Shown here one piece after another: positions 1 to 64,000 of a stretch of 64,000 nt of DNA. This DNA comes from Marinobacter salinus (GTDB lineage: Bacteria > Pseudomonadota > Gammaproteobacteria > Pseudomonadales > Oleiphilaceae): assembly GCF_001854125.1 (NCBI RefSeq), contig NZ_CP017715.1, forward strand, positions 3,658,001 to 3,722,000, given 5' to 3'. The position numbers and the translations under genes were made by a program. The notes under the pieces were generated by a model, which was given only the letters and a program-made list of their open reading frames with translations, had not been told where the DNA came from and searched no databases. The stretch's first letter is position 1. Every line of letters begins with the position of its first letter.

Positions 1-14
1 CTAGCTCTAGTCTG

Positions 15-57
15 GCCAGATAATTGCCCGGGTTTCGGGCCGGGGCAATTATCTGGC
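15..57. repeat. Perfect 15-bp inverted repeat, terminator-like hairpin
   Basis: Arms at 15-29 and 43-57 (GCCAGATAATTGCCC and its exact complement) enclose a 13-nt loop. It sits 8 bases beyond the stop codon of the minus-strand dienelactone hydrolase gene, so it can end that transcript or one arriving from outside the window. There is no U-tract on either strand, so it is not a textbook intrinsic terminator; a dispersed palindromic repeat is the alternative. Confidence 0.5.
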
Positions 58-64
58 TGACGGG

Positions 65-868
65 TTATTTCGCGAAGATCTCTTCATAGAAGCGCAAGGT
101 TCCCTGCCACGCGCGGTTGGCTGCCTCCTCATTGTAGGCAACAGGCATCCCGTACTCTGCCGCAAACCGATCGGCGCCGGGGTTGGTGAAGGAATGCATG
201 ACGCCCGGGAAGGTAACCAGCGTCAGGTCCACCTGCGCATCCTGCATTTCTTTTACCAGATCTGCGACCTGATCGGATGGCACCATTTTGTCGGCACCGC
301 CTGTGTACACCTGGATCCGCGCCCTGACTTTGCCAGGCTCGGCTGTTAGCGGGCTCCCGAGAGCGCCGTGGTAACTCACCACGCCATCGAGCTCTACGCC
401 CAACCGGGCCATGTTCAATACAACGGCGCCCCCGAAGCAATAGCCCTGAGCCGCGATGTGACTGTCGTCCACGGTTTTGTGGTTTTGCAGCAGTTCCATG
501 GCTTTCATGAACCGGGCCTTTACCTGGTCAATGTTTTTGGTGGCTTCCTGCATGAACTTCTGCGCTGTGTCGGGGTGGTCGGCGACTTTGCCGGAACCAT
601 ACATGTCCAGCGCGAAGGCGGTGTAGCCGGCGGCTGCCAGTTTTTCCGCCTGATCGCGGGCAAATTCGTTATGCCCCCACCATTCGTGGACAACGAGAAC
701 CCCTGGCCGCTTGCCTTCGCGTTCATCATCCCAAGCCATATAGCCCGTATAGTCCTGGTCGCCAATCTTGTACTCTATGGTTTCGGTTCGCATTTCTGCC
801 TGCACCTGTGCGATTGCCAGAGAAAGAGAGAGCGCTGCTATCACAGAAGCTGTTTTCAATATCTTCAT
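65..868 (-). CDS. Dienelactone hydrolase family protein, exported
   Basis: The 267-residue product has an alpha/beta-hydrolase fold of the dienelactone hydrolase type. A signal peptide covers about residues 1-24 (Lys-rich start, hydrophobic core, cleavage after VQA), so the enzyme probably works in the periplasm. The nucleophile motif G-Y-C-F-G-G places Cys144 as catalytic residue, with a following Asp (GGADKMVP) and His (GVMHSF) completing the triad. The conserved HEWWG segment near residue 61 is also typical. Substrate is unknown: members hydrolyse dienelactones, but exported ones are often simply annotated as carboxymethylenebutenolidase-like. It is transcribed divergently from alanine dehydrogenase; a GGAGGA sequence precedes the ATG. 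The family assignment is firm, the substrate is not. Confidence 0.88.
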   Translation of the reverse strand: MKILKTASVIAALSLSLAIAQVQAEMRTETIEYKIGDQDYTGYMAWDDEREGKRPGVLVVHEWWGHNEFARDQAEKLAAAGYTAFALDMYGSGKVADHPDTAQKFMQEATKNIDQVKARFMKAMELLQNHKTVDDSHIAAQGYCFGGAVVLNMARLGVELDGVVSYHGALGSPLTAEPGKVRARIQVYTGGADKMVPSDQVADLVKEMQDAQVDLTLVTFPGVMHSFTNPGADRFAAEYGMPVAYNEEAANRAWQGTLRFYEEIFAK

Positions 869-1023
869 GGTGGATCCTCCTCCTTGTGGTTAGGTTTGGT
901 TCTGTTCGGGCTGTAAGGCCCGTAACCGGTAAACCGATGCCTTCAATTGCGTCCTCCGGCCTTGAACCTTTTTACTACACTTCAGGGATGAACTCACGAA
1001 CCGTAACAAGCATTGGAGGTTCC

Positions 1024-2142
1024 ATGAAAATTGGTGTGCCCAGAGAAATCAAGAATAGGGAGTACCGGGTTGGCATGACGCCGGCCGCAGTACATGAACT
1101 GTGCAGTCACGGGCACCAGGTATTCGTGGAGACGAACGCAGGTTCTGCCATCGGTTTTTCCGACAACGACTACAGTCAGGCTGGTGCACAGATTCTGGAG
1201 AGCCCCCGGGCGGTGTTCGGTGCTGCAGAAATGATCGTTAAGGTCAAGGAACCCCAGCCGGCCGAACGGGCCATGCTAACGCCGGACCATACCCTGTTTA
1301 CTTATCTTCACCTGGCACCGGACAAGGTGCAGACCGATGATTTGGTGACATCCGGGGCAACCTGCATTGCCTATGAGACGGTTACTGACCGGCGGGGTCA
1401 TTTACCGTTATTGGCGCCGATGTCTGAGGTGGCGGGCCGGATGTCGATACAGGCAGGAGCCCATTGTCTCGAAAAGTCCGCGGGTGGTCGTGGTGTACTT
1501 TTGGGGGGCGTGCCTGGTGTCAGCCCTGCCCGGGTCACTGTGGTGGGCGGGGGTGTGGTCGGGCAGAATGCGGTTGCCATGGCCATCGGAATGGGCGCGC
1601 AGGTGACAGTGCTGGATCGGGATATGGAGGTATTGCGCAATCTGGACCATCTCTATGGCAACCGGATAAGTACACTGTTCTCCACGGTACGAACACTTGA
1701 AGAGGCGATCATTGAATCCGACCTGGTCATCGGCAGCGTATTGATACCCGGAGCGTCGGCGCCCAAGCTGATCACCCGGAACATGATTCGGCGAATGCCC
1801 GAGGGCAGTGTGATCGTGGATGTGGCGATTGACCAGGGTGGGTGCACTGAGACGTCAAAACCGACTACCCATGACGACCCCACGTATATCGTGGACGGTG
1901 TGGTACATTATTGCGTCGCCAATATGCCCGGTGCTGTGGCGAGAACGTCCACCCTGGCACTTAATAACGTGACGCTGCCGTTCGTTGCGGCACTTGCCAA
2001 CAAGGGGCCAGTCCAGGCTATGCGGGAAGACCCTCACCTGATGGCCGGGCTGAACGTATTTGGCGGTAAAGTGACCTATAAAGAAGTGGCGGAAGCCACC
2101 GGGCACCCATACACTGATCCTGAATCCCTGCTGGGATTGTGA
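1024..2142 (+). CDS. ald: Alanine dehydrogenase
   Basis: The 372-residue protein starts [20 protein letters not shown], the hallmark N-terminus of NAD-dependent alanine dehydrogenase, which interconverts L-alanine and pyruvate plus ammonia. A longer reading frame exists upstream, but the ATG at 1024 is preceded at a good distance by GGAGGT (1015-1020) and matches the family start. The Lys of VKVKEP and the His of YLHLAP are the expected catalytic residues. A Rossmann nucleotide-binding motif [11 protein letters not shown] lies near residue 175, and the conserved DVAIDQGG segment is present. Length is standard for the family (about 370). The GST-like gene follows after 23 bases, probably in the same transcript. 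Confidence 0.96.
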
Positions 2143-2165
2143 GCCGTGAAAACCTCGGAGATACC

Positions 2166-2738
2166 ATGAAACTGATCGGATCCACCACGTCACCCTATGT
2201 TCGGCGTGTTCGCATTTTGCTGGATGAAGAACCTTATGAGTTCGTTGACCTGAATATTTACGGTGAAGGCCGGGACGAACTCAGACGGAATAACCCGACA
2301 CTCAAAATTCCGGTTCTGGAGGACGATGGGCAGGAGATTTACGACTCCAGAATTATCGCCCGTTACCTCAGCGCAAAACAGGGGAGCGATCCTCTAACCT
2401 GGGACCAGCAGAACCAACTGACCATGATTGACGGTGCCAATGATTCCGCTGTCACCATGCTGCTGTCGGAGAAGTCAGGGATCGACACAAGTCAGGACCT
2501 GATGTTCTACAACCTTCAGCGAGAGCGAATCATGACCACGCTGCGAACACTCGCGGCTATGGTTGATGAGGGTCAATTTGAAATCTGGAATTACCCCGCG
2601 ATCTGCCTGTATTGCCTGGTGGATTGGCTCGAATTCCGTGACCTGGTGGACTGGGCCGGTATAGAGAGTTTGCTTTCGTTCCGCGACAGCCGTAAGGATC
2701 AGCCTTGGGTTGCCGAGACGGACCCTCGTCAGTCCTGA
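2166..2738 (+). CDS. Glutathione S-transferase family protein
   Basis: The 190-residue product begins MKLIGSTTSPYVRRVRILL, the thioredoxin-fold GST N-terminal domain with a Ser-Pro in the glutathione-site region rather than a redox Cys. The KIPVLEDDG segment carries the cis-proline, and EIYDSRIIARYL supplies the Asp-Ser glutathione-contact pair. Residues from about 85 onward form the helical C-terminal domain. ATG at 2166 follows a GGAGAT stretch and is preferred to a start 27 bases upstream. It is just downstream of ald in the same direction, but nothing in the sequence connects the two functions. The specific substrate cannot be read from sequence. Confidence 0.85.
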   Translation: MKLIGSTTSPYVRRVRILLDEEPYEFVDLNIYGEGRDELRRNNPTLKIPVLEDDGQEIYDSRIIARYLSAKQGSDPLTWDQQNQLTMIDGANDSAVTMLLSEKSGIDTSQDLMFYNLQRERIMTTLRTLAAMVDEGQFEIWNYPAICLYCLVDWLEFRDLVDWAGIESLLSFRDSRKDQPWVAETDPRQS

Positions 2739-2744
2739 TCGCTT

Positions 2745-2767
2745 GAGGTCGGCCTCGGGCCGGCCTC
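2745..2767. terminator. Possible terminator hairpin after GST gene
   Basis: A GC-rich hairpin of about ten pairs (GAGGTCGGCC / GGCCGGCCTC, one G-U pair, loop TCG) lies 7 bases after the stop codon of the GST-like gene. No T-run follows, so termination strength is doubtful. Confidence 0.4.
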
Positions 2768-2916
2768 CGTGTCTGTCTGGCAGCACAAAAAGTCGTCAAT
2801 TCCCTTTCCTCTTCATCGTTCTTGACTATAGTTAAGAATAGGAACGGTTGCTGATCCGGCTTGGTTCGGAGCCCGTATCCAATAACTCCAACAACAGCGA
2901 AGGAAGGGGGTCATCC

Positions 2917-3528
2917 ATGCTCCTGTCACATGCTTTTGGTCTCTTCACCCATCCTGATGAAGAGTGGGCTTCCATACGTAAAGAACATGAAACTCCTCGT
3001 CGAGTCTACGTCACCTATGTGGTGATTCTTGCGGCGATAGGACCAATTTGCGCCTACATTTCGACCGCCTATTTTGGTTGGACCGTAGGCAACGAACGGC
3101 TGATCAAGCTGACGGAAATCAGTGCCTTGCAGTTGAGCTTGCTGACATACCTGGCAATGCTCGTGGGTGTGTTTGCACTTGGTTATGCGATCAACTGGAT
3201 GGCAAGAACCTATGGCGCGAGGGAAGAGCACGTTCCATCCAATGGGATTGCGCTGGCAGCATACTCCTGCACACCGATGTTTCTCGCCGGCTTTGCGCTC
3301 CTCTACCCGGTGCCCTGGTTCAATGCCATTATTTTCCTTGTTGCCGCGTGCTACGGCGCCTGGTTGATGTACGACGGTCTGCCAATTGTCATGGGGATTG
3401 AGAAGGAGCGGGCGGTTATGTACGCCGGGGCACTGCTGACAGTCGCTCTGGTGATACTGGTATCCACCCGGGTAGGTTCGGTCATTATCTGGAATCTCGG
3501 TGTTGGCCCGGTCTTCGTGAGTGGCTAA
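2917..3528 (+). CDS. Yip1-family integral membrane protein
   Basis: The 203-residue protein has five predicted membrane segments (roughly residues 32-52, 72-95, 110-130, 138-158 and 170-190) preceded by a short cytoplasmic N-terminus of the form MLLSHAFGLFTHPDEEW. That start and the membrane pattern are typical of bacterial Yip1-domain proteins, whose function is unknown. The ATG at 2917 follows an AGGAAGGGGG ribosome-binding site, which is why it is preferred over the longer frame beginning at 2848. It stands alone between the ald/GST pair and the convergent phosphoketolase-like gene. Confidence 0.8.
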   Translation: MLLSHAFGLFTHPDEEWASIRKEHETPRRVYVTYVVILAAIGPICAYISTAYFGWTVGNERLIKLTEISALQLSLLTYLAMLVGVFALGYAINWMARTYGAREEHVPSNGIALAAYSCTPMFLAGFALLYPVPWFNAIIFLVAACYGAWLMYDGLPIVMGIEKERAVMYAGALLTVALVILVSTRVGSVIIWNLGVGPVFVSG

Positions 3529-3614
3529 ACCGTCGGGATGATCGCTGGCGCAGTGAATCGGTAGGTTCGAAGCTGTGTTGGGTAATCGCTCTTCGAGATC
3601 GGCGAGGTCTGACC

Positions 3615-6032
3615 CTAGGTCAGCCCGCGGGTGATTACTGACGGGTCACCGCGTCCTTCCACAGCGGCCAGCTCTGCACTGGAAAGCCATTCCCCGGGCG
3701 GTCTGTCCATGACGCTCGCGCAGGCCGCCAGGGCGTGCCCCCAAGAGCACCGGTTGGCAAACAGCATGCCGGCCTCATTCAAGGTACCGCCGCGATTAGT
3801 GTATCCGAGTACCCTCGCCCGCGAAGGATCCGGAAACAGGGGGTACATATGGCCCCGAAAAACCTCCGGGCGCATGTGGGTCAGGGCAACCCGCCGATGA
3901 ATACGGTGGGGGAACAGGCGCTCGCGTTCAAATTCGGACAGGCAGGTCGCCGCTTCGGCGGCATCTCTCGGCTGCCGGAATCTTCCCGGTTCCTGAACGT
4001 AAACCAGCCGGAAGGGCGTGCCGGTATCCCGTAGCCGCTCACAGGCCCGAATCGCCTCGGATAACTGATAGGCGCCATTGGCGATGAGCATAAGGGGCTC
4101 TCCCTCGGAGGTGTCCTCGTCAACCACCAGAGCCCCGTGACGGGCGAGGACCCGGGCCTCCTCGGAGTCAAAGACACAGGGCCGCTCCCGTTTCGGAATG
4201 ACCATGCAGGTGATTTTGCCCCGGGCCGTGTATACATCGGGAAGTGCCGCCAGAGTGCTGTTGTAATCGGCTGGAAACAGCACCCGGGCAACGTCGTTCA
4301 TTTCCCCCAGAAGACTCTCGCAAAACGTGGTGTCCTGATGGGACTGCTCGTTTTTTCCGTTTTCCCAGGTATGAGACGTGGCAATAATGGGAAAACCCAA
4401 CCAGCGGGCAGGGCGATCCACCTCCTTCTGTTGACGGGCAAAAATCAGCTCCTGACGCACGGCGCCAAGCATTTTGACGCAGAAGGCCTCATAGCTGGCT
4501 ACAAGGTTGAGCCCTGCCTTGTTTGCCAGGCAGGCGGAGACCACTGCCTCCTCATTGAGGGCCGTAATCACTTTGCCCTGAACCGATTCCAGATCATTTT
4601 CCGGGTCGAGCACCCGGTGTTTGAGATCGGAAAGGACACCGCCAAGTCGGTTACTTGCCAGTTCATCCGGATTACCTACTCGTGCGCGCAGATGCTGGTT
4701 TTCGGCCACCAGGGCGCGGAAGAAATCATCAACCGCACGCATTGGTGAGGTGCGGTCACTGTTCGCAGGAAGCCGGGGAATGACCGGGTCGGGAGGGTTA
4801 CGCCTGGCAAGTGGGTGATCCCGTTCCAGTGTCCGTCCCTGAATGGCATGCTCATTCAGGCTGTCTGTGCACTGTCTGAGTTCAGCTGGGTCGACCCACA
4901 ACCGGGCTGAATGATCATGAAAGAGTTCCCTGGCCCGGGTATCTATCCGGGGATTGCCGGGCAAAGGGAGGTTATGGGCCGCGTTGGTGCCGGCGCCATA
5001 GAAGCCAAAACCTTTGACGGTTTCAGCAATGCCATAGGGAATACGCACGGGGTAGTCGCTTTCTCCCCGGAAGGCCCGGTCTGCGTTATATTTGAGGGTC
5101 TGCTCCATTTCGAACAGGGCGCAGACAAAGGCCGCCGGATCCCGACCGTCAAAGCGATAAGGGTCAAAGCCCCGTTCTGCCAGGTGCGACTCGAAACGCT
5201 CGAGTCCCGCCCGCGTTCCCAGTTCGGTTCGTTGGTCAATTCGACGGCCGTTGGCGATCATTACCGGTAGAACGAGACCGCAATCGTCGGCTCTCCACCA
5301 CCTGGGTATCCAGTCACTGCCGCGTTGTTCCTCGGCGGCCCCGTCGGAGAGGAAAGTGACCAGGCACTCTCCCGGCAGGGGCATATGGGCGTACTGGAGT
5401 TCGGCGAAGCCCAGGTAGCCACCTTCGAGGATGCCTCCGGCAGTATGCGCATTGATATGGCTGCCAAGCGGTGCGCTCACGGAGCCGTCGGGCTTTTGGC
5501 GGTAGCTGTAAAAGTCAGAGGCCAAACGGGATAAGCCCTCAGGTGCCACGTAGCGTTTTTGTTGTTCCGGGTGCAGGTTGCCCGTGAGAACGTTTATGGC
5601 ATCTACGGCGGCAACACAATGCCCCTGGCCCATCAGCCAGCTACGAGTGCGGCCTGTCAGGTTATTGAGTGCCAGATATGCAGCGTAGCCAGGCACCATG
5701 TTGAGTGCGCCACCGGTATGACCCTCGGGATTGGCTTTGAAGTCCTGGGGCGTCAGGGCCTTACCGCTCGTATCCACCCGGTTTGTGTAGGTCATGTGTA
5801 CGACCAGCCAGAGTCCGGCACTGGTCAGTCTGTCCAGTGCCGCCAGCTTGCGAAAAACCGTCGACGTGTCCGGCTGCAAGCCGGCTTTGACGAGTCGCTC
5901 GGCAAGGCTCTCTGCATGAAAACAGGTGGATTCGGAATGCTGGATAACGCCATAGCCCTTCCGCCAGAGTGCGAACTCGGGACAGGTCGTTGCGGCGCTG
6001 GTTGCCGCTTCGGTTTGGGTTGGCGATGGCAT
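3615..6032 (-). CDS. Divergent phosphoketolase-family (ThDP-dependent) enzyme
   Basis: The 805-residue protein aligns by eye with phosphoketolases: the segments EGHTGGALNMVPGYAAYLAL, WLMGQGHCVAAVDA and SHINAHTAGGILEGGYLGF correspond to well-known blocks of Xfp/Xpk. Canonical enzymes split xylulose 5-phosphate or fructose 6-phosphate to acetyl phosphate. Here the thiamine-diphosphate motif GDGE reads SDGA (in FLSDGAAEEQRGSDW), although the magnesium-binding Asp and the later Asn (IANGRRI) remain, and GPGHGG reads GQGHCV. It therefore belongs to a side branch; some database members of similar length carry the name xylulose 5-phosphate 3-epimerase, from memory and unverified. It is monocistronic and divergent from ilvD. 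Family membership is secure; the reaction is not. Confidence 0.75.
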   Translation of the reverse strand: MPSPTQTEAATSAATTCPEFALWRKGYGVIQHSESTCFHAESLAERLVKAGLQPDTSTVFRKLAALDRLTSAGLWLVVHMTYTNRVDTSGKALTPQDFKANPEGHTGGALNMVPGYAAYLALNNLTGRTRSWLMGQGHCVAAVDAINVLTGNLHPEQQKRYVAPEGLSRLASDFYSYRQKPDGSVSAPLGSHINAHTAGGILEGGYLGFAELQYAHMPLPGECLVTFLSDGAAEEQRGSDWIPRWWRADDCGLVLPVMIANGRRIDQRTELGTRAGLERFESHLAERGFDPYRFDGRDPAAFVCALFEMEQTLKYNADRAFRGESDYPVRIPYGIAETVKGFGFYGAGTNAAHNLPLPGNPRIDTRARELFHDHSARLWVDPAELRQCTDSLNEHAIQGRTLERDHPLARRNPPDPVIPRLPANSDRTSPMRAVDDFFRALVAENQHLRARVGNPDELASNRLGGVLSDLKHRVLDPENDLESVQGKVITALNEEAVVSACLANKAGLNLVASYEAFCVKMLGAVRQELIFARQQKEVDRPARWLGFPIIATSHTWENGKNEQSHQDTTFCESLLGEMNDVARVLFPADYNSTLAALPDVYTARGKITCMVIPKRERPCVFDSEEARVLARHGALVVDEDTSEGEPLMLIANGAYQLSEAIRACERLRDTGTPFRLVYVQEPGRFRQPRDAAEAATCLSEFERERLFPHRIHRRVALTHMRPEVFRGHMYPLFPDPSRARVLGYTNRGGTLNEAGMLFANRCSWGHALAACASVMDRPPGEWLSSAELAAVEGRGDPSVITRGLT

Positions 6033-6094
6033 GGTCCGCCTCCATGGCTCTAATATGAAAGATGATTGTAAAAGGTGTGAATAGACTCACTATT

Positions 6095-6119
6095 GATGCA
6101 GGTCAGTCGGGACTGCATC
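6095..6119. promoter_or_regulatory. 7-bp inverted repeat between phosphoketolase-like gene and ilvD
   Basis: GATGCAG (6095-6101) and CTGCATC (6113-6119) are separated by 11 bases in the 199-bp divergent spacer 6033-6231. The symmetry and spacing would suit a dimeric regulator, but no adjacent regulator gene exists. The rest of this spacer shows no other feature I can support. Confidence 0.25.
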
Positions 6120-6231
6120 TTGTTGGGTCATTTAGGCAAGGCCATCGTTGTGGAATGCCCAGAATAGCGTTGCTGACCTGCGTTGATTCTGCCAGCCTGA
6201 GGGTTCCAGAAACTCGTATAAGGAGCCCGCG

Positions 6232-7908
6232 ATGACTGAGGACAAACGCCGCCGTTATTCATCACAGGTAGTTGATGGCATCGGAAAATCGGCCAGTCGT
6301 GCGATGTTGAGAGCTGTTGGCTTCACCGATGATGACTTTCGCAAGCCACAGGTAGGCATCGCTTCCACCTGGAGTAACCTGACGCCGTGCAATATGCACA
6401 TCAATCGGCTTGCCGAAGAATCGGCTGCGGGCGCCGACGAGGCGGGAGGTAAGTCACTAATATTTAATACGATTACAGTGTCCGATGGTATCGCCAACGG
6501 CACCGAAGGCATGAAGTATTCCCTGGTATCCCGGGAAGTGATAGCGGATTCCATAGAGACGGTGGCCGGGTGCGAAGGGTTCGACGGACTTGTAGCCATT
6601 GGTGGCTGCGACAAGAATATGCCCGGGTGCATGATGGGGCTGGCGCGGCTGAACCGGCCATCGGTGTTTGTTTACGGTGGCACCATTATGCCTGGTGAGA
6701 ATCATACGGATATCATTTCCGTCTTTGAGGCTGTTGGAGCTCATGCGCAGGGTAATCTGGATCTGATCGAGGTTAAACAGATTGAAGAAACCGCGATCCC
6801 GGGCGCCGGTTCGTGTGGGGGGATGTACACAGCCAACACCATGGCGTCGGCCATTGAGGCCATGGGAATGAGCTTGCCGGGAAGTTCGGCTCAGAATGCT
6901 GTGTCTGCCACCAAGGCTGAAGATTGCCGAGCGGCTGGTGCCGCTGTCCTGAACCTTCTTGAACGGGACATCAAGCCGTCTGACATTATGACCCGGGAAG
7001 CGTTCGAGAATGCGATTACGGTGGTCATTGCACTGGGTGGCTCCACCAATGCGGTGCTGCACCTACTGGCCATGGCGAGTACCGTGGGTGTTGAGTTGTC
7101 CCTTGAGGACTTTGTTGTCATCGGTAAACGGGTCCCCGTGCTGGCGGATTTGCGCCCCAGCGGTCATTACATGATGTCGGAACTGGTGGCAATTGGTGGT
7201 ATTCAGCCACTGATCAAAATGTTGCTAGACCGGGGGCTGCTTCATGGTGGCTGCCTGACCGTTACCGGGCAGACCCTGGCAGAGAATCTCGCCGACGTGT
7301 CGCCCTATCCGGAAGGCCAGGACATCATTCATGCTTTTGATAATCCCATCAAAGCGGACAGTCACCTGCGCATTCTATACGGCAACCTGGCTCCCACAGG
7401 TGCCGTCGCCAAGATCACGGGCAAGGAGGGGACGCACTTTACCGGCCGTGCGCGGGTGTTCCATTCGGAAGAGGAGGCACAGGCCAGGATCCTGGACGGT
7501 TCAGTCGTGGCTGGTGATGTGCTGGTTATCCGCTATGAGGGACCTCGAGGTGGGCCTGGTATGCGGGAAATGCTAAGCCCGACCTCAGCCATCATGGGAA
7601 GGGGACTTGGAAGCGACGTTGCCCTGATTACCGACGGTCGCTTTTCCGGGGGCAGTCATGGTTTTGTGGTCGGCCATATCACACCTGAAGCCGTCGAGGG
7701 CGGCCCTATCGCCCTGGTTGAAGAAGGTGACACCATAACCATTGATGCGGTCAGCAACCGGATCGAGCTGGAAGTTTCGGGGCCAGAACTTGAGCGCCGA
7801 CGCGAGAACTGGCGTGCGCCTGAGCCGCGGGTTAGCAGGGGAGTACTGGCGAAATACGCGCGTACGGTTGGATCTGCCTCGGAGGGTGCAGTCACAGACC
7901 TGCCCTGA
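6232..7908 (+). CDS. ilvD: Dihydroxy-acid dehydratase
   Basis: The 558-residue enzyme carries out the third step of valine/isoleucine synthesis, dehydrating 2,3-dihydroxy-isovalerate and -3-methylvalerate. Diagnostic motifs are present: Cys53 in NLTPCNMH, Cys126 in [10 protein letters not shown], and Cys195 in [14 protein letters not shown] supply the iron-sulfur ligands, and Lys128 is the usual carbamylated lysine. At 558 residues it is the shorter type, distinct from the roughly 616-residue Escherichia coli form; short forms often hold a [2Fe-2S] cluster (inference from family knowledge). The start is an ATG preceded by AAGGAG. It ends 11 bases before the convergent EAL gene and has no other ilv gene nearby. 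Confidence 0.96.
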
Positions 7909-7919
7909 GCGGTGCAGGG

Positions 7920-10514
7920 CTAGGTCACCAGTTTTTCGGGTCGTCCCCAGTAATAGCCCTGGCCGTGGAGGCCGGGGAATTGCAGGAGCCAGGCCGCGAC
8001 AGCTTCATCTTCCACGCCTTCCACTACCACATCCAGATCCAGTGCCTCACCTAGGTCCAGTGCGGCGCGGAATATCCGCTGCGGTACCGGGTAATGGAGA
8101 ATGCCCTTGAGAAAACTTCGGTCGATTTTCAGTTCGTCGAGCTCGAACGTGGCCAGGGTTGCCAGGGATGAGTGACCTGTTCCGAAGTCATCCAGGGCAA
8201 TCCTGAAACCCGTTTGGCTCAATGTCCGGATCATTTTTCGCGCTGCACTGGCGTCGGCCATCATGGCTGTTTCGGTTATTTCAAGAATCAGGTCGGAAGG
8301 TTCCATGCCGTGGCGACGGGTAATCGACTCCACTTCCTCATTAAAAACCGGGTGGGACAGGTCCTTTGCAGAGATGTTCACCGCGACGGCAATACCGTCA
8401 CCGTAAACGGACCGTAAATCGTGATGGTCGCGACAGGCGCGGTCAATGACCCATAGGGTGACAGGATGGATCATGCCGACTTGCTCGGCGAGAGGGATCC
8501 AGTTATCCGGTGGTACGGTACCGAATTCAGGGTGTTGCCAGCGGATCAGGGCTTCCATGGAGCTGACACGGGCGTCCCGGATGTTTACCTTGGGTTGGTA
8601 TTCCAGCCAAATGTCACCGTTGCGTAATGCCTCCTCAATATCCAGCATCAGCATTTGCTGCTGATACTGCCACTCAGCAACGGCTGGATCGTAAACGGTT
8701 AGCGGCTGGCGGCTATCCAGTGAGGCGAAGCCGGCGGATGACAGAATTCCTGATGCGTCTTCACCATGTTCCGGGGCATGGGCAATGCCCACCGATGGAC
8801 TCCAGGAGAACGAAAACCGCCCCTCCCGGTAATGTTCGTCCAGCCAGGCCATGAGCTCCTGCAGTAATTCCGTGTCCGAACCTGGACTGTCGCTGCGATG
8901 AAACGCGAACGCGTGATTGCTGATATCTATGCTGGCAAGCGCATAGCCGTTAATCATGACCAGGCGCTCGCCCAGGATCCGTTTCAGAAAGCTGTTGAGC
9001 TGCCTGAGGTAATTCTTGAGCAGATCCTCCGCCGTTCGATAGCCCAGAGCCTGCTCAATTTCGTTAAAGCGTACCAGTTGGATCAAACCAACGGTGTAGG
9101 GGTGTTGCCGGCTATCCAGGGCGTCCAGCGACTCCTCCAGCATAGCGCGATTGGGTTTTCCCGTGACGCTATGGGTTTTGAGCAGGCGGTCATAGTCCTG
9201 CTCAATGACGGTTCGCAGTTGTTGTTCCTGCCGGGCGCGGCTGTCGGAGCTCATCCGTTTCTTGCGTTCCTCAAGCATCTGCCGCCCCACGCCGCTGGTC
9301 AGGATCAATGAGGCCGCCGCAGCACCCAGGAAAAAGGCGGAATCAGTCAGGCTGTTCACCGGAACCCAGCCGATGGTCCTGAGTGCGGATATTAATGAGC
9401 CAAGTAGAATAGCGAGAATGGAAAACGCAAAATAGCGGGCAGAAGCGTGGCTTTGGAACTTCCTCATTACCAGGCCCAGTATCACCGCGCCTCCAGTCAT
9501 TGCCAGTAGCAGGAAGGAACCCTGCCCCAGCAGAGGCGCGTTAATCGGTATTGCCAGCAGATAAAGGAAAGCGAGAGCACTGATGACGTTGAGCGCCCGC
9601 CTTGAGGTTTTCGATACGACAATGAAATGAGGTGTGAACTGGCACAGGGCGATCAGGCATAGGGGCAGGCAGGTGTTCAGAAGCGCGTTCATAGCGGGCT
9701 GGTTTGGCCACAGGAACCAGAGTCCGAACCCCTCCATGACCAACTGAGTGTATATTATGCTCAGCAACAGTACGCTCAGCCAGGCGAGCCCGGGACGTCT
9801 GAATTTCAGCATGATGCTAAGGTTAAACAACAAGGCAAAAGCCAGAAGGCCGGTGATGAACGCTTTCCAGACCAGGGTTTCCGCGCTGTTGCTGATAACG
9901 GCTTCTGGTTCGAGAATGGCAATCGGAAGCAGGCTGGGGCCCGCATTCTGAACCTCGAACAGCAGTGTGTGGGTGCCCGGAGGCAGGGTGACAGGCCAGA
10001 TCCACTGGGGGAGTTCAATCAGTCGGTTACTGAATGGATACAGATCCCCCATCTCGGCTAATCGCTCGAAAAAACCGTTGTCCTTGAGGATGGCTGGCCT
10101 GATTCGATCAAGGTAGGGAGCGGATATCACCGCCCATTTTTTTACTGATCTGGTGCCGGGATTTTCCACCGTCACCCGGAAAGTGACAGGGCCATCCAGA
10201 TAGCCAATGCCGGAATGTTGTGAAGGCGCGGGTTGCCAGCGTTGCTTTTGCCAGAGTTTCTTTTCGAGCACTTGCTCCAGGGGGGCAATCAGGTATTCCG
10301 TTCTGAGTTTCAGGGACGTCCCGGAGACTGTTGGCGATATGACCTCAAACGATGAAGGGGACAGGAGCCCCTCGGGCAGTTGCAGAGAGGCGGTGATCAG
10401 CCCATAGCCGAGGGAGACGAACAAGAGCAGGAAAGGAGTGCATCCCCGCAGATTCCACAGTCCTGAGCGTTTCGGCGGCCACGAATGGCCTGTCTGTTTT
10501 ATGCTTGAGTCCAT
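7920..10514 (-). CDS. Membrane 7TMR-DISM/degenerate GGDEF/EAL c-di-GMP phosphodiesterase
   Basis: The 864-residue protein has an N-terminal membrane segment, a periplasmic beta-rich DISM-like sensor domain (about 60-220), seven membrane helices (about 220-420), a short linker, a degenerate GGDEF domain (the GG[DE]EF signature is absent) and a C-terminal EAL domain (about 610-860). The EAL domain keeps the residues expected of an active phosphodiesterase: MEALIRW, VNISAKD, EITET, LDDFGTGHSS, LKIDRS and EGVED. It should therefore hydrolyse c-di-GMP in response to an extracytoplasmic, perhaps carbohydrate-like, signal. The ATG at 10514 is chosen over a TTG 36 bases upstream; neither has a clear ribosome-binding site. 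Architecture matches the gene at 23111-25663. Confidence 0.85.
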   Translation of the reverse strand: MDSSIKQTGHSWPPKRSGLWNLRGCTPFLLLFVSLGYGLITASLQLPEGLLSPSSFEVISPTVSGTSLKLRTEYLIAPLEQVLEKKLWQKQRWQPAPSQHSGIGYLDGPVTFRVTVENPGTRSVKKWAVISAPYLDRIRPAILKDNGFFERLAEMGDLYPFSNRLIELPQWIWPVTLPPGTHTLLFEVQNAGPSLLPIAILEPEAVISNSAETLVWKAFITGLLAFALLFNLSIMLKFRRPGLAWLSVLLLSIIYTQLVMEGFGLWFLWPNQPAMNALLNTCLPLCLIALCQFTPHFIVVSKTSRRALNVISALAFLYLLAIPINAPLLGQGSFLLLAMTGGAVILGLVMRKFQSHASARYFAFSILAILLGSLISALRTIGWVPVNSLTDSAFFLGAAAASLILTSGVGRQMLEERKKRMSSDSRARQEQQLRTVIEQDYDRLLKTHSVTGKPNRAMLEESLDALDSRQHPYTVGLIQLVRFNEIEQALGYRTAEDLLKNYLRQLNSFLKRILGERLVMINGYALASIDISNHAFAFHRSDSPGSDTELLQELMAWLDEHYREGRFSFSWSPSVGIAHAPEHGEDASGILSSAGFASLDSRQPLTVYDPAVAEWQYQQQMLMLDIEEALRNGDIWLEYQPKVNIRDARVSSMEALIRWQHPEFGTVPPDNWIPLAEQVGMIHPVTLWVIDRACRDHHDLRSVYGDGIAVAVNISAKDLSHPVFNEEVESITRRHGMEPSDLILEITETAMMADASAARKMIRTLSQTGFRIALDDFGTGHSSLATLATFELDELKIDRSFLKGILHYPVPQRIFRAALDLGEALDLDVVVEGVEDEAVAAWLLQFPGLHGQGYYWGRPEKLVT

Positions 10515-10697
10515 TCGAGACAAAATCCATGCCGCGGTGATGGCCGCCAAAGCGGATGATTACAGTCTGATAACAATTTGAAAATATATGTAACACAATG
10601 ATTTTTCGAGTATTTTACTGCATTTTAATGTTTTTTGCATTTCGTGTTTAAGTGAGGGTATGACATTTTTGACCTGATCAACTCCCGCATTCGCTGG

Positions 10698-10703
10698 TAT
10701 AGT
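10698..10703 (+). promoter_or_regulatory. Extended -10 promoter element for pbpG
   Basis: TGGTATAGT gives an extended -10 (TATAGT at 10698-10703) 37 bases before the pbpG ATG; no convincing -35 is seen, as expected for extended -10 promoters. The 225-bp divergent spacer 10515-10739 is otherwise markedly AT-rich around 10560-10650, and holds no gene I can support. Confidence 0.45.
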
Positions 10704-10739
10704 GGTTCCGGTGTCAGATAGGTAACAGGATCCGGACAA

Positions 10740-11684
10740 ATGAGAATGCTTGGCCCCGTGTCGTTGGTGACTTTTTTTCTTCTGTTTTTGCCCGCGGCAC
10801 TCACCGCCCACCAGAAAACGTCCAGTACCGAACAGCCGGTTTCCCAGCAGGGGCCGAGCCTTGCCTCTGTGAATGCTGCGGTAGCGCGGATGGGTGACGA
10901 TGAACTGGTCTTTGGCAAGAACGCCGATCGTTCGGTGCCCATTGCATCCATTACCAAGCTGATGACCGCCCTGGTGGTAATGGATTCCGGTGAATCTCTT
11001 GATGAGTGGCTGACCTTTCAAAAACGCCACACGCCTGCCGCTGCTAACGCCTATACCCGGATCCGTGTTAATTCCAGGATGCGCCGGGCCGATGTCCTCA
11101 GGATTGCCCTGATGTCGTCGGAAAACTTTGCTGCTTATACCCTGGCTCGCAGTCATCCCGGCGGTTTTGATGCTTTTATCGATGCGATGAATGCCAAGGC
11201 AGAGGAGCTGGGCATGACCGGCACCCACTATGTTGATCCCACGGGCCTCTCTGCAGAGAATCGCTCCACTGCAGCCGATCTGGTCAAGCTGGTGAATGCC
11301 GCTGCCCAACATCCTGAAATCCGTGAATACTCCACAACCGAGTATTTCCGGGCCCACTTCCGTAAGCCCCGCTACAGCTTGTCGTTCGGCAATACCAATG
11401 CCCTGGTACACAGGAAAAGCTGGGGCGTGGGTCTGAGCAAAACGGGTTATCTGTCGGAAGCCGGTCGTTGCCTTGTGATGATTTCTGAGATGAACGGCAA
11501 GCCGGTTATTACCGTTTTACTTGATTCCATGGGAACCCGTTCTCCCATGGGGGATGCGGGCCGTATTCGCCGCTGGCTGGATACGGGTGCCAGTGGCAAA
11601 GTGGCAAAAGCCGCTCGCCGCTATGAGCGGGAAAAAAACGCGGCCTATGCGGCGGCAAAGAACAGTAGCGTCAGTGTGAACTGA
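10740..11684 (+). CDS. pbpG: D-alanyl-D-alanine endopeptidase (PBP7-like)
   Basis: The 314-residue penicillin-binding protein belongs to the low-molecular-weight S11 peptidase group that cleaves D-Ala cross-links in peptidoglycan. All three active-site motifs are present: Ser70-Ile-Thr-Lys73, Ser127-Glu-Asn129 and Lys234-Thr-Gly236. Residues 1-23 form a signal sequence, so it acts in the periplasm. Length and lack of the C-terminal membrane anchor found in PBP5/6 favour the PbpG (PBP7) subgroup. The asparaginase-like gene begins 21 bases downstream on the same strand, suggesting a shared transcript without an evident functional link. Confidence 0.9.
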   Translation: MRMLGPVSLVTFFLLFLPAALTAHQKTSSTEQPVSQQGPSLASVNAAVARMGDDELVFGKNADRSVPIASITKLMTALVVMDSGESLDEWLTFQKRHTPAAANAYTRIRVNSRMRRADVLRIALMSSENFAAYTLARSHPGGFDAFIDAMNAKAEELGMTGTHYVDPTGLSAENRSTAADLVKLVNAAAQHPEIREYSTTEYFRAHFRKPRYSLSFGNTNALVHRKSWGVGLSKTGYLSEAGRCLVMISEMNGKPVITVLLDSMGTRSPMGDAGRIRRWLDTGASGKVAKAARRYEREKNAAYAAAKNSSVSVN

Positions 11685-11705
11685 CCCGGAAGGGAAGCAG
11701 CCGTC

Positions 11706-12185
11706 ATGATCCAGATATTTACCACCGGTGGCACCATCGATAAGGTCTATCACGACGCCAACAGCGAGTTTGAGATTGGCCATTCGCTCTTGCCTGAGCT
11801 GTTGTCGGAGTCCAACATCCACGAAGGCTACCGTTTCCGTGAGCTGATGCGTAAGGATAGCCTGGAAATAGACGATGCAGACCGCCATGTGATTCTGCAG
11901 GCAGCGGAAGCCTGCGATTGCGAGCGCATCGTGATCACCCATGGCACCGATACCATGGCCGATACGGCATCCGTCCTGTCCTCCCTGAAAGACAAGGTCA
12001 TCGTCCTCACAGGCGCGATGCAGCCGGCCCGAATGCGACGCACCGATGCGGTATTCAATATAGGCTTTGCCTGGGCTTCAGTGCAGCTGCTTCCACCTGG
12101 CGTGTACCTCGCCATGAATGGAGAAGTATTTGAGGCCGGGGCTGTCCGGAAGAACCTCAAGGCCCAGCGTTTTGAGCGGATCTGA
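11706..12185 (+). CDS. Short asparaginase-like protein (N-terminal domain only)
   Basis: The 159-residue protein corresponds to only the N-terminal domain of type I/II asparaginases (normally about 330 residues). It keeps both threonine active-site segments, FTTGGTIDK near residue 7 and HGTDTMADTA near residue 80, plus VLTGAMQPARM. It is not an obvious truncation: the frame ends cleanly with a short tail and the next gene stops only 9 bases away, so there is no remnant of the second domain. Stand-alone domains like this recur in Pseudomonas and Marinobacter annotations, from memory. Without the C-terminal domain the oligomeric active site of classical asparaginase would be incomplete, so the activity is uncertain. 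ATG follows GGAAGGGAAG. Confidence 0.75.
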   Translation: MIQIFTTGGTIDKVYHDANSEFEIGHSLLPELLSESNIHEGYRFRELMRKDSLEIDDADRHVILQAAEACDCERIVITHGTDTMADTASVLSSLKDKVIVLTGAMQPARMRRTDAVFNIGFAWASVQLLPPGVYLAMNGEVFEAGAVRKNLKAQRFERI

Positions 12186-12194
12186 CCTTCAGCT

Positions 12195-12881
12195 CTAAAG
12201 GCCGATTTCGTCCGTTGTGAGCTCGCGGTAATCGCCGGGTCCGAGAGCCGGGTCCAGGGTTATCCTGCCAATGCGATCGCGGTGCAGGGCCTTTACGTTA
12301 TTCCCTACAGCAGCCATCATGCGTTTCACTTGGTGGTACCTGCCTTCTGATATCGTCAGCTCTATCAGTCGGTCTTCCAGTACGTTTACCTGCGCCGGTT
12401 TGGTCGGTATCACATCGTTTTTCAGGACCACCCCATGTTCCAGTTCCCGGATTGCAGACTCGTCCAGGGGGGCGCTCAGGGTTACCCGGTAAGTTTTTGG
12501 GCAGTTTACCCGTGGTGATGTGATCCGATGCGACCATTGGCCGTCCGTGGTCAGCAGCAATAATCCTGTTGTATCTGCGTCCAGCCGCCCGGCTATGTGG
12601 AGGTTTCGGGCTATGGCCGGGGGGAGCAGGTCCAGCGCCGTCGGGTGGTCACTGTCCCGGGTTGCGCTGACCACCCCCACGGGTTTGTTCATCATCAGAT
12701 AGCGCTCTTCCGGGAGCGTGCAGACTTCCCCGTCCAGAGTGACTGTGTTGCTGTCCAGGATCTTTTTGTTGGCGGATTTGCAGGGGGCGCCGTCGACGCA
12801 TACCCGGCCTCCGCCGATGGCCCGTTTGGCATCCTTGCGGGAGAGTTCGGTGCTGGTGGAGATAAACTGATCCAGCCGCAT
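12195..12881 (-). CDS. rsuA: 16S rRNA pseudouridine(516) synthase
   Basis: The 228-residue enzyme has an N-terminal S4 RNA-binding domain (MRLDQFISTSTELSRKDAKR) and the RsuA-type catalytic domain with the G-R-L-D motif, Asp101 being the catalytic aspartate (GRLDADTTGLLLLT). It isomerises U516 of 16S rRNA in Escherichia coli. The start at 12881 shares one base with the stop codon of the upstream membrane-protein gene (TGATG), indicating translational coupling; this supports the chosen ATG over an upstream extension. It is convergent with the short asparaginase-like gene. Confidence 0.9.
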   Translation of the reverse strand: MRLDQFISTSTELSRKDAKRAIGGGRVCVDGAPCKSANKKILDSNTVTLDGEVCTLPEERYLMMNKPVGVVSATRDSDHPTALDLLPPAIARNLHIAGRLDADTTGLLLLTTDGQWSHRITSPRVNCPKTYRVTLSAPLDESAIRELEHGVVLKNDVIPTKPAQVNVLEDRLIELTISEGRYHQVKRMMAAVGNNVKALHRDRIGRITLDPALGPGDYRELTTDEIGL

Positions 12882-13909
12882 CAGCAGCGCTGTCCCGGAG
12901 CAGGTATAGTCAGGCCAGCCAGGCAAAGCACCGGGGTTTCACCGGTTAGTCGCGTCCACAAGCGTGTGAGTGCTTCGGGATTAATCGGCGGCCTTGCCTC
13001 TCGAACACTGACCAGGGGCTGAAACCTGTCGCCATTTTCCGCTGCAATCACAAAGGTAAAAGGGTGTGCGCCCGGAATGCCCAGTCGGATATCCGTGGCG
13101 GTTATCTGGTCACCGGATCGATCGTAAGACAGAAATCCACGGGTGAACCACTCCAGCCGCTGGGCCTCGGGAAAACTGGAGACGGCGTCGGCGAGCTCCG
13201 GGCGGCGCGGGAAATATTCCAGGTTCAAGGGAATATCACCATCAAAAAATCCCGTCACAATTTCCACATGATGGTTGTCTGTAAGCGCCGTTGCCCGCCA
13301 GAGTATGGTATTGAATGGCATGGGCTGAATCAGGATTTTCGGGTTTTCGAGCCCCGCATTTGCAAGGGCCGGACGAATCCGGTCGGTCATGACCTGTTGA
13401 GCGAATAACGTCCAGACCAGGTACAGGCTTGAAACCAGTAATCCGGCCGAAAGAGCAGTCGTTGCCGGCGGACGAATCAGAAAGGCAATGCATCCTGCCA
13501 GCAACGGAAGAGTGTAGAGTGGATCAATGATAAAAATGTTGCTGATGGCCACCGGCGGTCCAAAAGGCCAGAACAGTTGCGTGCCATAGGTGGTGAATGA
13601 GTCCAGTATCGGGTGGGTGAGTAGAACCAGTCCGGTCAGTGCCAGCCATCGAGCGTAACCGGGTTGGGGCTTCCAGCGCCACAGTGCCCATGCGAGGAGT
13701 GCCGCGAGTGGGGCCAGGATGAGCAGGGAGTGGCTGAAACCCCGGTGCTGGGTGAAGTTGGCAACCGCAGAGCCGTAATCGATCATTACATCCAGATCTG
13801 GCAGGGTGCCGAGTACGGCGCCGGTAGCCAATGCAGATCGCCCCAGAGTCTTGCCAGCGACCGCTCCGGCCAGAGTGGCGCCAAGGGCTATCTGAGTAAT
13901 GGAATCCAT
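12881..13909 (-). CDS. YdjM-like membrane-bound metal-dependent hydrolase family protein
   Basis: The 342-residue protein starts MDSITQIALGATLAGAVAG and has the segments GTLPDLDVMIDY, QHRGFSHSLL and LLTHPILDSFTTYG, which carry the conserved Asp/His residues of the YdjM/YfhO-type (DUF457) inner-membrane family. Four to five hydrophobic helices occupy the first two-thirds; about 140 C-terminal residues form a soluble, probably periplasmic part. Function is unproven; the metal-hydrolase name comes from conserved His/Asp positions. It lies between the lytic transglycosylase (6 bases upstream) and rsuA (overlapping), so all three are likely co-transcribed. Confidence 0.8.
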   Translation of the reverse strand: MDSITQIALGATLAGAVAGKTLGRSALATGAVLGTLPDLDVMIDYGSAVANFTQHRGFSHSLLILAPLAALLAWALWRWKPQPGYARWLALTGLVLLTHPILDSFTTYGTQLFWPFGPPVAISNIFIIDPLYTLPLLAGCIAFLIRPPATTALSAGLLVSSLYLVWTLFAQQVMTDRIRPALANAGLENPKILIQPMPFNTILWRATALTDNHHVEIVTGFFDGDIPLNLEYFPRRPELADAVSSFPEAQRLEWFTRGFLSYDRSGDQITATDIRLGIPGAHPFTFVIAAENGDRFQPLVSVREARPPINPEALTRLWTRLTGETPVLCLAGLTIPAPGQRC

Positions 13910-13915
13910 GATGCG

Positions 13916-15169
13916 CTACCGGGTTGTCGAAATATTCAGCTTTTTCAGCACTTCTTCGCCGGGGTAGCCGTCAGCAACAAGACCGGAGGACGCCTGAAAG
14001 TGCCGTATCGCCGAGCGCGTGCCAGGTCCCATGATGCCGTCGGGCCGGCCGCTGTCGTATCCACGCCGGTTTAGTGCTTCCTGAAGGCTGATTATGGAGG
14101 CTCTGGACAGGGCAGGAACATCCTCTGGTGGCGGGTTCTGTAACGTGCCGGCGCCCGCCACCCTGTCAGCCAGATGTCCCACAGCAATGGCATAGAATTC
14201 GGAGCGGTTCCAGCCCATGATGACCTTGAAGTTATGGTAGGCCAGGAAGGCAGGGCCCTGATGGCCAGCCGGCACCACCAGCGCGGCTTCGATGGGCTCT
14301 TCGGCGAGGGCATGACCAAAGGCGTCGGTGATCCCCAGTTCGTGCCACTGTTTTAACGGCAGGCGTCGGCCATCTGCCAGCGAATAGTCAAAATTTCCGG
14401 GTAACAACACCTCTCGGCCCCAACGGTAGTTGCCATCCCACCCCATCGATTCAAGGAATTTTCCGGCTGACATCATCGCGTCCGGCAGGCTGTTCCACAG
14501 ATCCCGTCGGCCATCACCGTCGGCATCCACGGCATGCTTCAGGAAGACCGTCGGCATGAACTGGACATGGCCCATGGCGCCTGCCCAGGACCCTTCCATC
14601 TGGTCGACCGGGATGGCGCCCTCGTCAATGATGCGAAGGGCTGCGATGAGTTGCTCGGTAAAGAACGTGCGCCTGCGATCATCGCAGGCCAGGGTCGTCA
14701 GGGTACTCGGAACGGCCATCTTTCCGAAATAACTGCCAAAGTTGGTCTCGAGGCCCCAGAAGGCAACCAGGTAAGGCGCTGGTACACCCGTCTCCCTGGT
14801 AACCCTTGCCAGTAATGGCTGGTGTTCTTCCAGCAGTTTTCGGCCTTTGGTCACTCGGTCATCATTTACCCGCCGATTGAGATAGTCGGCAAAGGTAGTG
14901 GTGAATTCCGGCTGACGACGGTCAAGCTCAATCACCCTGTCCAGGTGCTCCGCCTGTGCCATGACATCCGTAGCTGTCGTCCGGCTGACTCCGGCGGCGA
15001 TGGCCTTTTCCTGAAGACGTAGCTTGCATTCGGCGAAACCGCTATCCGTTGAGGTTGTAGTGTTTTCCTGGCCCAGGACGGGGACTGCCAGGGTGGTCAA
15101 AAGGCCGGTAAGCGAAAGGCGAAAAAATACGCTCCGGCCGGGCAGAATCCTTGCAAAAATGTTCAGCAC
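13916..15169 (-). CDS. Lytic murein transglycosylase, MltB family, with peptidoglycan-binding domain
   Basis: The 417-residue protein has an N-terminal signal sequence (about 1-33), an MltB-type lytic transglycosylase domain (about 45-340) and a C-terminal peptidoglycan-binding domain of the PG_binding_1 type (about 350-412, SLQEALNRRGYDSGRPDG). Glu141 in FWGLETNFGSYFG is the expected catalytic acid; FMPTVF and DADGDGRRDLWNS are family signatures. No lipobox Cys is present, so unlike MltB itself it should be soluble in the periplasm. Start is GTG, preceded by GAGG at suitable distance. It would cleave glycan strands to 1,6-anhydromuropeptides. Confidence 0.9.
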   Translation of the reverse strand: MLNIFARILPGRSVFFRLSLTGLLTTLAVPVLGQENTTTSTDSGFAECKLRLQEKAIAAGVSRTTATDVMAQAEHLDRVIELDRRQPEFTTTFADYLNRRVNDDRVTKGRKLLEEHQPLLARVTRETGVPAPYLVAFWGLETNFGSYFGKMAVPSTLTTLACDDRRRTFFTEQLIAALRIIDEGAIPVDQMEGSWAGAMGHVQFMPTVFLKHAVDADGDGRRDLWNSLPDAMMSAGKFLESMGWDGNYRWGREVLLPGNFDYSLADGRRLPLKQWHELGITDAFGHALAEEPIEAALVVPAGHQGPAFLAYHNFKVIMGWNRSEFYAIAVGHLADRVAGAGTLQNPPPEDVPALSRASIISLQEALNRRGYDSGRPDGIMGPGTRSAIRHFQASSGLVADGYPGEEVLKKLNISTTR

Positions 15170-15362
15170 GCAAAACCTCGGTCAGGGTAACGGGGTGTGG
15201 ATATACCGGACCTCCATGGTAGCGCGTTTTGGAACGTCAGAAATACCACCCGGGGTCCTTCCGAGTGACAATTGTTTAACCTCGCAGTTCCCTTCTGTCG
15301 CTTTAGTTGTCTGGTTTGTCGTCTTTTTGTAGCAACAGGGTTTCCGGAGCCGGGCTTTGTTC

Positions 15363-15394
15363 TATAGTTGGTCGACATTACAGGGGTTGTCGAC
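15363..15394 (+). promoter_or_regulatory. Candidate promoter and operator for the REC/PilZ-like regulator
   Basis: A TATAGT -10 element (15363-15368) is followed directly by an inverted repeat GTCGACA (15371-15377) / TGTCGAC (15388-15394) with a 10-base spacer. The repeat would overlap the transcription start, where a repressor would act or a leader hairpin would form. The coding start is 17 bases after the repeat. The remaining spacer 15170-15362 shows nothing I can support. Confidence 0.4.
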
Positions 15395-15411
15395 AACTGA
15401 AGGTCTGAGAC

Positions 15412-16266
15412 ATGGCAATGCTGAAAGCGCTGGTGGTGGACGATGCCAGCTTTGTGAGGGATCTGGTCAAGCGAACAGTGCGCCAGCGTTTCCCGGTCAT
15501 CGAAACAACGGATGCCCAGAACGGCCGGCGTGCCCAGTCGCTGATGTCCCGTACGACCTTTGATCTGGTCCTGTGTGACTGGGAAATGCCGGAAATGACG
15601 GGGCTTGAGCTGTTGCAGTGGATGCGTCAGCAACCCCAGTACCAAAATGTACCGTTTATAATGATTACCAGCCGGGGCGACAAGAATCATGTCATCGAGG
15701 CCGTAAAAGAAGGTGTTTCCGAGTATCTTGGCAAGCCGTTCAGTCCCGAAGGCCTGAGCAAAAAGATCATCAAGGTGATGGGGAACAGGCTCAGGCATGC
15801 CATGAGCCAGAAAGGAAAAAGTCTGGAGGGGCCGGCAGACGCCTTCAAGGAATCTGCAACGCTGTTGACGCAAAAGCGGGAGCCCTCGCCGGAAAGCGAG
15901 AGTACGCTTTTGTCTCCGGCGGGCGAGAAGCCTGCGGCCGCCAGGAGTGCTATGAGAATGGCCTCGGTACGGTTTGCGGAAAGTACCCTGACGTCTGTTG
16001 TCAAAGACATCAACCTGACAGAGGTGCGGGTTATTGCCAAGCGGAATCAGGTGTTTCCCGGTATTCTGGATCAGGCGGTTGTTGATATCGAGACCGGAGA
16101 GGGGCAGATGGCTCGCCTGAATGGGTACGTGCATCAGCTTCAGGCAGTCGACAAGCGCCAGGACACGGATTTCGTCAGCGTTACCATCCGTTTTGTCGAT
16201 GAAGATCCGCAAAAAATGGAAGACCTTTCCCGTTTTGTTGCCCGGTTCCGATCCGGAACACACTGA
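15412..16266 (+). CDS. Response regulator with CheY-like receiver and PilZ-like C-terminal domain
   Basis: The 284-residue protein begins with a receiver domain (1-122): acidic pair Asp10-Asp11, phospho-acceptor Asp56 in LVLCDWEMP, Ser/Thr in MITSRGD and Lys in YLGKPFS. A charged linker of about 55 residues follows, then a C-terminal domain (about 180-284) whose strand/helix pattern and ending (VSVTIRFVDEDPQKMEDLSRFV) resemble PilZ domains. The c-di-GMP motifs are degraded (DINLTEV in place of D/NxSxxG, no clear RxxxR), so ligand binding is doubtful. A receiver protein also lies near phoR in Pseudomonas (PA5364, from memory). The stop is immediately adjacent to the convergent phoR stop. Confidence 0.75.
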   Translation: MAMLKALVVDDASFVRDLVKRTVRQRFPVIETTDAQNGRRAQSLMSRTTFDLVLCDWEMPEMTGLELLQWMRQQPQYQNVPFIMITSRGDKNHVIEAVKEGVSEYLGKPFSPEGLSKKIIKVMGNRLRHAMSQKGKSLEGPADAFKESATLLTQKREPSPESESTLLSPAGEKPAAARSAMRMASVRFAESTLTSVVKDINLTEVRVIAKRNQVFPGILDQAVVDIETGEGQMARLNGYVHQLQAVDKRQDTDFVSVTIRFVDEDPQKMEDLSRFVARFRSGTH

Positions 16267-17586
16267 TTACTCAGTCTTCTCCGGTACGCGTTCCACCAGC
16301 CGCTCCCGAGGGAAGTGGCAGATAAATTCGCTGCCCTCGCCGATGTGGCTGCGTATCTCCAGGTTGCCGTCGTGATTAAGCAGGACATGTTTGACGATGG
16401 CCAGACCAAGGCCTGTCCCCCCCGTGTCTTTGTGTCGGCTGGGGTCTGCCCGATAGAACCGTTCCGTCAGGCGGGGTATGTGAATTGGGTCTACGCCAAT
16501 CCCGGTATCCTTGACGGACAGATGCGCACCTTCGCGATCGGCACTCCAGGTGACGGTAATATGTCCACGGGCTGGCGTGTATTTTACGGCATTAAAGATG
16601 AGGTTTGAGAACGCACTCCGCAGTTGACTTTCATCGCCCTTGAGAAGCCGGCGATCCTTCACGTTGATGGAGAACTCATGCTCTTTCTCACCACTCAGTG
16701 CCTTGGCATCGTGACAGATCTGTTCAATGAGCAGATTCACGTCGGTGGGTGAGTCGTTGACAGTCTGTTCCCCGGTTTCGATTTTCGACAGCAAGATCAG
16801 ATCGGTTATCAGTGCTTCCATCCGGGATGACTGGGCTGACATTGTGTTGATGGCCCGTCGCCATTTCGGCGGCAAGTCCTCTGCGTTATCTACCAGGGTC
16901 TCGAGATACCCGCTGATGACTGTGAGTGGTGTTCGCATTTCGTGGGAAACGTTGCCCACGAAGTCCCTGCGCATCTGCTCCAGTTGATACAGGCGGGTGA
17001 TATCTTTGGCTACGATCAGGCGATCGTCATCACCGAACAGGCTGATCTGGACCTGAAGGTGTATGTGGGGTTTGGCTGGAGACAGGATCTCAAGCGGTTC
17101 ACGGTAATCACGGGAATCGAAGTAGGTTTTGAATGCAGGGGTGCGAATCAGGTTGTGAATGTACTGACCGTGATCCGTGTTGCGGCGGAACCCGAGCAGG
17201 TATTCCGCAGAACCGTTCCACCATTCCATGGCGCCTTTGGCGTCGGTCATGATGACGCCATCACGCATGGCATTGGTGGATTCCTGCACCCGGTTGATCT
17301 GCGCCCGTAGCCGGTCCTGGGTTCTGAGATGGCTCTGGTGCAGCTTGTGCAGGTTGTCGAAAATATCACCCCAAAGCCCGATGCTTTGGGGTGCGTCGTC
17401 AGCGGCCGCGGGATTGCCCAGCCACTGATAGAGGCGTTTGGCCTGAACCAATGTCCACCAAAGATAGACAATCAGGCCTGCGGTCAGTCCGTAAAGCGGC
17501 TGACCGAAGTAAAGCCCAACCAGGGTTGCCGCCGCCAGTCCGATGACAATGATCCGCAGGTATCGTGACCAGTTATGCTGCATCAA
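16267..17586 (-). CDS. phoR: Phosphate regulon sensor histidine kinase
   Basis: The 439-residue kinase has two membrane helices near the N-terminus (about 10-50), a PAS domain (about 105-190), a HisKA domain with the phospho-accepting His in NVSHEMRTPL, and an HATPase domain with N box (NLIFNAVKYTP), G1 box (DTGIGVD) and G2 box (GTGLGLAI). This is the standard PhoR layout with only a very short periplasmic loop, in keeping with signalling through PstSCAB-PhoU rather than direct phosphate sensing. It lies 50 bases downstream of phoB on the same strand. Two ATG codons in tandem make the exact start ambiguous by one residue. Confidence 0.95.
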   Translation of the reverse strand: MMQHNWSRYLRIIVIGLAAATLVGLYFGQPLYGLTAGLIVYLWWTLVQAKRLYQWLGNPAAADDAPQSIGLWGDIFDNLHKLHQSHLRTQDRLRAQINRVQESTNAMRDGVIMTDAKGAMEWWNGSAEYLLGFRRNTDHGQYIHNLIRTPAFKTYFDSRDYREPLEILSPAKPHIHLQVQISLFGDDDRLIVAKDITRLYQLEQMRRDFVGNVSHEMRTPLTVISGYLETLVDNAEDLPPKWRRAINTMSAQSSRMEALITDLILLSKIETGEQTVNDSPTDVNLLIEQICHDAKALSGEKEHEFSINVKDRRLLKGDESQLRSAFSNLIFNAVKYTPARGHITVTWSADREGAHLSVKDTGIGVDPIHIPRLTERFYRADPSRHKDTGGTGLGLAIVKHVLLNHDGNLEIRSHIGEGSEFICHFPRERLVERVPEKTE

Positions 17587-17636
17587 AAGCTGCCTTGTGT
17601 CGTGTCCGGGGCTGATGCTCAGCTGGCCGGGGTTAC

Positions 17637-18329
17637 TTAAGCGGCTCTGGTCGAGAAGCGGTATCCGGTCCCACGAACCGTCTGAATAAGGTGGTCGTGA
17701 TGGTCACCCAGCGCCTTTCGCAACCGGCGAATGTGCACGTCAACGGTACGCTCCTCTACGTATACGTTGCCACCCCAGACCTGATCGAGAAGCTGAGAGC
17801 GAGTATATACCCGTTCCTGGTGTGTCATGAAGAACTGGAGCAGACGGTATTCGGTCGGCCCCATAGTCAGTGCACCATCTTCCGTGGTGACACGATGACC
17901 TACCGGATCAAGCGTGAGCCCGTCGACTTCGATGGGGCTATCGACGCCCGGCGGTGTGGCACGGCGTAGCACGGCTTTCAGGCGCGCCACAAGCTCTCTC
18001 GGGCTGAATGGCTTGGTGATGTAGTCATCCGCCCCGACCTCAAGACCCTGGATCTTGTTGTCTTCTTCCACCTTGGCAGTAAGCATGATGATGGGAATAT
18101 CTGCGGTGGCCTCGTCTTTTTTCAGGCGTCTGGCCAGCTCGACACCGCTGGTGCCCGGAAGCATCCAGTCCAGCAGAACAAGATCCGGGTGTTTGTCGAC
18201 AATCAGGGCGTGGGCTTCCCGGGCGTCCGCTGCTTCTATGTAGTCGTAATCTGCCATTTCGAGGGCCACGGCGATCATTTCCCGGATAGGGGCCTCGTCA
18301 TCGACGATCAGGACGGTTTTTCCAGACAT
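17637..18329 (-). CDS. phoB: Phosphate regulon response regulator
   Basis: The 230-residue OmpR/PhoB-type regulator has a receiver domain (phospho-acceptor Asp54 in [10 protein letters not shown], Lys in [10 protein letters not shown]) and a winged-helix DNA-binding domain (about 130-228, [31 protein letters not shown]). Phosphorylated PhoB activates genes for phosphate scavenging. It is the first gene of phoBR, and a Pho box with a correctly spaced -10 lies upstream (18370-18403), indicating autoregulation. Gene order with ubiA/ubiC upstream matches Pseudomonas, from memory. Confidence 0.97.
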
Positions 18330-18369
18330 AAGCTATAACCTGTGTCAGACCTTGATTTGTTGCTGACTC

Positions 18370-18403
18370 ATTACATCGTCTAAGTATTACAAGTATATGA
18401 CAG
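18370..18403 (-). promoter_or_regulatory. Pho box and -10 of the phoBR promoter
   Basis: On the minus strand, CTGTCATATACTTGTAAT (18386-18403) is a 7-4-7 direct repeat matching the PhoB consensus CTGTCAT-N4-CTGTCAT in 12 of 14 repeat positions. Exactly 10 bases further on is TGTAAT (18370-18375), a near-consensus -10. In Pho promoters the box replaces the -35 at just this distance. The promoter lies about 41 bases before the phoB start codon. Confidence 0.75.
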
Positions 18404-18405
18404 GG

Positions 18406-19293
18406 TCAGTGAATCATGAGATCGATGACCAGACCGGCGAATACTGAAAGTCCGGCCCAGTTGTTATTCAGGAATGCCTTGAAGCAAGGCGCCCGCTCTC
18501 GGTAGCGGGCCAGGTATTGCTGAAAGATGAACAGACTGGCCATGCCAGCCAGCCCGAGATAGTAGAAGGTGCCCAGCCCGGAACGGCTGCCCACCATGAT
18601 GAGAATAAGGATCACCATGGCCTGCAAAATGCCAATGATGGCGCGATCGGCATCCCCGAACAGGATAGCGGTCGACTTGATACCGACCTTGAGATCGTCG
18701 TCCCGATCGACCATGGCATAGAAGGTGTCGTAGGCCACGGTCCAGAGTACGTTGGCCGTGAACAGCAGCCAGGTTACCTGACTGAGTTCGTTGGCCTGAG
18801 CCGCCCAGGCCATGGGAATTGCCCAGGAAAAGGCGATGCCGAGAAACAGCTGTGGCAAATGCGTGTAGCGTTTCATGAAGGGATAAATAAACGCCAGCAG
18901 GGCACCGCCAAAGGAGAGATACAGGGTCAGGGTGTTGGTGAACAGAACAACCATCAGAAAAGAAATCAGGCACAGACCGGCGAACAGTGCGATCGCTTCC
19001 CAGGCTTTTATGCGGCCCGCGGTGAGCGGGCGATCCTTGGTGCGTTTTACGTGCCGGTCCCAATCCCGGTCAGCAAAGTCGTTGATGGCACAACCGGCGG
19101 CTCGCATGAAGAAAACGCCAAGCGTGAAAATGATGATGTTGCCAATGTCGGGGTTGCCATCGCCAGCCAGCCACAGCGCCCAGAAAGTTGGCCATAACAG
19201 CAAGAGACTGCCGATCGGGCGGTCAATTCTCAGCAGCCTTGCGTACTCTGAAATCCGGGCCTGGACAGGGTCGGGCATGACATTGGGAAGCAT
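18406..19293 (-). CDS. ubiA: 4-hydroxybenzoate octaprenyltransferase
   Basis: This roughly 295-residue integral membrane enzyme attaches the polyprenyl tail to 4-hydroxybenzoate in ubiquinone synthesis. The two aspartate-rich motifs are clear: NDFADRDWD and YDTFYAMVDRDDD, with about eight membrane helices and the conserved RIDRPIGSLLLLWPT entry. The start is uncertain: in-frame ATGs occur at 19347, 19320, 19293 and 19278 and none has a strong ribosome-binding site; 19293 gives a length closest to the family (about 290). ubiC lies 81 bases upstream and supplies the substrate. Confidence 0.92.
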   Translation of the reverse strand: MLPNVMPDPVQARISEYARLLRIDRPIGSLLLLWPTFWALWLAGDGNPDIGNIIIFTLGVFFMRAAGCAINDFADRDWDRHVKRTKDRPLTAGRIKAWEAIALFAGLCLISFLMVVLFTNTLTLYLSFGGALLAFIYPFMKRYTHLPQLFLGIAFSWAIPMAWAAQANELSQVTWLLFTANVLWTVAYDTFYAMVDRDDDLKVGIKSTAILFGDADRAIIGILQAMVILILIMVGSRSGLGTFYYLGLAGMASLFIFQQYLARYRERAPCFKAFLNNNWAGLSVFAGLVIDLMIH

Positions 19294-19374
19294 AGAGCGT
19301 ATCCATTCGGTAGCGCGCATGGGTGAAACTGCAGGGATTATAGCCACTGGCAGGATGCTGTTGAAAGGCTGCTG

Positions 19375-19956
19375 CTAGCAATAGAGAGCGGGGAGAAAGT
19401 ATTCACCAACCAGCAGGGATTTGCCTGAGTTTGAAAAAACCGACCGGCGGGCAATCCGGGGTTGGCCCGGAATGGTGTTGTTGCAGAGACCCGTTTCCAG
19501 CGGCCCACGCTGCCAGTCCGGGTTGCTGAAGAGGTAGGCACCCAGCGGTTTGTTGCCAAGATATCGCAGGCGTCGGCCTTTACCTTCAAGGCAGGCCAAA
19601 GGAATGATGGTCCTTGCCAGCACCCAGGGACTGTCATCGCCGCACAGACGGACTTCGCGAATCCAGGCAAATTGCCGGAAGGGAATGCCCAGATGCATGG
19701 CCTCCTCCCGTGTTGGGAGGGAGAAGCCCTCGTACCCTACTTCAACATGGAATGATCGGGCACACCGTCTCTGCAGCGCCCGGGTGAAGGACCCCTCCAC
19801 TTGCAGCCAGTAACGGGCAGGCCCGTGTACGTCGGGATTTCTCAGCCCGGCAGCAGCGAGGGAGCGGTACCAGTTTGTGGGAGGGATGCTGAGGCATCGC
19901 CTGTCCAGGACATCGTTTGCCTGCCCCCCGGCGATGTCAAAGTCCCTTAACGGCAT
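19375..19956 (-). CDS. ubiC: Chorismate lyase
   Basis: The roughly 193-residue protein makes 4-hydroxybenzoate and pyruvate from chorismate, the first committed step of ubiquinone synthesis. The segment MPLRDFDIAG begins the protein; WLQVEGSFTRAL, FAWIREVRLCGDDSPWVLART and LGNKPLGAYLF are family landmarks, the last with the conserved GxxPLG turn. The start at 19956 overlaps the end of hpt by 20 bases, suggesting coupling; a longer frame reaching 20031 would overlap hpt further and is not favoured. ubiA follows downstream, consistent with one pathway unit. Confidence 0.88.
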   Translation of the reverse strand: MPLRDFDIAGGQANDVLDRRCLSIPPTNWYRSLAAAGLRNPDVHGPARYWLQVEGSFTRALQRRCARSFHVEVGYEGFSLPTREEAMHLGIPFRQFAWIREVRLCGDDSPWVLARTIIPLACLEGKGRRLRYLGNKPLGAYLFSNPDWQRGPLETGLCNNTIPGQPRIARRSVFSNSGKSLLVGEYFLPALYC

Positions 19957-20494
19957 AAATACCGGGGGCGTTGCGCCAGTAGCCTTTGTAATCCATGCCG
20001 TAACCGAACAGGAAACGGTCTTCCACTTCAAGCCCGGTGAAATCGGCTTTCAGATCTGGCTTTGCCTTGCGATCGTGCTTTTTATCCACCAGTACAGCGG
20101 TGAGGACTTCTTTGGCGCCGTGAGCCCGGCAGTAATCTGCAATGGCACAGAGAGTCGTACCTTCGTCAAGGATATCGTCCAGAATGAGCACGGTTCGACC
20201 GTTCATGTCGGCTTCGGGGCGAAGCTTCCATTCAAGGATTCCGCCCGTGGTTTCCTGGCGGTAGCGGGTGGCATGGAGGTATTCCGCCTGGACCGGAAAC
20301 TTGAGCTGGGGCAGAAGCTGCCCGGTGAGAATAAGCCCGCCATTCATTACACAGAACAGCAGGGGGTTGCTGTTGCTGAGGCGGGCAGCGATATCGTCAG
20401 CCATGTTTCGGATGGCAGCCTGCACTTGCTGTTCATTCACCAGGCAGTCGGCTTCGGCCATAACCTGATTCAATTCAGCGACGGTATCGGTCAT
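19937..20494 (-). CDS. hpt: Hypoxanthine-guanine phosphoribosyltransferase
   Basis: The 185-residue purine salvage enzyme condenses hypoxanthine or guanine with PRPP. The PRPP-binding motif LILDDILDEGTTL is intact, VMNGGLILTGQLL supplies the first loop, and VLVDKKHDRKAKPDLKADFTGLE the base-binding Lys region. It starts ATG after GGATCC-rich sequence and overlaps ubiC by 20 bases. The spacer upstream to rubA (20495-20775, 281 bp) contains no gene I can support. Confidence 0.93.
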   Translation of the reverse strand: MTDTVAELNQVMAEADCLVNEQQVQAAIRNMADDIAARLSNSNPLLFCVMNGGLILTGQLLPQLKFPVQAEYLHATRYRQETTGGILEWKLRPEADMNGRTVLILDDILDEGTTLCAIADYCRAHGAKEVLTAVLVDKKHDRKAKPDLKADFTGLEVEDRFLFGYGMDYKGYWRNAPGIYAVKGL

Positions 20495-20775
20495 AACGGT
20501 CGGATCCTGTCATAAAACGGGCGATTATACCGGAGAGAGGACGTGGAAGGGAGGGGAGTCGGGAGCCCGCGGATCTGTAATTGTGGCTATTGGCAGAAAA
20601 CTCCGGGAATGTTCGTCCGCCCCGGCATTGGTCAATCCCGGAGCGATGGGTATGATGGCCTCCTGACCTTTCAGTCCCGGGTGTGATGTCTTTGGCCCGG
20701 GAAACCTGATCAAGCGCTTGCCTGTGTGATTGTCAGACAATTACCATGGCGTCGGAATACATATGGAGAGTGAGT

Positions 20776-20943
20776 ATGAAGAAGTGGCAGTGTGTGGTTT
20801 GCGGCCTCATTTACGACGAGGCGGAAGGGTGGCCGGAAGACGGTATTGAGCCGGGTACCAAGTGGGAAGATGTACCAGAAGACTGGGTGTGCCCAGACTG
20901 TGGTGTGGGCAAGGAAGACTTTGAAATGATAGAAATTAGCTGA
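20776..20943 (+). CDS. rubA: Rubredoxin
   Basis: The 55-residue iron protein has two CxxC-G/V pairs: Cys6/Cys9 ([12 protein letters not shown]) and Cys39/Cys42 ([10 protein letters not shown]), which bind a single Fe(Cys)4 centre. The conserved aromatic residues W/Y/F of rubredoxins are in place. It carries electrons from rubredoxin reductase, encoded next door, to acceptors such as AlkB alkane hydroxylase in alkane degraders. The ATG at 20776 follows GGAGAG and gives the usual length; the longer frame from 20746 adds an unlikely 10 residues. Confidence 0.97.
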
Positions 20944-20961
20944 TTTCCACGGAGTAAGGTT

Positions 20962-22116
20962 ATGACTGAGCATGCCCCCATTGTCATTGTCGGCACCGGC
21001 TTGTCCGGTTATTCACTGGCGAGAGAAATTCGTAAACAGGACAAGGCCACACCGATCATGATGGTGACGGCCGATGATGGGGTCAGTTATTCCAAACCCA
21101 TGCTGTCCACGGGCTTTACCAAGGACAAGGATGCGGACGGGCTTGCCCAGGCATCCACTGATGCGATGGCGGAGCAGCTTGGCCTGCAACTGCGGACCTT
21201 CACGACGGTCACTGGCATTGATCCTGAGGCCCATGAACTGATTCTGGGGGATGAACGGCTCAAATACAGCAAGCTTGTGCTGGCCTGGGGCGCGGATGTG
21301 ATTCGACTTTCCATCGATGGCGATGGCCAGGAGCATGTGTTTTCCATCAATGACCTGCTGGATTACCGGGCTTTCCGGAAAGCCCGGGCTGGCGGCCGAC
21401 GCGTGGCCATCATGGGAGCGGGGCTGATTGGCTGTGAGTTCGCCAACGACCTTCGTAACGGAGGTTACGAGGTGGATGTTATTGCACCGTCCGAAGCGGT
21501 GATGCCGGGGTTGTTGCCGGGCGCTGCCGCGGATGCAGTTCAGGCCGAACTGGAAAATCTGGGTGTTCGGTTCCATCTGGAAACCGTGGTTGAACGGATC
21601 AACCGTGCCGGTGACGGCGTGAGTCTCACCCTTGCCAATGGCGAGACGGTTGACGCTGACTTGGTGATATCTGCAGTTGGCCTGCACCCTCGCATTGGGC
21701 TTGCGGAAGCAGCTGGCATCGAAACCGGGCGCGGAATCGTAGTCAATCGTGCTCTGGAGACCTCGGCAAGAGATATCTACGCCATGGGCGACTGCGCCGA
21801 GGTGGATGGTCATGTACTGCTTTATGTTCTGCCTTTGATGGCCTGTGCCCGGGCATTGGCGAAAACACTGACTGGAGAGCGCACTGAGGTTAGCTACGGA
21901 ACAATGCCGGTAATGATCAAGACGCCCTGCTGTCCTGCGGCCGTTTGTCCGCCACCACCCGAGGCCGATGGTCGCTGGGAGGTGGAGCAGGACGGTACCG
22001 ATGTGAAAGCGCTTTTTCTCAACGGGAACGGTGAAATTCTCGGTTTCGCGGTAACGGGCCGTTTCGCGGTTGAAAAACAGGCACTGTCAAAAGAAGTGCC
22101 GCCTATCCATGGCTGA
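20962..22116 (+). CDS. rubB: Rubredoxin-NAD(+) reductase
   Basis: The 384-residue FAD-dependent pyridine nucleotide-disulfide oxidoreductase reduces rubredoxin with NADH. It has an N-terminal FAD-binding motif ([14 protein letters not shown]), a central NAD(H)-binding motif ([14 protein letters not shown], about residue 150), and the second FAD contact ([15 protein letters not shown]). Length and the C-terminal [17 protein letters not shown] segment match Pseudomonas/Acinetobacter-type enzymes. It is 18 bases downstream of rubA and surely co-transcribed. Together they form the electron chain for a hydroxylase that is not in this window. Confidence 0.94.
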
Positions 22117-22251
22117 TGTCCGTCTTCAAGATTGTCCCCCGTACCTCTCGGGGGGGCTGATCTGGCTGTACCTTCGTTGCTTTTCATTGCGAAAATATCC
22201 GGCTTGAGGTAGAAAACTCATTCGTGTGCTAACGAACTGACAGGAGCAGGC

Positions 22252-23106
22252 ATGCTTGAGGTAACTAAAAAGCTGGTGAATTTGCTGGATCTTTCGCCTA
22301 TTGGTGATGATCATTTTCAGGGCGACAGTGAAGACCTGGGTTTTCCTAACGTGTTCGGTGGCCAGGTTCTGGGTCAGGCATTGATGGCTGCCAGCAGAAC
22401 CGTGGAGGGCCGGCCATGTCATTCTCTGCACGCCTATTTCCTCCGCCCTGGCAACCACAGCATGCCTATCGATTATGAGGTTCAGCGGGTGCGTGACGGC
22501 GGTAGCTTTTCTGTTCGGCGGGTTATTGCCCGTCAGGCTGGCAAGGAAATCCTGACCGGCTCCATGTCGTTCCAGGTCGAGGAAGAGGGCTTCGAGCATC
22601 AGTTCGAAATGCCGGATGCCCCGGCCCCTGAGACTCTGAAGTCCGAGCATGAATGGGGCAAACTTATCGCCCCACACGCGCCCGAGAAAATGCGGAAGTC
22701 CCTGACTCGGGACCGGCCTATTGAGATTCGTCCGGTGGATCCGGTGAACCCCTTCAAGCCCGAAAAACGACCGCCCCACAAGCAGAGCTGGTTCCGGGCC
22801 CAGGGACAGCTGCCGGATGATCCGGTTCTGCATCAGTGCCTGCTGACTTACGCCTCTGATTTTCATTTTCTCGGAACGTCTCTCAACCCTCATGGCGTGA
22901 CGTTCAATACCCGAAATCTGCAGGTGGCCAGCCTTGATCATGCGATCTGGTTTCATCGCGAATTTCGAATGGACGAATGGCTTCTTTACGACAAGGACAG
23001 CCCCAGTGCGTCTGCAGGGCGCGGGTTCAATCGAGGTAACTTTTTCAATCAGAACGGCGTGCTGGTGGCGTCCACCACGCAAGAAGCACTGATCCGTCAG
23101 CGTTGA
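22252..23106 (+). CDS. tesB: Acyl-CoA thioesterase II
   Basis: The 284-residue double-hotdog enzyme hydrolyses medium- and long-chain acyl-CoA esters. Typical segments are FPNVFGGQVLGQALMAASRTV, SLHAYFLRPGN, YASDFHFLGTSLNPHG (catalytic Asp) and the C-terminal LVASTTQEALIRQR (catalytic Thr and Gln). Start is ATG after CAGGAGCAGGC. It ends four bases before the convergent EAL gene. Presence next to rubredoxin genes fits fatty-acid/alkane metabolism but may be coincidental. Confidence 0.94.
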   Translation: MLEVTKKLVNLLDLSPIGDDHFQGDSEDLGFPNVFGGQVLGQALMAASRTVEGRPCHSLHAYFLRPGNHSMPIDYEVQRVRDGGSFSVRRVIARQAGKEILTGSMSFQVEEEGFEHQFEMPDAPAPETLKSEHEWGKLIAPHAPEKMRKSLTRDRPIEIRPVDPVNPFKPEKRPPHKQSWFRAQGQLPDDPVLHQCLLTYASDFHFLGTSLNPHGVTFNTRNLQVASLDHAIWFHREFRMDEWLLYDKDSPSASAGRGFNRGNFFNQNGVLVASTTQEALIRQR

Positions 23107-23110
23107 CCTG

Positions 23111-25663
23111 TCAGCCCAGCATCCGTTGCTGGCTACCCGAATCACGTAGCCAGTCAAGCATTTCATCAAAAGGCAGTGGTGGCGTGAGCAGATACCCCTG
23201 GATCATGTCGCAGCCCATGTCCCGCAAAAGCTCAGCTGTGATTTCATCTTCGACACCTTCGGCCACCACCTGGTAACCTAGGCTGTGGCACATGTCGATG
23301 GTGGTCTGGACAATCACACGGTATTCCGACTGACTGGCAAGGTCCGAGACCAGTGACCTGTCTATTTTTATTTCACTGGCCGGAAGTTGTTTGATGTAAG
23401 ACAGTGAGGAGTAGCCGGAGCCGAAATCATCTATGGATATTGGGATACCAGCGGCGCTGAGCGAATTGAGTGCCGTCAGCGAGTTGGCTGGATCCTGCAT
23501 CATTGAGGTTTCAGTCACCTCAAAGGTGACAGTGCCCTCGTGGGTGTGAAATCGACTCATCAGTCGCTGCACAAAAAGCGGAAAATCCGGTTCTCTCAAG
23601 TTGTTGGGAGAAATGTTTACCGACATGCCCAGCTCCCACCCGTGCTCCATCAATCGTGTTCGCAGACTCAGAGATTGCTCCAGAACCCAGCGGGTAAGGG
23701 GGTTGATCAGCCCCGTTTGCTCGGCAAGAATCACGATTTCGTCTGGCCGAACCGTTTGTGCTCGCTCTGGCCAGCGAATCAGGGCCTCCAGGCCGACGAC
23801 TTGCCCGGTTTTCAGCGACAGTTTGGGTTGCAGGAATAACGCAAGATCGTTGTTTTGGAGCGCATGGCGGAGTTCCGACACCAAGGTCAGGCGATCAGCG
23901 CTGTAGGAGTCCCTCGAAGGCTTGTAATAGGCCATGCCCCGCTCCCGAGCATGGTCTGAACTCTCCGCAATGGCGGCCCTGCGTATCAAAGTGTTGGCGT
24001 CCGTCCCGTGCTCGGGGAAAACCGCGATGCCAACCTGGGGGTCCAGAGGCACTTGCATGCCGAGGTACTCAATTGGGTAGTGGAGGTCGTCCAGCCCCCG
24101 GATGATGGCCCGGGGGGCAGCTTCGCCCAGGTCGGCATCAACAGCAAAGGCAAAGGTCTGTGGATCCAGAGACGCCAGAAAGAAGCTCCTGGTGTCGTTC
24201 TGTTCCACTGGAATGGCGCCGGGGATATCGCGAATCACGGTGTTGCAGTGTTTGGACGCCAGCTCAAGGACGCGGTCACTGTTGCTATGTCCCAGCGTCT
24301 TGGTCACAGACTGGAGGTTGCTCAGGTGGATGATGCCTACGGCATAGCGCTTATCCGGACATCGCATCATCAGATCGTTGAGCATCATTTCAAAGCTGGC
24401 GCGGTTCGGAAATCCCGTTAATGGGTTATGCAGGGCGTGATCCATCAGTTTCAGCTCGGCTGAACGCCTCGCCGCCATCGCCAGGAGCTCCGCTTCCCGG
24501 GCCTCTACTCTATCCTGTCGATGTTGGTAGAGACGTGCCGCAAGCGCAAGAGTGAGCAGGATAGCCTCAAGCGCAGACCCGATCTGCATGCCATACATGG
24601 TGATGAAGGTATTCGGGAGGAAGCCATACTTGCTGGCAGCGGTAATGGCGCTGCCCAGTGTCAATGCCCCCCAGGCCAGAGTGTAGTAGCCGGCCTGGGG
24701 ATTCCGGCGAACCCACTGCAGTGGGCCAAGTGCTGTTAGCAACAGGCAGCTTGGAATGGCCAGTGCCACGGTGAGGCGGCTGCCGGTGCTGTAATCGGTA
24801 AAAAAGGTAATAAGTGCGACGATGGCATTAAGGCTAATGGTAAACAGGACCAGCCGATTGAGTGCCGGTGCTGTGGCTTTGAGTTTGAGAAAGGATCGCG
24901 AGAACAGAAGCGAGAACAGCATCGCGAACGGCACCGTCAGCAGCATCGCCTGATTCTGTGTGGCGGGGCTGCCAGGCCAGAACAACTGGAAGGTTGTGCC
25001 ATTCAGGCTGCCGATAAGAAGCAGATACCCCAGTGTAGAAAGCACATACAGCAGATACACATGCTCTCGCAGGGCAACAAAAATGAACAAATTGAAGCAG
25101 ATAACAGTAATCAGAATGCCATAGTAGACCGCGTGCAGCTGGCTTTCCGTCAAAGAACTTTCGAAGAACGACTGTGCGTTCCACAACCGCAGCGGAATCT
25201 GCATGGCTCCCTGTGTTTCGACTTCCAGCAGGACGTGGTAGTCGTGACCAGACTTGCGTTCGAATGGAAAAAGGAAATGGGGGTGGAGAATCGGGCGCTG
25301 ACTGAACGGATACTGGTCCCCGGTTATGACGCGTCGGGCCAGTTGGCCGTCCTCCAGCAGGTAGAACGTGAGCTTGTCCAGCTGCGAATACCGGACTTCC
25401 AGGAGGTTGATTGAGGCAGGGCCGGCGACCTGGATCCGTAACCAGAGAGTGTCCCGGATATAACCGAAATTGGGGCTGTTCGACGTTAACGCCTGCCATC
25501 GATCAGACGCGAAGGCCTCCTCATAGGTAAGGTTTTCATCAGGGGCTTGCCGGATAAAATCGATGTCAGGAGTATAGGAAACCTCTGCCCCGATGCATGA
25601 GGCGGAGAGGCCTGACAATAGAATTACAGCTATCAGAAGCCTGGACCAAGGGGATCGGTTCAC
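23111..25663 (-). CDS. Membrane 7TMR-DISM/degenerate GGDEF/EAL c-di-GMP phosphodiesterase
   Basis: The 850-residue protein has a signal sequence (about 1-25), a periplasmic DISM-type sensor domain (about 30-175), seven membrane helices (about 180-390), a degenerate GGDEF domain (starts NPLTGFPNRASFE but the GGDEF loop reads LDPQTFAF) and a C-terminal EAL domain (about 590-845). EAL catalytic residues are all seen: LEALIRW, VNISPNN, EVTETS, IDDFGSGYSS, IKIDRS, AEGVED. It should degrade c-di-GMP. Start is GTG. It closely mirrors the gene at 7920-10514 in design, but the sequences differ enough that recent duplication is unlikely. Confidence 0.85.
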   Translation of the reverse strand: MNRSPWSRLLIAVILLSGLSASCIGAEVSYTPDIDFIRQAPDENLTYEEAFASDRWQALTSNSPNFGYIRDTLWLRIQVAGPASINLLEVRYSQLDKLTFYLLEDGQLARRVITGDQYPFSQRPILHPHFLFPFERKSGHDYHVLLEVETQGAMQIPLRLWNAQSFFESSLTESQLHAVYYGILITVICFNLFIFVALREHVYLLYVLSTLGYLLLIGSLNGTTFQLFWPGSPATQNQAMLLTVPFAMLFSLLFSRSFLKLKATAPALNRLVLFTISLNAIVALITFFTDYSTGSRLTVALAIPSCLLLTALGPLQWVRRNPQAGYYTLAWGALTLGSAITAASKYGFLPNTFITMYGMQIGSALEAILLTLALAARLYQHRQDRVEAREAELLAMAARRSAELKLMDHALHNPLTGFPNRASFEMMLNDLMMRCPDKRYAVGIIHLSNLQSVTKTLGHSNSDRVLELASKHCNTVIRDIPGAIPVEQNDTRSFFLASLDPQTFAFAVDADLGEAAPRAIIRGLDDLHYPIEYLGMQVPLDPQVGIAVFPEHGTDANTLIRRAAIAESSDHARERGMAYYKPSRDSYSADRLTLVSELRHALQNNDLALFLQPKLSLKTGQVVGLEALIRWPERAQTVRPDEIVILAEQTGLINPLTRWVLEQSLSLRTRLMEHGWELGMSVNISPNNLREPDFPLFVQRLMSRFHTHEGTVTFEVTETSMMQDPANSLTALNSLSAAGIPISIDDFGSGYSSLSYIKQLPASEIKIDRSLVSDLASQSEYRVIVQTTIDMCHSLGYQVVAEGVEDEITAELLRDMGCDMIQGYLLTPPLPFDEMLDWLRDSGSQQRMLG

Positions 25664-25762
25664 TGGACACCGTTTTTTTCGTTATGACCCCGATTATGGC
25701 GTGTCGCCAATGGTGGCTCAAGCGTCAACAGCCGATGTTTGTGCGCTTTGTGTTACTTTGCG

Positions 25763-26209
25763 TCACAGCTGCCCAAGCCAATCCCTGACCCAGGGCAACG
25801 CCTCGCTCTCCGGTTCCATGGTTTCCAGGGCATCAATTTTCAGGGTACTACCGACCTTCCTGGCCGCCGTTTCATAGAGCGCCTCTTCCATCAGGTTTCC
25901 TGCGCCACAGAAGGTATCGCCGTAGGAGCTGTCGCCCAGGACAATGATGCCGAAGGGCCGACCCGGTTGCTGGGGTAACTGGTCTCGCAGGGTGGCGTAA
26001 AATGGCAGCAGGTTGGGTGGGATTTCACCTTGCCCGGTGGTAGACGTGCATACCAGGAGAGCATCATCGTTGCTGGTTATGTCCTCCAGTACCGGATTTT
26101 CGAGCACCGTGGTCGAGTGCCCCTCGGACTCAAGGTTTTTCTTGATTTCCCGGGCAGTCACCAGCGCGCCACCATAAACACTGCCCACCAGAATGCGTAT
26201 GCCTGTCAT
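25763..26209 (-). CDS. Flavodoxin-family protein (MioC-like)
   Basis: The 148-residue protein has a flavodoxin fold: the FMN-phosphate loop GSVYGGALVTA near residue 9, TSTTGQGEIPPNL for the second FMN loop, and GDSSYGDTFCGAG for the third. It resembles MioC, a flavodoxin linked to biotin synthase and ribosome-associated work in Escherichia coli, but family-level naming is safer. It is a cytoplasmic one- or two-electron carrier. It lies between two c-di-GMP genes on the same strand; no functional connection is evident. Confidence 0.85.
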   Translation of the reverse strand: MTGIRILVGSVYGGALVTAREIKKNLESEGHSTTVLENPVLEDITSNDDALLVCTSTTGQGEIPPNLLPFYATLRDQLPQQPGRPFGIIVLGDSSYGDTFCGAGNLMEEALYETAARKVGSTLKIDALETMEPESEALPWVRDWLGQL

Positions 26210-26295
26210 GTTATTTCCGTCCGCCTGTTATACCCCGATTGTTGCAGGGGGAAGTTGACGACCGATCATAATGGCAGGCAACGGGTTACTCAAGT

Positions 26296-27393
26296 TCAGG
26301 CCCGGTCGGCCTCGTTCGCGATATGGCTTCGGACGCGCGGAGCGATGCGGTTACGGCCGGCTTCTTTGGCGCTGTAAAGGTTGACGTCGGCCTGTTTGAG
26401 TAGGTCATCTACCGAGCAGGCCTTGGCGATTGAGCAGACACCAGCACTAATGGTCACTGGCAGCCTTGAGTCCCGGAATGAAAATACCGTTCTGGCAGTC
26501 TCTGATCGCAGCCGCTCGGCAAGAGTCAGGGCCTGAAGCAAGGATGTGTCGGGCAACAATATAAGAAACTCCTCACCACCCCAGCGTGCTGCGATATCTG
26601 TCTGACGAATGATGGTTTGCATCAGTGCCGAGAATGTCCGGAGTACATCGTCGCCGGCATCGTGACCGAACTGGTCGTTAATACTTTTAAACAGATCCAG
26701 ATCGATCAGAACAATGGAAAAGTGGTGCCCGGAACGCTGGTAGCGGGAGAATTCACTCAGCAGCCGGTTTTGCATGTCGCGCCGGTTGGACAGGCCGGTA
26801 AGCTCATCCGTTTTGGCTGCGTATTCGTGGTTTTCCGCCAGCTCAACCAACTCATTCCGGGCTTTCAGTCTGCTCGCCTCAAGGACAAAGCACAGAATGG
26901 ACTCGAAGGTCAGTGTGGCAAAAAACCGGATCTTGAAATCCATACTGTATTCGGCGGTGATCAGGGGCAACCCCGGAAACTGGAACACGATTACTGCAAT
27001 CAGGTAGCAGAACAGCAGGACTGCGGTTCCGGTTTTCAGGTCGGTCAGAAAGAAAAGCAGCGGTGGGAATACATAAAACCACAGGGGTCCCGTGTTGCTT
27101 TCTCCGCCCGACGCAATCAGATACATGAAAAGAAGCCCTACGACCGAAAGCAGCCCTCCTATTTGCCGGGAGCGATTACCGCTTTTGGCGAAGTAAGCCA
27201 TGTTGGCGGCAACCAGGAGGACAAAGGACCAGAGCACCCAGGCATGGGTATGGTGTCCTGCGAACCAGGCCTTGCTGCCGATGCCGATAAGAAAGCTGAT
27301 GGCCATTATCGAAAGCCAGGTCAGCAGTCGGGAAACCTGTGCCTCCTCGCGCGCGCCAGCTGCCTGATGACTGGTTGAGGTCGTTACGGTCAT
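26296..27393 (-). CDS. Membrane diguanylate cyclase
   Basis: The 365-residue protein has about six N-terminal membrane helices (residues 25-190) and a C-terminal GGDEF domain (about 205-360). The active-site motif is GGEEF (AARWGGEEFLILLP), and an RxxD inhibitory site, RQTD, sits the usual five residues before it, so the enzyme should synthesise c-di-GMP and be feedback-inhibited. The entry motif DELTGLSNRRDMQNRL is intact. ATG is preceded by AAGG. It is divergent from the Pit gene. Confidence 0.92.
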   Translation of the reverse strand: MTVTTSTSHQAAGAREEAQVSRLLTWLSIMAISFLIGIGSKAWFAGHHTHAWVLWSFVLLVAANMAYFAKSGNRSRQIGGLLSVVGLLFMYLIASGGESNTGPLWFYVFPPLLFFLTDLKTGTAVLLFCYLIAVIVFQFPGLPLITAEYSMDFKIRFFATLTFESILCFVLEASRLKARNELVELAENHEYAAKTDELTGLSNRRDMQNRLLSEFSRYQRSGHHFSIVLIDLDLFKSINDQFGHDAGDDVLRTFSALMQTIIRQTDIAARWGGEEFLILLPDTSLLQALTLAERLRSETARTVFSFRDSRLPVTISAGVCSIAKACSVDDLLKQADVNLYSAKEAGRNRIAPRVRSHIANEADRA

Positions 27394-27597
27394 GGGAGCC
27401 TTGTGCGAATTCTTGTAGTTTTGACACTCTTTCCGGGATTATGAGTCAATTCCCTGTGGCTTTGCATCCCTTCGGTGTAATTGTGTGACTTGATCGCATT
27501 CTGGGCCTATTGTTTCAATTTTATGTCAAAGATTTTATAGTTGCGGCGCGTTACTCCGATCGTTATCCCACTCAGACCAAACGAGACCTTATCTGTT

Positions 27598-29157
27598 ATG
27601 GCCCGTTCAAGCGGATTTCTGGACACTATCCTTACCAGCCCTTCCACGGAGCGATACAGGGTCGGGATCAGCCTTCTGTTTCTCCTCGGCATCTGGTTGA
27701 CCGTTGGTGCTTTCAGCGAAGGAACACCCAATAGCATGCTGCTTATGGCAGCCGCCGTTATTGGCGGCTACATGGCCATTAATATCGGGGCCAACGACGT
27801 GGCCAACAATGTTGGTCCTGCGGTCGGTTCCGGTGCGCTGTCGTTGGGGGCAGCGGTTGTTCTGGCTGCCATCTTTGAATCATCCGGAGCCTTGATTGCA
27901 GGCGGGGAAGTGGTGTCCACCATCAAGGGTGGCATCATTGATCCGTCATCACTTGGGGACGGGCCGGCCTTTGTCTGGCTGATGACAGCGGCTCTTCTCG
28001 CTGGCGCGCTTTGGCTCAATCTGGCTACCTGGATGGGCGCCCCTGTTTCCACAACACACTCCATCGTAGGGGGTGTGCTCGGCGCCGGCGTTGCGGCTGG
28101 TGGTTGGGGAATTGCAGACTGGGCTGTGATGGGAAAGATTGCCGCCAGCTGGGTTATTTCTCCGGTTCTGGGGGGCGCTCTCGCTGCTCTCTTCCTGCTG
28201 ATGATCAAAAAGTCAGTGCTTTATCGGCAGGATGTTGTGCCGGCAGCACGCACCTTTGTGCCCTGGCTGGTGGCGATCATGGCCTGGGCTTTTGGTACCT
28301 ACCTGATGGTCAAGGGCGTAAAGAAAATCGTCAAGGTGGATTTTCTTGAGGCTTCCCTGGTTGGCCTGGCAGCGGCCGCCGTTGTTTTTGTGGTGGTTCG
28401 AGCCATGGTAAACCGCCGCGCGGCGACCATGGAAAACAGTCCGAGTGGCGTGAGTGCACTGTTCACCTGGCCTCTCATCTTTGCGGCGGCTCTGTTGAGC
28501 TTTGCCCATGGCGCCAATGACGTGGCCAATGCTATCGGGCCGTTGGCCGCCATTAATGATGCGTTGTCATCGGGAAGTGTGGTGACGTCTGCCAGCATTC
28601 CTCTTTGGGTCATGATGGTTGGCGCGCTGGGGCTGGCGGTAGGCCTGATGCTGTTTGGCCCGCGTCTGATCAAGACTGTAGGTAGCGAAATTACCGAGTT
28701 GGATAAAACCCGTGCATTTTGCGTGGCGCTTTCGGCGGCCCTGACCGTCATTCTTGCCTCTCAGCTTGGTTTGCCCGTGAGTTCTACTCATATCGCCATT
28801 GGTGGCGTGTTTGGAGTCGGGTTCCTGAGAGAGTATCTGAAGTCCAATTATGCAACCCAACTGCACAAGATCATGGAGCATCATGGCCCGGACGAGCAGG
28901 AGCGCCTCAGGCCCTTCCTGGACGACTTCCGCAATGCGTCCGTGGAGGAAATGGAAAGTCTGCTCCAACAGGCCAAGAAGAAAAAACAGGTACCCCTGTC
29001 GAAATCCGAGCGCAAGCGTCTGAAAAAAATCTATCGGGAAGAGATGGTCAAACGTTCTCACCTGGTAAAGATTGCGGCGGCCTGGATTGTCACTGTGCCC
29101 GCCTCTGCCATTATGGCGGCAATTCTGTTCTTCACGCTGCGCGGTTTGCTGATCTGA
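27598..29157 (+). CDS. Inorganic phosphate transporter, PiT/PHO4 family
   Basis: The 519-residue membrane protein carries the two PiT signature repeats, GANDVANNVGPAVGSGALSL near residue 62 and GANDVANAIGPLAA near residue 305, with about 10-11 membrane helices and a long hydrophilic C-terminal loop (about residues 420-490) rich in Lys/Glu. It imports phosphate with protons or sodium at low affinity. The ATG at 27598 is preferred over the TTG-initiated frame at 27541, though its ribosome-binding site is weak. No Pho box is visible in the 204-bp upstream spacer, as expected for a constitutive low-affinity system. Confidence 0.9.
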   Translation: MARSSGFLDTILTSPSTERYRVGISLLFLLGIWLTVGAFSEGTPNSMLLMAAAVIGGYMAINIGANDVANNVGPAVGSGALSLGAAVVLAAIFESSGALIAGGEVVSTIKGGIIDPSSLGDGPAFVWLMTAALLAGALWLNLATWMGAPVSTTHSIVGGVLGAGVAAGGWGIADWAVMGKIAASWVISPVLGGALAALFLLMIKKSVLYRQDVVPAARTFVPWLVAIMAWAFGTYLMVKGVKKIVKVDFLEASLVGLAAAAVVFVVVRAMVNRRAATMENSPSGVSALFTWPLIFAAALLSFAHGANDVANAIGPLAAINDALSSGSVVTSASIPLWVMMVGALGLAVGLMLFGPRLIKTVGSEITELDKTRAFCVALSAALTVILASQLGLPVSSTHIAIGGVFGVGFLREYLKSNYATQLHKIMEHHGPDEQERLRPFLDDFRNASVEEMESLLQQAKKKKQVPLSKSERKRLKKIYREEMVKRSHLVKIAAAWIVTVPASAIMAAILFFTLRGLLI

Positions 29158-29161
29158 TTCC

Positions 29162-29185
29162 TATGGCTGGTTGCAACCAGCCATA
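29162..29185. repeat. 24-bp perfect palindrome after the phosphate transporter
   Basis: A perfectly self-complementary sequence without spacer, centred at 29173/29174 (half-site TATGGCTGGTTG), begins 5 bases after the Pit stop codon. As RNA it would form a stable hairpin ending the transcript, though no T-run follows; as DNA it could bind a dimeric protein. Another 69 bases separate it from the next start. Confidence 0.6.
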
Positions 29186-29254
29186 TTGGCCATACTATTC
29201 TGGTAATGTGGGGTCCTTGACCCCCCTTGCATCCATTTTTCCGGGGAATGAAGT

Positions 29255-29521
29255 ATGAGTACATCTGTTGAGAGCCGTCAGGCCAAGATGATCGATGAGC
29301 TGCGAGTGTTCATCAAGAAGGTGTTGAGCGAGCCGACGATCGCCGTCAAATCCATGGAGATTGCCCGGAAGCATCGCAATGAGCCGAATGCTAACGAGAT
29401 CATTGCCCGGGAAATCAGCGCGAACACTACCATCCGGATTCCGGAGAGCTGGAGTGAGGCGGATCATATGTTCCTCGATATCATCCACGAAGTGCTGGAC
29501 GACGAAGAAGCGCTTTACTGA
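29255..29521 (+). CDS. Hypothetical protein, 88 residues
   Basis: A small, acidic, predicted all-helical soluble protein (MSTSVESRQAKMIDELRVFI at the start, ending HEVLDDEEALY) without membrane segments, cysteines or a recognisable motif. An ATG with a GGGGAATG-type ribosome-binding region and normal codon choice support it as a real gene. It stands alone between the Pit transporter and the convergent panP. I do not recognise a family. Confidence 0.65.
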   Translation: MSTSVESRQAKMIDELRVFIKKVLSEPTIAVKSMEIARKHRNEPNANEIIAREISANTTIRIPESWSEADHMFLDIIHEVLDDEEALY

Positions 29522-29576
29522 GGCTGCCGCCAAGTTTGCCTCCCTTGCAGTTTTACACAGACAGGCCTACTTCAGT

Positions 29577-31253
29577 TCAGGCCTGTCTGGCACCTGGCTG
29601 GTGCTGCTTCAGTACCGCATCGGCCATCTGGTGCAGAATGCTCATCTCGTCCTGAATCCCTTCTTCCGCTGACAGTTCCCGCTGCTCAGCCAGAATGTCC
29701 GTCAGAATCTCCCTCGTGGTCAGCGGGTTTGCCAGCACCACCCGGAAAACGATACAGGGGAAGTGGTAGTAGCGGGACGGTTCCAGGCGCGTCCGTGAGA
29801 CGAAAGCCTTGCCCCGCTCCCGCTGGGTTTTCTGGATGAACTTGGTGATGCGGTTCAGGCAGGTGTTGAGCTTCTCCGCCTGCAAAGGGTCCGCTATGGC
29901 CAGGGCCTGCTGGACATTCTCCGGGCAGTAGCGGTAGGTGAGGATGTTCAGCTCTGGCCGGGTAACCAGTTCAAAGTCTGGTTCTGCGTCAATTAGCCCG
30001 GCAAAGGTCCGGGCCTTTTCGATGCCCTGGTCTATCAGAATCTCGTAGCCTTCCCGAGCCAGAATCTTCAGCCCCGAATGAATCAGCATGGACATGCCCG
30101 GACGGGAACCCTCCAGGGTCGTGCTGCCCAGGTCCCGCGAGCCTTTCCGGATGATGTATTGGGCATGATGCTCGACCGCACTGGCGAGGCTAGGGTCCTT
30201 GAAGACCACAAGGCCCACGCCCATGGGCACATAAAGCTGTTTGTGGGCGTCGAAGGTGACCGAGTCGGCCTTCTCGATGCCCCGCAGCAGGTGCTTGTGG
30301 GTTCGGGAGAACAGGGTCGGGCCGCCCCAGGCTGCATCTACATGAAAATGGGCGCCAAATTCCCGGGCGATGTCCGCCATTCCGTCGAGCGGGTCTACGT
30401 TGCCGGTTTCGGTGGTGCCGGCCACCCCGCAGATCGCCATGACCTTGATCTTCTGGCGCTGCAGTTCCAGGCACTTGTCGCGCAGGGCGTCGGGCTGGAT
30501 GCGGTTTTCATCGTCCGTCTCTACCGGCACCAGAGACTCCCGGCCCAAGCCGAGTACATCTGCGGCTTTGCGCAGGGAGTAATGGCCCCGGCGGGATACC
30601 ACGATCGCCGCACCTTCGTAGCCATAGTATTTCAGGGCCCGGAACAAGCCTTCCTGATGCAGGCCGCGGAAACTGCCTTCGGCCGGGAAGGCGCGGTTGC
30701 GTGCGACCCAGAGTGCCGTCAGGTTGGCAATGGTGCCGCCAGAGCACATGGCGCCCAAGGCATAGCGGGGGTTGTGCATCCATTTTCGGTAAAAGGCGCC
30801 ATCTTCCTCGTACACGAGGCGGTGAATCATGCCCAGGACCTGCCGTTCCATTGGGGTGAACGCTTTGGACGTCTCCGTCTTCACCAGGTTCTGGTTCAGC
30901 GCGATCATGATCTTGGACAAAGGCAGCATGAAATACGGCAGTGCCGAGGTCATGTGTCCGATAAATGCGGGGGAGGCGGTATGAACGGAATTGGCGACCA
31001 GCTTATCCAGGAGAAACTGGGCCTGCTCGGACACGAACACGGGTTTTTCAGGGATCGCATAGTCGGAGAAGTCTTTCTCGACGTCCGACAGATCCCGTTC
31101 AACCGCGACAATATGCTCCTGCAGGAACCCTGCAAGATTGCTGGAGATGTTCTGGTCGATCCGGCTCAGCGTCGATTCCGGCGCCTCTGGCACCGTGAAC
31201 ACGCGATACATGGCCTCGACTGAGGCCTGAGCGGATTTTTTCTTTCCGGTCAT
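29577..31253 (-). CDS. panP: PLP-dependent aspartate 1-decarboxylase, PanP type
   Basis: The 558-residue protein is a group II PLP decarboxylase. The cofactor Lys lies in TFDAHKQLYVPMG, the HVDAAWGGPTLFS block supplies the pyridoxal-N Asp, and MCSGGTIANLTALWVARN is the usual phosphate-binding entry. Length and the N-terminal extension fit PanP, which makes beta-alanine from L-aspartate for pantothenate and replaces PanD in Vibrio and relatives; glutamate decarboxylase-like enzymes are the alternative. ATG at 31253 is chosen over an upstream GTG at 31262. The gene is monocistronic. The spacer 31254-31445 upstream shows no supported gene. Confidence 0.82.
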   Translation of the reverse strand: MTGKKKSAQASVEAMYRVFTVPEAPESTLSRIDQNISSNLAGFLQEHIVAVERDLSDVEKDFSDYAIPEKPVFVSEQAQFLLDKLVANSVHTASPAFIGHMTSALPYFMLPLSKIMIALNQNLVKTETSKAFTPMERQVLGMIHRLVYEEDGAFYRKWMHNPRYALGAMCSGGTIANLTALWVARNRAFPAEGSFRGLHQEGLFRALKYYGYEGAAIVVSRRGHYSLRKAADVLGLGRESLVPVETDDENRIQPDALRDKCLELQRQKIKVMAICGVAGTTETGNVDPLDGMADIAREFGAHFHVDAAWGGPTLFSRTHKHLLRGIEKADSVTFDAHKQLYVPMGVGLVVFKDPSLASAVEHHAQYIIRKGSRDLGSTTLEGSRPGMSMLIHSGLKILAREGYEILIDQGIEKARTFAGLIDAEPDFELVTRPELNILTYRYCPENVQQALAIADPLQAEKLNTCLNRITKFIQKTQRERGKAFVSRTRLEPSRYYHFPCIVFRVVLANPLTTREILTDILAEQRELSAEEGIQDEMSILHQMADAVLKQHQPGARQA

Positions 31254-31445
31254 AGGCACCACACATAATAAGTGGTCATCCGCAGGGCCGGCTCCGGATG
31301 CCCAAACGGATACAGCCGGAATAGGTGTCCGGCATCGAAAACTGGCCGCCTGTCGCTGGCAGGCGTATTGGCATCCCTGAGGGGGCGTAGTATACGGCGT
31401 GGTGAAGCGTTACGCTACAGGCCCCATCCCGGTGCGTTTCGGGGG

Positions 31446-31790
31446 TCAGAGAATTTCCCGGTGTATATCCAGTATGGCAGCATCGACCCGATCCTGGATG
31501 GCTTTCTCCACCTGGTCGAGGCGCTGGGTGATCTGCTGGGAGGAAGTGCCCAGGGCGGCGATGGTCCAGGTGGCGCAATCAAGGGCGTCCTGATCGGCTG
31601 TTTCCGCCACGGCCAGGTCGGATTCCTTGCCCCAGACGGCCTTCAGGGCTGTGAAGACCTTGCGTTTGGCTTTGAGGTCTTCGCAGCCATAAAGCTGGAA
31701 ATGCAGGGTCAGGACACCTACGTGGGGCGTGATAGCGGTTTGTTGAGGCGTGTTGCCTTCTTTAAGCAGTTTTCTCAGAGCTTCAGACAT
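31446..31790 (-). CDS. DUF503 (YlxP-like) family protein
   Basis: The 114-residue protein matches the small DUF503 family: the block LQLYGCEDLKAKR followed by DLAVAETADQDALD and a C-terminal helix are diagnostic when compared with Bacillus YlxP, which is co-transcribed with infB/rbfA. Here the gene is far from those genes. A longer frame to 31883 exists, but its extra residues run into the inverted-repeat element, and the ATG at 31790 (MSEALRKLLKEG) is the better start. Function unknown; a ribosome-assembly link has been suggested from context in other bacteria. Confidence 0.72.
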   Translation of the reverse strand: MSEALRKLLKEGNTPQQTAITPHVGVLTLHFQLYGCEDLKAKRKVFTALKAVWGKESDLAVAETADQDALDCATWTIAALGTSSQQITQRLDQVEKAIQDRVDAAILDIHREIL

Positions 31791-31812
31791 GGATGTTCCG
31801 GCTTTGGTGCTG

Positions 31813-31926
31813 GAACCGGCGGAAACGGCCTTTCCAAAACACGCTCCTTGCGGCACATCCATGTGGCGCTTGGGCTCCGCCATCCATGGCTCCGCACAGT
31901 TTTGGAAAGCCCGTTTCCGCCGGTTC
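31813..31926. repeat. Long inverted repeat, candidate intergenic palindromic element
   Basis: Two 28-bp arms at 31813-31840 and 31899-31926 (left begins GAACCGGCGGAAACGG) are complementary at 27 of 28 positions and enclose a 58-bp loop with its own repeats of the form CATCCATG. The element fills most of the spacer between the acyl-CoA dehydrogenase and DUF503 genes. Size and structure suggest a REP/MITE-like dispersed element, or a very strong transcript-end hairpin. No other copy was noticed in this window. Confidence 0.7.
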
Positions 31927-31986
31927 GCGAACAGTTCAGTTGGTGTCCGCAGGGCTGGTTCGATAATGACCCTGAGGACGCCTTTG

Positions 31987-33687
31987 CTAGCCTACTACAG
32001 GCGTTGCCCGTTTGATAATGGCTACCGGATCGGTGGCTGAGGGCAGGTTGCCGTAGTTCATGCCGCCTCCCGACTGCAGACGTGAGGCGCAGAACGCGTC
32101 TGCCACGGCTTTGTCCGAGTGGCGAAGCAGCAGGGAGGCCTGCATGGTCAGGGCCATTCGGTCGACCAGATTGCGCGCCCGGTACTGGAAATCGCTGATA
32201 TCGGCGAAGTCGTGCTGAAGCTGGGCCAGAAACTGGTCAAAGCGGCGGTCGGCGCCTTTTGCTTCGGCAGCTTCGTGGAAGAAGGCGTCCAGGGTTTCCG
32301 GTTCTTTTTGCAGGGCTCGAAGGGTGTCGAGGCACTGGACGTTGCCGCTGCCTTCCCAGATGGCGTTGACCGGTGACTCCCGGAACAGGCGGGGCATGAT
32401 GCAGTCCTCCATTACGCCGCTGCCACCGATGCATTCCATGGCTTCGTAGGCGTGGTTCGGAGCACGTTTGCAGATCCAGTATTTGCCGACCGGGGTGGCA
32501 AGGCGGGACAGCAGGCGTTCGTGTTCCCGGTCCTGGTTGTCCAGAGCGCGGGCAATGCGCATGGTGTAAGCGAGCGCGGCTTCACTTTCGAGCGCCAGGT
32601 CGGCGAGAACGTTCTGCATCAGCGGCTGTTCGATCAGGCGGTTGCCGAAAGCGCTGCGGTGGCGGCAGTGATGTGTGGCCTGAGCCACGGCCTGACGCAT
32701 GCCGGCGGAACTGCCGATCATGCAGTCGAAACGGGTCATGGCGACCATTTCAATAATGGTGGGAACGCCCCGGCCCTCCTCTCCGACCATCCAGGCAAGC
32801 GCACCGCGTAACTCTGCCTCACTTGAGGCGTTGGCGACGTTGCCCATTTTGTTTTTCAGGCGCTGAACCTGCCAGGGGTTCTTGCTGCCATCCGGGCGCC
32901 AGCGGGGCATCAGGAAGCAGGACAGGCCGCCGCGCGTCTGCGCCAGCACAAGGAAAGCGTCGCACATGGGAGCAGACACAAACCATTTGTGACCAACAAG
33001 TTCATACGCCTGACCCGGCCCTTCCGCTCCGACTGGCCAGGCTTTGGTCGTATTGGCGCGAACGTCGCTGCCGCCCTGTTTTTCAGTCATGGCCATGCCA
33101 ATAGTGACCGAGGCTTTCTGGCTATCCGGAACATTGCGGGGGTCGTAGCTATTGGCCAGGATACGATGCTCCCACGCCTTTGCCAGTTCCGGCTGTTTCC
33201 GGATGGACGGAATGGCCGCAAAGGTCATGGTGACCGGGCAGCAATGGGCCGCCTCTACCTGGGAGTGCATGTAGTACTTGGCGGCACGGGCCACATGGGC
33301 GCCCGTGCCCGGGTGGGTCCAGGGGCTGCTGTGCAGGCCGTTTTCCAGGGCGATGTTCATCAGCTCATGATAGGCAGGATGAAAATCCACCTCGTCAATG
33401 CGATGGCCGAACCGGTCGTTGGGGCTGAAAGCCGGCTTGTTGTTATTGGCGCGGAAACCCAGATCAATGGTTGTTGCGGTACCGGCGAGTGCACCAAACC
33501 GCCTCAACTCATCCGTTGCGGCGGTGGCGCCCTCTCTGTTTGTGGCTTCCTGAAGAGCCGTGTCCTGGTCGAAGAGATTGTAGTTCTCCAGGGCAGGGGG
33601 CTGGTTGAATACCTCGTGGGTGGTCGCCAGGTAACGGTCTTCGGCTGAACTCGTGGAGGTTTCGGGGTAAAGCTGCCCTGGCTTCAT
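31987..33687 (-). CDS. Acyl-CoA dehydrogenase family protein, AidB-like
   Basis: The 566-residue flavoprotein is of the AidB/isovaleryl-CoA dehydrogenase-like type, larger than ordinary acyl-CoA dehydrogenases (about 380). Landmarks: MAMTEKQGGSDVRANTT (flavin-binding strand), GHKWFVSAPMCDAFLVLAQ, RLKNKMGNVANASSE, and ECIGGSGVMEDCIMPRLFRESPVNAIWEGSGN near the C-terminus. AidB in Escherichia coli protects from alkylation, while many relatives act on acyl-CoA; which applies here is unclear. The ATG at 33687 follows AAGGAG by 6 bases; it is 2 bases after the tetR stop, so the two genes form an operon and the regulator very likely controls it. Confidence 0.88.
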   Translation of the reverse strand: MKPGQLYPETSTSSAEDRYLATTHEVFNQPPALENYNLFDQDTALQEATNREGATAATDELRRFGALAGTATTIDLGFRANNNKPAFSPNDRFGHRIDEVDFHPAYHELMNIALENGLHSSPWTHPGTGAHVARAAKYYMHSQVEAAHCCPVTMTFAAIPSIRKQPELAKAWEHRILANSYDPRNVPDSQKASVTIGMAMTEKQGGSDVRANTTKAWPVGAEGPGQAYELVGHKWFVSAPMCDAFLVLAQTRGGLSCFLMPRWRPDGSKNPWQVQRLKNKMGNVANASSEAELRGALAWMVGEEGRGVPTIIEMVAMTRFDCMIGSSAGMRQAVAQATHHCRHRSAFGNRLIEQPLMQNVLADLALESEAALAYTMRIARALDNQDREHERLLSRLATPVGKYWICKRAPNHAYEAMECIGGSGVMEDCIMPRLFRESPVNAIWEGSGNVQCLDTLRALQKEPETLDAFFHEAAEAKGADRRFDQFLAQLQHDFADISDFQYRARNLVDRMALTMQASLLLRHSDKAVADAFCASRLQSGGGMNYGNLPSATDPVAIIKRATPVVG

Positions 33688-33689
33688 GT

Positions 33690-34322
33690 TCATCTCCTTG
33701 TGCCGGTCAGTCCCTGCATGCAAAAGCGAATGATGGTGCCGACCAGTAAATCATTGTTGTCTTTCAAATTTCTGGATGCCTGGCCGGATTGGGTCGGTGA
33801 TAACGGCCCCACCAGGCTTTCCGCAATGGCACCGACCAGGCAGGTGCTGCTCTGGCGGGCGTTCTGATCGGGAATACACCCTTCATCAATACCTTCGAGG
33901 ATTGCCTGCTCGAACAGGTCCGCGTAGGCCTTCCGGTAGGCCAGTCGCTCTTCTTCGACTTTTGGGTCGACTGGCTCGGCGATCAGTGACCAGGCCATCA
34001 TCGGGCCTCGCAAGGCTCGCTCGGCGAACTGGCGGAGGGCGGCCTCCAGCCGGATTGTTGCATTTCCGGTTGTGGTGAGCGCCTCCGCAACTTTGTTCAC
34101 CTCTCGCTGTGTCGCGAGTCTGAATACTTCGGCAAAGAGGTCTTCCCGTGACTCAAAGTGCCGATAGATTGTGCCCGTGGCGACGCCGGCCAGGCCTGCT
34201 ATCCGTGTGATCCGCGCACTACGGAACCCACCTTCGGCAACGCATTCGAAGGTACAGTCAATTATCCGTTGTCGCGCCTGGGCCTTGCGTTGACGCATTT
34301 TCTCGGTTTCACGATAGGCCAT
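33690..34322 (-). CDS. TetR/AcrR family transcriptional regulator
   Basis: The 210-residue protein has the TetR DNA-binding domain at residues 12-60 (helix-turn-helix ITRIAGLAGVATGTIYRHFESREDLF) and a ligand-binding C-terminal region. It is the promoter-proximal gene of an operon with the AidB-like acyl-CoA dehydrogenase. A 14-bp palindrome lies 20 bases upstream of its start, next to a TTGACA element, so autorepression is expected. An acyl-CoA or fatty-acid ligand is a reasonable inference from context only. Confidence 0.9.
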   Translation of the reverse strand: MAYRETEKMRQRKAQARQRIIDCTFECVAEGGFRSARITRIAGLAGVATGTIYRHFESREDLFAEVFRLATQREVNKVAEALTTTGNATIRLEAALRQFAERALRGPMMAWSLIAEPVDPKVEEERLAYRKAYADLFEQAILEGIDEGCIPDQNARQSSTCLVGAIAESLVGPLSPTQSGQASRNLKDNNDLLVGTIIRFCMQGLTGTRR

Positions 34323-34341
34323 ACCGGCCCCCTATAAGTAG

Positions 34342-34368
34342 TGAATCATTATTCATTCTTTGTGTCAA
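34342..34368 (-). promoter_or_regulatory. Operator palindrome and -35 upstream of tetR-acyl-CoA dehydrogenase operon
   Basis: TGAAT-N4-ATTCA (34342-34355) is a 14-bp inverted repeat of the size used by TetR dimers. On the minus strand it lies 7 bases after a perfect TTGACA -35 hexamer (34363-34368), i.e. between -35 and start, where bound repressor blocks RNA polymerase. The -10 itself is weak. The remaining divergent spacer to 34596 holds no supported feature. Confidence 0.6.
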
Positions 34369-34596
34369 TTCAGCATCTTTTCCCTGTTGGCTTATTTTGC
34401 CATTAAAATTCAGAAACTTAAAAACGGTTACAAAAAAACACAAAAAAGGTGTTGCCGGGAAATAGCGTCACCACGAAAACCGGATTATAAAGACGCCAAG
34501 ACGATGCCATCGACGGCCATTCGTCGAGACGGAGTGTAGTCGCCCGGCGGGGTTACGGCACTCAATGACACTGTTTTCGTTGATGGAGAAGAGGCC

Positions 34597-34818
34597 ATGA
34601 GTGAATTCGACGAAAGCAATCTGGAACAGTCCGGGAGCTGGGGCGGCGACAGTGATGACACTCATTCTGTTGCCGGTCGTGCACGGGTGCGTGCGCAGCT
34701 GCAAGCGGATATCGAAGCCTTTTTGGTTCAGGGTGGCAGGATTCAGGAGGTAGACACCTCCTTCCGCTCTGATCCTTCCCGCAAGGTGGATGTGGGCTTC
34801 AATAACCGTTCCCTCTGA
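34597..34818 (+). CDS. SutA-like RNA polymerase-associated protein
   Basis: The 73-residue protein has an acidic, disordered N-terminus (residues 1-22) and a helix followed by the segment AFLVQGGRIQEV...RSDPSRK, which matches the C-terminal part of Pseudomonas SutA (EFLSRGGKVQEI...ADPPKK). SutA binds RNA polymerase and raises transcription during slow growth. This version is about 30 residues shorter than the Pseudomonas protein, mainly in the acidic part. A possible terminator follows directly. Assignment rests on remembered sequence similarity. Confidence 0.62.
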   Translation: MSEFDESNLEQSGSWGGDSDDTHSVAGRARVRAQLQADIEAFLVQGGRIQEVDTSFRSDPSRKVDVGFNNRSL

Positions 34819-34830
34819 TTTGGGTCGGAA

Positions 34831-34863
34831 CAGGCCGGGACCTTGTGTCCCGGTTCTGTTTTT
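34831..34863 (+). terminator. Intrinsic terminator after the SutA-like gene
   Basis: Stem CCGGGAC (34835-34841) / GTCCCGG (34847-34853), extended by ACAG/CTGT pairing with a bulge, and followed by TTTTT (34859-34863). It is 13 bases after the stop codon. Confidence 0.65.
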
Positions 34864-34970
34864 GACGTCGTTCTCGGCAGTCCCTGCCGCCCTGGTTTAT
34901 TCTCGTGCAACGTTACCGTGTCCGGAGCTGCCCTGACGCGGAGTAAGCCACTGACATATCCGGACTTTCT

Positions 34971-36008
34971 GTGACCTTCAAAACGCTTGCCAGGCCGTTG
35001 ATTTTCATCCCGTTGATAATAGCAGCGGTTGCTGTTTTCTGGTTGCTGTCAGGAGGCCCGGCCAGTGAGTCGCCACAGGCACCGGTGTCGGTCGCTGTGA
35101 AACCGGCTACACCGGATCGGGGTGCAAAACCGGTCGCGCCGGTTGAGCAACCTTCCATGTTGGTGGGTAAGGTCAATGAAGCGGCGCCGCCCAGACGGTT
35201 GCCGAAGTCGCTTTCAGGCACGTCCGTGCCCGCGGGATGGGCTAAAGTGGATAGCAGCGGCGCCCTGATTCCGACGGCGGAGCTACGGCAGATGTTCGAG
35301 TACTACCTGTCCGCGCTGGGTGAGGAATCTCTGCAACAGCTGGTTGCCCGAATTGAAAGCACGTTATCGATTCTTGAGGAGCCGGCCCGGAGTCAGGCGC
35401 TGGAGACACTCGGTGCTTACCTTGATTACAAACTCGCGGTATCCGATCTTGAGTCAGCCTTTGGTGACAGTACCCGGTTGTCCCCCATTGAAATGCAGCA
35501 ACGAATGGAAGAGATTCAGGCTTTGCGTCGTTCGTGGCTCGACAGCGAAACCGCAGACGTTTTTTTCGCCCAGGAAGAGGCTGTCGACCGTTTCCAGATC
35601 GAGAAACTGCGTATTGCCGGCAATGACACGTTAAGCAAACAGCAGAAACAAGAAGCCCTGGCCCGGGCGGAAGCTGCGTTGCCGGAGCCTCTGAGGGCCG
35701 CGCGCAAGGAAACCCGGCGCTTCGCCGATTATGAGCAGGCCCGGAGGGAGATGGCGGATAACCCGGAAGCTCTCCAGGCCTGGCGAGAACAGGCCTTCGG
35801 CACGGATACCGCAAAACGCCTTGCCGAACTGGAGCGAGAGCAACAAGCCTGGGATCAGCGCTGGCAAGCGTATTCTCAAGACCGCAAAAAACTGATGATG
35901 TCCGGGCTGGCTGGTCCGGAGCTTGAGGCTGCCATCGGTCACCTTCGGGGCCAGCATTTTAGCGAGACTGAACAAGTTCGGGCCAAGGCGCTCGATTCCA
36001 TCCGGTAA
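34971..36008 (+). CDS. lifO: Lipase secretion chaperone (Lif/foldase)
   Basis: The 345-residue protein has one N-terminal membrane anchor (about 9-27), an Ala/Pro-rich linker, and a helical periplasmic domain. The Lif signature RxxFDYxLSALGE appears as LRQMFEYYLSALGE near residue 105, and LRRSWLDSETADVFFAQEEAVDRFQ and YEQARREMADNPEALQAWREQAFG are further family blocks. Lif proteins fold class I/II secreted lipases in the periplasm and are nearly always next to the lipase gene; no lipase is present on either side here. Start is GTG with a weak ribosome-binding site. Confidence 0.88.
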   Translation: MTFKTLARPLIFIPLIIAAVAVFWLLSGGPASESPQAPVSVAVKPATPDRGAKPVAPVEQPSMLVGKVNEAAPPRRLPKSLSGTSVPAGWAKVDSSGALIPTAELRQMFEYYLSALGEESLQQLVARIESTLSILEEPARSQALETLGAYLDYKLAVSDLESAFGDSTRLSPIEMQQRMEEIQALRRSWLDSETADVFFAQEEAVDRFQIEKLRIAGNDTLSKQQKQEALARAEAALPEPLRAARKETRRFADYEQARREMADNPEALQAWREQAFGTDTAKRLAELEREQQAWDQRWQAYSQDRKKLMMSGLAGPELEAAIGHLRGQHFSETEQVRAKALDSIR

Positions 36009-36120
36009 CCATCTTGTCATACGCTGTTCCTATGCTGATGGGGGAGTCTGCATCCGGCGGCTTCAGGAGTGTATGATGGGGGTACAGAGCGCCTTTTTGG
36101 GCGCAGCCATCATCCATTGA

Positions 36121-37167
<1,047 letters not shown>

Positions 37168-37234
37168 GCAGGAAAATGGTATTCAAGCAGTGCCGGGGTT
37201 CGGCCGGTGCTGCGTCGACTGGAATTGAGGGATC

Positions 37235-39376
37235 ATGACGACGGAAACAGTGAAAAGCCTGACAGCGGAGGGTGAACATAGCGTTCCCGCCCCGGTAGAT
37301 ATACCGCCGACGGGGGAGGAGGTGAACCTTGACGCCAGCGAGAATTATTTCAACAGGGAGCTGAGTCAGCTCCAGTTCAATTATCGTGTGCTCAAGCAGG
37401 CACTGGACACCACGCATCCGCTGATCAATCGCCTGATCTTCTGCTGTATTTTCAGCAGTAACATGGACGAATTCTTTGAGATCCGCGTTGCCGGCTTGCG
37501 CCAGCAGATGAAATACGGTCGTGAAACCGTGGGCATGGACGGCATGATGCCTGAGCAGGCGCTGGCGGAAATCAGCCGGGTTGCCCACGATTACATCCAC
37601 GAACAGTACGACATCATCAATAATGTCCTGATTCCGGAGATGGAGCAGCAAAACATTCATTTCGTTCGTCGTAGGGAGTGGACCCCGGCCCAGGCGGAAT
37701 GGGTCAGGAACTACTTTGACGACGAAATCCTGCCGGTGGTCAGTCCCATTGGGCTGGATCCGTCTCATCCATTCCCAAGACTGGTCAACAAGAGCCTGAA
37801 CTTCATCGTAGAGCTGGATGGTAAAGATGCCTTTGGCCGGGAAACTGGCATGGCAATTGTACCTGCCCCTCGCTCTCTGCCCCGGCTGGTGCGCCTGCCC
37901 GATGACATCTGTGAGGGCGGTGAAAATCTGGTGTTTCTGTCATCGATGATCCACGCCCACGCCGATGAGCTGTTCCCGGGCATGGAAGTCAAGGGCTGTT
38001 ACCAGTTCCGCCTGACCCGGAATGCCGACCTTGAGCTGGAAGACGATCTGGAAGACCTGGCGTCGGCCCTCCGTGGTGAACTGCTGAGTCGTCGCTTTGG
38101 CGATGGCGTTCGTCTGGAGGTGGCGGACAACTGCCCGCAAGAACTGATGCAGTTTCTGCTGACCGAATTTGGTTTGACCGAACGTGATTTATATCAGGTT
38201 AATGGCCCGGTTAATCTGACGCGGCTGATGGCAGTAAGTGGTCTGGTCGATCGTCCGGACCTGACCTATTCCGGATTTTCACCATCCATTCCCAAGCAGA
38301 TTCGCAGCAAGGATTCGATGTTCGAGAGCATCCGCAAGAGACCGATCCTGCTTTTGCACCCCTATGAAAATTTCAGTCCGGTGGTCGATCTGCTGCGACA
38401 GGCCGCAAAGGATCCGCAGGTGCTGGCCATTCGCCAGACGCTCTATCGGACCGGCGCGGACTCCGAAATTGTCGAAGCGCTGGCAGATGCGGCCCGGCGC
38501 GGCAAGGAAGTAACCGCAGTTATTGAATTGCGGGCGCGTTTCAGCGAGGCGGAAAACCTGGAGCTGGCCAGCCGTCTGCAGGAGGCCGGGGTGATCGTGG
38601 TGTACGGGGTGGTAGGCTACAAGACTCACGCCAAGATGATTCTTATTGTGCGTCGCGAGGAAGGGCGGCTGCGCCGTTATGTGCACCTCGGCACGGGCAA
38701 TTATCACGCTGGCAATGCCCGGTTGTACACCGACTATAGTTTCATGACCTGTGACGAGTCCATTGGCGATGACGTCAACAAGCTGTTTCAGCAGTTGACG
38801 GGAATGGGCAAGGCGCTGAAGATCAAAAAACTCTTCCATTCACCGTTCACCCTGCACTCCCGCCTGTTAAGCCTGATTGACCGGGAAGCCGGGTTTGGCG
38901 AGAAAGGCCGGATTATTTTCAAGTTCAACGCGCTGACGGAGCCCCAAATTATCAAGGCACTTTACCGGGCCTCGCAGGCCGGCGTGAAGGTCGACCTGAT
39001 CGTTCGGGGAATCTGTTGCCTGAGGCCTGAAGTGCCGGGGCTCTCGGATAACATCCGGGTACGGTCCATCATTGGTCGTTTCCTTGAGCACACCCGGGTG
39101 TACTATTTCGGAAATAATGGCCGGCCGGATGTGTATTGTTCCAGTGCGGATGCCATGGAGCGCAATCTGCTGAGCCGCGTCGAAACTGCCTTTCCGATTG
39201 AGGATCCCGCCCTCCTGGCGCGGGTCCGTGAGGATCTGGATACCTATCTTGCGGACAACTGCCAGTCCTGGGTGCTGCACCCGGATGGCAGCTATGTCCA
39301 GAATCAGCCTGCTGAAGGTGAAGATCGACTGGCTTCGCAACTGGTGCTGCTTGAGCGGTTAACCGGTAAAACCTGA
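37235..39376 (+). CDS. ppk: Polyphosphate kinase 1
   Basis: The 713-residue enzyme makes long-chain polyphosphate from ATP. It has the N-terminal helical domain (NYFNRELSQLQFNYRVL, SNMDEFFEIRVAGL), the head domain, and the two phospholipase-D-like C-terminal domains. The phosphorylated-histidine region HLGTGNYHAGNARLYTDYS lies at about residue 485, and the second domain has LIVRGICCLRP and RFLEHTRVYYF. No Pho box is visible in its 67-bp upstream spacer. It is followed 13 bases later by a YdgA-like gene, probably in the same transcript. Confidence 0.96.
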   Translation: MTTETVKSLTAEGEHSVPAPVDIPPTGEEVNLDASENYFNRELSQLQFNYRVLKQALDTTHPLINRLIFCCIFSSNMDEFFEIRVAGLRQQMKYGRETVGMDGMMPEQALAEISRVAHDYIHEQYDIINNVLIPEMEQQNIHFVRRREWTPAQAEWVRNYFDDEILPVVSPIGLDPSHPFPRLVNKSLNFIVELDGKDAFGRETGMAIVPAPRSLPRLVRLPDDICEGGENLVFLSSMIHAHADELFPGMEVKGCYQFRLTRNADLELEDDLEDLASALRGELLSRRFGDGVRLEVADNCPQELMQFLLTEFGLTERDLYQVNGPVNLTRLMAVSGLVDRPDLTYSGFSPSIPKQIRSKDSMFESIRKRPILLLHPYENFSPVVDLLRQAAKDPQVLAIRQTLYRTGADSEIVEALADAARRGKEVTAVIELRARFSEAENLELASRLQEAGVIVVYGVVGYKTHAKMILIVRREEGRLRRYVHLGTGNYHAGNARLYTDYSFMTCDESIGDDVNKLFQQLTGMGKALKIKKLFHSPFTLHSRLLSLIDREAGFGEKGRIIFKFNALTEPQIIKALYRASQAGVKVDLIVRGICCLRPEVPGLSDNIRVRSIIGRFLEHTRVYYFGNNGRPDVYCSSADAMERNLLSRVETAFPIEDPALLARVREDLDTYLADNCQSWVLHPDGSYVQNQPAEGEDRLASQLVLLERLTGKT

Positions 39377-39389
39377 ACGGAGAGAACCC

Positions 39390-40679
39390 TTGCAGAAACG
39401 ATGGATGATTGCTGGAGCCGGTGTGCTGGTTGTAGCGGGTGCCATGCCCTGGGCCGTGGGGTATGTTACAGAACAACAGTGGCAGGCCGTGACACAGGAA
39501 GTGAATAGCGCCCAGCCATTTGTCCAGCTTCAGACCGGGGAGTATCGCCGGGGCTTCCTCGGAGCCGAGCTGAAAGGGTCTTTGAGGATCGTGAATCCTG
39601 AGACCGGTGAGCCCCATAAGGTCGATTATCGTGGCTATGTGAGTCACGGAGTTACTGGCAGCCTGCTCGATTTTGAACCTGCCGGGGGCTGGGCTCCGGA
39701 GGGTGTGGACTGGTTTCCGGATGCACTGCCAAAGCTGACTCTTGAAACGCGGATATGGGGAACGGCGATTGTCGAGCTGGTTGCTCCGGTTATGACCATT
39801 ACCGATACCGAAACCGGAGAGTCCCTGAACTCCAGTGGTGGGCTGGCGAGGGTGGAAATCAGTGACTCGGGGTCTTCCGCCGAGGCGCTTCTGGTATGGC
39901 CGGCGGTCAGCCTTTCCGGACCTGATATGGATATCCGGATCTCCGATATCCATATGGAGCAGACAATGGCACATCTGCTTGGCGGTCTTTGGACCGGAAA
40001 TGGAGAGCTGGAAATCGGTTCTGCGACAGTCGCACTGACCGATGGCAACGCCTTGACCCTTCGCGGTTTCGGCCTGACCAGCACCAGCGAGGCAAGGGAT
40101 GGAGGCGCGCGGCTGGATTCCAGGGCAGCGATTGACGTGCAAGAGGTTGCCCGGGAAAACCAGAGTTACGGCCCTCACCGGTTAGTGCTGTCTCTCGATA
40201 ATCTGGATGTACAAAGCTGGAACGACGTCACTGAGGGTATGTCTGAATTGCAGGCCATAGCGCTTCAGCAGGAAACCACTGGTGCTGTGCAACCGGAGCA
40301 ACAGTTGGCTGCCATGGAGAAGGTGAACAGGTCAGTGCGGGATCTTGCCGCTGCGGGTTTTTCCATCGGGTTCCCCGAGCTGATCCTGGCAACACCTGAA
40401 GGCGAAGTGCAAGGCAATGCAGTGATCCGCCACCCGGAGCTTACCGGGCAGCAGAAGGCGGGCATGCTGATGGTGATGCAGCGCTTGACGGGTGAGATGA
40501 ACCTGAGCCTGCCTGTGGCACTGGCTGAGAATTATCCGGAACTGAGGATGCAGCTGGCACCCATGGTCAAACAGGGGTTGCTGGTTCAGGATGGAGGCCG
40601 ACTGGAGATGAAGGCCACCATGAGGGATCTCATGGTGGATATAAACGGTGTCGAGATTCCTCTCCCTCCGTTGCTCTAG
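39390..40679 (+). CDS. YdgA/DUF945 family protein
   Basis: The 429-residue protein has a single N-terminal membrane helix (about 5-25) followed by a long beta-rich domain, presumably periplasmic. The start MQKRWMIAGAGVLVVAGAMPWAVGY, the alternating polar/apolar strands and the length match the DUF945 (YdgA) family, whose function is unknown. It starts with TTG, well placed after GGAGAG, whereas the in-frame ATG at 39405 has no ribosome-binding site. It lies downstream of ppk and ends before a bidirectional terminator. Confidence 0.78.
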   Translation: MQKRWMIAGAGVLVVAGAMPWAVGYVTEQQWQAVTQEVNSAQPFVQLQTGEYRRGFLGAELKGSLRIVNPETGEPHKVDYRGYVSHGVTGSLLDFEPAGGWAPEGVDWFPDALPKLTLETRIWGTAIVELVAPVMTITDTETGESLNSSGGLARVEISDSGSSAEALLVWPAVSLSGPDMDIRISDIHMEQTMAHLLGGLWTGNGELEIGSATVALTDGNALTLRGFGLTSTSEARDGGARLDSRAAIDVQEVARENQSYGPHRLVLSLDNLDVQSWNDVTEGMSELQAIALQQETTGAVQPEQQLAAMEKVNRSVRDLAAAGFSIGFPELILATPEGEVQGNAVIRHPELTGQQKAGMLMVMQRLTGEMNLSLPVALAENYPELRMQLAPMVKQGLLVQDGGRLEMKATMRDLMVDINGVEIPLPPLL

Positions 40680-40697
40680 CTTCTGGATTCGAGCGAT

Positions 40698-40722
40698 AAA
40701 AGAGCCTCTGCGGGGCTTTTTT
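40698..40722. terminator. Bidirectional terminator between ydgA-like gene and ferredoxin gene
   Basis: AAAAGAGCC (40698-40706) pairs with GGCTTTTTT (40714-40722), loop TCTGCGG, giving A-tract and T-tract on opposite sides. It separates two convergent genes and so can serve both. Confidence 0.7.
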
Positions 40723-40724
40723 AA

Positions 40725-41482
<758 letters not shown>

Positions 41483-41539
41483 TTACAGGCGCCTAGAATA
41501 TCAGCATTCGCCGGTTTTCTGTAGGTTATGGGCTGATGA

Positions 41540-43132
41540 TTAACGGCCCAAACGGTGAGCCAGTCGGGAACTGTTTCTCGCTGCCAGCGCATAGACAGAC
41601 AACTGGGGGTTGGCGCCAATGCTGGTCGGGAAGATGGAGGCATCGTGAACGCTGAGGTTGCTCACGTGGTGGTGCTCGCCAAAGCCATTCACCACTGAAT
41701 TCTCCGGATCGGATCCCATGCCGCAGCCACCCATCTGGTGGGCGGTAAACAAGCGAACGCGATGGGGCTCCATGGCGATATTGGCGATGGCAGTTTTGGC
41801 GTCTGCCCAGTTGTCGTACCAGTCGGAGTCAAGGTGCACTAGTCGTACCTTTTTCGCACCAGCGGCAAACTGGATTTCGGCCATGGTGTAGAAAGCTTCC
41901 CTTAAACCCTTCCAGAGGTAATCTGTCACCGGATAGTCCAGCATCGGGCTACCGTCGTCCCTGATCGATACTGTGCCGCCTGGGCTCTCCGGATGAAAAC
42001 CGTCCCGGATCAGGGCAAGGACGGACTGGGTCCAGGGCAGGCCGGTCATGGCGTCAATCTGGGCTCGCCCGTGCCCAGGAATGACCCCGGAAGACATTGC
42101 CGGATGCAAGGGCGGTACTTCGAGCTTGAATCCGACTGGTCCATTAACGCCGTTTTTGAAGTTGAACTCGTCGGAATAGATCGACTGGGGTGCACCATAG
42201 AACGGATCTACTTTTTCGGGCATTTGCGCGACGGTGGCATTGACAGGATGGATGAACGACCGCTTGCCAATCCTCCGGAAGGGATCGGGAATCTCCGAGC
42301 GTAGCAACAGCCCCGGCGAGCCGATGGCGCTGGCCGCCACCACAAAATGGCGAGCCTTCAAGGTGACTGTCACTCCGGACGGCTCGACGCCATCGCTGTT
42401 CATGGCGCTCGCCTGCAGGTGCTCAATTCGGTCCTGATTCATTACCAGGCGTTCGGCGCGAAGTCCGTGGAATAACCGGGCCTGGTTGTCCAGGGCGCCG
42501 GGGATAGTGGTCATCAGGGCCCCCTGCTTGGCATTGGTGGGGCAGCCGACACCGCAGTAACCAAGGTTCCAGCAGCCCTTAACATTTCTCGGAATGATCT
42601 GCCATTTGTAGCCGAGCTTTTCACAGCCCTGGCGCAGGACGTCGTTGTTGACGTTGGGGGCCACTTGCCAGGGTGCCATGGAATGCCGCTCTTCGCGCCC
42701 TTCAAACCAGGGAGCCATGGCATCCGGTGTCAGGTTGTCCAGACCAAATTTTTCTGACCAATAGGTCAGGGTCTCGTCAGGAGTGCGGAAGCTGGATGTC
42801 CAGTTGACGGTGGTGGATCCGCCGACACAGCGACCCTGCAGTATGGCGATGGCGCCATCCTTGGTGACCCGACTCATGCCTTCCTGGTAAAGGTTGGCGT
42901 AGGACGTGAGTTCATCCATTTTGAAGTCTTTCTGGTAATACAGCCGTCCTTCTTCTACCAGAATCACCGACAGACCGCTTTTTGCCAGGATTTCTGCGGT
43001 GGTGCCTCCCCCCGCTCCGGTGCCGACAACAACCACGTCTGCCTCGTGGGTCTGGTTCTCGGTCAGGGTAGCGCCGTCAGTCACTTTCCAGCCTGATGCA
43101 AGGCCCTGGGCAATACGATCGGTTAACGACAT
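41540..43132 (-). CDS. laoA: GMC-type long-chain alcohol dehydrogenase, LaoA-like
   Basis: The 530-residue FAD enzyme of the glucose-methanol-choline family has the N-terminal dinucleotide motif VVVGTGAGGGTTAEIL, a signature GRCVGGSTTVNW, and the C-terminal GMC end ANPQLSVYALAARNSSRLA with HQMGGCGMG. The gene order laoA-laoB-laoC with a divergent tetR-type laoR, next to coaD and ferredoxin, matches PA0364-PA0367 of Pseudomonas aeruginosa, described as LaoABCR for oxidation of long-chain alcohols from alkanes or SDS. ATG at 43132 is used; the frame extends 99 bases further without support. Confidence 0.82.
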   Translation of the reverse strand: MSLTDRIAQGLASGWKVTDGATLTENQTHEADVVVVGTGAGGGTTAEILAKSGLSVILVEEGRLYYQKDFKMDELTSYANLYQEGMSRVTKDGAIAILQGRCVGGSTTVNWTSSFRTPDETLTYWSEKFGLDNLTPDAMAPWFEGREERHSMAPWQVAPNVNNDVLRQGCEKLGYKWQIIPRNVKGCWNLGYCGVGCPTNAKQGALMTTIPGALDNQARLFHGLRAERLVMNQDRIEHLQASAMNSDGVEPSGVTVTLKARHFVVAASAIGSPGLLLRSEIPDPFRRIGKRSFIHPVNATVAQMPEKVDPFYGAPQSIYSDEFNFKNGVNGPVGFKLEVPPLHPAMSSGVIPGHGRAQIDAMTGLPWTQSVLALIRDGFHPESPGGTVSIRDDGSPMLDYPVTDYLWKGLREAFYTMAEIQFAAGAKKVRLVHLDSDWYDNWADAKTAIANIAMEPHRVRLFTAHQMGGCGMGSDPENSVVNGFGEHHHVSNLSVHDASIFPTSIGANPQLSVYALAARNSSRLAHRLGR

Positions 43133-43158
43133 GGTTGGCTCCGTAAATCGGCGTGGGG

Positions 43159-43794
43159 TCAGGCGTTGTTGAACTGGGGCAGGGCCTCGACAGCGTATTG
43201 GGGCGGCCCCGGGTAGCCCGAGAGATGCCATTGGTCCCTGTGGCCATAGAAGGCCACATTGCTGATTTTGGTAAGGGCGATGTAGCCATTGTTGAACAGC
43301 CCGAGGCTACTGGTACGCCAGCGCTCCAGGAAGGCGTCTGCCTCAGAGGTAGTGACATTCGGCCAGCTTGACCAGACCCGTGCAATGGTTACGCGGGTCA
43401 GTCCGAAATTGAGCAGGTCGAACAAGCGGCGAAGTTCGCGCTGGTTGGCCGGACCGAAATTATAGATGCCGGAATCAATACGCTCAATGCTGGAAGCGAT
43501 CGCCGTCCGGCGCGCCAGGGGTTGCTCCGGAAGTCCGGGGCCAATGATGGCAGGGAGCAGGGCCTCGAAGAGCTGAATGTCTTCCCGGGTCAGAAAACGG
43601 AACCGGTAACGGGCATCCATGCGGGTGCCAACGGCACTGAGCCGGCCGGCAGGGGCTGTGGCGCAGCCACTCAGGCTGGCAGATATACTGACGGTGCCCA
43701 GGAAAAGGGTACCGGCCATCCCGGTTTTCAGAAAGTTGCGGCGGCCGGTATTGGTGAGCCCATCGGTATGTGAGTTGGCTTGATCGTCGATCAT
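43159..43794 (-). CDS. laoB: Tat-exported small subunit of alcohol dehydrogenase, LaoB-like
   Basis: The 211-residue protein has a twin-arginine signal (Arg18-Arg19 in GRRNFLKTGMAGTLFL) and a lipobox LSGC ending at Cys44, so it should be exported folded, or anchor a complex to the membrane. The mature part is helical and resembles small subunits accompanying GMC dehydrogenases (gluconate 2-dehydrogenase subunit 3-like). It lies between laoC (29 bases upstream) and laoA (26 bases downstream). LaoA itself has no signal peptide and could be carried out by this partner (inference). Confidence 0.72.
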   Translation of the reverse strand: MIDDQANSHTDGLTNTGRRNFLKTGMAGTLFLGTVSISASLSGCATAPAGRLSAVGTRMDARYRFRFLTREDIQLFEALLPAIIGPGLPEQPLARRTAIASSIERIDSGIYNFGPANQRELRRLFDLLNFGLTRVTIARVWSSWPNVTTSEADAFLERWRTSSLGLFNNGYIALTKISNVAFYGHRDQWHLSGYPGPPQYAVEALPQFNNA

Positions 43795-43823
43795 GGTGGT
43801 CTCTTGTTATTGTTTGACCAGAG

Positions 43824-45269
43824 TTAACGAATAAAGAACTTATATACCATCTTGTGGGCTGCGGTTCCGTGCGGTGCATACACAAATTTGCCACTGTTGA
43901 ACTTCTGTTTGGCAAAGATGGCCCGGTGGTGGGAGAAGGTCAAAAAGCCTTCCCGGCCATGATAGTGGCCCATGCCGGAATCGCCGATGCCGCCGAAAGG
44001 CAAATCATCCTGAGCAACATGCATCAGTGCATCGTTAATGCACATGCCGCCGGAGTGCGTCTTGTCCACCACACGCTGTTGCTCGGCTCTGTCATAGCCA
44101 AAGAAATACAGCGCCAGTGGCCGTGGGCGGTCGTTGATGTAGTGAATCGCTTCGTCCAGACCTCCATAGCTGACAACGGGTAGCAGTGGGCCGAAGATCT
44201 CGTCCTGCATCACTTTCATGTCCGGTGTGGTATTCAGGATCAACGTCAGGGGAATCTTTCGGGTGCCGTCCTTCAGGTTTTCCCGCGCCGGATTTATCTC
44301 GATGATTTCGGCGCCTTTGGTGCGGGCATCTTCAATGTAGCTCTGCAACCGCTCATATTGCCGCTCGTTGATGATTGCGGTGTAGTCATCGTTGTCACGC
44401 AGGCTCGGGTACATTTCCGAAAAGCGGGTACGGAACTCGTCGACGAACGCCTGGGTGCGGTCGGCCGGGCAGAGCACGTAATCTGGGGCAACGCAGGTCT
44501 GGCCGGCATTGAAGGCCTTGCCGAAGGCGATGCGCTGGGCCGCGTCTTCCATGGGAACATCCGGCGATACGATGGCCGGTGATTTACCGCCCAGTTCCAG
44601 TGTAACCGGTGTCAGGTTCTCTGCCGCAGCGCGCATGACCAGTTTTCCGACTGAGGTAGAGCCGGTAAACAGCAGGTGGTCAAAGGGCCGGGAAGAGAAG
44701 TCTGCGGCGACGTCCGCCTCCCCGGTAATGACCGACACAAGTTCTTCCGGGAACGAGGCCTCAATGATTTCCTTGAATAACGCCGAGGTGTGAGGCGTGT
44801 ATTCAGACATCTTGATCATTGTGCGATTTCCAGCGGCGAGCGAAGCCACCAGCGGTCCGACGGCGAGATAGAGCGGATAGTTCCAGGGCACTATCACCCC
44901 GACAACACCCTTGGGCTGATAGTGGACTTTGTTGCTGGCTGGCTGAAACAGCAGGGAGACATGGCGTTTCGAAGGCTTCATCCAGTCGTTGAGGTTTTTC
45001 AGGGTGTAGTTGATGCCCTGAATGGAAGGCATAACCTCTGCGATCAGGGACTCGTCCCGGGAGCGGCAACTGAAATCGCGATCAATAGCTTCCAGCAGTC
45101 GGTCCTGGTTGGTCAGGAGGGCTCGCTTTAATCGCTTCAGGTTTTCCTGTCGTTCGGTCAGGGACGGCATCGGATTGTTGCGAAATGCGCTTTTCTGATC
45201 GTCGAAGACCCTGTGGGTGTGCTGGATTTGCTTTTTGCTCTCGGTAAGCTGGACGACAGTGGCTCCCAT
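43824..45269 (-). CDS. laoC: Aldehyde dehydrogenase, coniferyl-aldehyde-dehydrogenase-like (LaoC)
   Basis: The 481-residue NAD(P)-dependent enzyme oxidises aldehydes to acids. Catalytic Glu lies in VTLELGGKSP and catalytic Cys in NAGQTCVAPDY; FTGSTSVGKLVM is the nucleotide loop. The C-terminal tail (FVYAPHGTAAHKMVYKFFIR) is of the membrane-associated class III/fatty aldehyde type. The ATG at 45269 follows GGGAGAACACC; an upstream extension is not supported. First gene of laoCBA, divergent from laoR with an 18-bp palindrome between them. It would complete conversion of long-chain alcohol to fatty acid. Confidence 0.85.
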   Translation of the reverse strand: MGATVVQLTESKKQIQHTHRVFDDQKSAFRNNPMPSLTERQENLKRLKRALLTNQDRLLEAIDRDFSCRSRDESLIAEVMPSIQGINYTLKNLNDWMKPSKRHVSLLFQPASNKVHYQPKGVVGVIVPWNYPLYLAVGPLVASLAAGNRTMIKMSEYTPHTSALFKEIIEASFPEELVSVITGEADVAADFSSRPFDHLLFTGSTSVGKLVMRAAAENLTPVTLELGGKSPAIVSPDVPMEDAAQRIAFGKAFNAGQTCVAPDYVLCPADRTQAFVDEFRTRFSEMYPSLRDNDDYTAIINERQYERLQSYIEDARTKGAEIIEINPARENLKDGTRKIPLTLILNTTPDMKVMQDEIFGPLLPVVSYGGLDEAIHYINDRPRPLALYFFGYDRAEQQRVVDKTHSGGMCINDALMHVAQDDLPFGGIGDSGMGHYHGREGFLTFSHHRAIFAKQKFNSGKFVYAPHGTAAHKMVYKFFIR

Positions 45270-45362
45270 GGTGTTCTCCCTTATACGGCACCGTCTCATC
45301 TGGCCGGCAACCTGTTGTTGTGTGGTGGCGAAAAAATGCTCAATTTGCGCTATGGGGTATTA

Positions 45363-45380
45363 TTAGAGTATATACTCTAA
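45363..45380. promoter_or_regulatory. Perfect 18-bp palindrome, likely LaoR operator
   Basis: TTAGAGTATATACTCTAA is completely self-complementary. It lies in the 181-bp divergent spacer between laoC and laoR, 94 bases from the laoC ATG and 71 bases from the laoR ATG, where one site could control both promoters. Size and symmetry match operators of TetR-type repressors. Confidence 0.75.
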
Positions 45381-45450
45381 GTAGTCAAGTGAGGTCCGCT
45401 GGCCTATCGGGCCATCCTCGCATCCGCGAAAAACAAATGCCGGCGAGTCT

Positions 45451-46101
45451 ATGAAAACCAGAGATAAAATTCTGCTCTCCAGCCTTGAGCTGTTTAACGA
45501 GCGCGGGGAGCGCAACGTAACCACGAATCATATTGCCGCCCACCTGGCGATTTCGCCGGGCAACCTGTACTACCACTTCCGTAACAAGTCGGACATCATT
45601 TACGAGATTTTCCTGGAATATGAAAAGCTGGTGGACTTCTACCTGGATATTCCGGAAGACCGGTCAATGACGCTGGAAGACATGACGTTTTATCTGGAAT
45701 CGGTGTTTGACGGCTTGTGGAGTTACCGGTTTTTTCACCGTGATCTGGAGTATCTGCTGGATAGTGATCAGCGCCTGCGTCGGGACTACCGGGACTTTAC
45801 CAACCGGTGCCTGGCTGCCATCAGCCGTATTTTCGAGAAGCTGGCGGAAGCGGGCATTATCGAGGCTCAGCCGGAGGATCTTCGTGCCGCAATGTCGCTC
45901 AATGTCTGGCTGGTTATTACCAACTGGATGGCGTACCTGAAAACCGCACACGCTAGTGAAGATTCCGCCAACCCCACACTGGATGAGCTGAAGCAGGGCA
46001 TTTATCAGGTTCTGACACTCGAGATTCCTTATCTGATGGCGGATTATCGAGAGCAGGTTATGGCTCTGAGAGAAAAGTACCGACCGTCCTTGCCGGGGTA
46101 A
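45451..46101 (+). CDS. laoR: TetR family regulator, LaoR-like
   Basis: The 216-residue protein starts MKTRDKILLSSLELFNERGE and has the TetR helix-turn-helix at about residues 22-45 (TTNHIAAHLAISPGNLYYHFRNKSDI). The rest is a helical ligand-binding domain. It is divergent from laoCBA, matching LaoR of Pseudomonas, a repressor relieved by long-chain aldehydes or related molecules (family knowledge). The palindrome at 45363-45380 is its probable operator and would give autoregulation. Confidence 0.82.
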   Translation: MKTRDKILLSSLELFNERGERNVTTNHIAAHLAISPGNLYYHFRNKSDIIYEIFLEYEKLVDFYLDIPEDRSMTLEDMTFYLESVFDGLWSYRFFHRDLEYLLDSDQRLRRDYRDFTNRCLAAISRIFEKLAEAGIIEAQPEDLRAAMSLNVWLVITNWMAYLKTAHASEDSANPTLDELKQGIYQVLTLEIPYLMADYREQVMALREKYRPSLPG

Positions 46102-46158
46102 AAGGGCGTTTCAACGTCCTCCATTGGCGTAGAGTTGATTAAAATGTGATCGATTGGG

Positions 46159-46185
46159 GAACTTTGCCCGAACAGGCCGGTCTTA
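46159..46185 (+). promoter_or_regulatory. Sigma-E/AlgU-like promoter for candidate sRNA
   Basis: GAACTT (46159-46164) is a perfect extracytoplasmic-sigma -35; 16 bases later TCTTA (46181-46185) matches the -10 consensus TCTGA at 4 of 5 positions. Spacing is that of sigma-E/AlgU promoters. Transcription would begin near 46191. Confidence 0.55.
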
Positions 46186-46190
46186 TTTGG

Positions 46191-46302
46191 TGACGTTGGG
46201 AATCCGGACATTCCTTGCGTCTCCTGAGTGAGTTCTCAGGTTTTAGCACGTCGCAAACCCTGACGTTTCACCGGTCTGTTCTTTGGCAGACCGGTTTTTT
46301 TT
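46191..46302 (+). ncRNA. Candidate small regulatory RNA at the Spot 42/ErsA locus
   Basis: The 209-bp spacer between laoR and the convergent engB contains no open frame of note but has a promoter (46159-46185), an internal hairpin CCTGAG/CTCAGG around 46223-46240 with a hexanucleotide loop, and a strong intrinsic terminator ending about 46302. The implied transcript is about 112 nt. Spot 42 in enterics and ErsA in Pseudomonas occupy the same position, convergent to engB (yihA), and ErsA is sigma-22 (AlgU) dependent. The pyrimidine-rich stretch TTCCTTGCGTCTCCT before the hairpin could pair with ribosome-binding sites. Homology by sequence could not be tested; 5' end is estimated. Confidence 0.6.
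46270..46302 (+). terminator. Intrinsic terminator of candidate sRNA
   Basis: ACCGGTCTG (46270-46278) pairs with CAGACCGGT (46287-46295), loop TTCTTTGG, followed by an uninterrupted T-tract to 46302. This is a textbook terminator on the plus strand. It ends 8 bases short of the engB stop codon, on the opposite strand to that gene. Confidence 0.88.
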
Positions 46303-46310
46303 GTCCTTTT

Positions 46311-46952
46311 TCAGGGCGTCTCTTCGGTATCTTCTGCCTCCAGCCAATCTGTCAGTGCCGCACGGCAGTCCTCAACACCTTGCTTTGAGGTGGCTGAAAA
46401 CATAATGAGATGTTCAACGCACGAGAACGACTTCAGGTTTTTCGCGATGCCCAGCATGGCGGTCTTGGCCTGGCCGAATTTCAGTTTGTCTGCCTTGGTC
46501 GCCAAAATCATCAGGGGAAGGTTGTTATGTTCACACCATTCCACCATCATTTGGTCGAATTCGGTTAGCGGGTGGCGGATATCCATCACCAGCACGAGGC
46601 CGCGCAGGCAGCGTCGGTCGTTCAGGTAATGCCCCAGGTGCCGTTGCCAGTCGTCCTTCATGTCCCGGGAGACCTTGGCGTAGCCGTAGCCCGGCAGATC
46701 AACCAGGCGGCAGCCTTCGCGGTTGAGTGAGAAGAAGTTGATCAGGCGGGTACGCCCCGGCGTTTTGCTCGTCCGGGCCAGCTTGCCGTTGGCGGTGATC
46801 GCATTCATCGCACTGGATTTTCCGGCATTGGAGCGGCCGGCAAAGGCAACTTCAGCGCCGAAATCCGGCGGGCACTCGTCTAACCTGGAAGCGCTGATCA
46901 GGAAACGGGCACTGTTAAAAGAGATGGTTTTTTGAGTCAGATCAGGGTCCAC
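46311..46952 (-). CDS. engB: Ribosome biogenesis GTPase EngB (YihA/YsxC)
   Basis: The 213-residue GTPase assists 50S ribosome assembly. G1 is GRSNAGKSS (about residues 39-47), G3 is DLPGYG, and G4 is TKADK; the TPGRT switch is intact. It starts GTG after AAGGAAA. Downstream, on the other strand, lies the candidate sRNA; upstream and divergent is cytochrome c4, the same order as in Pseudomonas. polA, the usual neighbour beyond the sRNA, is replaced here by laoR. Confidence 0.95.
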
Positions 46953-46995
46953 AGTGGTTGGCTTTCCTTTGGATTTCAGTTATCAGGGATTAATG

Positions 46996-47001
46996 TATAA
47001 T
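46996..47001 (+). promoter_or_regulatory. -10 element upstream of cytochrome c4 gene
   Basis: A perfect TATAAT (46996-47001) in the engB/cc4 divergent spacer, with TTTCAG (46974-46979) as a poor -35 at 16 bases. It implies an untranslated leader of about 120 nt before the cc4 ATG, GC-rich and able to fold near 47018-47035. Confidence 0.45.
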
Positions 47002-47126
47002 GCTACACCAATTCCGGGCGGCGCGCTGCGCGTGACCGCTGTCAGCCCCGGTTTTGAGCCTGACTGGTCAGCGCCTGCCGGCTGCATAACGAAGAATACC
47101 TTTAAGATGAGAGAAGCGGAGCGAGC

Positions 47127-47735
47127 ATGAAAAAACTGATCGCAGGAGTTGTTCTCGGTGTTAGCCTCACAGCGATGGCTCACGGGGCAGGAGATCCTCA
47201 AGCGGGCGAACAGAACGCAGCGGTATGTGCCGGTTGTCATGGTCAGGGTGGCCAGAAGCCGATCATGGGTGCCTATCCCAAGCTTTCGGGCCTGGGCGAA
47301 AAATATTTACATAATCAGCTGGTGGCCATTCAATCGGGTGATCGTGCGATTCCCGAAATGACCGGTCTCCTGGACGGCAAGTCTGACCAGGAGTTGCAGG
47401 ATCTGGCGGCCTATTTTGATGGCCAGGATATGGTTGTCAGCCAGGCTGACCCTGATCTGATCGATCAGGGAGCGGCACTCTACCGGGGTGGCAATATGGC
47501 TTCGGGCGTGCCTGCGTGTGCCGGCTGCCATAACCCCAAGGGCCTTGGCAACGAGCCGGGCGGCTACCCGCGTCTGGGTGGTCAGAATGCGGATTACGTG
47601 ACCAAGCAGTTGCAGGCATATCGTGACGGAACCCGGGCGGCTGGTGCCAACGCGGCCATCATGATGGACGTGGCTGCAAAGCTGACGGATGCAGAGATTA
47701 AAGCCGTTGCCAATTACGTGTCCGGCCTGAACTGA
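47127..47735 (+). CDS. cc4: Cytochrome c4 (dihaem)
   Basis: The 202-residue periplasmic protein has a signal peptide (about 1-21) and two haem-binding motifs, Cys34-AG-Cys37-His38 and Cys131-AG-Cys134-His135, in two similar halves. Methionine axial ligands are likely in IPEMTGLL and AAIMMDV. Cytochrome c4 passes electrons to terminal oxidases such as cbb3. ATG follows GAGAGAAGCGGAGCG. The gene pair cc4-dsbA next to engB is conserved in Pseudomonas. A terminator follows at 47766. Confidence 0.93.
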   Translation: MKKLIAGVVLGVSLTAMAHGAGDPQAGEQNAAVCAGCHGQGGQKPIMGAYPKLSGLGEKYLHNQLVAIQSGDRAIPEMTGLLDGKSDQELQDLAAYFDGQDMVVSQADPDLIDQGAALYRGGNMASGVPACAGCHNPKGLGNEPGGYPRLGGQNADYVTKQLQAYRDGTRAAGANAAIMMDVAAKLTDAEIKAVANYVSGLN

Positions 47736-47765
47736 AAGACTGGACCTTGATGGTGCCTCAGAAAG

Positions 47766-47788
47766 CCCCGCGAGATGCGGGGTTTTTT
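47766..47788 (+). terminator. Intrinsic terminator after cytochrome c4
   Basis: CCCCGC (47766-47771), loop GAGAT, GCGGGG (47777-47782), then six T. It lies 31 bases after the cc4 stop, so dsbA has its own promoter or depends on read-through. Confidence 0.88.
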
Positions 47789-47897
47789 ATTGCTTAACGG
47801 TCTGTAACCGTCTCTTTTGGCAGCTTGTATGGAACTTTCCGGGTTGCCTGAGTCATAATCCCTCACACTTACGAATTCACGAGACCGGAGATGCTTA

Positions 47898-48533
47898 ATG
47901 ATCAGAACACTCGGAAAGGTGGCCTTCCTGGCAGCAGTTTTCGCGCTTGGCGCACCCGCCAGTGCTGAGACCTGGGAAGAGGGAACGCACTACCAGGTAT
48001 TGGATACACCGGTGCGTACAGACGGTAACGGCAAGATCGAAGTGGCCGAGGTGTTCTGGTACGGGTGCCCCCATTGCTACACCTTCAAGCCAATTGTCGA
48101 GGCCTGGGAAAAAGGTCTGGCTGATGACGTGAGTTTTGTAATGATGCCTGCGGCCCTTGGCCGGTCCTGGGAACCTCACGCTCGCACATACTATGCCCTT
48201 GAGGCCATGGGAGAGCTCGACAAGGTCCACGATGCTCTTTTCGACGCCCTGGCCGGCGAGCGGCGCCCGCTGAATACGCCGGAAGCGCTGGCAGATTTCG
48301 TTGCCGACTATGGCGTGGACGCTGAAGCGTTTCTTCAGAATTACGAGAGCTTTGGTGTGAACGCCCGTATGCAACAGGCGCAATCGAAAATCCGCGGTGC
48401 GCGAATCACTGGCGTACCGACTATGCTGGTTAATGGCAAGTACAAGGTGAGCGCCTCCATGGCTGGCGGTCATGAGGCTGTTCTGGAGGTCGTTGATTAC
48501 CTCATTGCCAAGGAGCGTGGAACAGGAGAATAG
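47898..48533 (+). CDS. dsbA: Thiol:disulfide interchange protein DsbA
   Basis: The 211-residue periplasmic oxidase introduces disulfide bonds into exported proteins. A signal peptide ends after ASA (residue 23); the active site is Cys57-Pro-His-Cys60 in FWYGCPHCY; the cis-proline loop is TGVPTMLVNGKY. The inserted helical domain and total length are standard. Located after cc4 and before an EEP-family gene, as in Pseudomonas (PA5488-PA5490 by memory). Confidence 0.95.
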   Translation: MIRTLGKVAFLAAVFALGAPASAETWEEGTHYQVLDTPVRTDGNGKIEVAEVFWYGCPHCYTFKPIVEAWEKGLADDVSFVMMPAALGRSWEPHARTYYALEAMGELDKVHDALFDALAGERRPLNTPEALADFVADYGVDAEAFLQNYESFGVNARMQQAQSKIRGARITGVPTMLVNGKYKVSASMAGGHEAVLEVVDYLIAKERGTGE

Positions 48534-48595
48534 TAAGACTGCGTGCCTGCCGCCTGGTTGTGGCGGGCACCCGGAGGCGCGATGGGGCCGGCGAT

Positions 48596-49456
48596 ATGTA
48601 CAAACGAATCCGAAAACAGCTTACTGGTATTGTCAGGTCGGCCAATGAACCACGTGGAGCCTGCTCAGGGTCGGATCATGTGCCGGAATTCGAGCCCCAT
48701 CGTCACATTCGCCTTCTGACTTTCAATATTCAGGTCGGCATCCACACCGCCTCTTATCGCCACTATCTGACCCGAAGCTGGCAGCACATTCTGCCCCACC
48801 GTCGCCGGATCGAAAATCTTGATCGTATCGCCCACCTGATTCGCAATTACGACGTCATTGCTCTTCAGGAGTGTGATGGAGGCAGTCTGCGTAGTGGCTA
48901 TATCAATCAGGTGCAGTACCTTGCCGAAGCGGCAAGCATTCCGTACTGGTACCAGCAGCTTAACCGAAACCTTGGCCAGATTGCCCAGCACAGTAATGGT
49001 CTTCTGAGCCGTTTTCGTCCGCTGGATGTTACCGAGCACAAATTGCCAGGCCTTATTCCCGGACGCGGTGCAATTATCGCCCGCTACGGTTCCGCAGATG
49101 ATCCGTTGGTGCTCGTGCTTATGCATCTCTCGCTCAGCAAGGCAGCACAGCAAAGGCAGCTGGGCTATATCAGGGAGCAGATAGCGGACTATCGGCACGT
49201 CGTGCTGATGGGTGATATGAACAATCACGCGGAGGAGTTGCTGACGCAGACGCCGCTGAAGGAAACGGATCTTGTTCCGCTGCCGGATACGGCGCACAGT
49301 TTCCCGAGCTGGCGCCCCGAGAAGGCGCTGGATCATATTCTGGTCAGTCCTTCGCTGGAAATCCGGCGCTCGGAAGTGGTGAGTTATCCGGTATCGGATC
49401 ACTTGCCAATTGCCCTGGATGTGGCGCTGCCCAAGGGATATCTGGAAACCTTTTAG
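48596..49456 (+). CDS. Endonuclease/exonuclease/phosphatase family protein
   Basis: The roughly 286-residue protein belongs to the EEP (DNase I-like) superfamily. Metal and catalytic residues are present: LTFNIQVG (Asn), ALQECDGG (Glu), MGDMNNHAEE (Asp/Asn), and SDHLPIAL (Asp-His). No signal peptide is apparent. Close relatives sit next to dsbA in Pseudomonas and remain uncharacterised; substrate could be nucleic acid, phosphoinositide-like or another phosphodiester. Start is uncertain: ATG 48596 is used, a GTG at 48560 in frame would add 12 residues. Ends before a bidirectional terminator. Confidence 0.82.
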   Translation: MYKRIRKQLTGIVRSANEPRGACSGSDHVPEFEPHRHIRLLTFNIQVGIHTASYRHYLTRSWQHILPHRRRIENLDRIAHLIRNYDVIALQECDGGSLRSGYINQVQYLAEAASIPYWYQQLNRNLGQIAQHSNGLLSRFRPLDVTEHKLPGLIPGRGAIIARYGSADDPLVLVLMHLSLSKAAQQRQLGYIREQIADYRHVVLMGDMNNHAEELLTQTPLKETDLVPLPDTAHSFPSWRPEKALDHILVSPSLEIRRSEVVSYPVSDHLPIALDVALPKGYLETF

Positions 49457-49480
49457 ATTTGTATTTTGAGTCAGACATAA

Positions 49481-49508
49481 AAAACCCGGCACATGGCCGG
49501 GTTTTTTT
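49481..49508. terminator. Bidirectional terminator between EEP gene and rpmG
   Basis: CCCGGC (49485-49490) / GCCGGG (49496-49501) with loop ACATG, flanked by an A-tract on the left and seven T on the right. It can end both the plus-strand EEP transcript and the minus-strand rpmB-rpmG transcript. Confidence 0.88.
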
Positions 49509-49525
49509 GGATGCAAGATCAATGA

Positions 49526-49681
49526 TTACTTGATCTTGGCTTCCTTGTACGCAACATGCTTGCGGACAACCGGATCGTACTTTTTGATCTCGATCTTTTC
49601 CGGAGTGTTACGCTTGTTCTTTTTGGTCGTGTAGAAGTGACCAGTGCCTGCTGAAGATACCAGCTTGATTTTCTCGCGCAT
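49526..49681 (-). CDS. rpmG: 50S ribosomal protein L33
   Basis: A 51-residue protein read directly on the minus strand, beginning [20 protein letters not shown] and ending VAYKEAKIK. It is the cysteine-free L33 paralogue type (C- form), so zinc is not required. It lies 11 bases downstream of rpmB, the universal rpmB-rpmG arrangement of Proteobacteria, and ends next to a strong terminator. Confidence 0.97.
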
Positions 49682-49692
49682 GATGCGGCTCC

Positions 49693-49929
49693 TTAAAATT
49701 TCTCGCCGCGGGCACGAAGGTCTGCCAGCACAGCGTCAATGCCATTTTTGTCGATGATGCGCATGCCCTTGGTGGATACGCGCAGCTTCACGAAACGCTT
49801 CTCGGATTCAACCCAGAAACGGTGGTTCTGCAGATTCGGCAGAAAACGACGACGAGTGTGGTTCATCGCGTGGGAAACGTTATTACCGGTGACCGGACGC
49901 TTACCGGTAACCTGACAAACTCTGGACAT
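49693..49929 (-). CDS. rpmB: 50S ribosomal protein L28
   Basis: The 78-residue protein starts [20 protein letters not shown] and ends DLRARGEKF, characteristic of proteobacterial L28. The ATG at 49929 follows GGAGGCAAGT, a near-perfect ribosome-binding site; the extension to 49950 is not needed. Cotranscribed with rpmG. The 215-bp spacer 49930-50144 upstream contains the rpmB promoter region and a small hairpin (AGGAGC/GCTCCT near 49998) but no gene. Confidence 0.97.
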
Positions 49930-50144
49930 ACTTGCCTCCGACCTGAGCAATGGTCTTAATATACGAATTCGTTTTAAATGCGTCTCTGGTTGCTAAGGAG
50001 CATTTACGCTCCTGTTCGCGCCTCTAAACTGAACGCTGCTTGCCAGACGCCGCCAGAAAGGGACGCTTTTATACCAGAACCAGACCCCCAACGCAAAAAA
50101 TTGTTGGGAATTTGGCCAGTTTTTTGGCGGTGGCGTCCAGGCAC

Positions 50145-50819
50145 TTACATTAGCCCCCGTTCAGCCAGTGATATTACCTCACCGTGCCCCACAACCATAT
50201 GGTCAAGAACCCTGATGTCGACAAGGGCGAGTGCGTCTTTCAGTCTGCGGGTGAGGGAAATGTCTGCCTGGCTGGGCTCCGCGACGCCGGAGGGGTGGTT
50301 GTGGGCAAAGATAACCGCTGCAGCATTATCTTCCAGTGCCTGGCGTACCACTTCTCTGGGGTAAACCGCGGCGCCATCAATGGTGCCGCGAAACAGCTCC
50401 CGGTAGTGGATGATACGGTGTCGGTTGTCGAGGAACAGGCCTGCGAATACCTCGTGGGGGAAAGTGCCTAGGCGACTGGTCAGAAAGCGACGGGTGTCTT
50501 CCGGTGAGCGCAGCGGGTCACCCTGGCGCAGGGGTTCGTCCATGACGCGCCTCGCCATTTCCATGGCGGCCTGTACCTGAGCGTATTTGGCGGTGCCAAG
50601 CCCTTTTACATGGCAAAATCGGCTTTGGGATGCAGTCATTAGCCCTCTGAGGCCGCCAAAGTCATCAATCAATGACCTGGCCATCGCCATCACGGGCACA
50701 CCGGCGGTGCCGGTGCGCAGGAAGATTGCCAGGAGTTCGGCATCGGAGAGGGTCGGCGCCCCATGGTTCAGTAAGCGTTCCCGCGGACGTTCGTCCGTGG
50801 GCCATTCGGGATTGGGCAT
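50145..50819 (-). CDS. radC: RadC family protein (JAB/MPN domain)
   Basis: The 224-residue protein has an N-terminal helix-hairpin-helix-like region ([40 protein letters not shown]) and a C-terminal JAB metal-binding domain with the motif HNHPSG-x9-D ([15 protein letters not shown]). Despite the name, a DNA-repair role is not established. ATG at 50819 follows AAGGAAG and gives the same start as Pseudomonas RadC; the frame extending to 50855 is less likely. Divergent from coaBC, as in Pseudomonas. Confidence 0.92.
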
Positions 50820-51009
50820 TCGGGCTTCCTTGCGTAGGGGGTCTGGCGATTCCATGGCGCATCCTGCGCCGCGATCTGTGTCTCACAGTTACAAAGGTTA
50901 CTTTAAAAAGAAACAAATGGTAAACGTCCCGGGAGGGTTGGCAGGCTGTCTGCTCTGTCGGACCGTGTTATCTTATACGCCTTTCTTTTTGCAATGATAC
51001 GGAGCCTGT

Positions 51010-52212
51010 ATGGCCGCCAAACGAATTCTGCTGGGGATAACCGGTGGCATCGCTGCCTACAAGAGCGCGGAACTGGTCCGCCTCCTCAAGAAGGCGGGGC
51101 ATAGTGTGCGGGTCGTGATGACACGGGGTGCGGAGGCGTTTGTTACCCCATTAACCTTTCAGGCACTCAGTGGTGAACCGGTGCGCACCTCGCTGCTGGA
51201 TTCTGAGGCGGAATCGGGGATGGGGCACATTGAGCTGGCTAAATGGGCGGATCAGGTCGTGATCGCTCCGGCATCAGCCGATTTTATTGCCCGGCTGGCC
51301 CAAGGCATGGCAGATGACCTGCTGACGACCCTGTGCTGTGCCACGGAAGCGCCTATTGCTGTTGCTCCGGCCATGAACCAGGCGATGTGGGGGAACCATC
51401 GTACCCGGCGGAATATTGAGCTGCTGCAGGCCGATCCCCAGGTCAGCCTGTGGGGACCGGATCAGGGGGAGCAGGCCTGTGGTGATACCGGGCCGGGGAG
51501 AATGCTGGAGCCGGCGGTACTGGCGGGGCTTATTGACCATGAAAATGGTCACGGACCGCTGGCGGGCAAGCGGGTTGTTATTACCGCTGGTCCCACCCGT
51601 GAGCCCATTGACCCGGTTCGTTACATCAGCAATCACAGCTCCGGGAAAATGGGCTACGCCGTCGCTGCCGCCGCTCGCGATGCCGGAGCAACAGTGGTTC
51701 TGATCAGTGGTCCGGTTAATATTCCGGTTCCGGTGGGGGTTGAGGTTCGTAACGTTTTGACCGCCGAGGATATGCTGCGTGAGTCTGCGGTTGCTGTGGA
51801 TGCGGGTTGTGACCTTTTTGTTGCGACGGCTGCCGTTGCAGATTACCGCCCGGAAACCTGTGCCGGCGACAAGATCAAGAAATCCAGTGAGCAGATGTCC
51901 CTGCCGCTGGTGCGCAATCCTGACACTCTTGCCACCATTGCTGCCCGCGAGGACGCGCCCTTTACCGTCGGGTTTGCTGCCGAAACCAGCGATGTTGCTC
52001 GTTACGCTACTGAAAAACTGCAGCGCAAGAAGCTGAAGATGGTTGTGGCAAATGACGTGTCCACGCCGGGAATGGGCTTCAATAGTGACAATAATGTGGT
52101 CACTGTTTTTTGGCCTGATGGTCAGGAAGCTATCGGGCCGGACAGTAAACAACAGATCGCTGCGCGCCTTGTTGCGTTGATTGGCGAGCACCTGGACAGG
52201 GCTGCGGATTGA
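51010..52212 (+). CDS. coaBC: Bifunctional phosphopantothenoylcysteine decarboxylase/synthetase
   Basis: The 400-residue protein joins CoaC (FMN-dependent decarboxylase, residues 1-190; ITGGIAAYKSAELVR, APAMNQAMW) and CoaB (synthetase, 191-400; ITAGPTREPIDPVRYISNHSSGKMGYA, with the Lys-rich DKIKKSSEQM loop). It turns 4'-phosphopantothenate plus cysteine into 4'-phosphopantetheine. dut lies 36 bases downstream. The order coaBC-dut-algC-argB is the same as in Pseudomonas. Confidence 0.97.
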   Translation: MAAKRILLGITGGIAAYKSAELVRLLKKAGHSVRVVMTRGAEAFVTPLTFQALSGEPVRTSLLDSEAESGMGHIELAKWADQVVIAPASADFIARLAQGMADDLLTTLCCATEAPIAVAPAMNQAMWGNHRTRRNIELLQADPQVSLWGPDQGEQACGDTGPGRMLEPAVLAGLIDHENGHGPLAGKRVVITAGPTREPIDPVRYISNHSSGKMGYAVAAAARDAGATVVLISGPVNIPVPVGVEVRNVLTAEDMLRESAVAVDAGCDLFVATAAVADYRPETCAGDKIKKSSEQMSLPLVRNPDTLATIAAREDAPFTVGFAAETSDVARYATEKLQRKKLKMVVANDVSTPGMGFNSDNNVVTVFWPDGQEAIGPDSKQQIAARLVALIGEHLDRAAD

Positions 52213-52248
52213 CCCGTTGCCCCTGAACCATTTCAAAAAGGACAGTTC

Positions 52249-52710
52249 ATGACCAGAAAAAAACTGCAGGTGCGGGTGCTGGATGACCGCATCGGAAACC
52301 AGATCGCTTTTCCCGCCTATGCGACGGACGGTTCCGCGGGCCTTGATCTTCGAGCTTGCCTGGATCAGCCGCTGACTTTGGAGCCGGGCGATACCCGGCT
52401 GATAAAAACCGGCCTGTCCATTCACATTGACGATCCGTCTCTGGCAGCCATGATCCTGCCAAGAAGCGGCCTCGGCCATAAACATGGCATCGTGCTGGGG
52501 AACCTTGTCGGGCTGATTGATTCGGATTACCAGGGCGAGCTGATGGTTTCTTGCTGGAACCGGGGCCAAACCACCTTCACTGTCGAGATTGGCGAGCGCA
52601 TTGCCCAACTGGTGCTGGTACCGGTCGTTCAGGCGGATTTTGAGGTTGTCTCAGAGTTCAATGCCAGCCTGCGCGGTGAGGGCGGTTTTGGTTCAACAGG
52701 TTCGCAGTGA
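52249..52710 (+). CDS. dut: Deoxyuridine 5'-triphosphate nucleotidohydrolase
   Basis: The 153-residue trimeric dUTPase prevents uracil incorporation into DNA. All five family motifs appear in order: [43 protein letters not shown] and the C-terminal [13 protein letters not shown] follows AAAAGGACAGTTC. It is between coaBC and algC, all on the plus strand. Confidence 0.97.
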
Positions 52711-52811
52711 CAGTCTCCGGCCACGCATAACCTTTGGCCGGCGTCTATACTTTGATACTTTGCGGATAAATGCCTTGTCCGGGCCGAAAAAATACGACTG
52801 CAGGATGGACT

Positions 52812-55442
52812 ATGAAGCTGGGTAAGAAGAAGACTTCCGACACGTCCGGTGATAAGAAACCCGTCGGGAAAGGGGCAAAAACCGGGAAAGCAAAGGCTGC
52901 GGGCCCCAAGCTGAAACGTCTGAATTCCGTGGCTAGCAGTCAGGCACTGGTGGTTGTCCTGGCTGGTGTTATCGCTGCTGCCCTGATTCAATTTCTGGTC
53001 GTTCAACCGTCGGCCAGAGAGCAGTTTGAGGTTCAGAAAGCGATTGAGGCTGACGCCGCTGTCCTCAGGCTCAACCAGTATCTGGAGCTGATGCAAAGCA
53101 GTGTAAACAGTCTTGCGAGCCGGCCTGGTGTCATTAATGCGGTGTCTGACAGCAGTGGAATTGTGACGGCAGAAGGGGTACTGGCCAATGCTTTGCCCGG
53201 TATAGAGAGCGTGCACCTGTTCCCCTACCGGATGGTTCCCAGGGCCGCCAGCGGTGATTCGCTTCTTGGTTTTGCCGGTCTTGAGCTGGCCCGAAAGGCG
53301 GAAACCGGTCAGGCCCAGCATCCGGACGCCTTCCCGAGGGATAACCGCTGGTTTCTCCAGATGGCGACAGCGGTTCGTAATCCCGTCAGCAATGCTGTAG
53401 TTGGCAGCCTGCTGGTGGTGTTTGATGCGACGCAGTTGCGGCCATTGCTGCAGGTGGTCAATTCCCGGCTTGGCGGCCAGCTGGCACTTGTCCAGACTGT
53501 CTCTGGCGCGGCGAAGACCGTGGTCAGTAACGGCAGTGCATCGGGGGCAGCCGAAACCCGCTCATTGTCTAACCCCGACTGGTCGGTGGCCTACACCCCG
53601 GCAAGGTCTTTGGCACCGCCAGTGGATATTGTCATGATCGCCTTGCTGGTTGGTGTTCCGGCACTGGTCGCTGCAATTGTTGTTTGGGTTTTGCTCAGCG
53701 GGGCCCAACGCGGCCTGCGGCAAGATGTGACGGCTCTGATTCAGTGGTCCCACAAGGTGTTTGGCGGCGAACGGGTAAAGCTTCCGGCGTTTCGATGGGA
53801 CATGATCGCCTCTACCGGTGAGGTGTTGTTCCGGCTTTCCCAGGTCGTCGAAAAGCGAATTGTCAAAGCGGCTGGAACGGCCAAGCCAAAGCAGCGCGCG
53901 GCCAATAAGTCTTCGGCTGCCGACTCGGAGGAGCCGCTGTTCCAGGACAAGGATATGCCGGATATTGACATGCTGGACGGCGACGAAGATGTACTGGGCT
54001 TTGGCAGTGGAGATGGCGCGGTATCTGGTAGTGGCGGTACGCCCGAGGTCGAAGAAATGGACCTGCCCCAGGTTGAGCTGTCTCCGGATATTTTCCGCGC
54101 CTATGATATCCGTGGCATTGTGGATGAAAGCCTCTCGCCGGATGTTGTTCGGATCATCGGGCGGGCTATTGGCTCGGAAGCCATGGAGCGGAGTATCACT
54201 GAGCTCTGTATTGGTTATGACGGGCGTCACTCCAGTCCTGAGCTGGCCGACTCCCTGGCGCAAGGTATCATGAGTACTGGCTGCAATGTCATTCACGTGG
54301 GTGCCGTACCTACGCCGGTGCTTTATTTTGCCACTCATGCTCTCGAGACAGGCTCCGGCGTTATGGTGACCGGCAGTCATAACCCCGCCAACTATAATGG
54401 CCTCAAAATCATGCTGGGCGGTGAAGCGCTTTCTGGTGAGGCTATACAGAAACTCTACCAGCGCACCCAAACCGGCGATTTCGTGAGTGGTCAGGGCGGT
54501 CAGTCGTCGGAAGATGTTCGTCGCGCTTATCTTGACCGTATTGTCGGCGATATCGCCGTTGCCGCACCCCTCAAGGTGGTGGTCGATGCCGGCAACGGTA
54601 TCGCGGGCGAACTCGCGCCCATGCTGGTGGAAGAGCTGGGCTGTGAGGTAGTGCCCCTTTATTGTGACGTGGACGGTGATTTCCCGAATCATCATCCGGA
54701 TCCTGGTAAACCCGCCAACCTGGCGGATCTGATCGCCAAGGTGAAACAAGAGGGCGCTGACCTGGGGCTGGCGTTCGATGGAGATGGTGACCGCCTGGGT
54801 GTCGTCACCAATACGGGCAAGATAATCTGGCCGGACAGGCTGTTGATGCTTTTCGCTCGCGATGTGGTGTCCCGAAATCCCGGAGCGGATGTGCTTTACG
54901 ACGTCAAATGCAGCCGCCGTCTTGCGGGTGTGATCTCTGAGGCGGGTGGCCGCCCGATCATGTGGAAAACGGGGCATTCGCTGATGAAGGCGAAGATGAA
55001 AGAAACCGGTGCCTTGCTGGCCGGTGAGATGAGCGGCCATATCTTCTTTGGTGAGCGCTGGTACGGGTTTGATGATGGGCTATACTCAGCCGCGCGCCTG
55101 CTGGAGATTCTGGGTATTGAAGACCGAGACAGCGAGGCAGTGTTTGAAGACTTCCCGGAGGACATCAGTACCCCGGAGCTGAATGTCGAAGTGACCGAGA
55201 GCAGCAAATTCGCAATCATAGAGCGTCTTGGTCAGAGTGGTGACTTTGGTGATGGCAATACCAGCACCATTGACGGGATTCGCGTTGATTATGCCGATGG
55301 CTGGGGTTTATGCAGGGCGTCCAACACCACGCCTATGCTGGTTCTGAGGTTTGAGGCAGAGACCGAAGAGGCGCTGGAGCGGATAAAAGATCTGTTCCGG
55401 GAGCAGCTGAAGAAAGTGGCTCCCGATATTACAGCGACTTTC
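52812..55442 (+). CDS. algC: Phosphomannomutase/phosphoglucomutase with N-terminal membrane region
   Basis: An 876-residue protein of which residues about 420-876 are the alpha-D-phosphohexomutase AlgC: phosphoserine Ser522 (VTGSHNPANYNG), metal loop FDGDGDRLG, sugar loop GEMSGHIFF, and phosphate-binding RASNTTP. The first 420 residues contain a basic tail, two membrane helices (about 48-68 and 272-295) framing a presumed periplasmic sensor-like domain, and an acidic linker. Such long AlgC forms occur in Pseudomonas and relatives; the enzyme provides sugar phosphates for LPS, exopolysaccharide and rhamnose. ATG 52812 follows GCAGGATGG. The stop TGA occupies 55443-55445. Confidence 0.92.
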
Positions 55443-55482
55443 TGATCGCTGGTTATTTAACGTTTTAACTACGGATTATTAA

Positions 55483-56388
<906 letters not shown>

Positions 56389-56412
56389 CGGCGCTGCCTG
56401 AGGAGTTCCCGG

Positions 56413-57663
56413 ATGAAGCGCCTGCTAACAATGCTGATCGTTCTCGTTCTTATCGGTTTCGTGGGTTTTAAAGCCTCGGTCTGGTGGCTGGCGAACCAGC
56501 GTCTGGCCGAGGCGAGAACGGCGCTTGATGCATGGGGGGTTCTCCAGCGAGGGACCATCAGCTCAGGTATCGACGGCCATTTGGTGCTGGCTGGCAGCAG
56601 CTGGCAGGACTTCCGGCTGAACCGGCCGCTTGAAATTGGCCGGATGGAATTTGACGCCGGATCACCCGTTGACTTGCTGACCTCACTTGCTGATCCCGCC
56701 CGGCTGCCTGGTAACTGGAAGTTTCAGGCCGAGGGGCTTGGGCTCCTGCTTGAAGCAACTATGTTTCGTAATTGGGTAACCGCCGATGGCGACGACCGTG
56801 AGGGTGAACCTGCGGTCTTTGTTCTTTCCTGCGCACCGGATCCCCGACAGCAGATTGGCAGTGGTGACCTGATGCGCATGGGTATTACCGGTCTTGCCGG
56901 AGAGTTTATGCTTCGCCAGAGTCCGGATGGTCTTCATGCGGAGCTCAGCACTGCCGGTACCGGCAGTATTGATATGGACTGGCCTGGGGGCCGCCTGGAT
57001 CCCGGCCAGCCTGATAACACCCTGGCCAGCTCTCCTGAGCCCATGCATGTCACGCTCCGTGACGGCGGATTGATGCGGCGGGTCGCGGCCTATTGTGCCC
57101 GGGAGGCAGGTCTTGAGCCGCCAGAGTGGGCTGGTCGGGCTCTGAATGCATTTCGTCAGGGGCTCGAAGCCCGGGGGTTGATGGCCAGTAAGCAGTTGCT
57201 GGCCCTGTATCGGCAGTGGCTGCTGGAGGGCGGGGAGCTTACCGCGGCAATTCAGCCAGGTGCACCGGCCTTTGGTATTCCGGTTTACGCCTCTGCCAGC
57301 GAGGCTTCGGGTTCTGGCTGGAACGTTGAATATAATGGTGCCGTGGTGCCCGATGTGTATTTGCAGGAGGTGGCTACGGTTGCCCCGCAAACTTCAAAGG
57401 AGGCTCTTGAGCCGATTGCGCCCCGGGAGAACCCTGAGGTTGAAGGCTGGTACGCTGACACGCTGGAGAATGCCGGTAGTTGGATCGGGCGAAAGGTTCG
57501 AGTAACGCTCTCCAACGACAACGTGGTGGAAGGGCGCCTGGTGAGTGTCAGTGATCGCGAGTTTGAGGTGGCCCGAGTGGTTGCCGGAGGTGAAGTGGCT
57601 TATCCTATGTTGCAGCGCGCCATTGCCAAATTCGAGGTTTGGCGGCGCGGCCGCACGCAATGA
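56413..57663 (+). CDS. Uncharacterised membrane-anchored protein with Sm-like C-terminal domain
   Basis: The 416-residue protein has one N-terminal membrane helix (about 3-28), a beta-rich region without recognisable motifs (about 30-340), and a distinct C-terminal module (about 352-412, WIGRKVRVTLSNDNVVEGRL...FEV) whose strand pattern resembles an Sm/Hfq-like or SH3-like barrel. No enzyme motif is seen. It sits between argB and argE with short spacers, so it is probably co-transcribed with arginine genes. I do not know a function. The Sm-like reading is visual and needs structural support. Confidence 0.6.
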   Translation: MKRLLTMLIVLVLIGFVGFKASVWWLANQRLAEARTALDAWGVLQRGTISSGIDGHLVLAGSSWQDFRLNRPLEIGRMEFDAGSPVDLLTSLADPARLPGNWKFQAEGLGLLLEATMFRNWVTADGDDREGEPAVFVLSCAPDPRQQIGSGDLMRMGITGLAGEFMLRQSPDGLHAELSTAGTGSIDMDWPGGRLDPGQPDNTLASSPEPMHVTLRDGGLMRRVAAYCAREAGLEPPEWAGRALNAFRQGLEARGLMASKQLLALYRQWLLEGGELTAAIQPGAPAFGIPVYASASEASGSGWNVEYNGAVVPDVYLQEVATVAPQTSKEALEPIAPRENPEVEGWYADTLENAGSWIGRKVRVTLSNDNVVEGRLVSVSDREFEVARVVAGGEVAYPMLQRAIAKFEVWRRGRTQ

Positions 57664-57690
57664 CCCTTAGTGGGGGTCTGAGAGGAATTT

Positions 57691-58860
57691 ATGTCGCAGT
57701 CCGCAGTTAATACCGCGGCGGTGCCTGGCATCAAGGATATGCTCGCTCGCCTCATTTCCCTGCCATCTATCAGTAGCGCTTCCGCCGACTGGGATCATAG
57801 CAACGAGGCGGTGGTAAGAGTCCTGGCGGAATGGCTGGAACCCCTGGGGTTCCGGACCGAAATCATGGAAGTGCCGGGTATGCCGGGCAAGTACAACCTG
57901 ATTGCCACTCTGGGCACTGGCCCCGGGGGGCTGGTGCTTTCCGGCCATACGGATACTGTGCCGTTTGATGACAAGCGCTGGCAAAGTGACCCGTTTACGC
58001 TTACCGAGCGGGATAACCGTTGGTATGGCCTGGGCACTTGCGACATGAAAGGTTTCTTCGCACTTGCCATTGATGCGGCCAGAGAGTTTGCCGGCCAGGA
58101 ACTGAAGGAGCCGCTGATTATTCTGGCGACTGCCGACGAAGAAAGCTCCATGAATGGAGCGCGGGCACTGGCCGACGCCGGCAAGCCCAAAGCCCGTTAT
58201 GCGGTGATTGGCGAGCCCACCAGCCTGAAACCGGTGCGTATGCACAAAGGTATCATGATGGAGCGCCTGAAATTTGAGGGCCAGTCCGGCCATTCTTCGA
58301 ACCCGGCGCTGGGCCGCAATGCCATTGAAGGAATGCATGAAGCGCTGACAGAGCTGCTGAACCTGCGCGCCCAGTGGCAGGAAAAGTACCGCAATCCGAA
58401 CTTTGAAGTTCAGGTACCGACACTGAACCCGGGATGTATCCACGGTGGTGATAACCCGAACCGCATATGTGCCGAATGTGAGCTGCATTTTGACTTGAGG
58501 CCTTTACCGGGCATGAATATGGAGTCGCTGCGGCAAGCGATTCTGGAGAAGGTCCAGCCGGTTGCCGAGAGGCGAGAGCTGTCCATGGTATTCGAGCCGC
58601 TGTTTGATGGCGTTCCTCCGTTTGAGACGCCGGCTGACGCTGCTTTGGTCAAGGCCTGTGAGAAGCTCACAGGGCATGCTGCTCATGCGGTGGCGTTCGC
58701 GACCGAGGCTCCCTGGTTACAGAAGCTGGGGCTTGAGACTCTGGTCATGGGGCCGGGATCGATTGATCAGGCCCATCAGCCGGACGAGTTTCTGGAGCTC
58801 TCGCAGCTGGAACCAACGGTTAGAATCCTCAAGGGCCTGATCCGCCAATTTTGCCTGTAA
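57691..58860 (+). CDS. argE: Acetylornithine deacetylase
   Basis: The 389-residue M20 metallopeptidase-family enzyme releases ornithine from N-acetylornithine. Zinc ligands and catalytic residues are visible: SGHTDTVPFDD, GTCDMKGFFAL, TADEESSMNGA, and the C-terminal GPGSIDQAHQPDEF His. Length and GGDNPNRICAECELHFDLRPLPG are ArgE-type rather than DapE. argA follows 31 bases downstream. Its presence alongside argA suggests the linear rather than cyclic (ArgJ) acetyl route. Confidence 0.93.
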   Translation: MSQSAVNTAAVPGIKDMLARLISLPSISSASADWDHSNEAVVRVLAEWLEPLGFRTEIMEVPGMPGKYNLIATLGTGPGGLVLSGHTDTVPFDDKRWQSDPFTLTERDNRWYGLGTCDMKGFFALAIDAAREFAGQELKEPLIILATADEESSMNGARALADAGKPKARYAVIGEPTSLKPVRMHKGIMMERLKFEGQSGHSSNPALGRNAIEGMHEALTELLNLRAQWQEKYRNPNFEVQVPTLNPGCIHGGDNPNRICAECELHFDLRPLPGMNMESLRQAILEKVQPVAERRELSMVFEPLFDGVPPFETPADAALVKACEKLTGHAAHAVAFATEAPWLQKLGLETLVMGPGSIDQAHQPDEFLELSQLEPTVRILKGLIRQFCL

Positions 58861-58891
58861 ACTGCTTGTAACGACTGACTTGGAGACAGGG

Positions 58892-60199
58892 TTGAAATCA
58901 AACGACTGGCTGCATGGGTTCCGCCATTCCTCCCCTTACATCAATGCCCATCGTGGGCGAACGGTGGTACTGACAATTCCCGGAGACGCTATTGAGCACG
59001 GGAATTTTATTAATATTGTGCATGACATCGCGCTGCTGAGTAGCCTCGGGGTGCGTCTGGTGGTGGCGTATGGGGCACGCCCGCAGATACAGTCGCGCCT
59101 GGATCAGGCGGGCATCGAGTCGTCGTTTGCCCGAGGTTTGCGGATTACTCCGGAAAACCACCTGCCGATGGTTATGGAAGCCACTGGCGGGTTACGGGCC
59201 TACCTGGAAAGCCAGTTGTCCATGGGGCTGGTGAATTCACCGATGCACAATGCCCGGATCAGGGTCAGTAGCGGGAACTACGTTGCGGCCAAACCGGTGG
59301 GAGTGTTGGACGGCATTGATTTTGGCCATACCGGCAAGCTTCGGCGTGTTGATGTTGCCGGCATCGAGAAACTGTTGGAGTTGGGGCATATTGTTCTGTT
59401 GCCTCCGATGGGCTATTCCCCCACTGGCGACGCGTTCAACCTTTCCTATGAAGATGTGGGTAGCCAGGTGGCGGCAGCGCTGCAGGCGGAAAAGCTGATG
59501 GTCTTTATCGATGATCAGGGACTGGTGGATGAGGACGGCACTCTGGTTCGCGAGCTAACCGCTCGCCAGGCCTCCGAGCGGTTAGCGGCAGGAACTGTAA
59601 CAGGCCATGATGCGTCGTTGTTGCAGGCGGCCTGTGACGCCTGCGTGAAGGGAGTAAGACGTGCGCATATTATCAGTTATGTGAAGGATGGCGCGCTGCT
59701 GGAAGAAATGTTCACCCGTGATGGTTCGGGCACTCTGGTCAGTGGTGATAATTACGAACAGATCCGGCAAGCGAAAGCCGAGGATATAGGGGGTATTCTG
59801 GAGCTGATCCAGCCTCTGGAAGAACAGGGTATCCTGGTGCGTCGGTCCCGTGAGATGCTGGAAACCGAGATTGACCGGTTTGTGGTGGTGGAACGTGACG
59901 GCACCATTGTCGGCTGTGCGGCCCTCTACAGTTATCCTGATGAAGGCGCCGGAGAGCTCTCCTGCTTTGCTGTGGATCCGCATTATCGTCGTGGGGGTCG
60001 AGGTGACGAGATTCTGGCGATGGTGGAGAAACTGGCTCGCGGGCAGGGGGTTCAGAAGCTGTTCGTGCTCACGACACAGGCTGAACACTGGTTTCGGGAG
60101 CGTGGATTTCTGCCTTCCACAGTCAATGCGTTGCCGGGCCCGAAGCTGGCATCATACAATAGCCAGCGTAATTCAAAGGTATTCTTCAAACCTCTCTGA
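58892..60199 (+). CDS. argA: Amino-acid N-acetyltransferase (N-acetylglutamate synthase)
   Basis: The roughly 435-residue enzyme catalyses the first step of arginine synthesis. It has an N-terminal amino-acid-kinase-like regulatory domain (residues 1-285, where arginine acts) and a C-terminal GNAT acetyltransferase domain (about 290-435, FAVDPHYRRGGRGDEILAMVE, FVLTTQAEHWFRERGF). The start is TTG at 58892, preceded by GGAGACAGG; a second TTG at 58880 is possible. The 3' end overlaps the convergent peptidase gene by 27 bases. Confidence 0.94.
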   Translation: MKSNDWLHGFRHSSPYINAHRGRTVVLTIPGDAIEHGNFINIVHDIALLSSLGVRLVVAYGARPQIQSRLDQAGIESSFARGLRITPENHLPMVMEATGGLRAYLESQLSMGLVNSPMHNARIRVSSGNYVAAKPVGVLDGIDFGHTGKLRRVDVAGIEKLLELGHIVLLPPMGYSPTGDAFNLSYEDVGSQVAAALQAEKLMVFIDDQGLVDEDGTLVRELTARQASERLAAGTVTGHDASLLQAACDACVKGVRRAHIISYVKDGALLEEMFTRDGSGTLVSGDNYEQIRQAKAEDIGGILELIQPLEEQGILVRRSREMLETEIDRFVVVERDGTIVGCAALYSYPDEGAGELSCFAVDPHYRRGGRGDEILAMVEKLARGQGVQKLFVLTTQAEHWFRERGFLPSTVNALPGPKLASYNSQRNSKVFFKPL

Positions 60200-61243
60200 C
60201 AGCGTATTGAGTGCACGTATGCGCTCGTCCGCAGGCTTCTCGGAAAGCTTCGCGACAGATCGATAGAAGGCGGGAAAGTTGTCTCCGTTATCCCGCAGTA
60301 GCTGACGGAATCCCGTGACGTACTGATTATACTGCTGGAACAGCGCAAGGTTTGCGTTGTTCAGCGCAGCCGGGCTCCGTCCCAGAGGCCCAGGCTGGTT
60401 CCAATGCTCTGAAAGCTGGTTGTAGCTTCGGAGTAGAGTTGTCAGTATGTCCGATTTGCGTTGTCGAAGCTGTTGGAGGGGCAGGTTCTCCTGCTGGCGA
60501 TAGAGTTGTGCGAGCTCATTGGTGGCCTTTTGGACCAGTGCCACTGTCTGGTCTCGCTGTTGCAGTCGTTCAAGTGCGCGCTGAAAGGCGGCAGAATTGC
60601 CTTCCAGCGTTAGCCAGAGTCGCAGGCCTTCCAGTTCAACCGCCGTGGCAAAGCTTTCATTGAAGGCGGTGTCATCGTCAATGTAAATCACTCGATGAGC
60701 CAGTTCGTGGAACATCAGTGCCACCATGCGCTCCTCGGACAGGCGGGTAAAACCGGAGTGGACAGGGTCATCAAACCACCCGAGCGTGGAATAGGCGCTT
60801 ACGCCGCCGATAAAGGTATCGTAACCGTCCTCCCTGAATGCCGCTTGCTCCCGCTGTGCGTCCTTGAGACTGAAATAACCTCGATAGGCCTGACAGCCAA
60901 GAACGGGGTAGCACCATCGGTGGGGCTCCAGTGAAAACTCCGGTACGGCGATCAGGTTGACCACAACCCAGGGGCGGTCGAGCTCCACGTAATCGGTAAA
61001 CGCGCCTCCCGCCGGCAGCTCGAGCGTGTCGACGGCAAATAACCGGGCCCGCCGGACGGTGAGGAGCTTGCGCTGGAGCTCTGGAGAAACGGTGTTGGAG
61101 GAAATGAGTTCGTCCACTGGCTCACCAGCCAGCATCAGTGACATATGACCGTCAATGGCCTGGCTGTAGTAGCCAATGGTCGTACATCCGTTAAGGCCTG
61201 ATACCAGTAGCAAAAGAAGATATATCTGACTAAGCTGTCTCAT
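60173..61243 (-). CDS. Putative zinc aminopeptidase lipoprotein
   Basis: The 356-residue protein has a lipoprotein signal with lipobox LNGC (Cys20) and a gluzincin-type zinc motif, FHELAHRVIY, with a downstream Glu in FNESFATAVELEG as possible third ligand. It matches the family known as putative aminopeptidase (PF10023), which is uncharacterised. The family is probably membrane-anchored and periplasmic. The gene is convergent to argA with a 27-bp overlap. ATG at 61243 is followed by MRQLSQIYLLLLLVSGLNGC. Confidence 0.82.
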   Translation of the reverse strand: MRQLSQIYLLLLLVSGLNGCTTIGYYSQAIDGHMSLMLAGEPVDELISSNTVSPELQRKLLTVRRARLFAVDTLELPAGGAFTDYVELDRPWVVVNLIAVPEFSLEPHRWCYPVLGCQAYRGYFSLKDAQREQAAFREDGYDTFIGGVSAYSTLGWFDDPVHSGFTRLSEERMVALMFHELAHRVIYIDDDTAFNESFATAVELEGLRLWLTLEGNSAAFQRALERLQQRDQTVALVQKATNELAQLYRQQENLPLQQLRQRKSDILTTLLRSYNQLSEHWNQPGPLGRSPAALNNANLALFQQYNQYVTGFRQLLRDNGDNFPAFYRSVAKLSEKPADERIRALNTLSERFEEYL

Positions 61244-61330
61244 GGCGGCGGAATGTTATTATCAGGTTGGTTGTCTGTCGGAATCAGGCGGCTATATTAC
61301 AGAATTACAGATATGGTTTTTACAGTAGCA

Positions 61331-61346
61331 GGTGACAGCTGTCACC
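61331..61346. promoter_or_regulatory. Perfect 16-bp palindrome upstream of PilZ-DUF1631-GGDEF gene
   Basis: GGTGACAGCTGTCACC is fully self-complementary and lies in the 180-bp divergent spacer between the peptidase and the PilZ-type gene, 77 bases from the latter's ATG. It may be an operator; no regulator is adjacent. Confidence 0.5.
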
Positions 61347-61423
61347 GTTTTCAGGGATGTAAGTCGGGCAGTGTTGAATGTTGCCATCCGTTTGTTCCGG
61401 CTTTGCGAAATATCAGGTAGTTC

Positions 61424-64000
61424 ATGGATCCGAGAGAGCGTCGTACCAGCCCCCGCAAAGCCATCAAACTGGCCGCCCAGATCGATCTGGGCGGCGGTGA
61501 AACCTGGCCTTGCCAGATTGCGGACTTCTGTGCTGAGGGGCTGTTTGTCCGCTACTCTGGCGAGACCTCCCGCAAGCTGGACCGTGCGCTCGCCAAAGGC
61601 AACCCGTCAGAACTTCTGGTGCGCTTTCGAAGCCTTGACGGGCAGCGTCGCCACGAGCTGCATGTCAGTATTGTTCGTCGCATTGATGGCGCCATGGGCG
61701 TCAACTTTACGCGGCCCAACCCCCAGGCGGTGGACGCCATGCTGCAGCAGTGCGGTGGTTCCCGTAATCAGGACCGCTCCTCCCTGAAGGCGCCGAGTGA
61801 TCGCGTCCAGTTTGTGTTGCATCAATGTGCAAAGGCCGTTATCCAGTTCATTGAACCATTGATGGGTGACTGCCTGGTGCAAATGGTGGCAGGGCTTAAA
61901 AAAGCCGCCGAGAAGGCTCCAAATGATCAACTGGCTAATGAGCTTATGGACGCCTCGGGTCAGCTCCAGGCGCGCCAGCGCGTCATCTGGCACCAGATGG
62001 CTCGCACCCTTGAATCACCCCTGAAACCAGCCCCGAAAGGCTTTCCCGGTTCTGAGCTTTCCGTGGTGGACAAAGGGGAGTTCGAGGACTGGCTCACGAT
62101 CCGGGTCATGGTCACCAAGGCAGACACTCAGTACCGTGGAGATCTGCTTCAGTTAAAACTGCGGTTGGATAATCTCGGCGTCGCCAATGCTACTGGCCAC
62201 CACAATCCGCTTGGCCCCTCCCTCGTTTGCGAGTCCTTCCATGCCGGTCTGAATCAGCTCAAGGCCTCAAGGGAAGTGGAGAAGGTCTGCCTGAAGGTTT
62301 TTGAGCAAAGTGTTTTGCAACACCTTGGGCCGCTGTATCAAGAGCTCAACAATATTCTGATCCGGCATGGCGTGTTGCCGGATCTTGACCTTAGCAAATA
62401 TCTCAGTGACAAGGCGGCCACAAAAACGGAATCCAAGGCAGAGGCCGCGACCGAATCCGGACCGGCCAAAAAGGCGTCCGCCCGGGAAGAAAAACCGGAA
62501 GTGGCGGCACAGAAAAAGACCGGCGCTGAGAGTTCCGGCCGGGCCAGGGGGAGCCGTGCCGGTGGAGAATTTCGTGGTTATGCCCAAGCGGCCCAAACCG
62601 CCTTTGCCACTGTTCGCAACCTGCTCGGAACCCTGACTGCCAGCCGAGCTGCCCGGGGCGACTCCGAGCCCGTCCCGTTCCCTCCCAATGCCAGGCCAAT
62701 CTCCGCCGGTGAGTTTCAGCGAGAACTTCAGCAACTGCAGGTGCAGGCTGCGGATCCGTCAGTGGCGATAGCCCCCCTCAAGGAGCGGGTGGTAGAGAAG
62801 GTTCGTGAGCATGGTGATAACAAACTGGACGAAGAGCAGCAGGGTACGCTGGATGTCGTGGACCGCTTCTTCCGATCTGTGGTTGAGAGCCCTAAGCTCA
62901 GCGAATACGCCCAGGAGCGGATGCGGCAACTGGAGGTCCCCGTTCTGAAAGTGGTGATGCGAGATCCTGCTTTTTTTGATGATCAGGACAGCCCGGTGCG
63001 TGGCGTTATGAATCGGCTTGCACAGCTGGGTGTCAAAGGTGGTCGAATCAACCCGGTTGTGCAGCGAAGAGTGGATGAGCTGGTTCAGCGTATCTCCACG
63101 GACTTTGAGCAGGATACCGGAGTATTTGAGCAGACAGTGCAGGAGCTCGATTCCCTGATTGATCGCCAAAACCTGGTGTATCGACGAAACGTGGAACGGG
63201 TCACCGCTGCGGCCGAGGGGGCGCAGAAAGTCGCCGAGTCCAAGGCAGCAGTTACTGAAGTTCTGAATCAGAAGCTGGCTGGCAGGAAGGTTCCCAAGGC
63301 CGTTCTGAGTCTGCTTGATGGGGGCTGGCGTGATCTGCTGTCATTGACCTGGATTCGCCAGGGGCCGGATAGCCAGCTCTGGGGTGACTACCTTGCAGTC
63401 ATTGATTCCCTTTTGTCGTTTGCCGATGATCCGGACAGCAACATCAATCTGCCGGAACTGCTACGAGTTATTCAGGATGGCCTGGCTTCTATTTCGAGCA
63501 ATCACATGCCGTCTTCCCAGATCCGGGACGAGTTAAAACAGTTTCTGGTACGCAGTCCTGATAAATCTCCCGAGCTGGTGGAGGTGCCAGCGGTACCGGT
63601 TGAAAAGAAAGACAAAAAGGTTGTGTCCGAGCGCGAACAGCGCAGCCTTCAGCGCTGGATCAACCGGGTCCAGCAACTGCGTACCGGTGACTGGCTCAGG
63701 GACCAGGAAAAGCCGGAGGAGCCACAGTATATCCGGCTGGTGTGGATTGCCCGTGGTTTCAGTCGGTTCGTATTCGTGAACCATCAGGGCATGCGTGTGG
63801 TGGAGCTTGAGCTCGAGGCTTTGGCCCGACAGATGCGGAAAGGCATCATTGTTCCGGATAGCCAGTACGAGCGGCCATTGGTTGATGAGAGTATCGATCG
63901 GATGGTCAGCAAGGTTTACGATCAGTTGTCGTGGGCGTCGACACACGACGAGCTGACGGGGATTTTGGGGCGCCGCGAGTTCGAACGCATGCTGGATCAG
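61424..64000 (+). CDS. PilZ-DUF1631-GGDEF protein (partial, continues beyond window)
   Basis: An open frame of 859 codons without stop runs off the end of the window. Residues 1-100 are a PilZ domain with RxxxR (RTSPR) and DxCxxG (DFCAEG; normally D/NxSxxG), so c-di-GMP binding is possible despite Ser-to-Cys. Residues about 110-790 match a DUF1631-type helical region of unknown function, with an Ala/Lys-rich linker near 330-380. The last visible residues (HDELTGILGRREFERML) are the start of a GGDEF domain, so GGDEF and perhaps EAL follow. Likely a large c-di-GMP effector/metabolic protein. Start at 61424 follows weak AGG; the N-terminal MDPRERRTSPR is typical of PilZ starts. Confidence 0.82.
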   Translation, partial: MDPRERRTSPRKAIKLAAQIDLGGGETWPCQIADFCAEGLFVRYSGETSRKLDRALAKGNPSELLVRFRSLDGQRRHELHVSIVRRIDGAMGVNFTRPNPQAVDAMLQQCGGSRNQDRSSLKAPSDRVQFVLHQCAKAVIQFIEPLMGDCLVQMVAGLKKAAEKAPNDQLANELMDASGQLQARQRVIWHQMARTLESPLKPAPKGFPGSELSVVDKGEFEDWLTIRVMVTKADTQYRGDLLQLKLRLDNLGVANATGHHNPLGPSLVCESFHAGLNQLKASREVEKVCLKVFEQSVLQHLGPLYQELNNILIRHGVLPDLDLSKYLSDKAATKTESKAEAATESGPAKKASAREEKPEVAAQKKTGAESSGRARGSRAGGEFRGYAQAAQTAFATVRNLLGTLTASRAARGDSEPVPFPPNARPISAGEFQRELQQLQVQAADPSVAIAPLKERVVEKVREHGDNKLDEEQQGTLDVVDRFFRSVVESPKLSEYAQERMRQLEVPVLKVVMRDPAFFDDQDSPVRGVMNRLAQLGVKGGRINPVVQRRVDELVQRISTDFEQDTGVFEQTVQELDSLIDRQNLVYRRNVERVTAAAEGAQKVAESKAAVTEVLNQKLAGRKVPKAVLSLLDGGWRDLLSLTWIRQGPDSQLWGDYLAVIDSLLSFADDPDSNINLPELLRVIQDGLASISSNHMPSSQIRDELKQFLVRSPDKSPELVEVPAVPVEKKDKKVVSEREQRSLQRWINRVQQLRTGDWLRDQEKPEEPQYIRLVWIARGFSRFVFVNHQGMRVVELELEALARQMRKGIIVPDSQYERPLVDESIDRMVSKVYDQLSWASTHDELTGILGRREFERMLDQ

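Follow-up and report, generated by a model that had tools for sequence, protein, structure and literature searches.

In this work we describe a candidate small RNA gene of about 112 nucleotides that lies convergent to engB in Marinobacter salinus and is kept, together with a sigma-E/AlgU-type promoter, across its genus. The window referred to below is the whole stretch of DNA that was analysed, 64,000 nucleotides of contig NZ_CP017715.1. Our preferred reading, which we hold at a probability of about 0.8, is that the gene encodes a trans-acting small RNA whose own sigma-E (AlgU) promoter would drive transcription during envelope stress, and that it is the genus version of an old engB-linked locus that includes ErsA.

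A sigma-E-type promoter and a candidate small RNA gene beside engB

The locus comprises the following features, with coordinates given in the window:

45451..46101, + strand: TetR-family regulator gene (PF13972, PF00440), 5' of the RNA and on the same strand
46141..46145, + strand: A-rich stretch, candidate UP element, 14-18 bases 5' of the -35 element
46159..46164, + strand: -35 element GAACTT, sigma-E/AlgU-type (GGAACTT when read from 46158)
46165-46180, + strand: spacer of 16 bases between -35 GAACTT and -10 TCTTA
46181..46185, + strand: -10 element TCTTA
46190..46302, + strand: candidate small RNA gene, about 112 nt, with a start predicted at 46190-46192 from fold and conservation
46311..46952, - strand: engB (ysxC/yihA) GTPase gene, convergent (TIGR03598 at 234 bits, above cut-off; PF01926)

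The RNA thus begins 89 nt past the TetR-family gene and ends 8 nt short of the engB stop. An earlier note on this DNA had claimed a perfect GAACTT, a 16-base spacer and TCTTA followed by a transcript devoid of a coding frame; the promoter is present at 46159-46185 exactly as described, and no open reading frame of at least 20 amino acids lies fully within 46190-46302, the six of this length that overlap it all extending outside. Its broader proposal of a non-coding RNA that runs convergent to engB and has a promoter of sigma-E/AlgU type is likewise supported; ErsA has the same place in Pseudomonas aeruginosa PA7. No sigma-70-like site was seen in 46080-46330. The A-rich stretch upstream is possibly an UP element, columns -18 to -14 being moderately conserved (0.23-0.55 bits, 107 loci).

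Genome-wide, GGAACTT-N15-17-TCNNA occurs at 18 sites versus 35 for the reversed control, and since the motif alone is not enriched we did not take its count as evidence. Similarly, the single terminator-like site in the 251 bases from 46080 to 46330, at 46270, is little above the shuffle mean of 0.6. The locus is nevertheless more than chance: it forms a block conserved in the genus, its promoter letters hardly vary between flanks that are not conserved, and its structure covaries. The window holds a further sigma-E-like promoter, GGAACTT-N15-TCATA at 47831-47857 (+), which lies about 40 nt 5' of the dsbA start (47898); none was found upstream of PA7 dsbA by a similar pattern.

The same genome encodes a sigma factor of the RpoE family, its gene scoring above cut-off (275 bits). 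The sequence GAACTA-N16-TCTAT upstream of this algU gene is similar to the RNA promoter, and the frames that follow, named from sequence, are presumably mucA- and mucB-like. By this resemblance, AlgU would be the factor that reads the promoter of the small RNA.

Conservation and rearrangement within the genus

A 221-bp query matched 115 of 124 genus genomes by DNA search, and 86 of 117 matches start at query position 74 (46173) or later, so that they cover the RNA more than the upstream DNA. A promoter was found in 109 of the 110 loci read, the remaining one (L118) having no -35 call. The -35 element reads GAACTT in 99 of these, GAACCT in 8, and AAACTT and GAACTC in one each; the spacer measures 16 in 107 of 109 and the -10 element carries TC in all 109, both counts being partly favoured by a choice of promoter site that rewarded these features. 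Across the 107 loci with a spacer of 16, hexamer columns hold 1.6-2.0 bits and the TC columns 2.0, and most upstream and spacer columns fall below 0.5.

The 110 loci leave out five matching genomes (G011, G062, G063, G066 and G096), in four of which RNA and promoter were also seen (L274, L276, L271 and L270), G063 being the unread one. Of the nine genomes that the DNA search left unmatched, the structure model R2 recovers three (G070, G122 and G109) at E values of at most 1e-3; its match in G045 is weak (0.026) and away from engB, and the remaining unmatched genomes are not convincing. Beside engB the RNA is absent in G045, G046 and G087, where engB itself is present. The copy in G109 (L362) appears decayed, with promoter and hairpins 1 and 2 lost and hairpin 3 plus a terminator-like remnant left after a TetR gene. 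The earlier note had named a lack of conservation of promoter and hairpin in related genomes as grounds for abandoning the RNA; across Marinobacter genomes both are conserved.

The association with engB itself is more variable. Of 110 loci, 88 have engB within the fetched downstream flank and 22 do not; these 22 loci carry other DNA 3' of the terminator and have kept RNA and promoter, which speaks against a mere terminator of engB. In L010 the intervening DNA holds a gene for a DctP-type solute-binding protein (PF03480, Pfam), and DctP-type frames were also seen in five other opened separated loci (L003, L018, L045, L056 and L066), one of the six thus being confirmed by Pfam. Many separated loci carry ATGTTACCGGTAACAT, or its beginning, upstream of the intervening gene, a sequence that we take to be a GntR-type operator. 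In G042, engB lies about 4.7 kb from the RNA. At L023, L041 and L100 the engB frame extends, up to its first stop codon, into the RNA gene, giving an antisense overlap.

Fold of the RNA and its evolutionary support

The sequence 46190-46302 folds into four hairpins, the last of them the terminator, at -44.6 kcal/mol (z -4.53), and none of 200 shuffles was as good:

46192..46221, + strand: hairpin 1, 11 pairs, loop CCGGAC at 46204-46209 with GGA at 46206-46208
46223..46240, + strand: hairpin 2 (CCTGAG/CTCAGG), 6 pairs, 99.7% of cells paired, both-sided change in 1 of 6 pairs
46241..46247, + strand: unpaired U-rich linker TTTTAGC, with CAGGTTTTAGC common to the sister-genus locus L136/L364
46248..46266, + strand: hairpin 3, 6 pairs, loop CAAACCC at 46254-46260, near-invariant in 57 sequences and the most conserved part
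46270..46302, + strand: intrinsic terminator, an 11-pair stem at 46270-46295 followed by a T tract

The 6-bp hairpin of the earlier note is hairpin 2, and its 9-bp terminator stem with T-tract stands insofar as nine plain pairs and the T tract are there, the full stem reaching 11 pairs when G-U pairs are counted. Both of the hairpins that it claimed are present; it had missed those at 46192-46221 and 46248-46266.

Covariation was assessed on alignment A1. Clustering of 109 sequences had given 58 representatives, of which A1 holds 57, L119 being omitted by hand (its 5' part is short as cut, 96 nt). In this alignment 92.1% of cells pair, and 19 of the 34 pairs show a both-sided change in one sequence or more, against a shuffled mean of 11.6 from shuffles that do not keep relatedness. 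Cells with both-sided change number 104, compared with 34.1 in shuffles and 18-34 for slid structures, although the tested structure is the single-sequence fold of the window RNA mapped onto the alignment, and a structure taken from one of the aligned sequences beats slid controls partly for that reason alone. The signal comes from hairpin 1, with 10 of 11 pairs, and from the terminator, with 8 of 11; there is so little variation in hairpins 2 and 3 that covariation does not probe their pairing. An RNAalifold structure (model R1), which on an imperfect alignment joined the loop of hairpin 1 to the terminator by base pairs, was set aside. An extra hairpin-like insert occurs between hairpins 2 and 3 in L095, L099, L101, L106-L110, L116, L117 and L120.

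These patterns bear on whether the RNA is transcribed in its own right. It might instead be no more than the 3'-terminal part of the TetR-gene mRNA, terminator included, or a two-way terminator shared with engB, perhaps processed into a 3'-UTR small RNA. The TetR-family gene lies 89 nt upstream on the same strand, read-through from it would stop at 46270, the sole terminator-like site of 46080-46330, and in L362 only the 3' part is left after a TetR gene. However, a promoter that is almost letter-perfect amid unconserved flanks, and a first hairpin whose stem and loop are conserved and covarying although dispensable for termination, make this origin quite unlikely.

Furthermore, the conserved loop of hairpin 1 raises the question of whether the RNA acts mainly by binding a protein, for instance of the CsrA/RsmA type, rather than by pairing with mRNA. 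GGA is found in this loop in 57 of 57 sequences, on a covarying stem. The CsrA/RsmA motif is ANGGA, yet two positions ahead of GGA the sequence has C (T in many relatives) where the motif has A, the window RNA has a single hairpin with GGA in its loop, and hairpin 3 is even more conserved than the GGA loop. We therefore regard action through a protein as improbable, and hairpin 3 as the likely contact region of an RNA that would work by base-pairing.

Comparison with ErsA, Spot 42 and other known RNAs

Rfam gave no gathering match in the whole window. The ErsA model (RF01719, Pseudomon-1) found nothing in 46000-46500 even at E values up to 10, and exceeded its cut-off (50 bits) in none of the 124 genus genomes, which were scored with stricter filters. 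The same model scored the PA7 RNA, as a positive control, at 137.8 bits, and passed its cut-off in 17 of 381 genomes of the order, all in family f20, presumably the Pseudomonas family. Judged by the Rfam model that defines ErsA, therefore, the RNA is not ErsA; the Spot 42 model had no match in the window or at the locus either. Thus the earlier proposal of an ErsA/Spot 42 positional homologue holds for place, orientation and promoter type, and fails for family membership: the covariance models that it had suggested as a check recognise neither ErsA nor Spot 42, and polA is not adjacent. Below cut-off, 27 listed matches of RF01719 fall in 23 of the 124 genus genomes, all away from the places of the RNA and several at contig ends. 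Such matches in G052, G121, G073 and others are repeated within the genome or lie near contig ends, and possibly represent another, repeated C-rich element.

RybB and MicA are short enterobacterial Hfq-binding RNAs expressed from sigma-E promoters; the Marinobacter RNA is like them in promoter class, but they are absent from the Rfam matches of the window. A 38-letter piece taken from the RNA beside engB in the genus Pseudomonas matches 13 named records, including P. aeruginosa PA7, where the promoter reads TGAACTT...TCAGA and the order is polA (as we take the neighbouring gene to be, from its translation and from recall), RNA, engB. In excerpts of published work, ErsA is placed between polA and engB (PMC8575079), is connected with AlgU control, Hfq and the repression of algC, and is called a functional orthologue of Spot 42 (both PMC8395346), so that a conserved engB place is in itself no new idea. 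An excerpt of a review reports that ErsA pairs with the algC ribosome-binding site, names ErsA and Bc7 separately, and gives RybB as a proposed homologue of Bc7 (PMC6321483).

The Marinobacter RNA resembles ErsA in being convergent and adjacent to engB, and in its sigma-22/AlgU-type promoter, several hairpins and terminator. It differs in the lack of an RF01719 match and of C-rich loops, and in its upstream neighbour, a TetR-family gene in place of the polA that marks ErsA; a TetR-like frame stands upstream in the 11 genus loci listed, the window's own included. A strict identity with ErsA (or Spot 42), down to a common seed and to targets like algC, is accordingly highly improbable, even though place, orientation and promoter class agree. 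We consider it very likely that the RNA is the locus equivalent of ErsA, though not a recognisable ErsA or Spot 42. With Spot 42 (spf), which sits between polA and yihA/engB according to an excerpt of PMC3295665, it shares the place next to engB, but not an Rfam match or, within 46080-46330 of the window, a sigma-70-like promoter; control of spf by CRP appears in the title of a reference in that paper.

The best sub-threshold Rfam match was to anti-hemB (RF02837, 'Burkholderia RNA 7'), at 23.6 bits and E 0.0025 against a cut-off of 49.5. The terminator probably accounts for this match, given that ncS54 and others match in the same way, and we did not accept weak Rfam matches (anti-hemB, ncS54, mmgR and others) as a sign of descent, several unrelated families matching the same terminator region. 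Among 20 loci of the class that were scanned, two engB-linked convergent RNAs exceed the anti-hemB cut-off (L333 at 58.4 and L332 at 51.5 bits); unlike the Marinobacter RNA, both have C-rich loops. Anti-hemB corresponds to ncS04 of PMC5688073, which lists no significant change of ncS04 in its seven conditions. Among the literature matches listed, comprising titles and the starts of abstracts with subscription journals mostly uncovered, none treats ErsA jointly with anti-hemB or gives such a joint account of the engB locus, and none of those on Marinobacter small RNAs describes the present RNA.

Sigma-E-type promoters and C-rich RNAs beside engB outside the genus

In the genus Pseudomonas, a convergent engB-side promoter of sigma-E type was found in 25 of 25 genomes searched. 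Elsewhere in the order, outside the Pseudomonas family, 24 of 61 loci carry one, where the reverse strand gives 4 and shuffles 0.83 (13 versus 1 and 0.05 with a strict pattern), and in other orders of the class 19 of 48, compared with 2 and 0.75 (8 versus 2 and 0.08); these figures are no census, given that the pattern was written after the genus promoters had been seen, that loci were partly hand-picked and that most have no match. The order sample consisted of 65 fetched loci of 132 engB loci outside the genus (the 25 best-scoring and 40 hand-picked across families), from which four of the Pseudomonas family were removed, and L136, found by R2, was kept out of the 24 of 61; the class sample consisted of 48 fetched of 128 (28 best-scoring, 20 hand-picked). 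Sub-threshold RF01719 matches convergent to engB were also found outside f20, in G192 (40.7 bits) and G229 (37.6); that in G172 (33.9) lies after engB on engB's own strand. Two C-rich engB-side RNAs stand in tandem in L351, the first with its own sigma-E-like promoter, and G302 has two sub-threshold RF01719 matches about 200 nt apart.

The RNAs at these places differ from those of Marinobacter chiefly in their loops. C-rich, ribosome-site-like loops occur in 3 of 109 genus RNAs versus 59 of 64 engB-linked RNAs elsewhere (21 of 25 in the order, a row that takes in L136 as well as L174 of the Pseudomonas family; 25 of 25 in the genus Pseudomonas; 13 of 14 in the class), as judged from single-sequence folds with RNA ends set at the first T run. 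This count omits the order locus L170 and the class loci L322 and L351, whose site lies beyond -345, and the class loci L345, L354 and L359, which have no T run. CCCC anywhere in the RNA follows the same division, with 62 of 64 elsewhere versus 10 of 109 in the genus.

Two relatives occur in the same family. The sister-genus locus L136/L364 (G307) has GAAACTT-N16-TCACA and keeps CAGGTTTTAGC...ACCCTGAC; L365 (G468) has GGAACTA-N16-TCTAA, a hairpin-2-like CCTTGAG...CTCTCAGG, and AAACCCCAACG at the position of the genus GCAAACCCTGACG. Both were found by R2 at the convergent engB place and strand, L365 as the third of 29 matches (E 0.0025). Over 90 sources of engB loci, R2 gave five matches at E values of at most 5, of which only L136 fell below 0.01 (3e-4, in the right place), and no significant match at the engB place outside the family. 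The others were L315 (0.042, past engB on the strand of engB itself, with a second match at 0.7 elsewhere) and, in other families, L175 (0.21) and L152 (1.0), both in the right convergent place and strand, which are suggestive only, as the terminator there draws R2. In a search of the order, where nine candidates per genome were scored with stricter filters, R2 returned 16 genus members, G307 (E 0.005), three matches at 0.07-0.09 and a second G028 match at 0.076, the last two groups not being used. The sister genus looks intermediate, and, mainly from these two genomes, a stepwise passage from the C-rich loops to the loop now seen in Marinobacter may be proposed.

These observations allow two accounts of the wider distribution. 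The engB-side promoters of other families could have arisen independently, with no single ancestral locus: R2 has no significant match to RNAs from beyond the family, and 37 of 61 order loci and 29 of 48 class loci are promoter-negative by pattern. We find this rather doubtful in view of the strong excess over reverse strand and shuffles, the position of 39 of 44 promoter sites at -104 to -262 relative to the engB stop, the multi-hairpin, C-rich build held in common, and the graded relatives L136 and L365. On balance we lean, if only somewhat, towards one ancestral sigma-E-driven engB-side locus across much of the class, which would have given rise to Pseudomon-1/ErsA, anti-hemB and perhaps, after a promoter swap, Spot 42; in Marinobacter the promoter, place and several-hairpin build would have been kept and the C-rich loops rewritten into one invariant CAAACCC hairpin.

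Proposed mode of action and implications

Under the preferred reading of a trans-acting small RNA, envelope stress would lead AlgU to transcribe the gene from its own promoter, and transcription would stop at the terminator facing engB. The RNA would then be bound by Hfq via its U-rich 3' end and would pair with target mRNAs through the invariant hairpin-3 region (AGCACGTCGCAAACCCTGACG), perhaps also through the CCGGAC loop. The hairpin-3 contact would thereby replace the C-rich loops that other engB-linked RNAs offer to ribosome-binding sites.

What is new here is the spread of the sigma-E promoter at the engB place, the link to anti-hemB and the change of loops. This work adds an undescribed, genus-wide candidate envelope-stress small RNA to Marinobacter, and suggests that ErsA, anti-hemB and the Marinobacter RNA are branches of one engB-linked locus; it also illustrates how place and promoter together reveal candidate small RNA relatives that covariance models miss. 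If the proposed history is true, an envelope-stress regulator would have changed its whole set of targets with its wiring unchanged, and the combination of a frozen promoter with changing targeting loops would make target switching by small RNAs testable.
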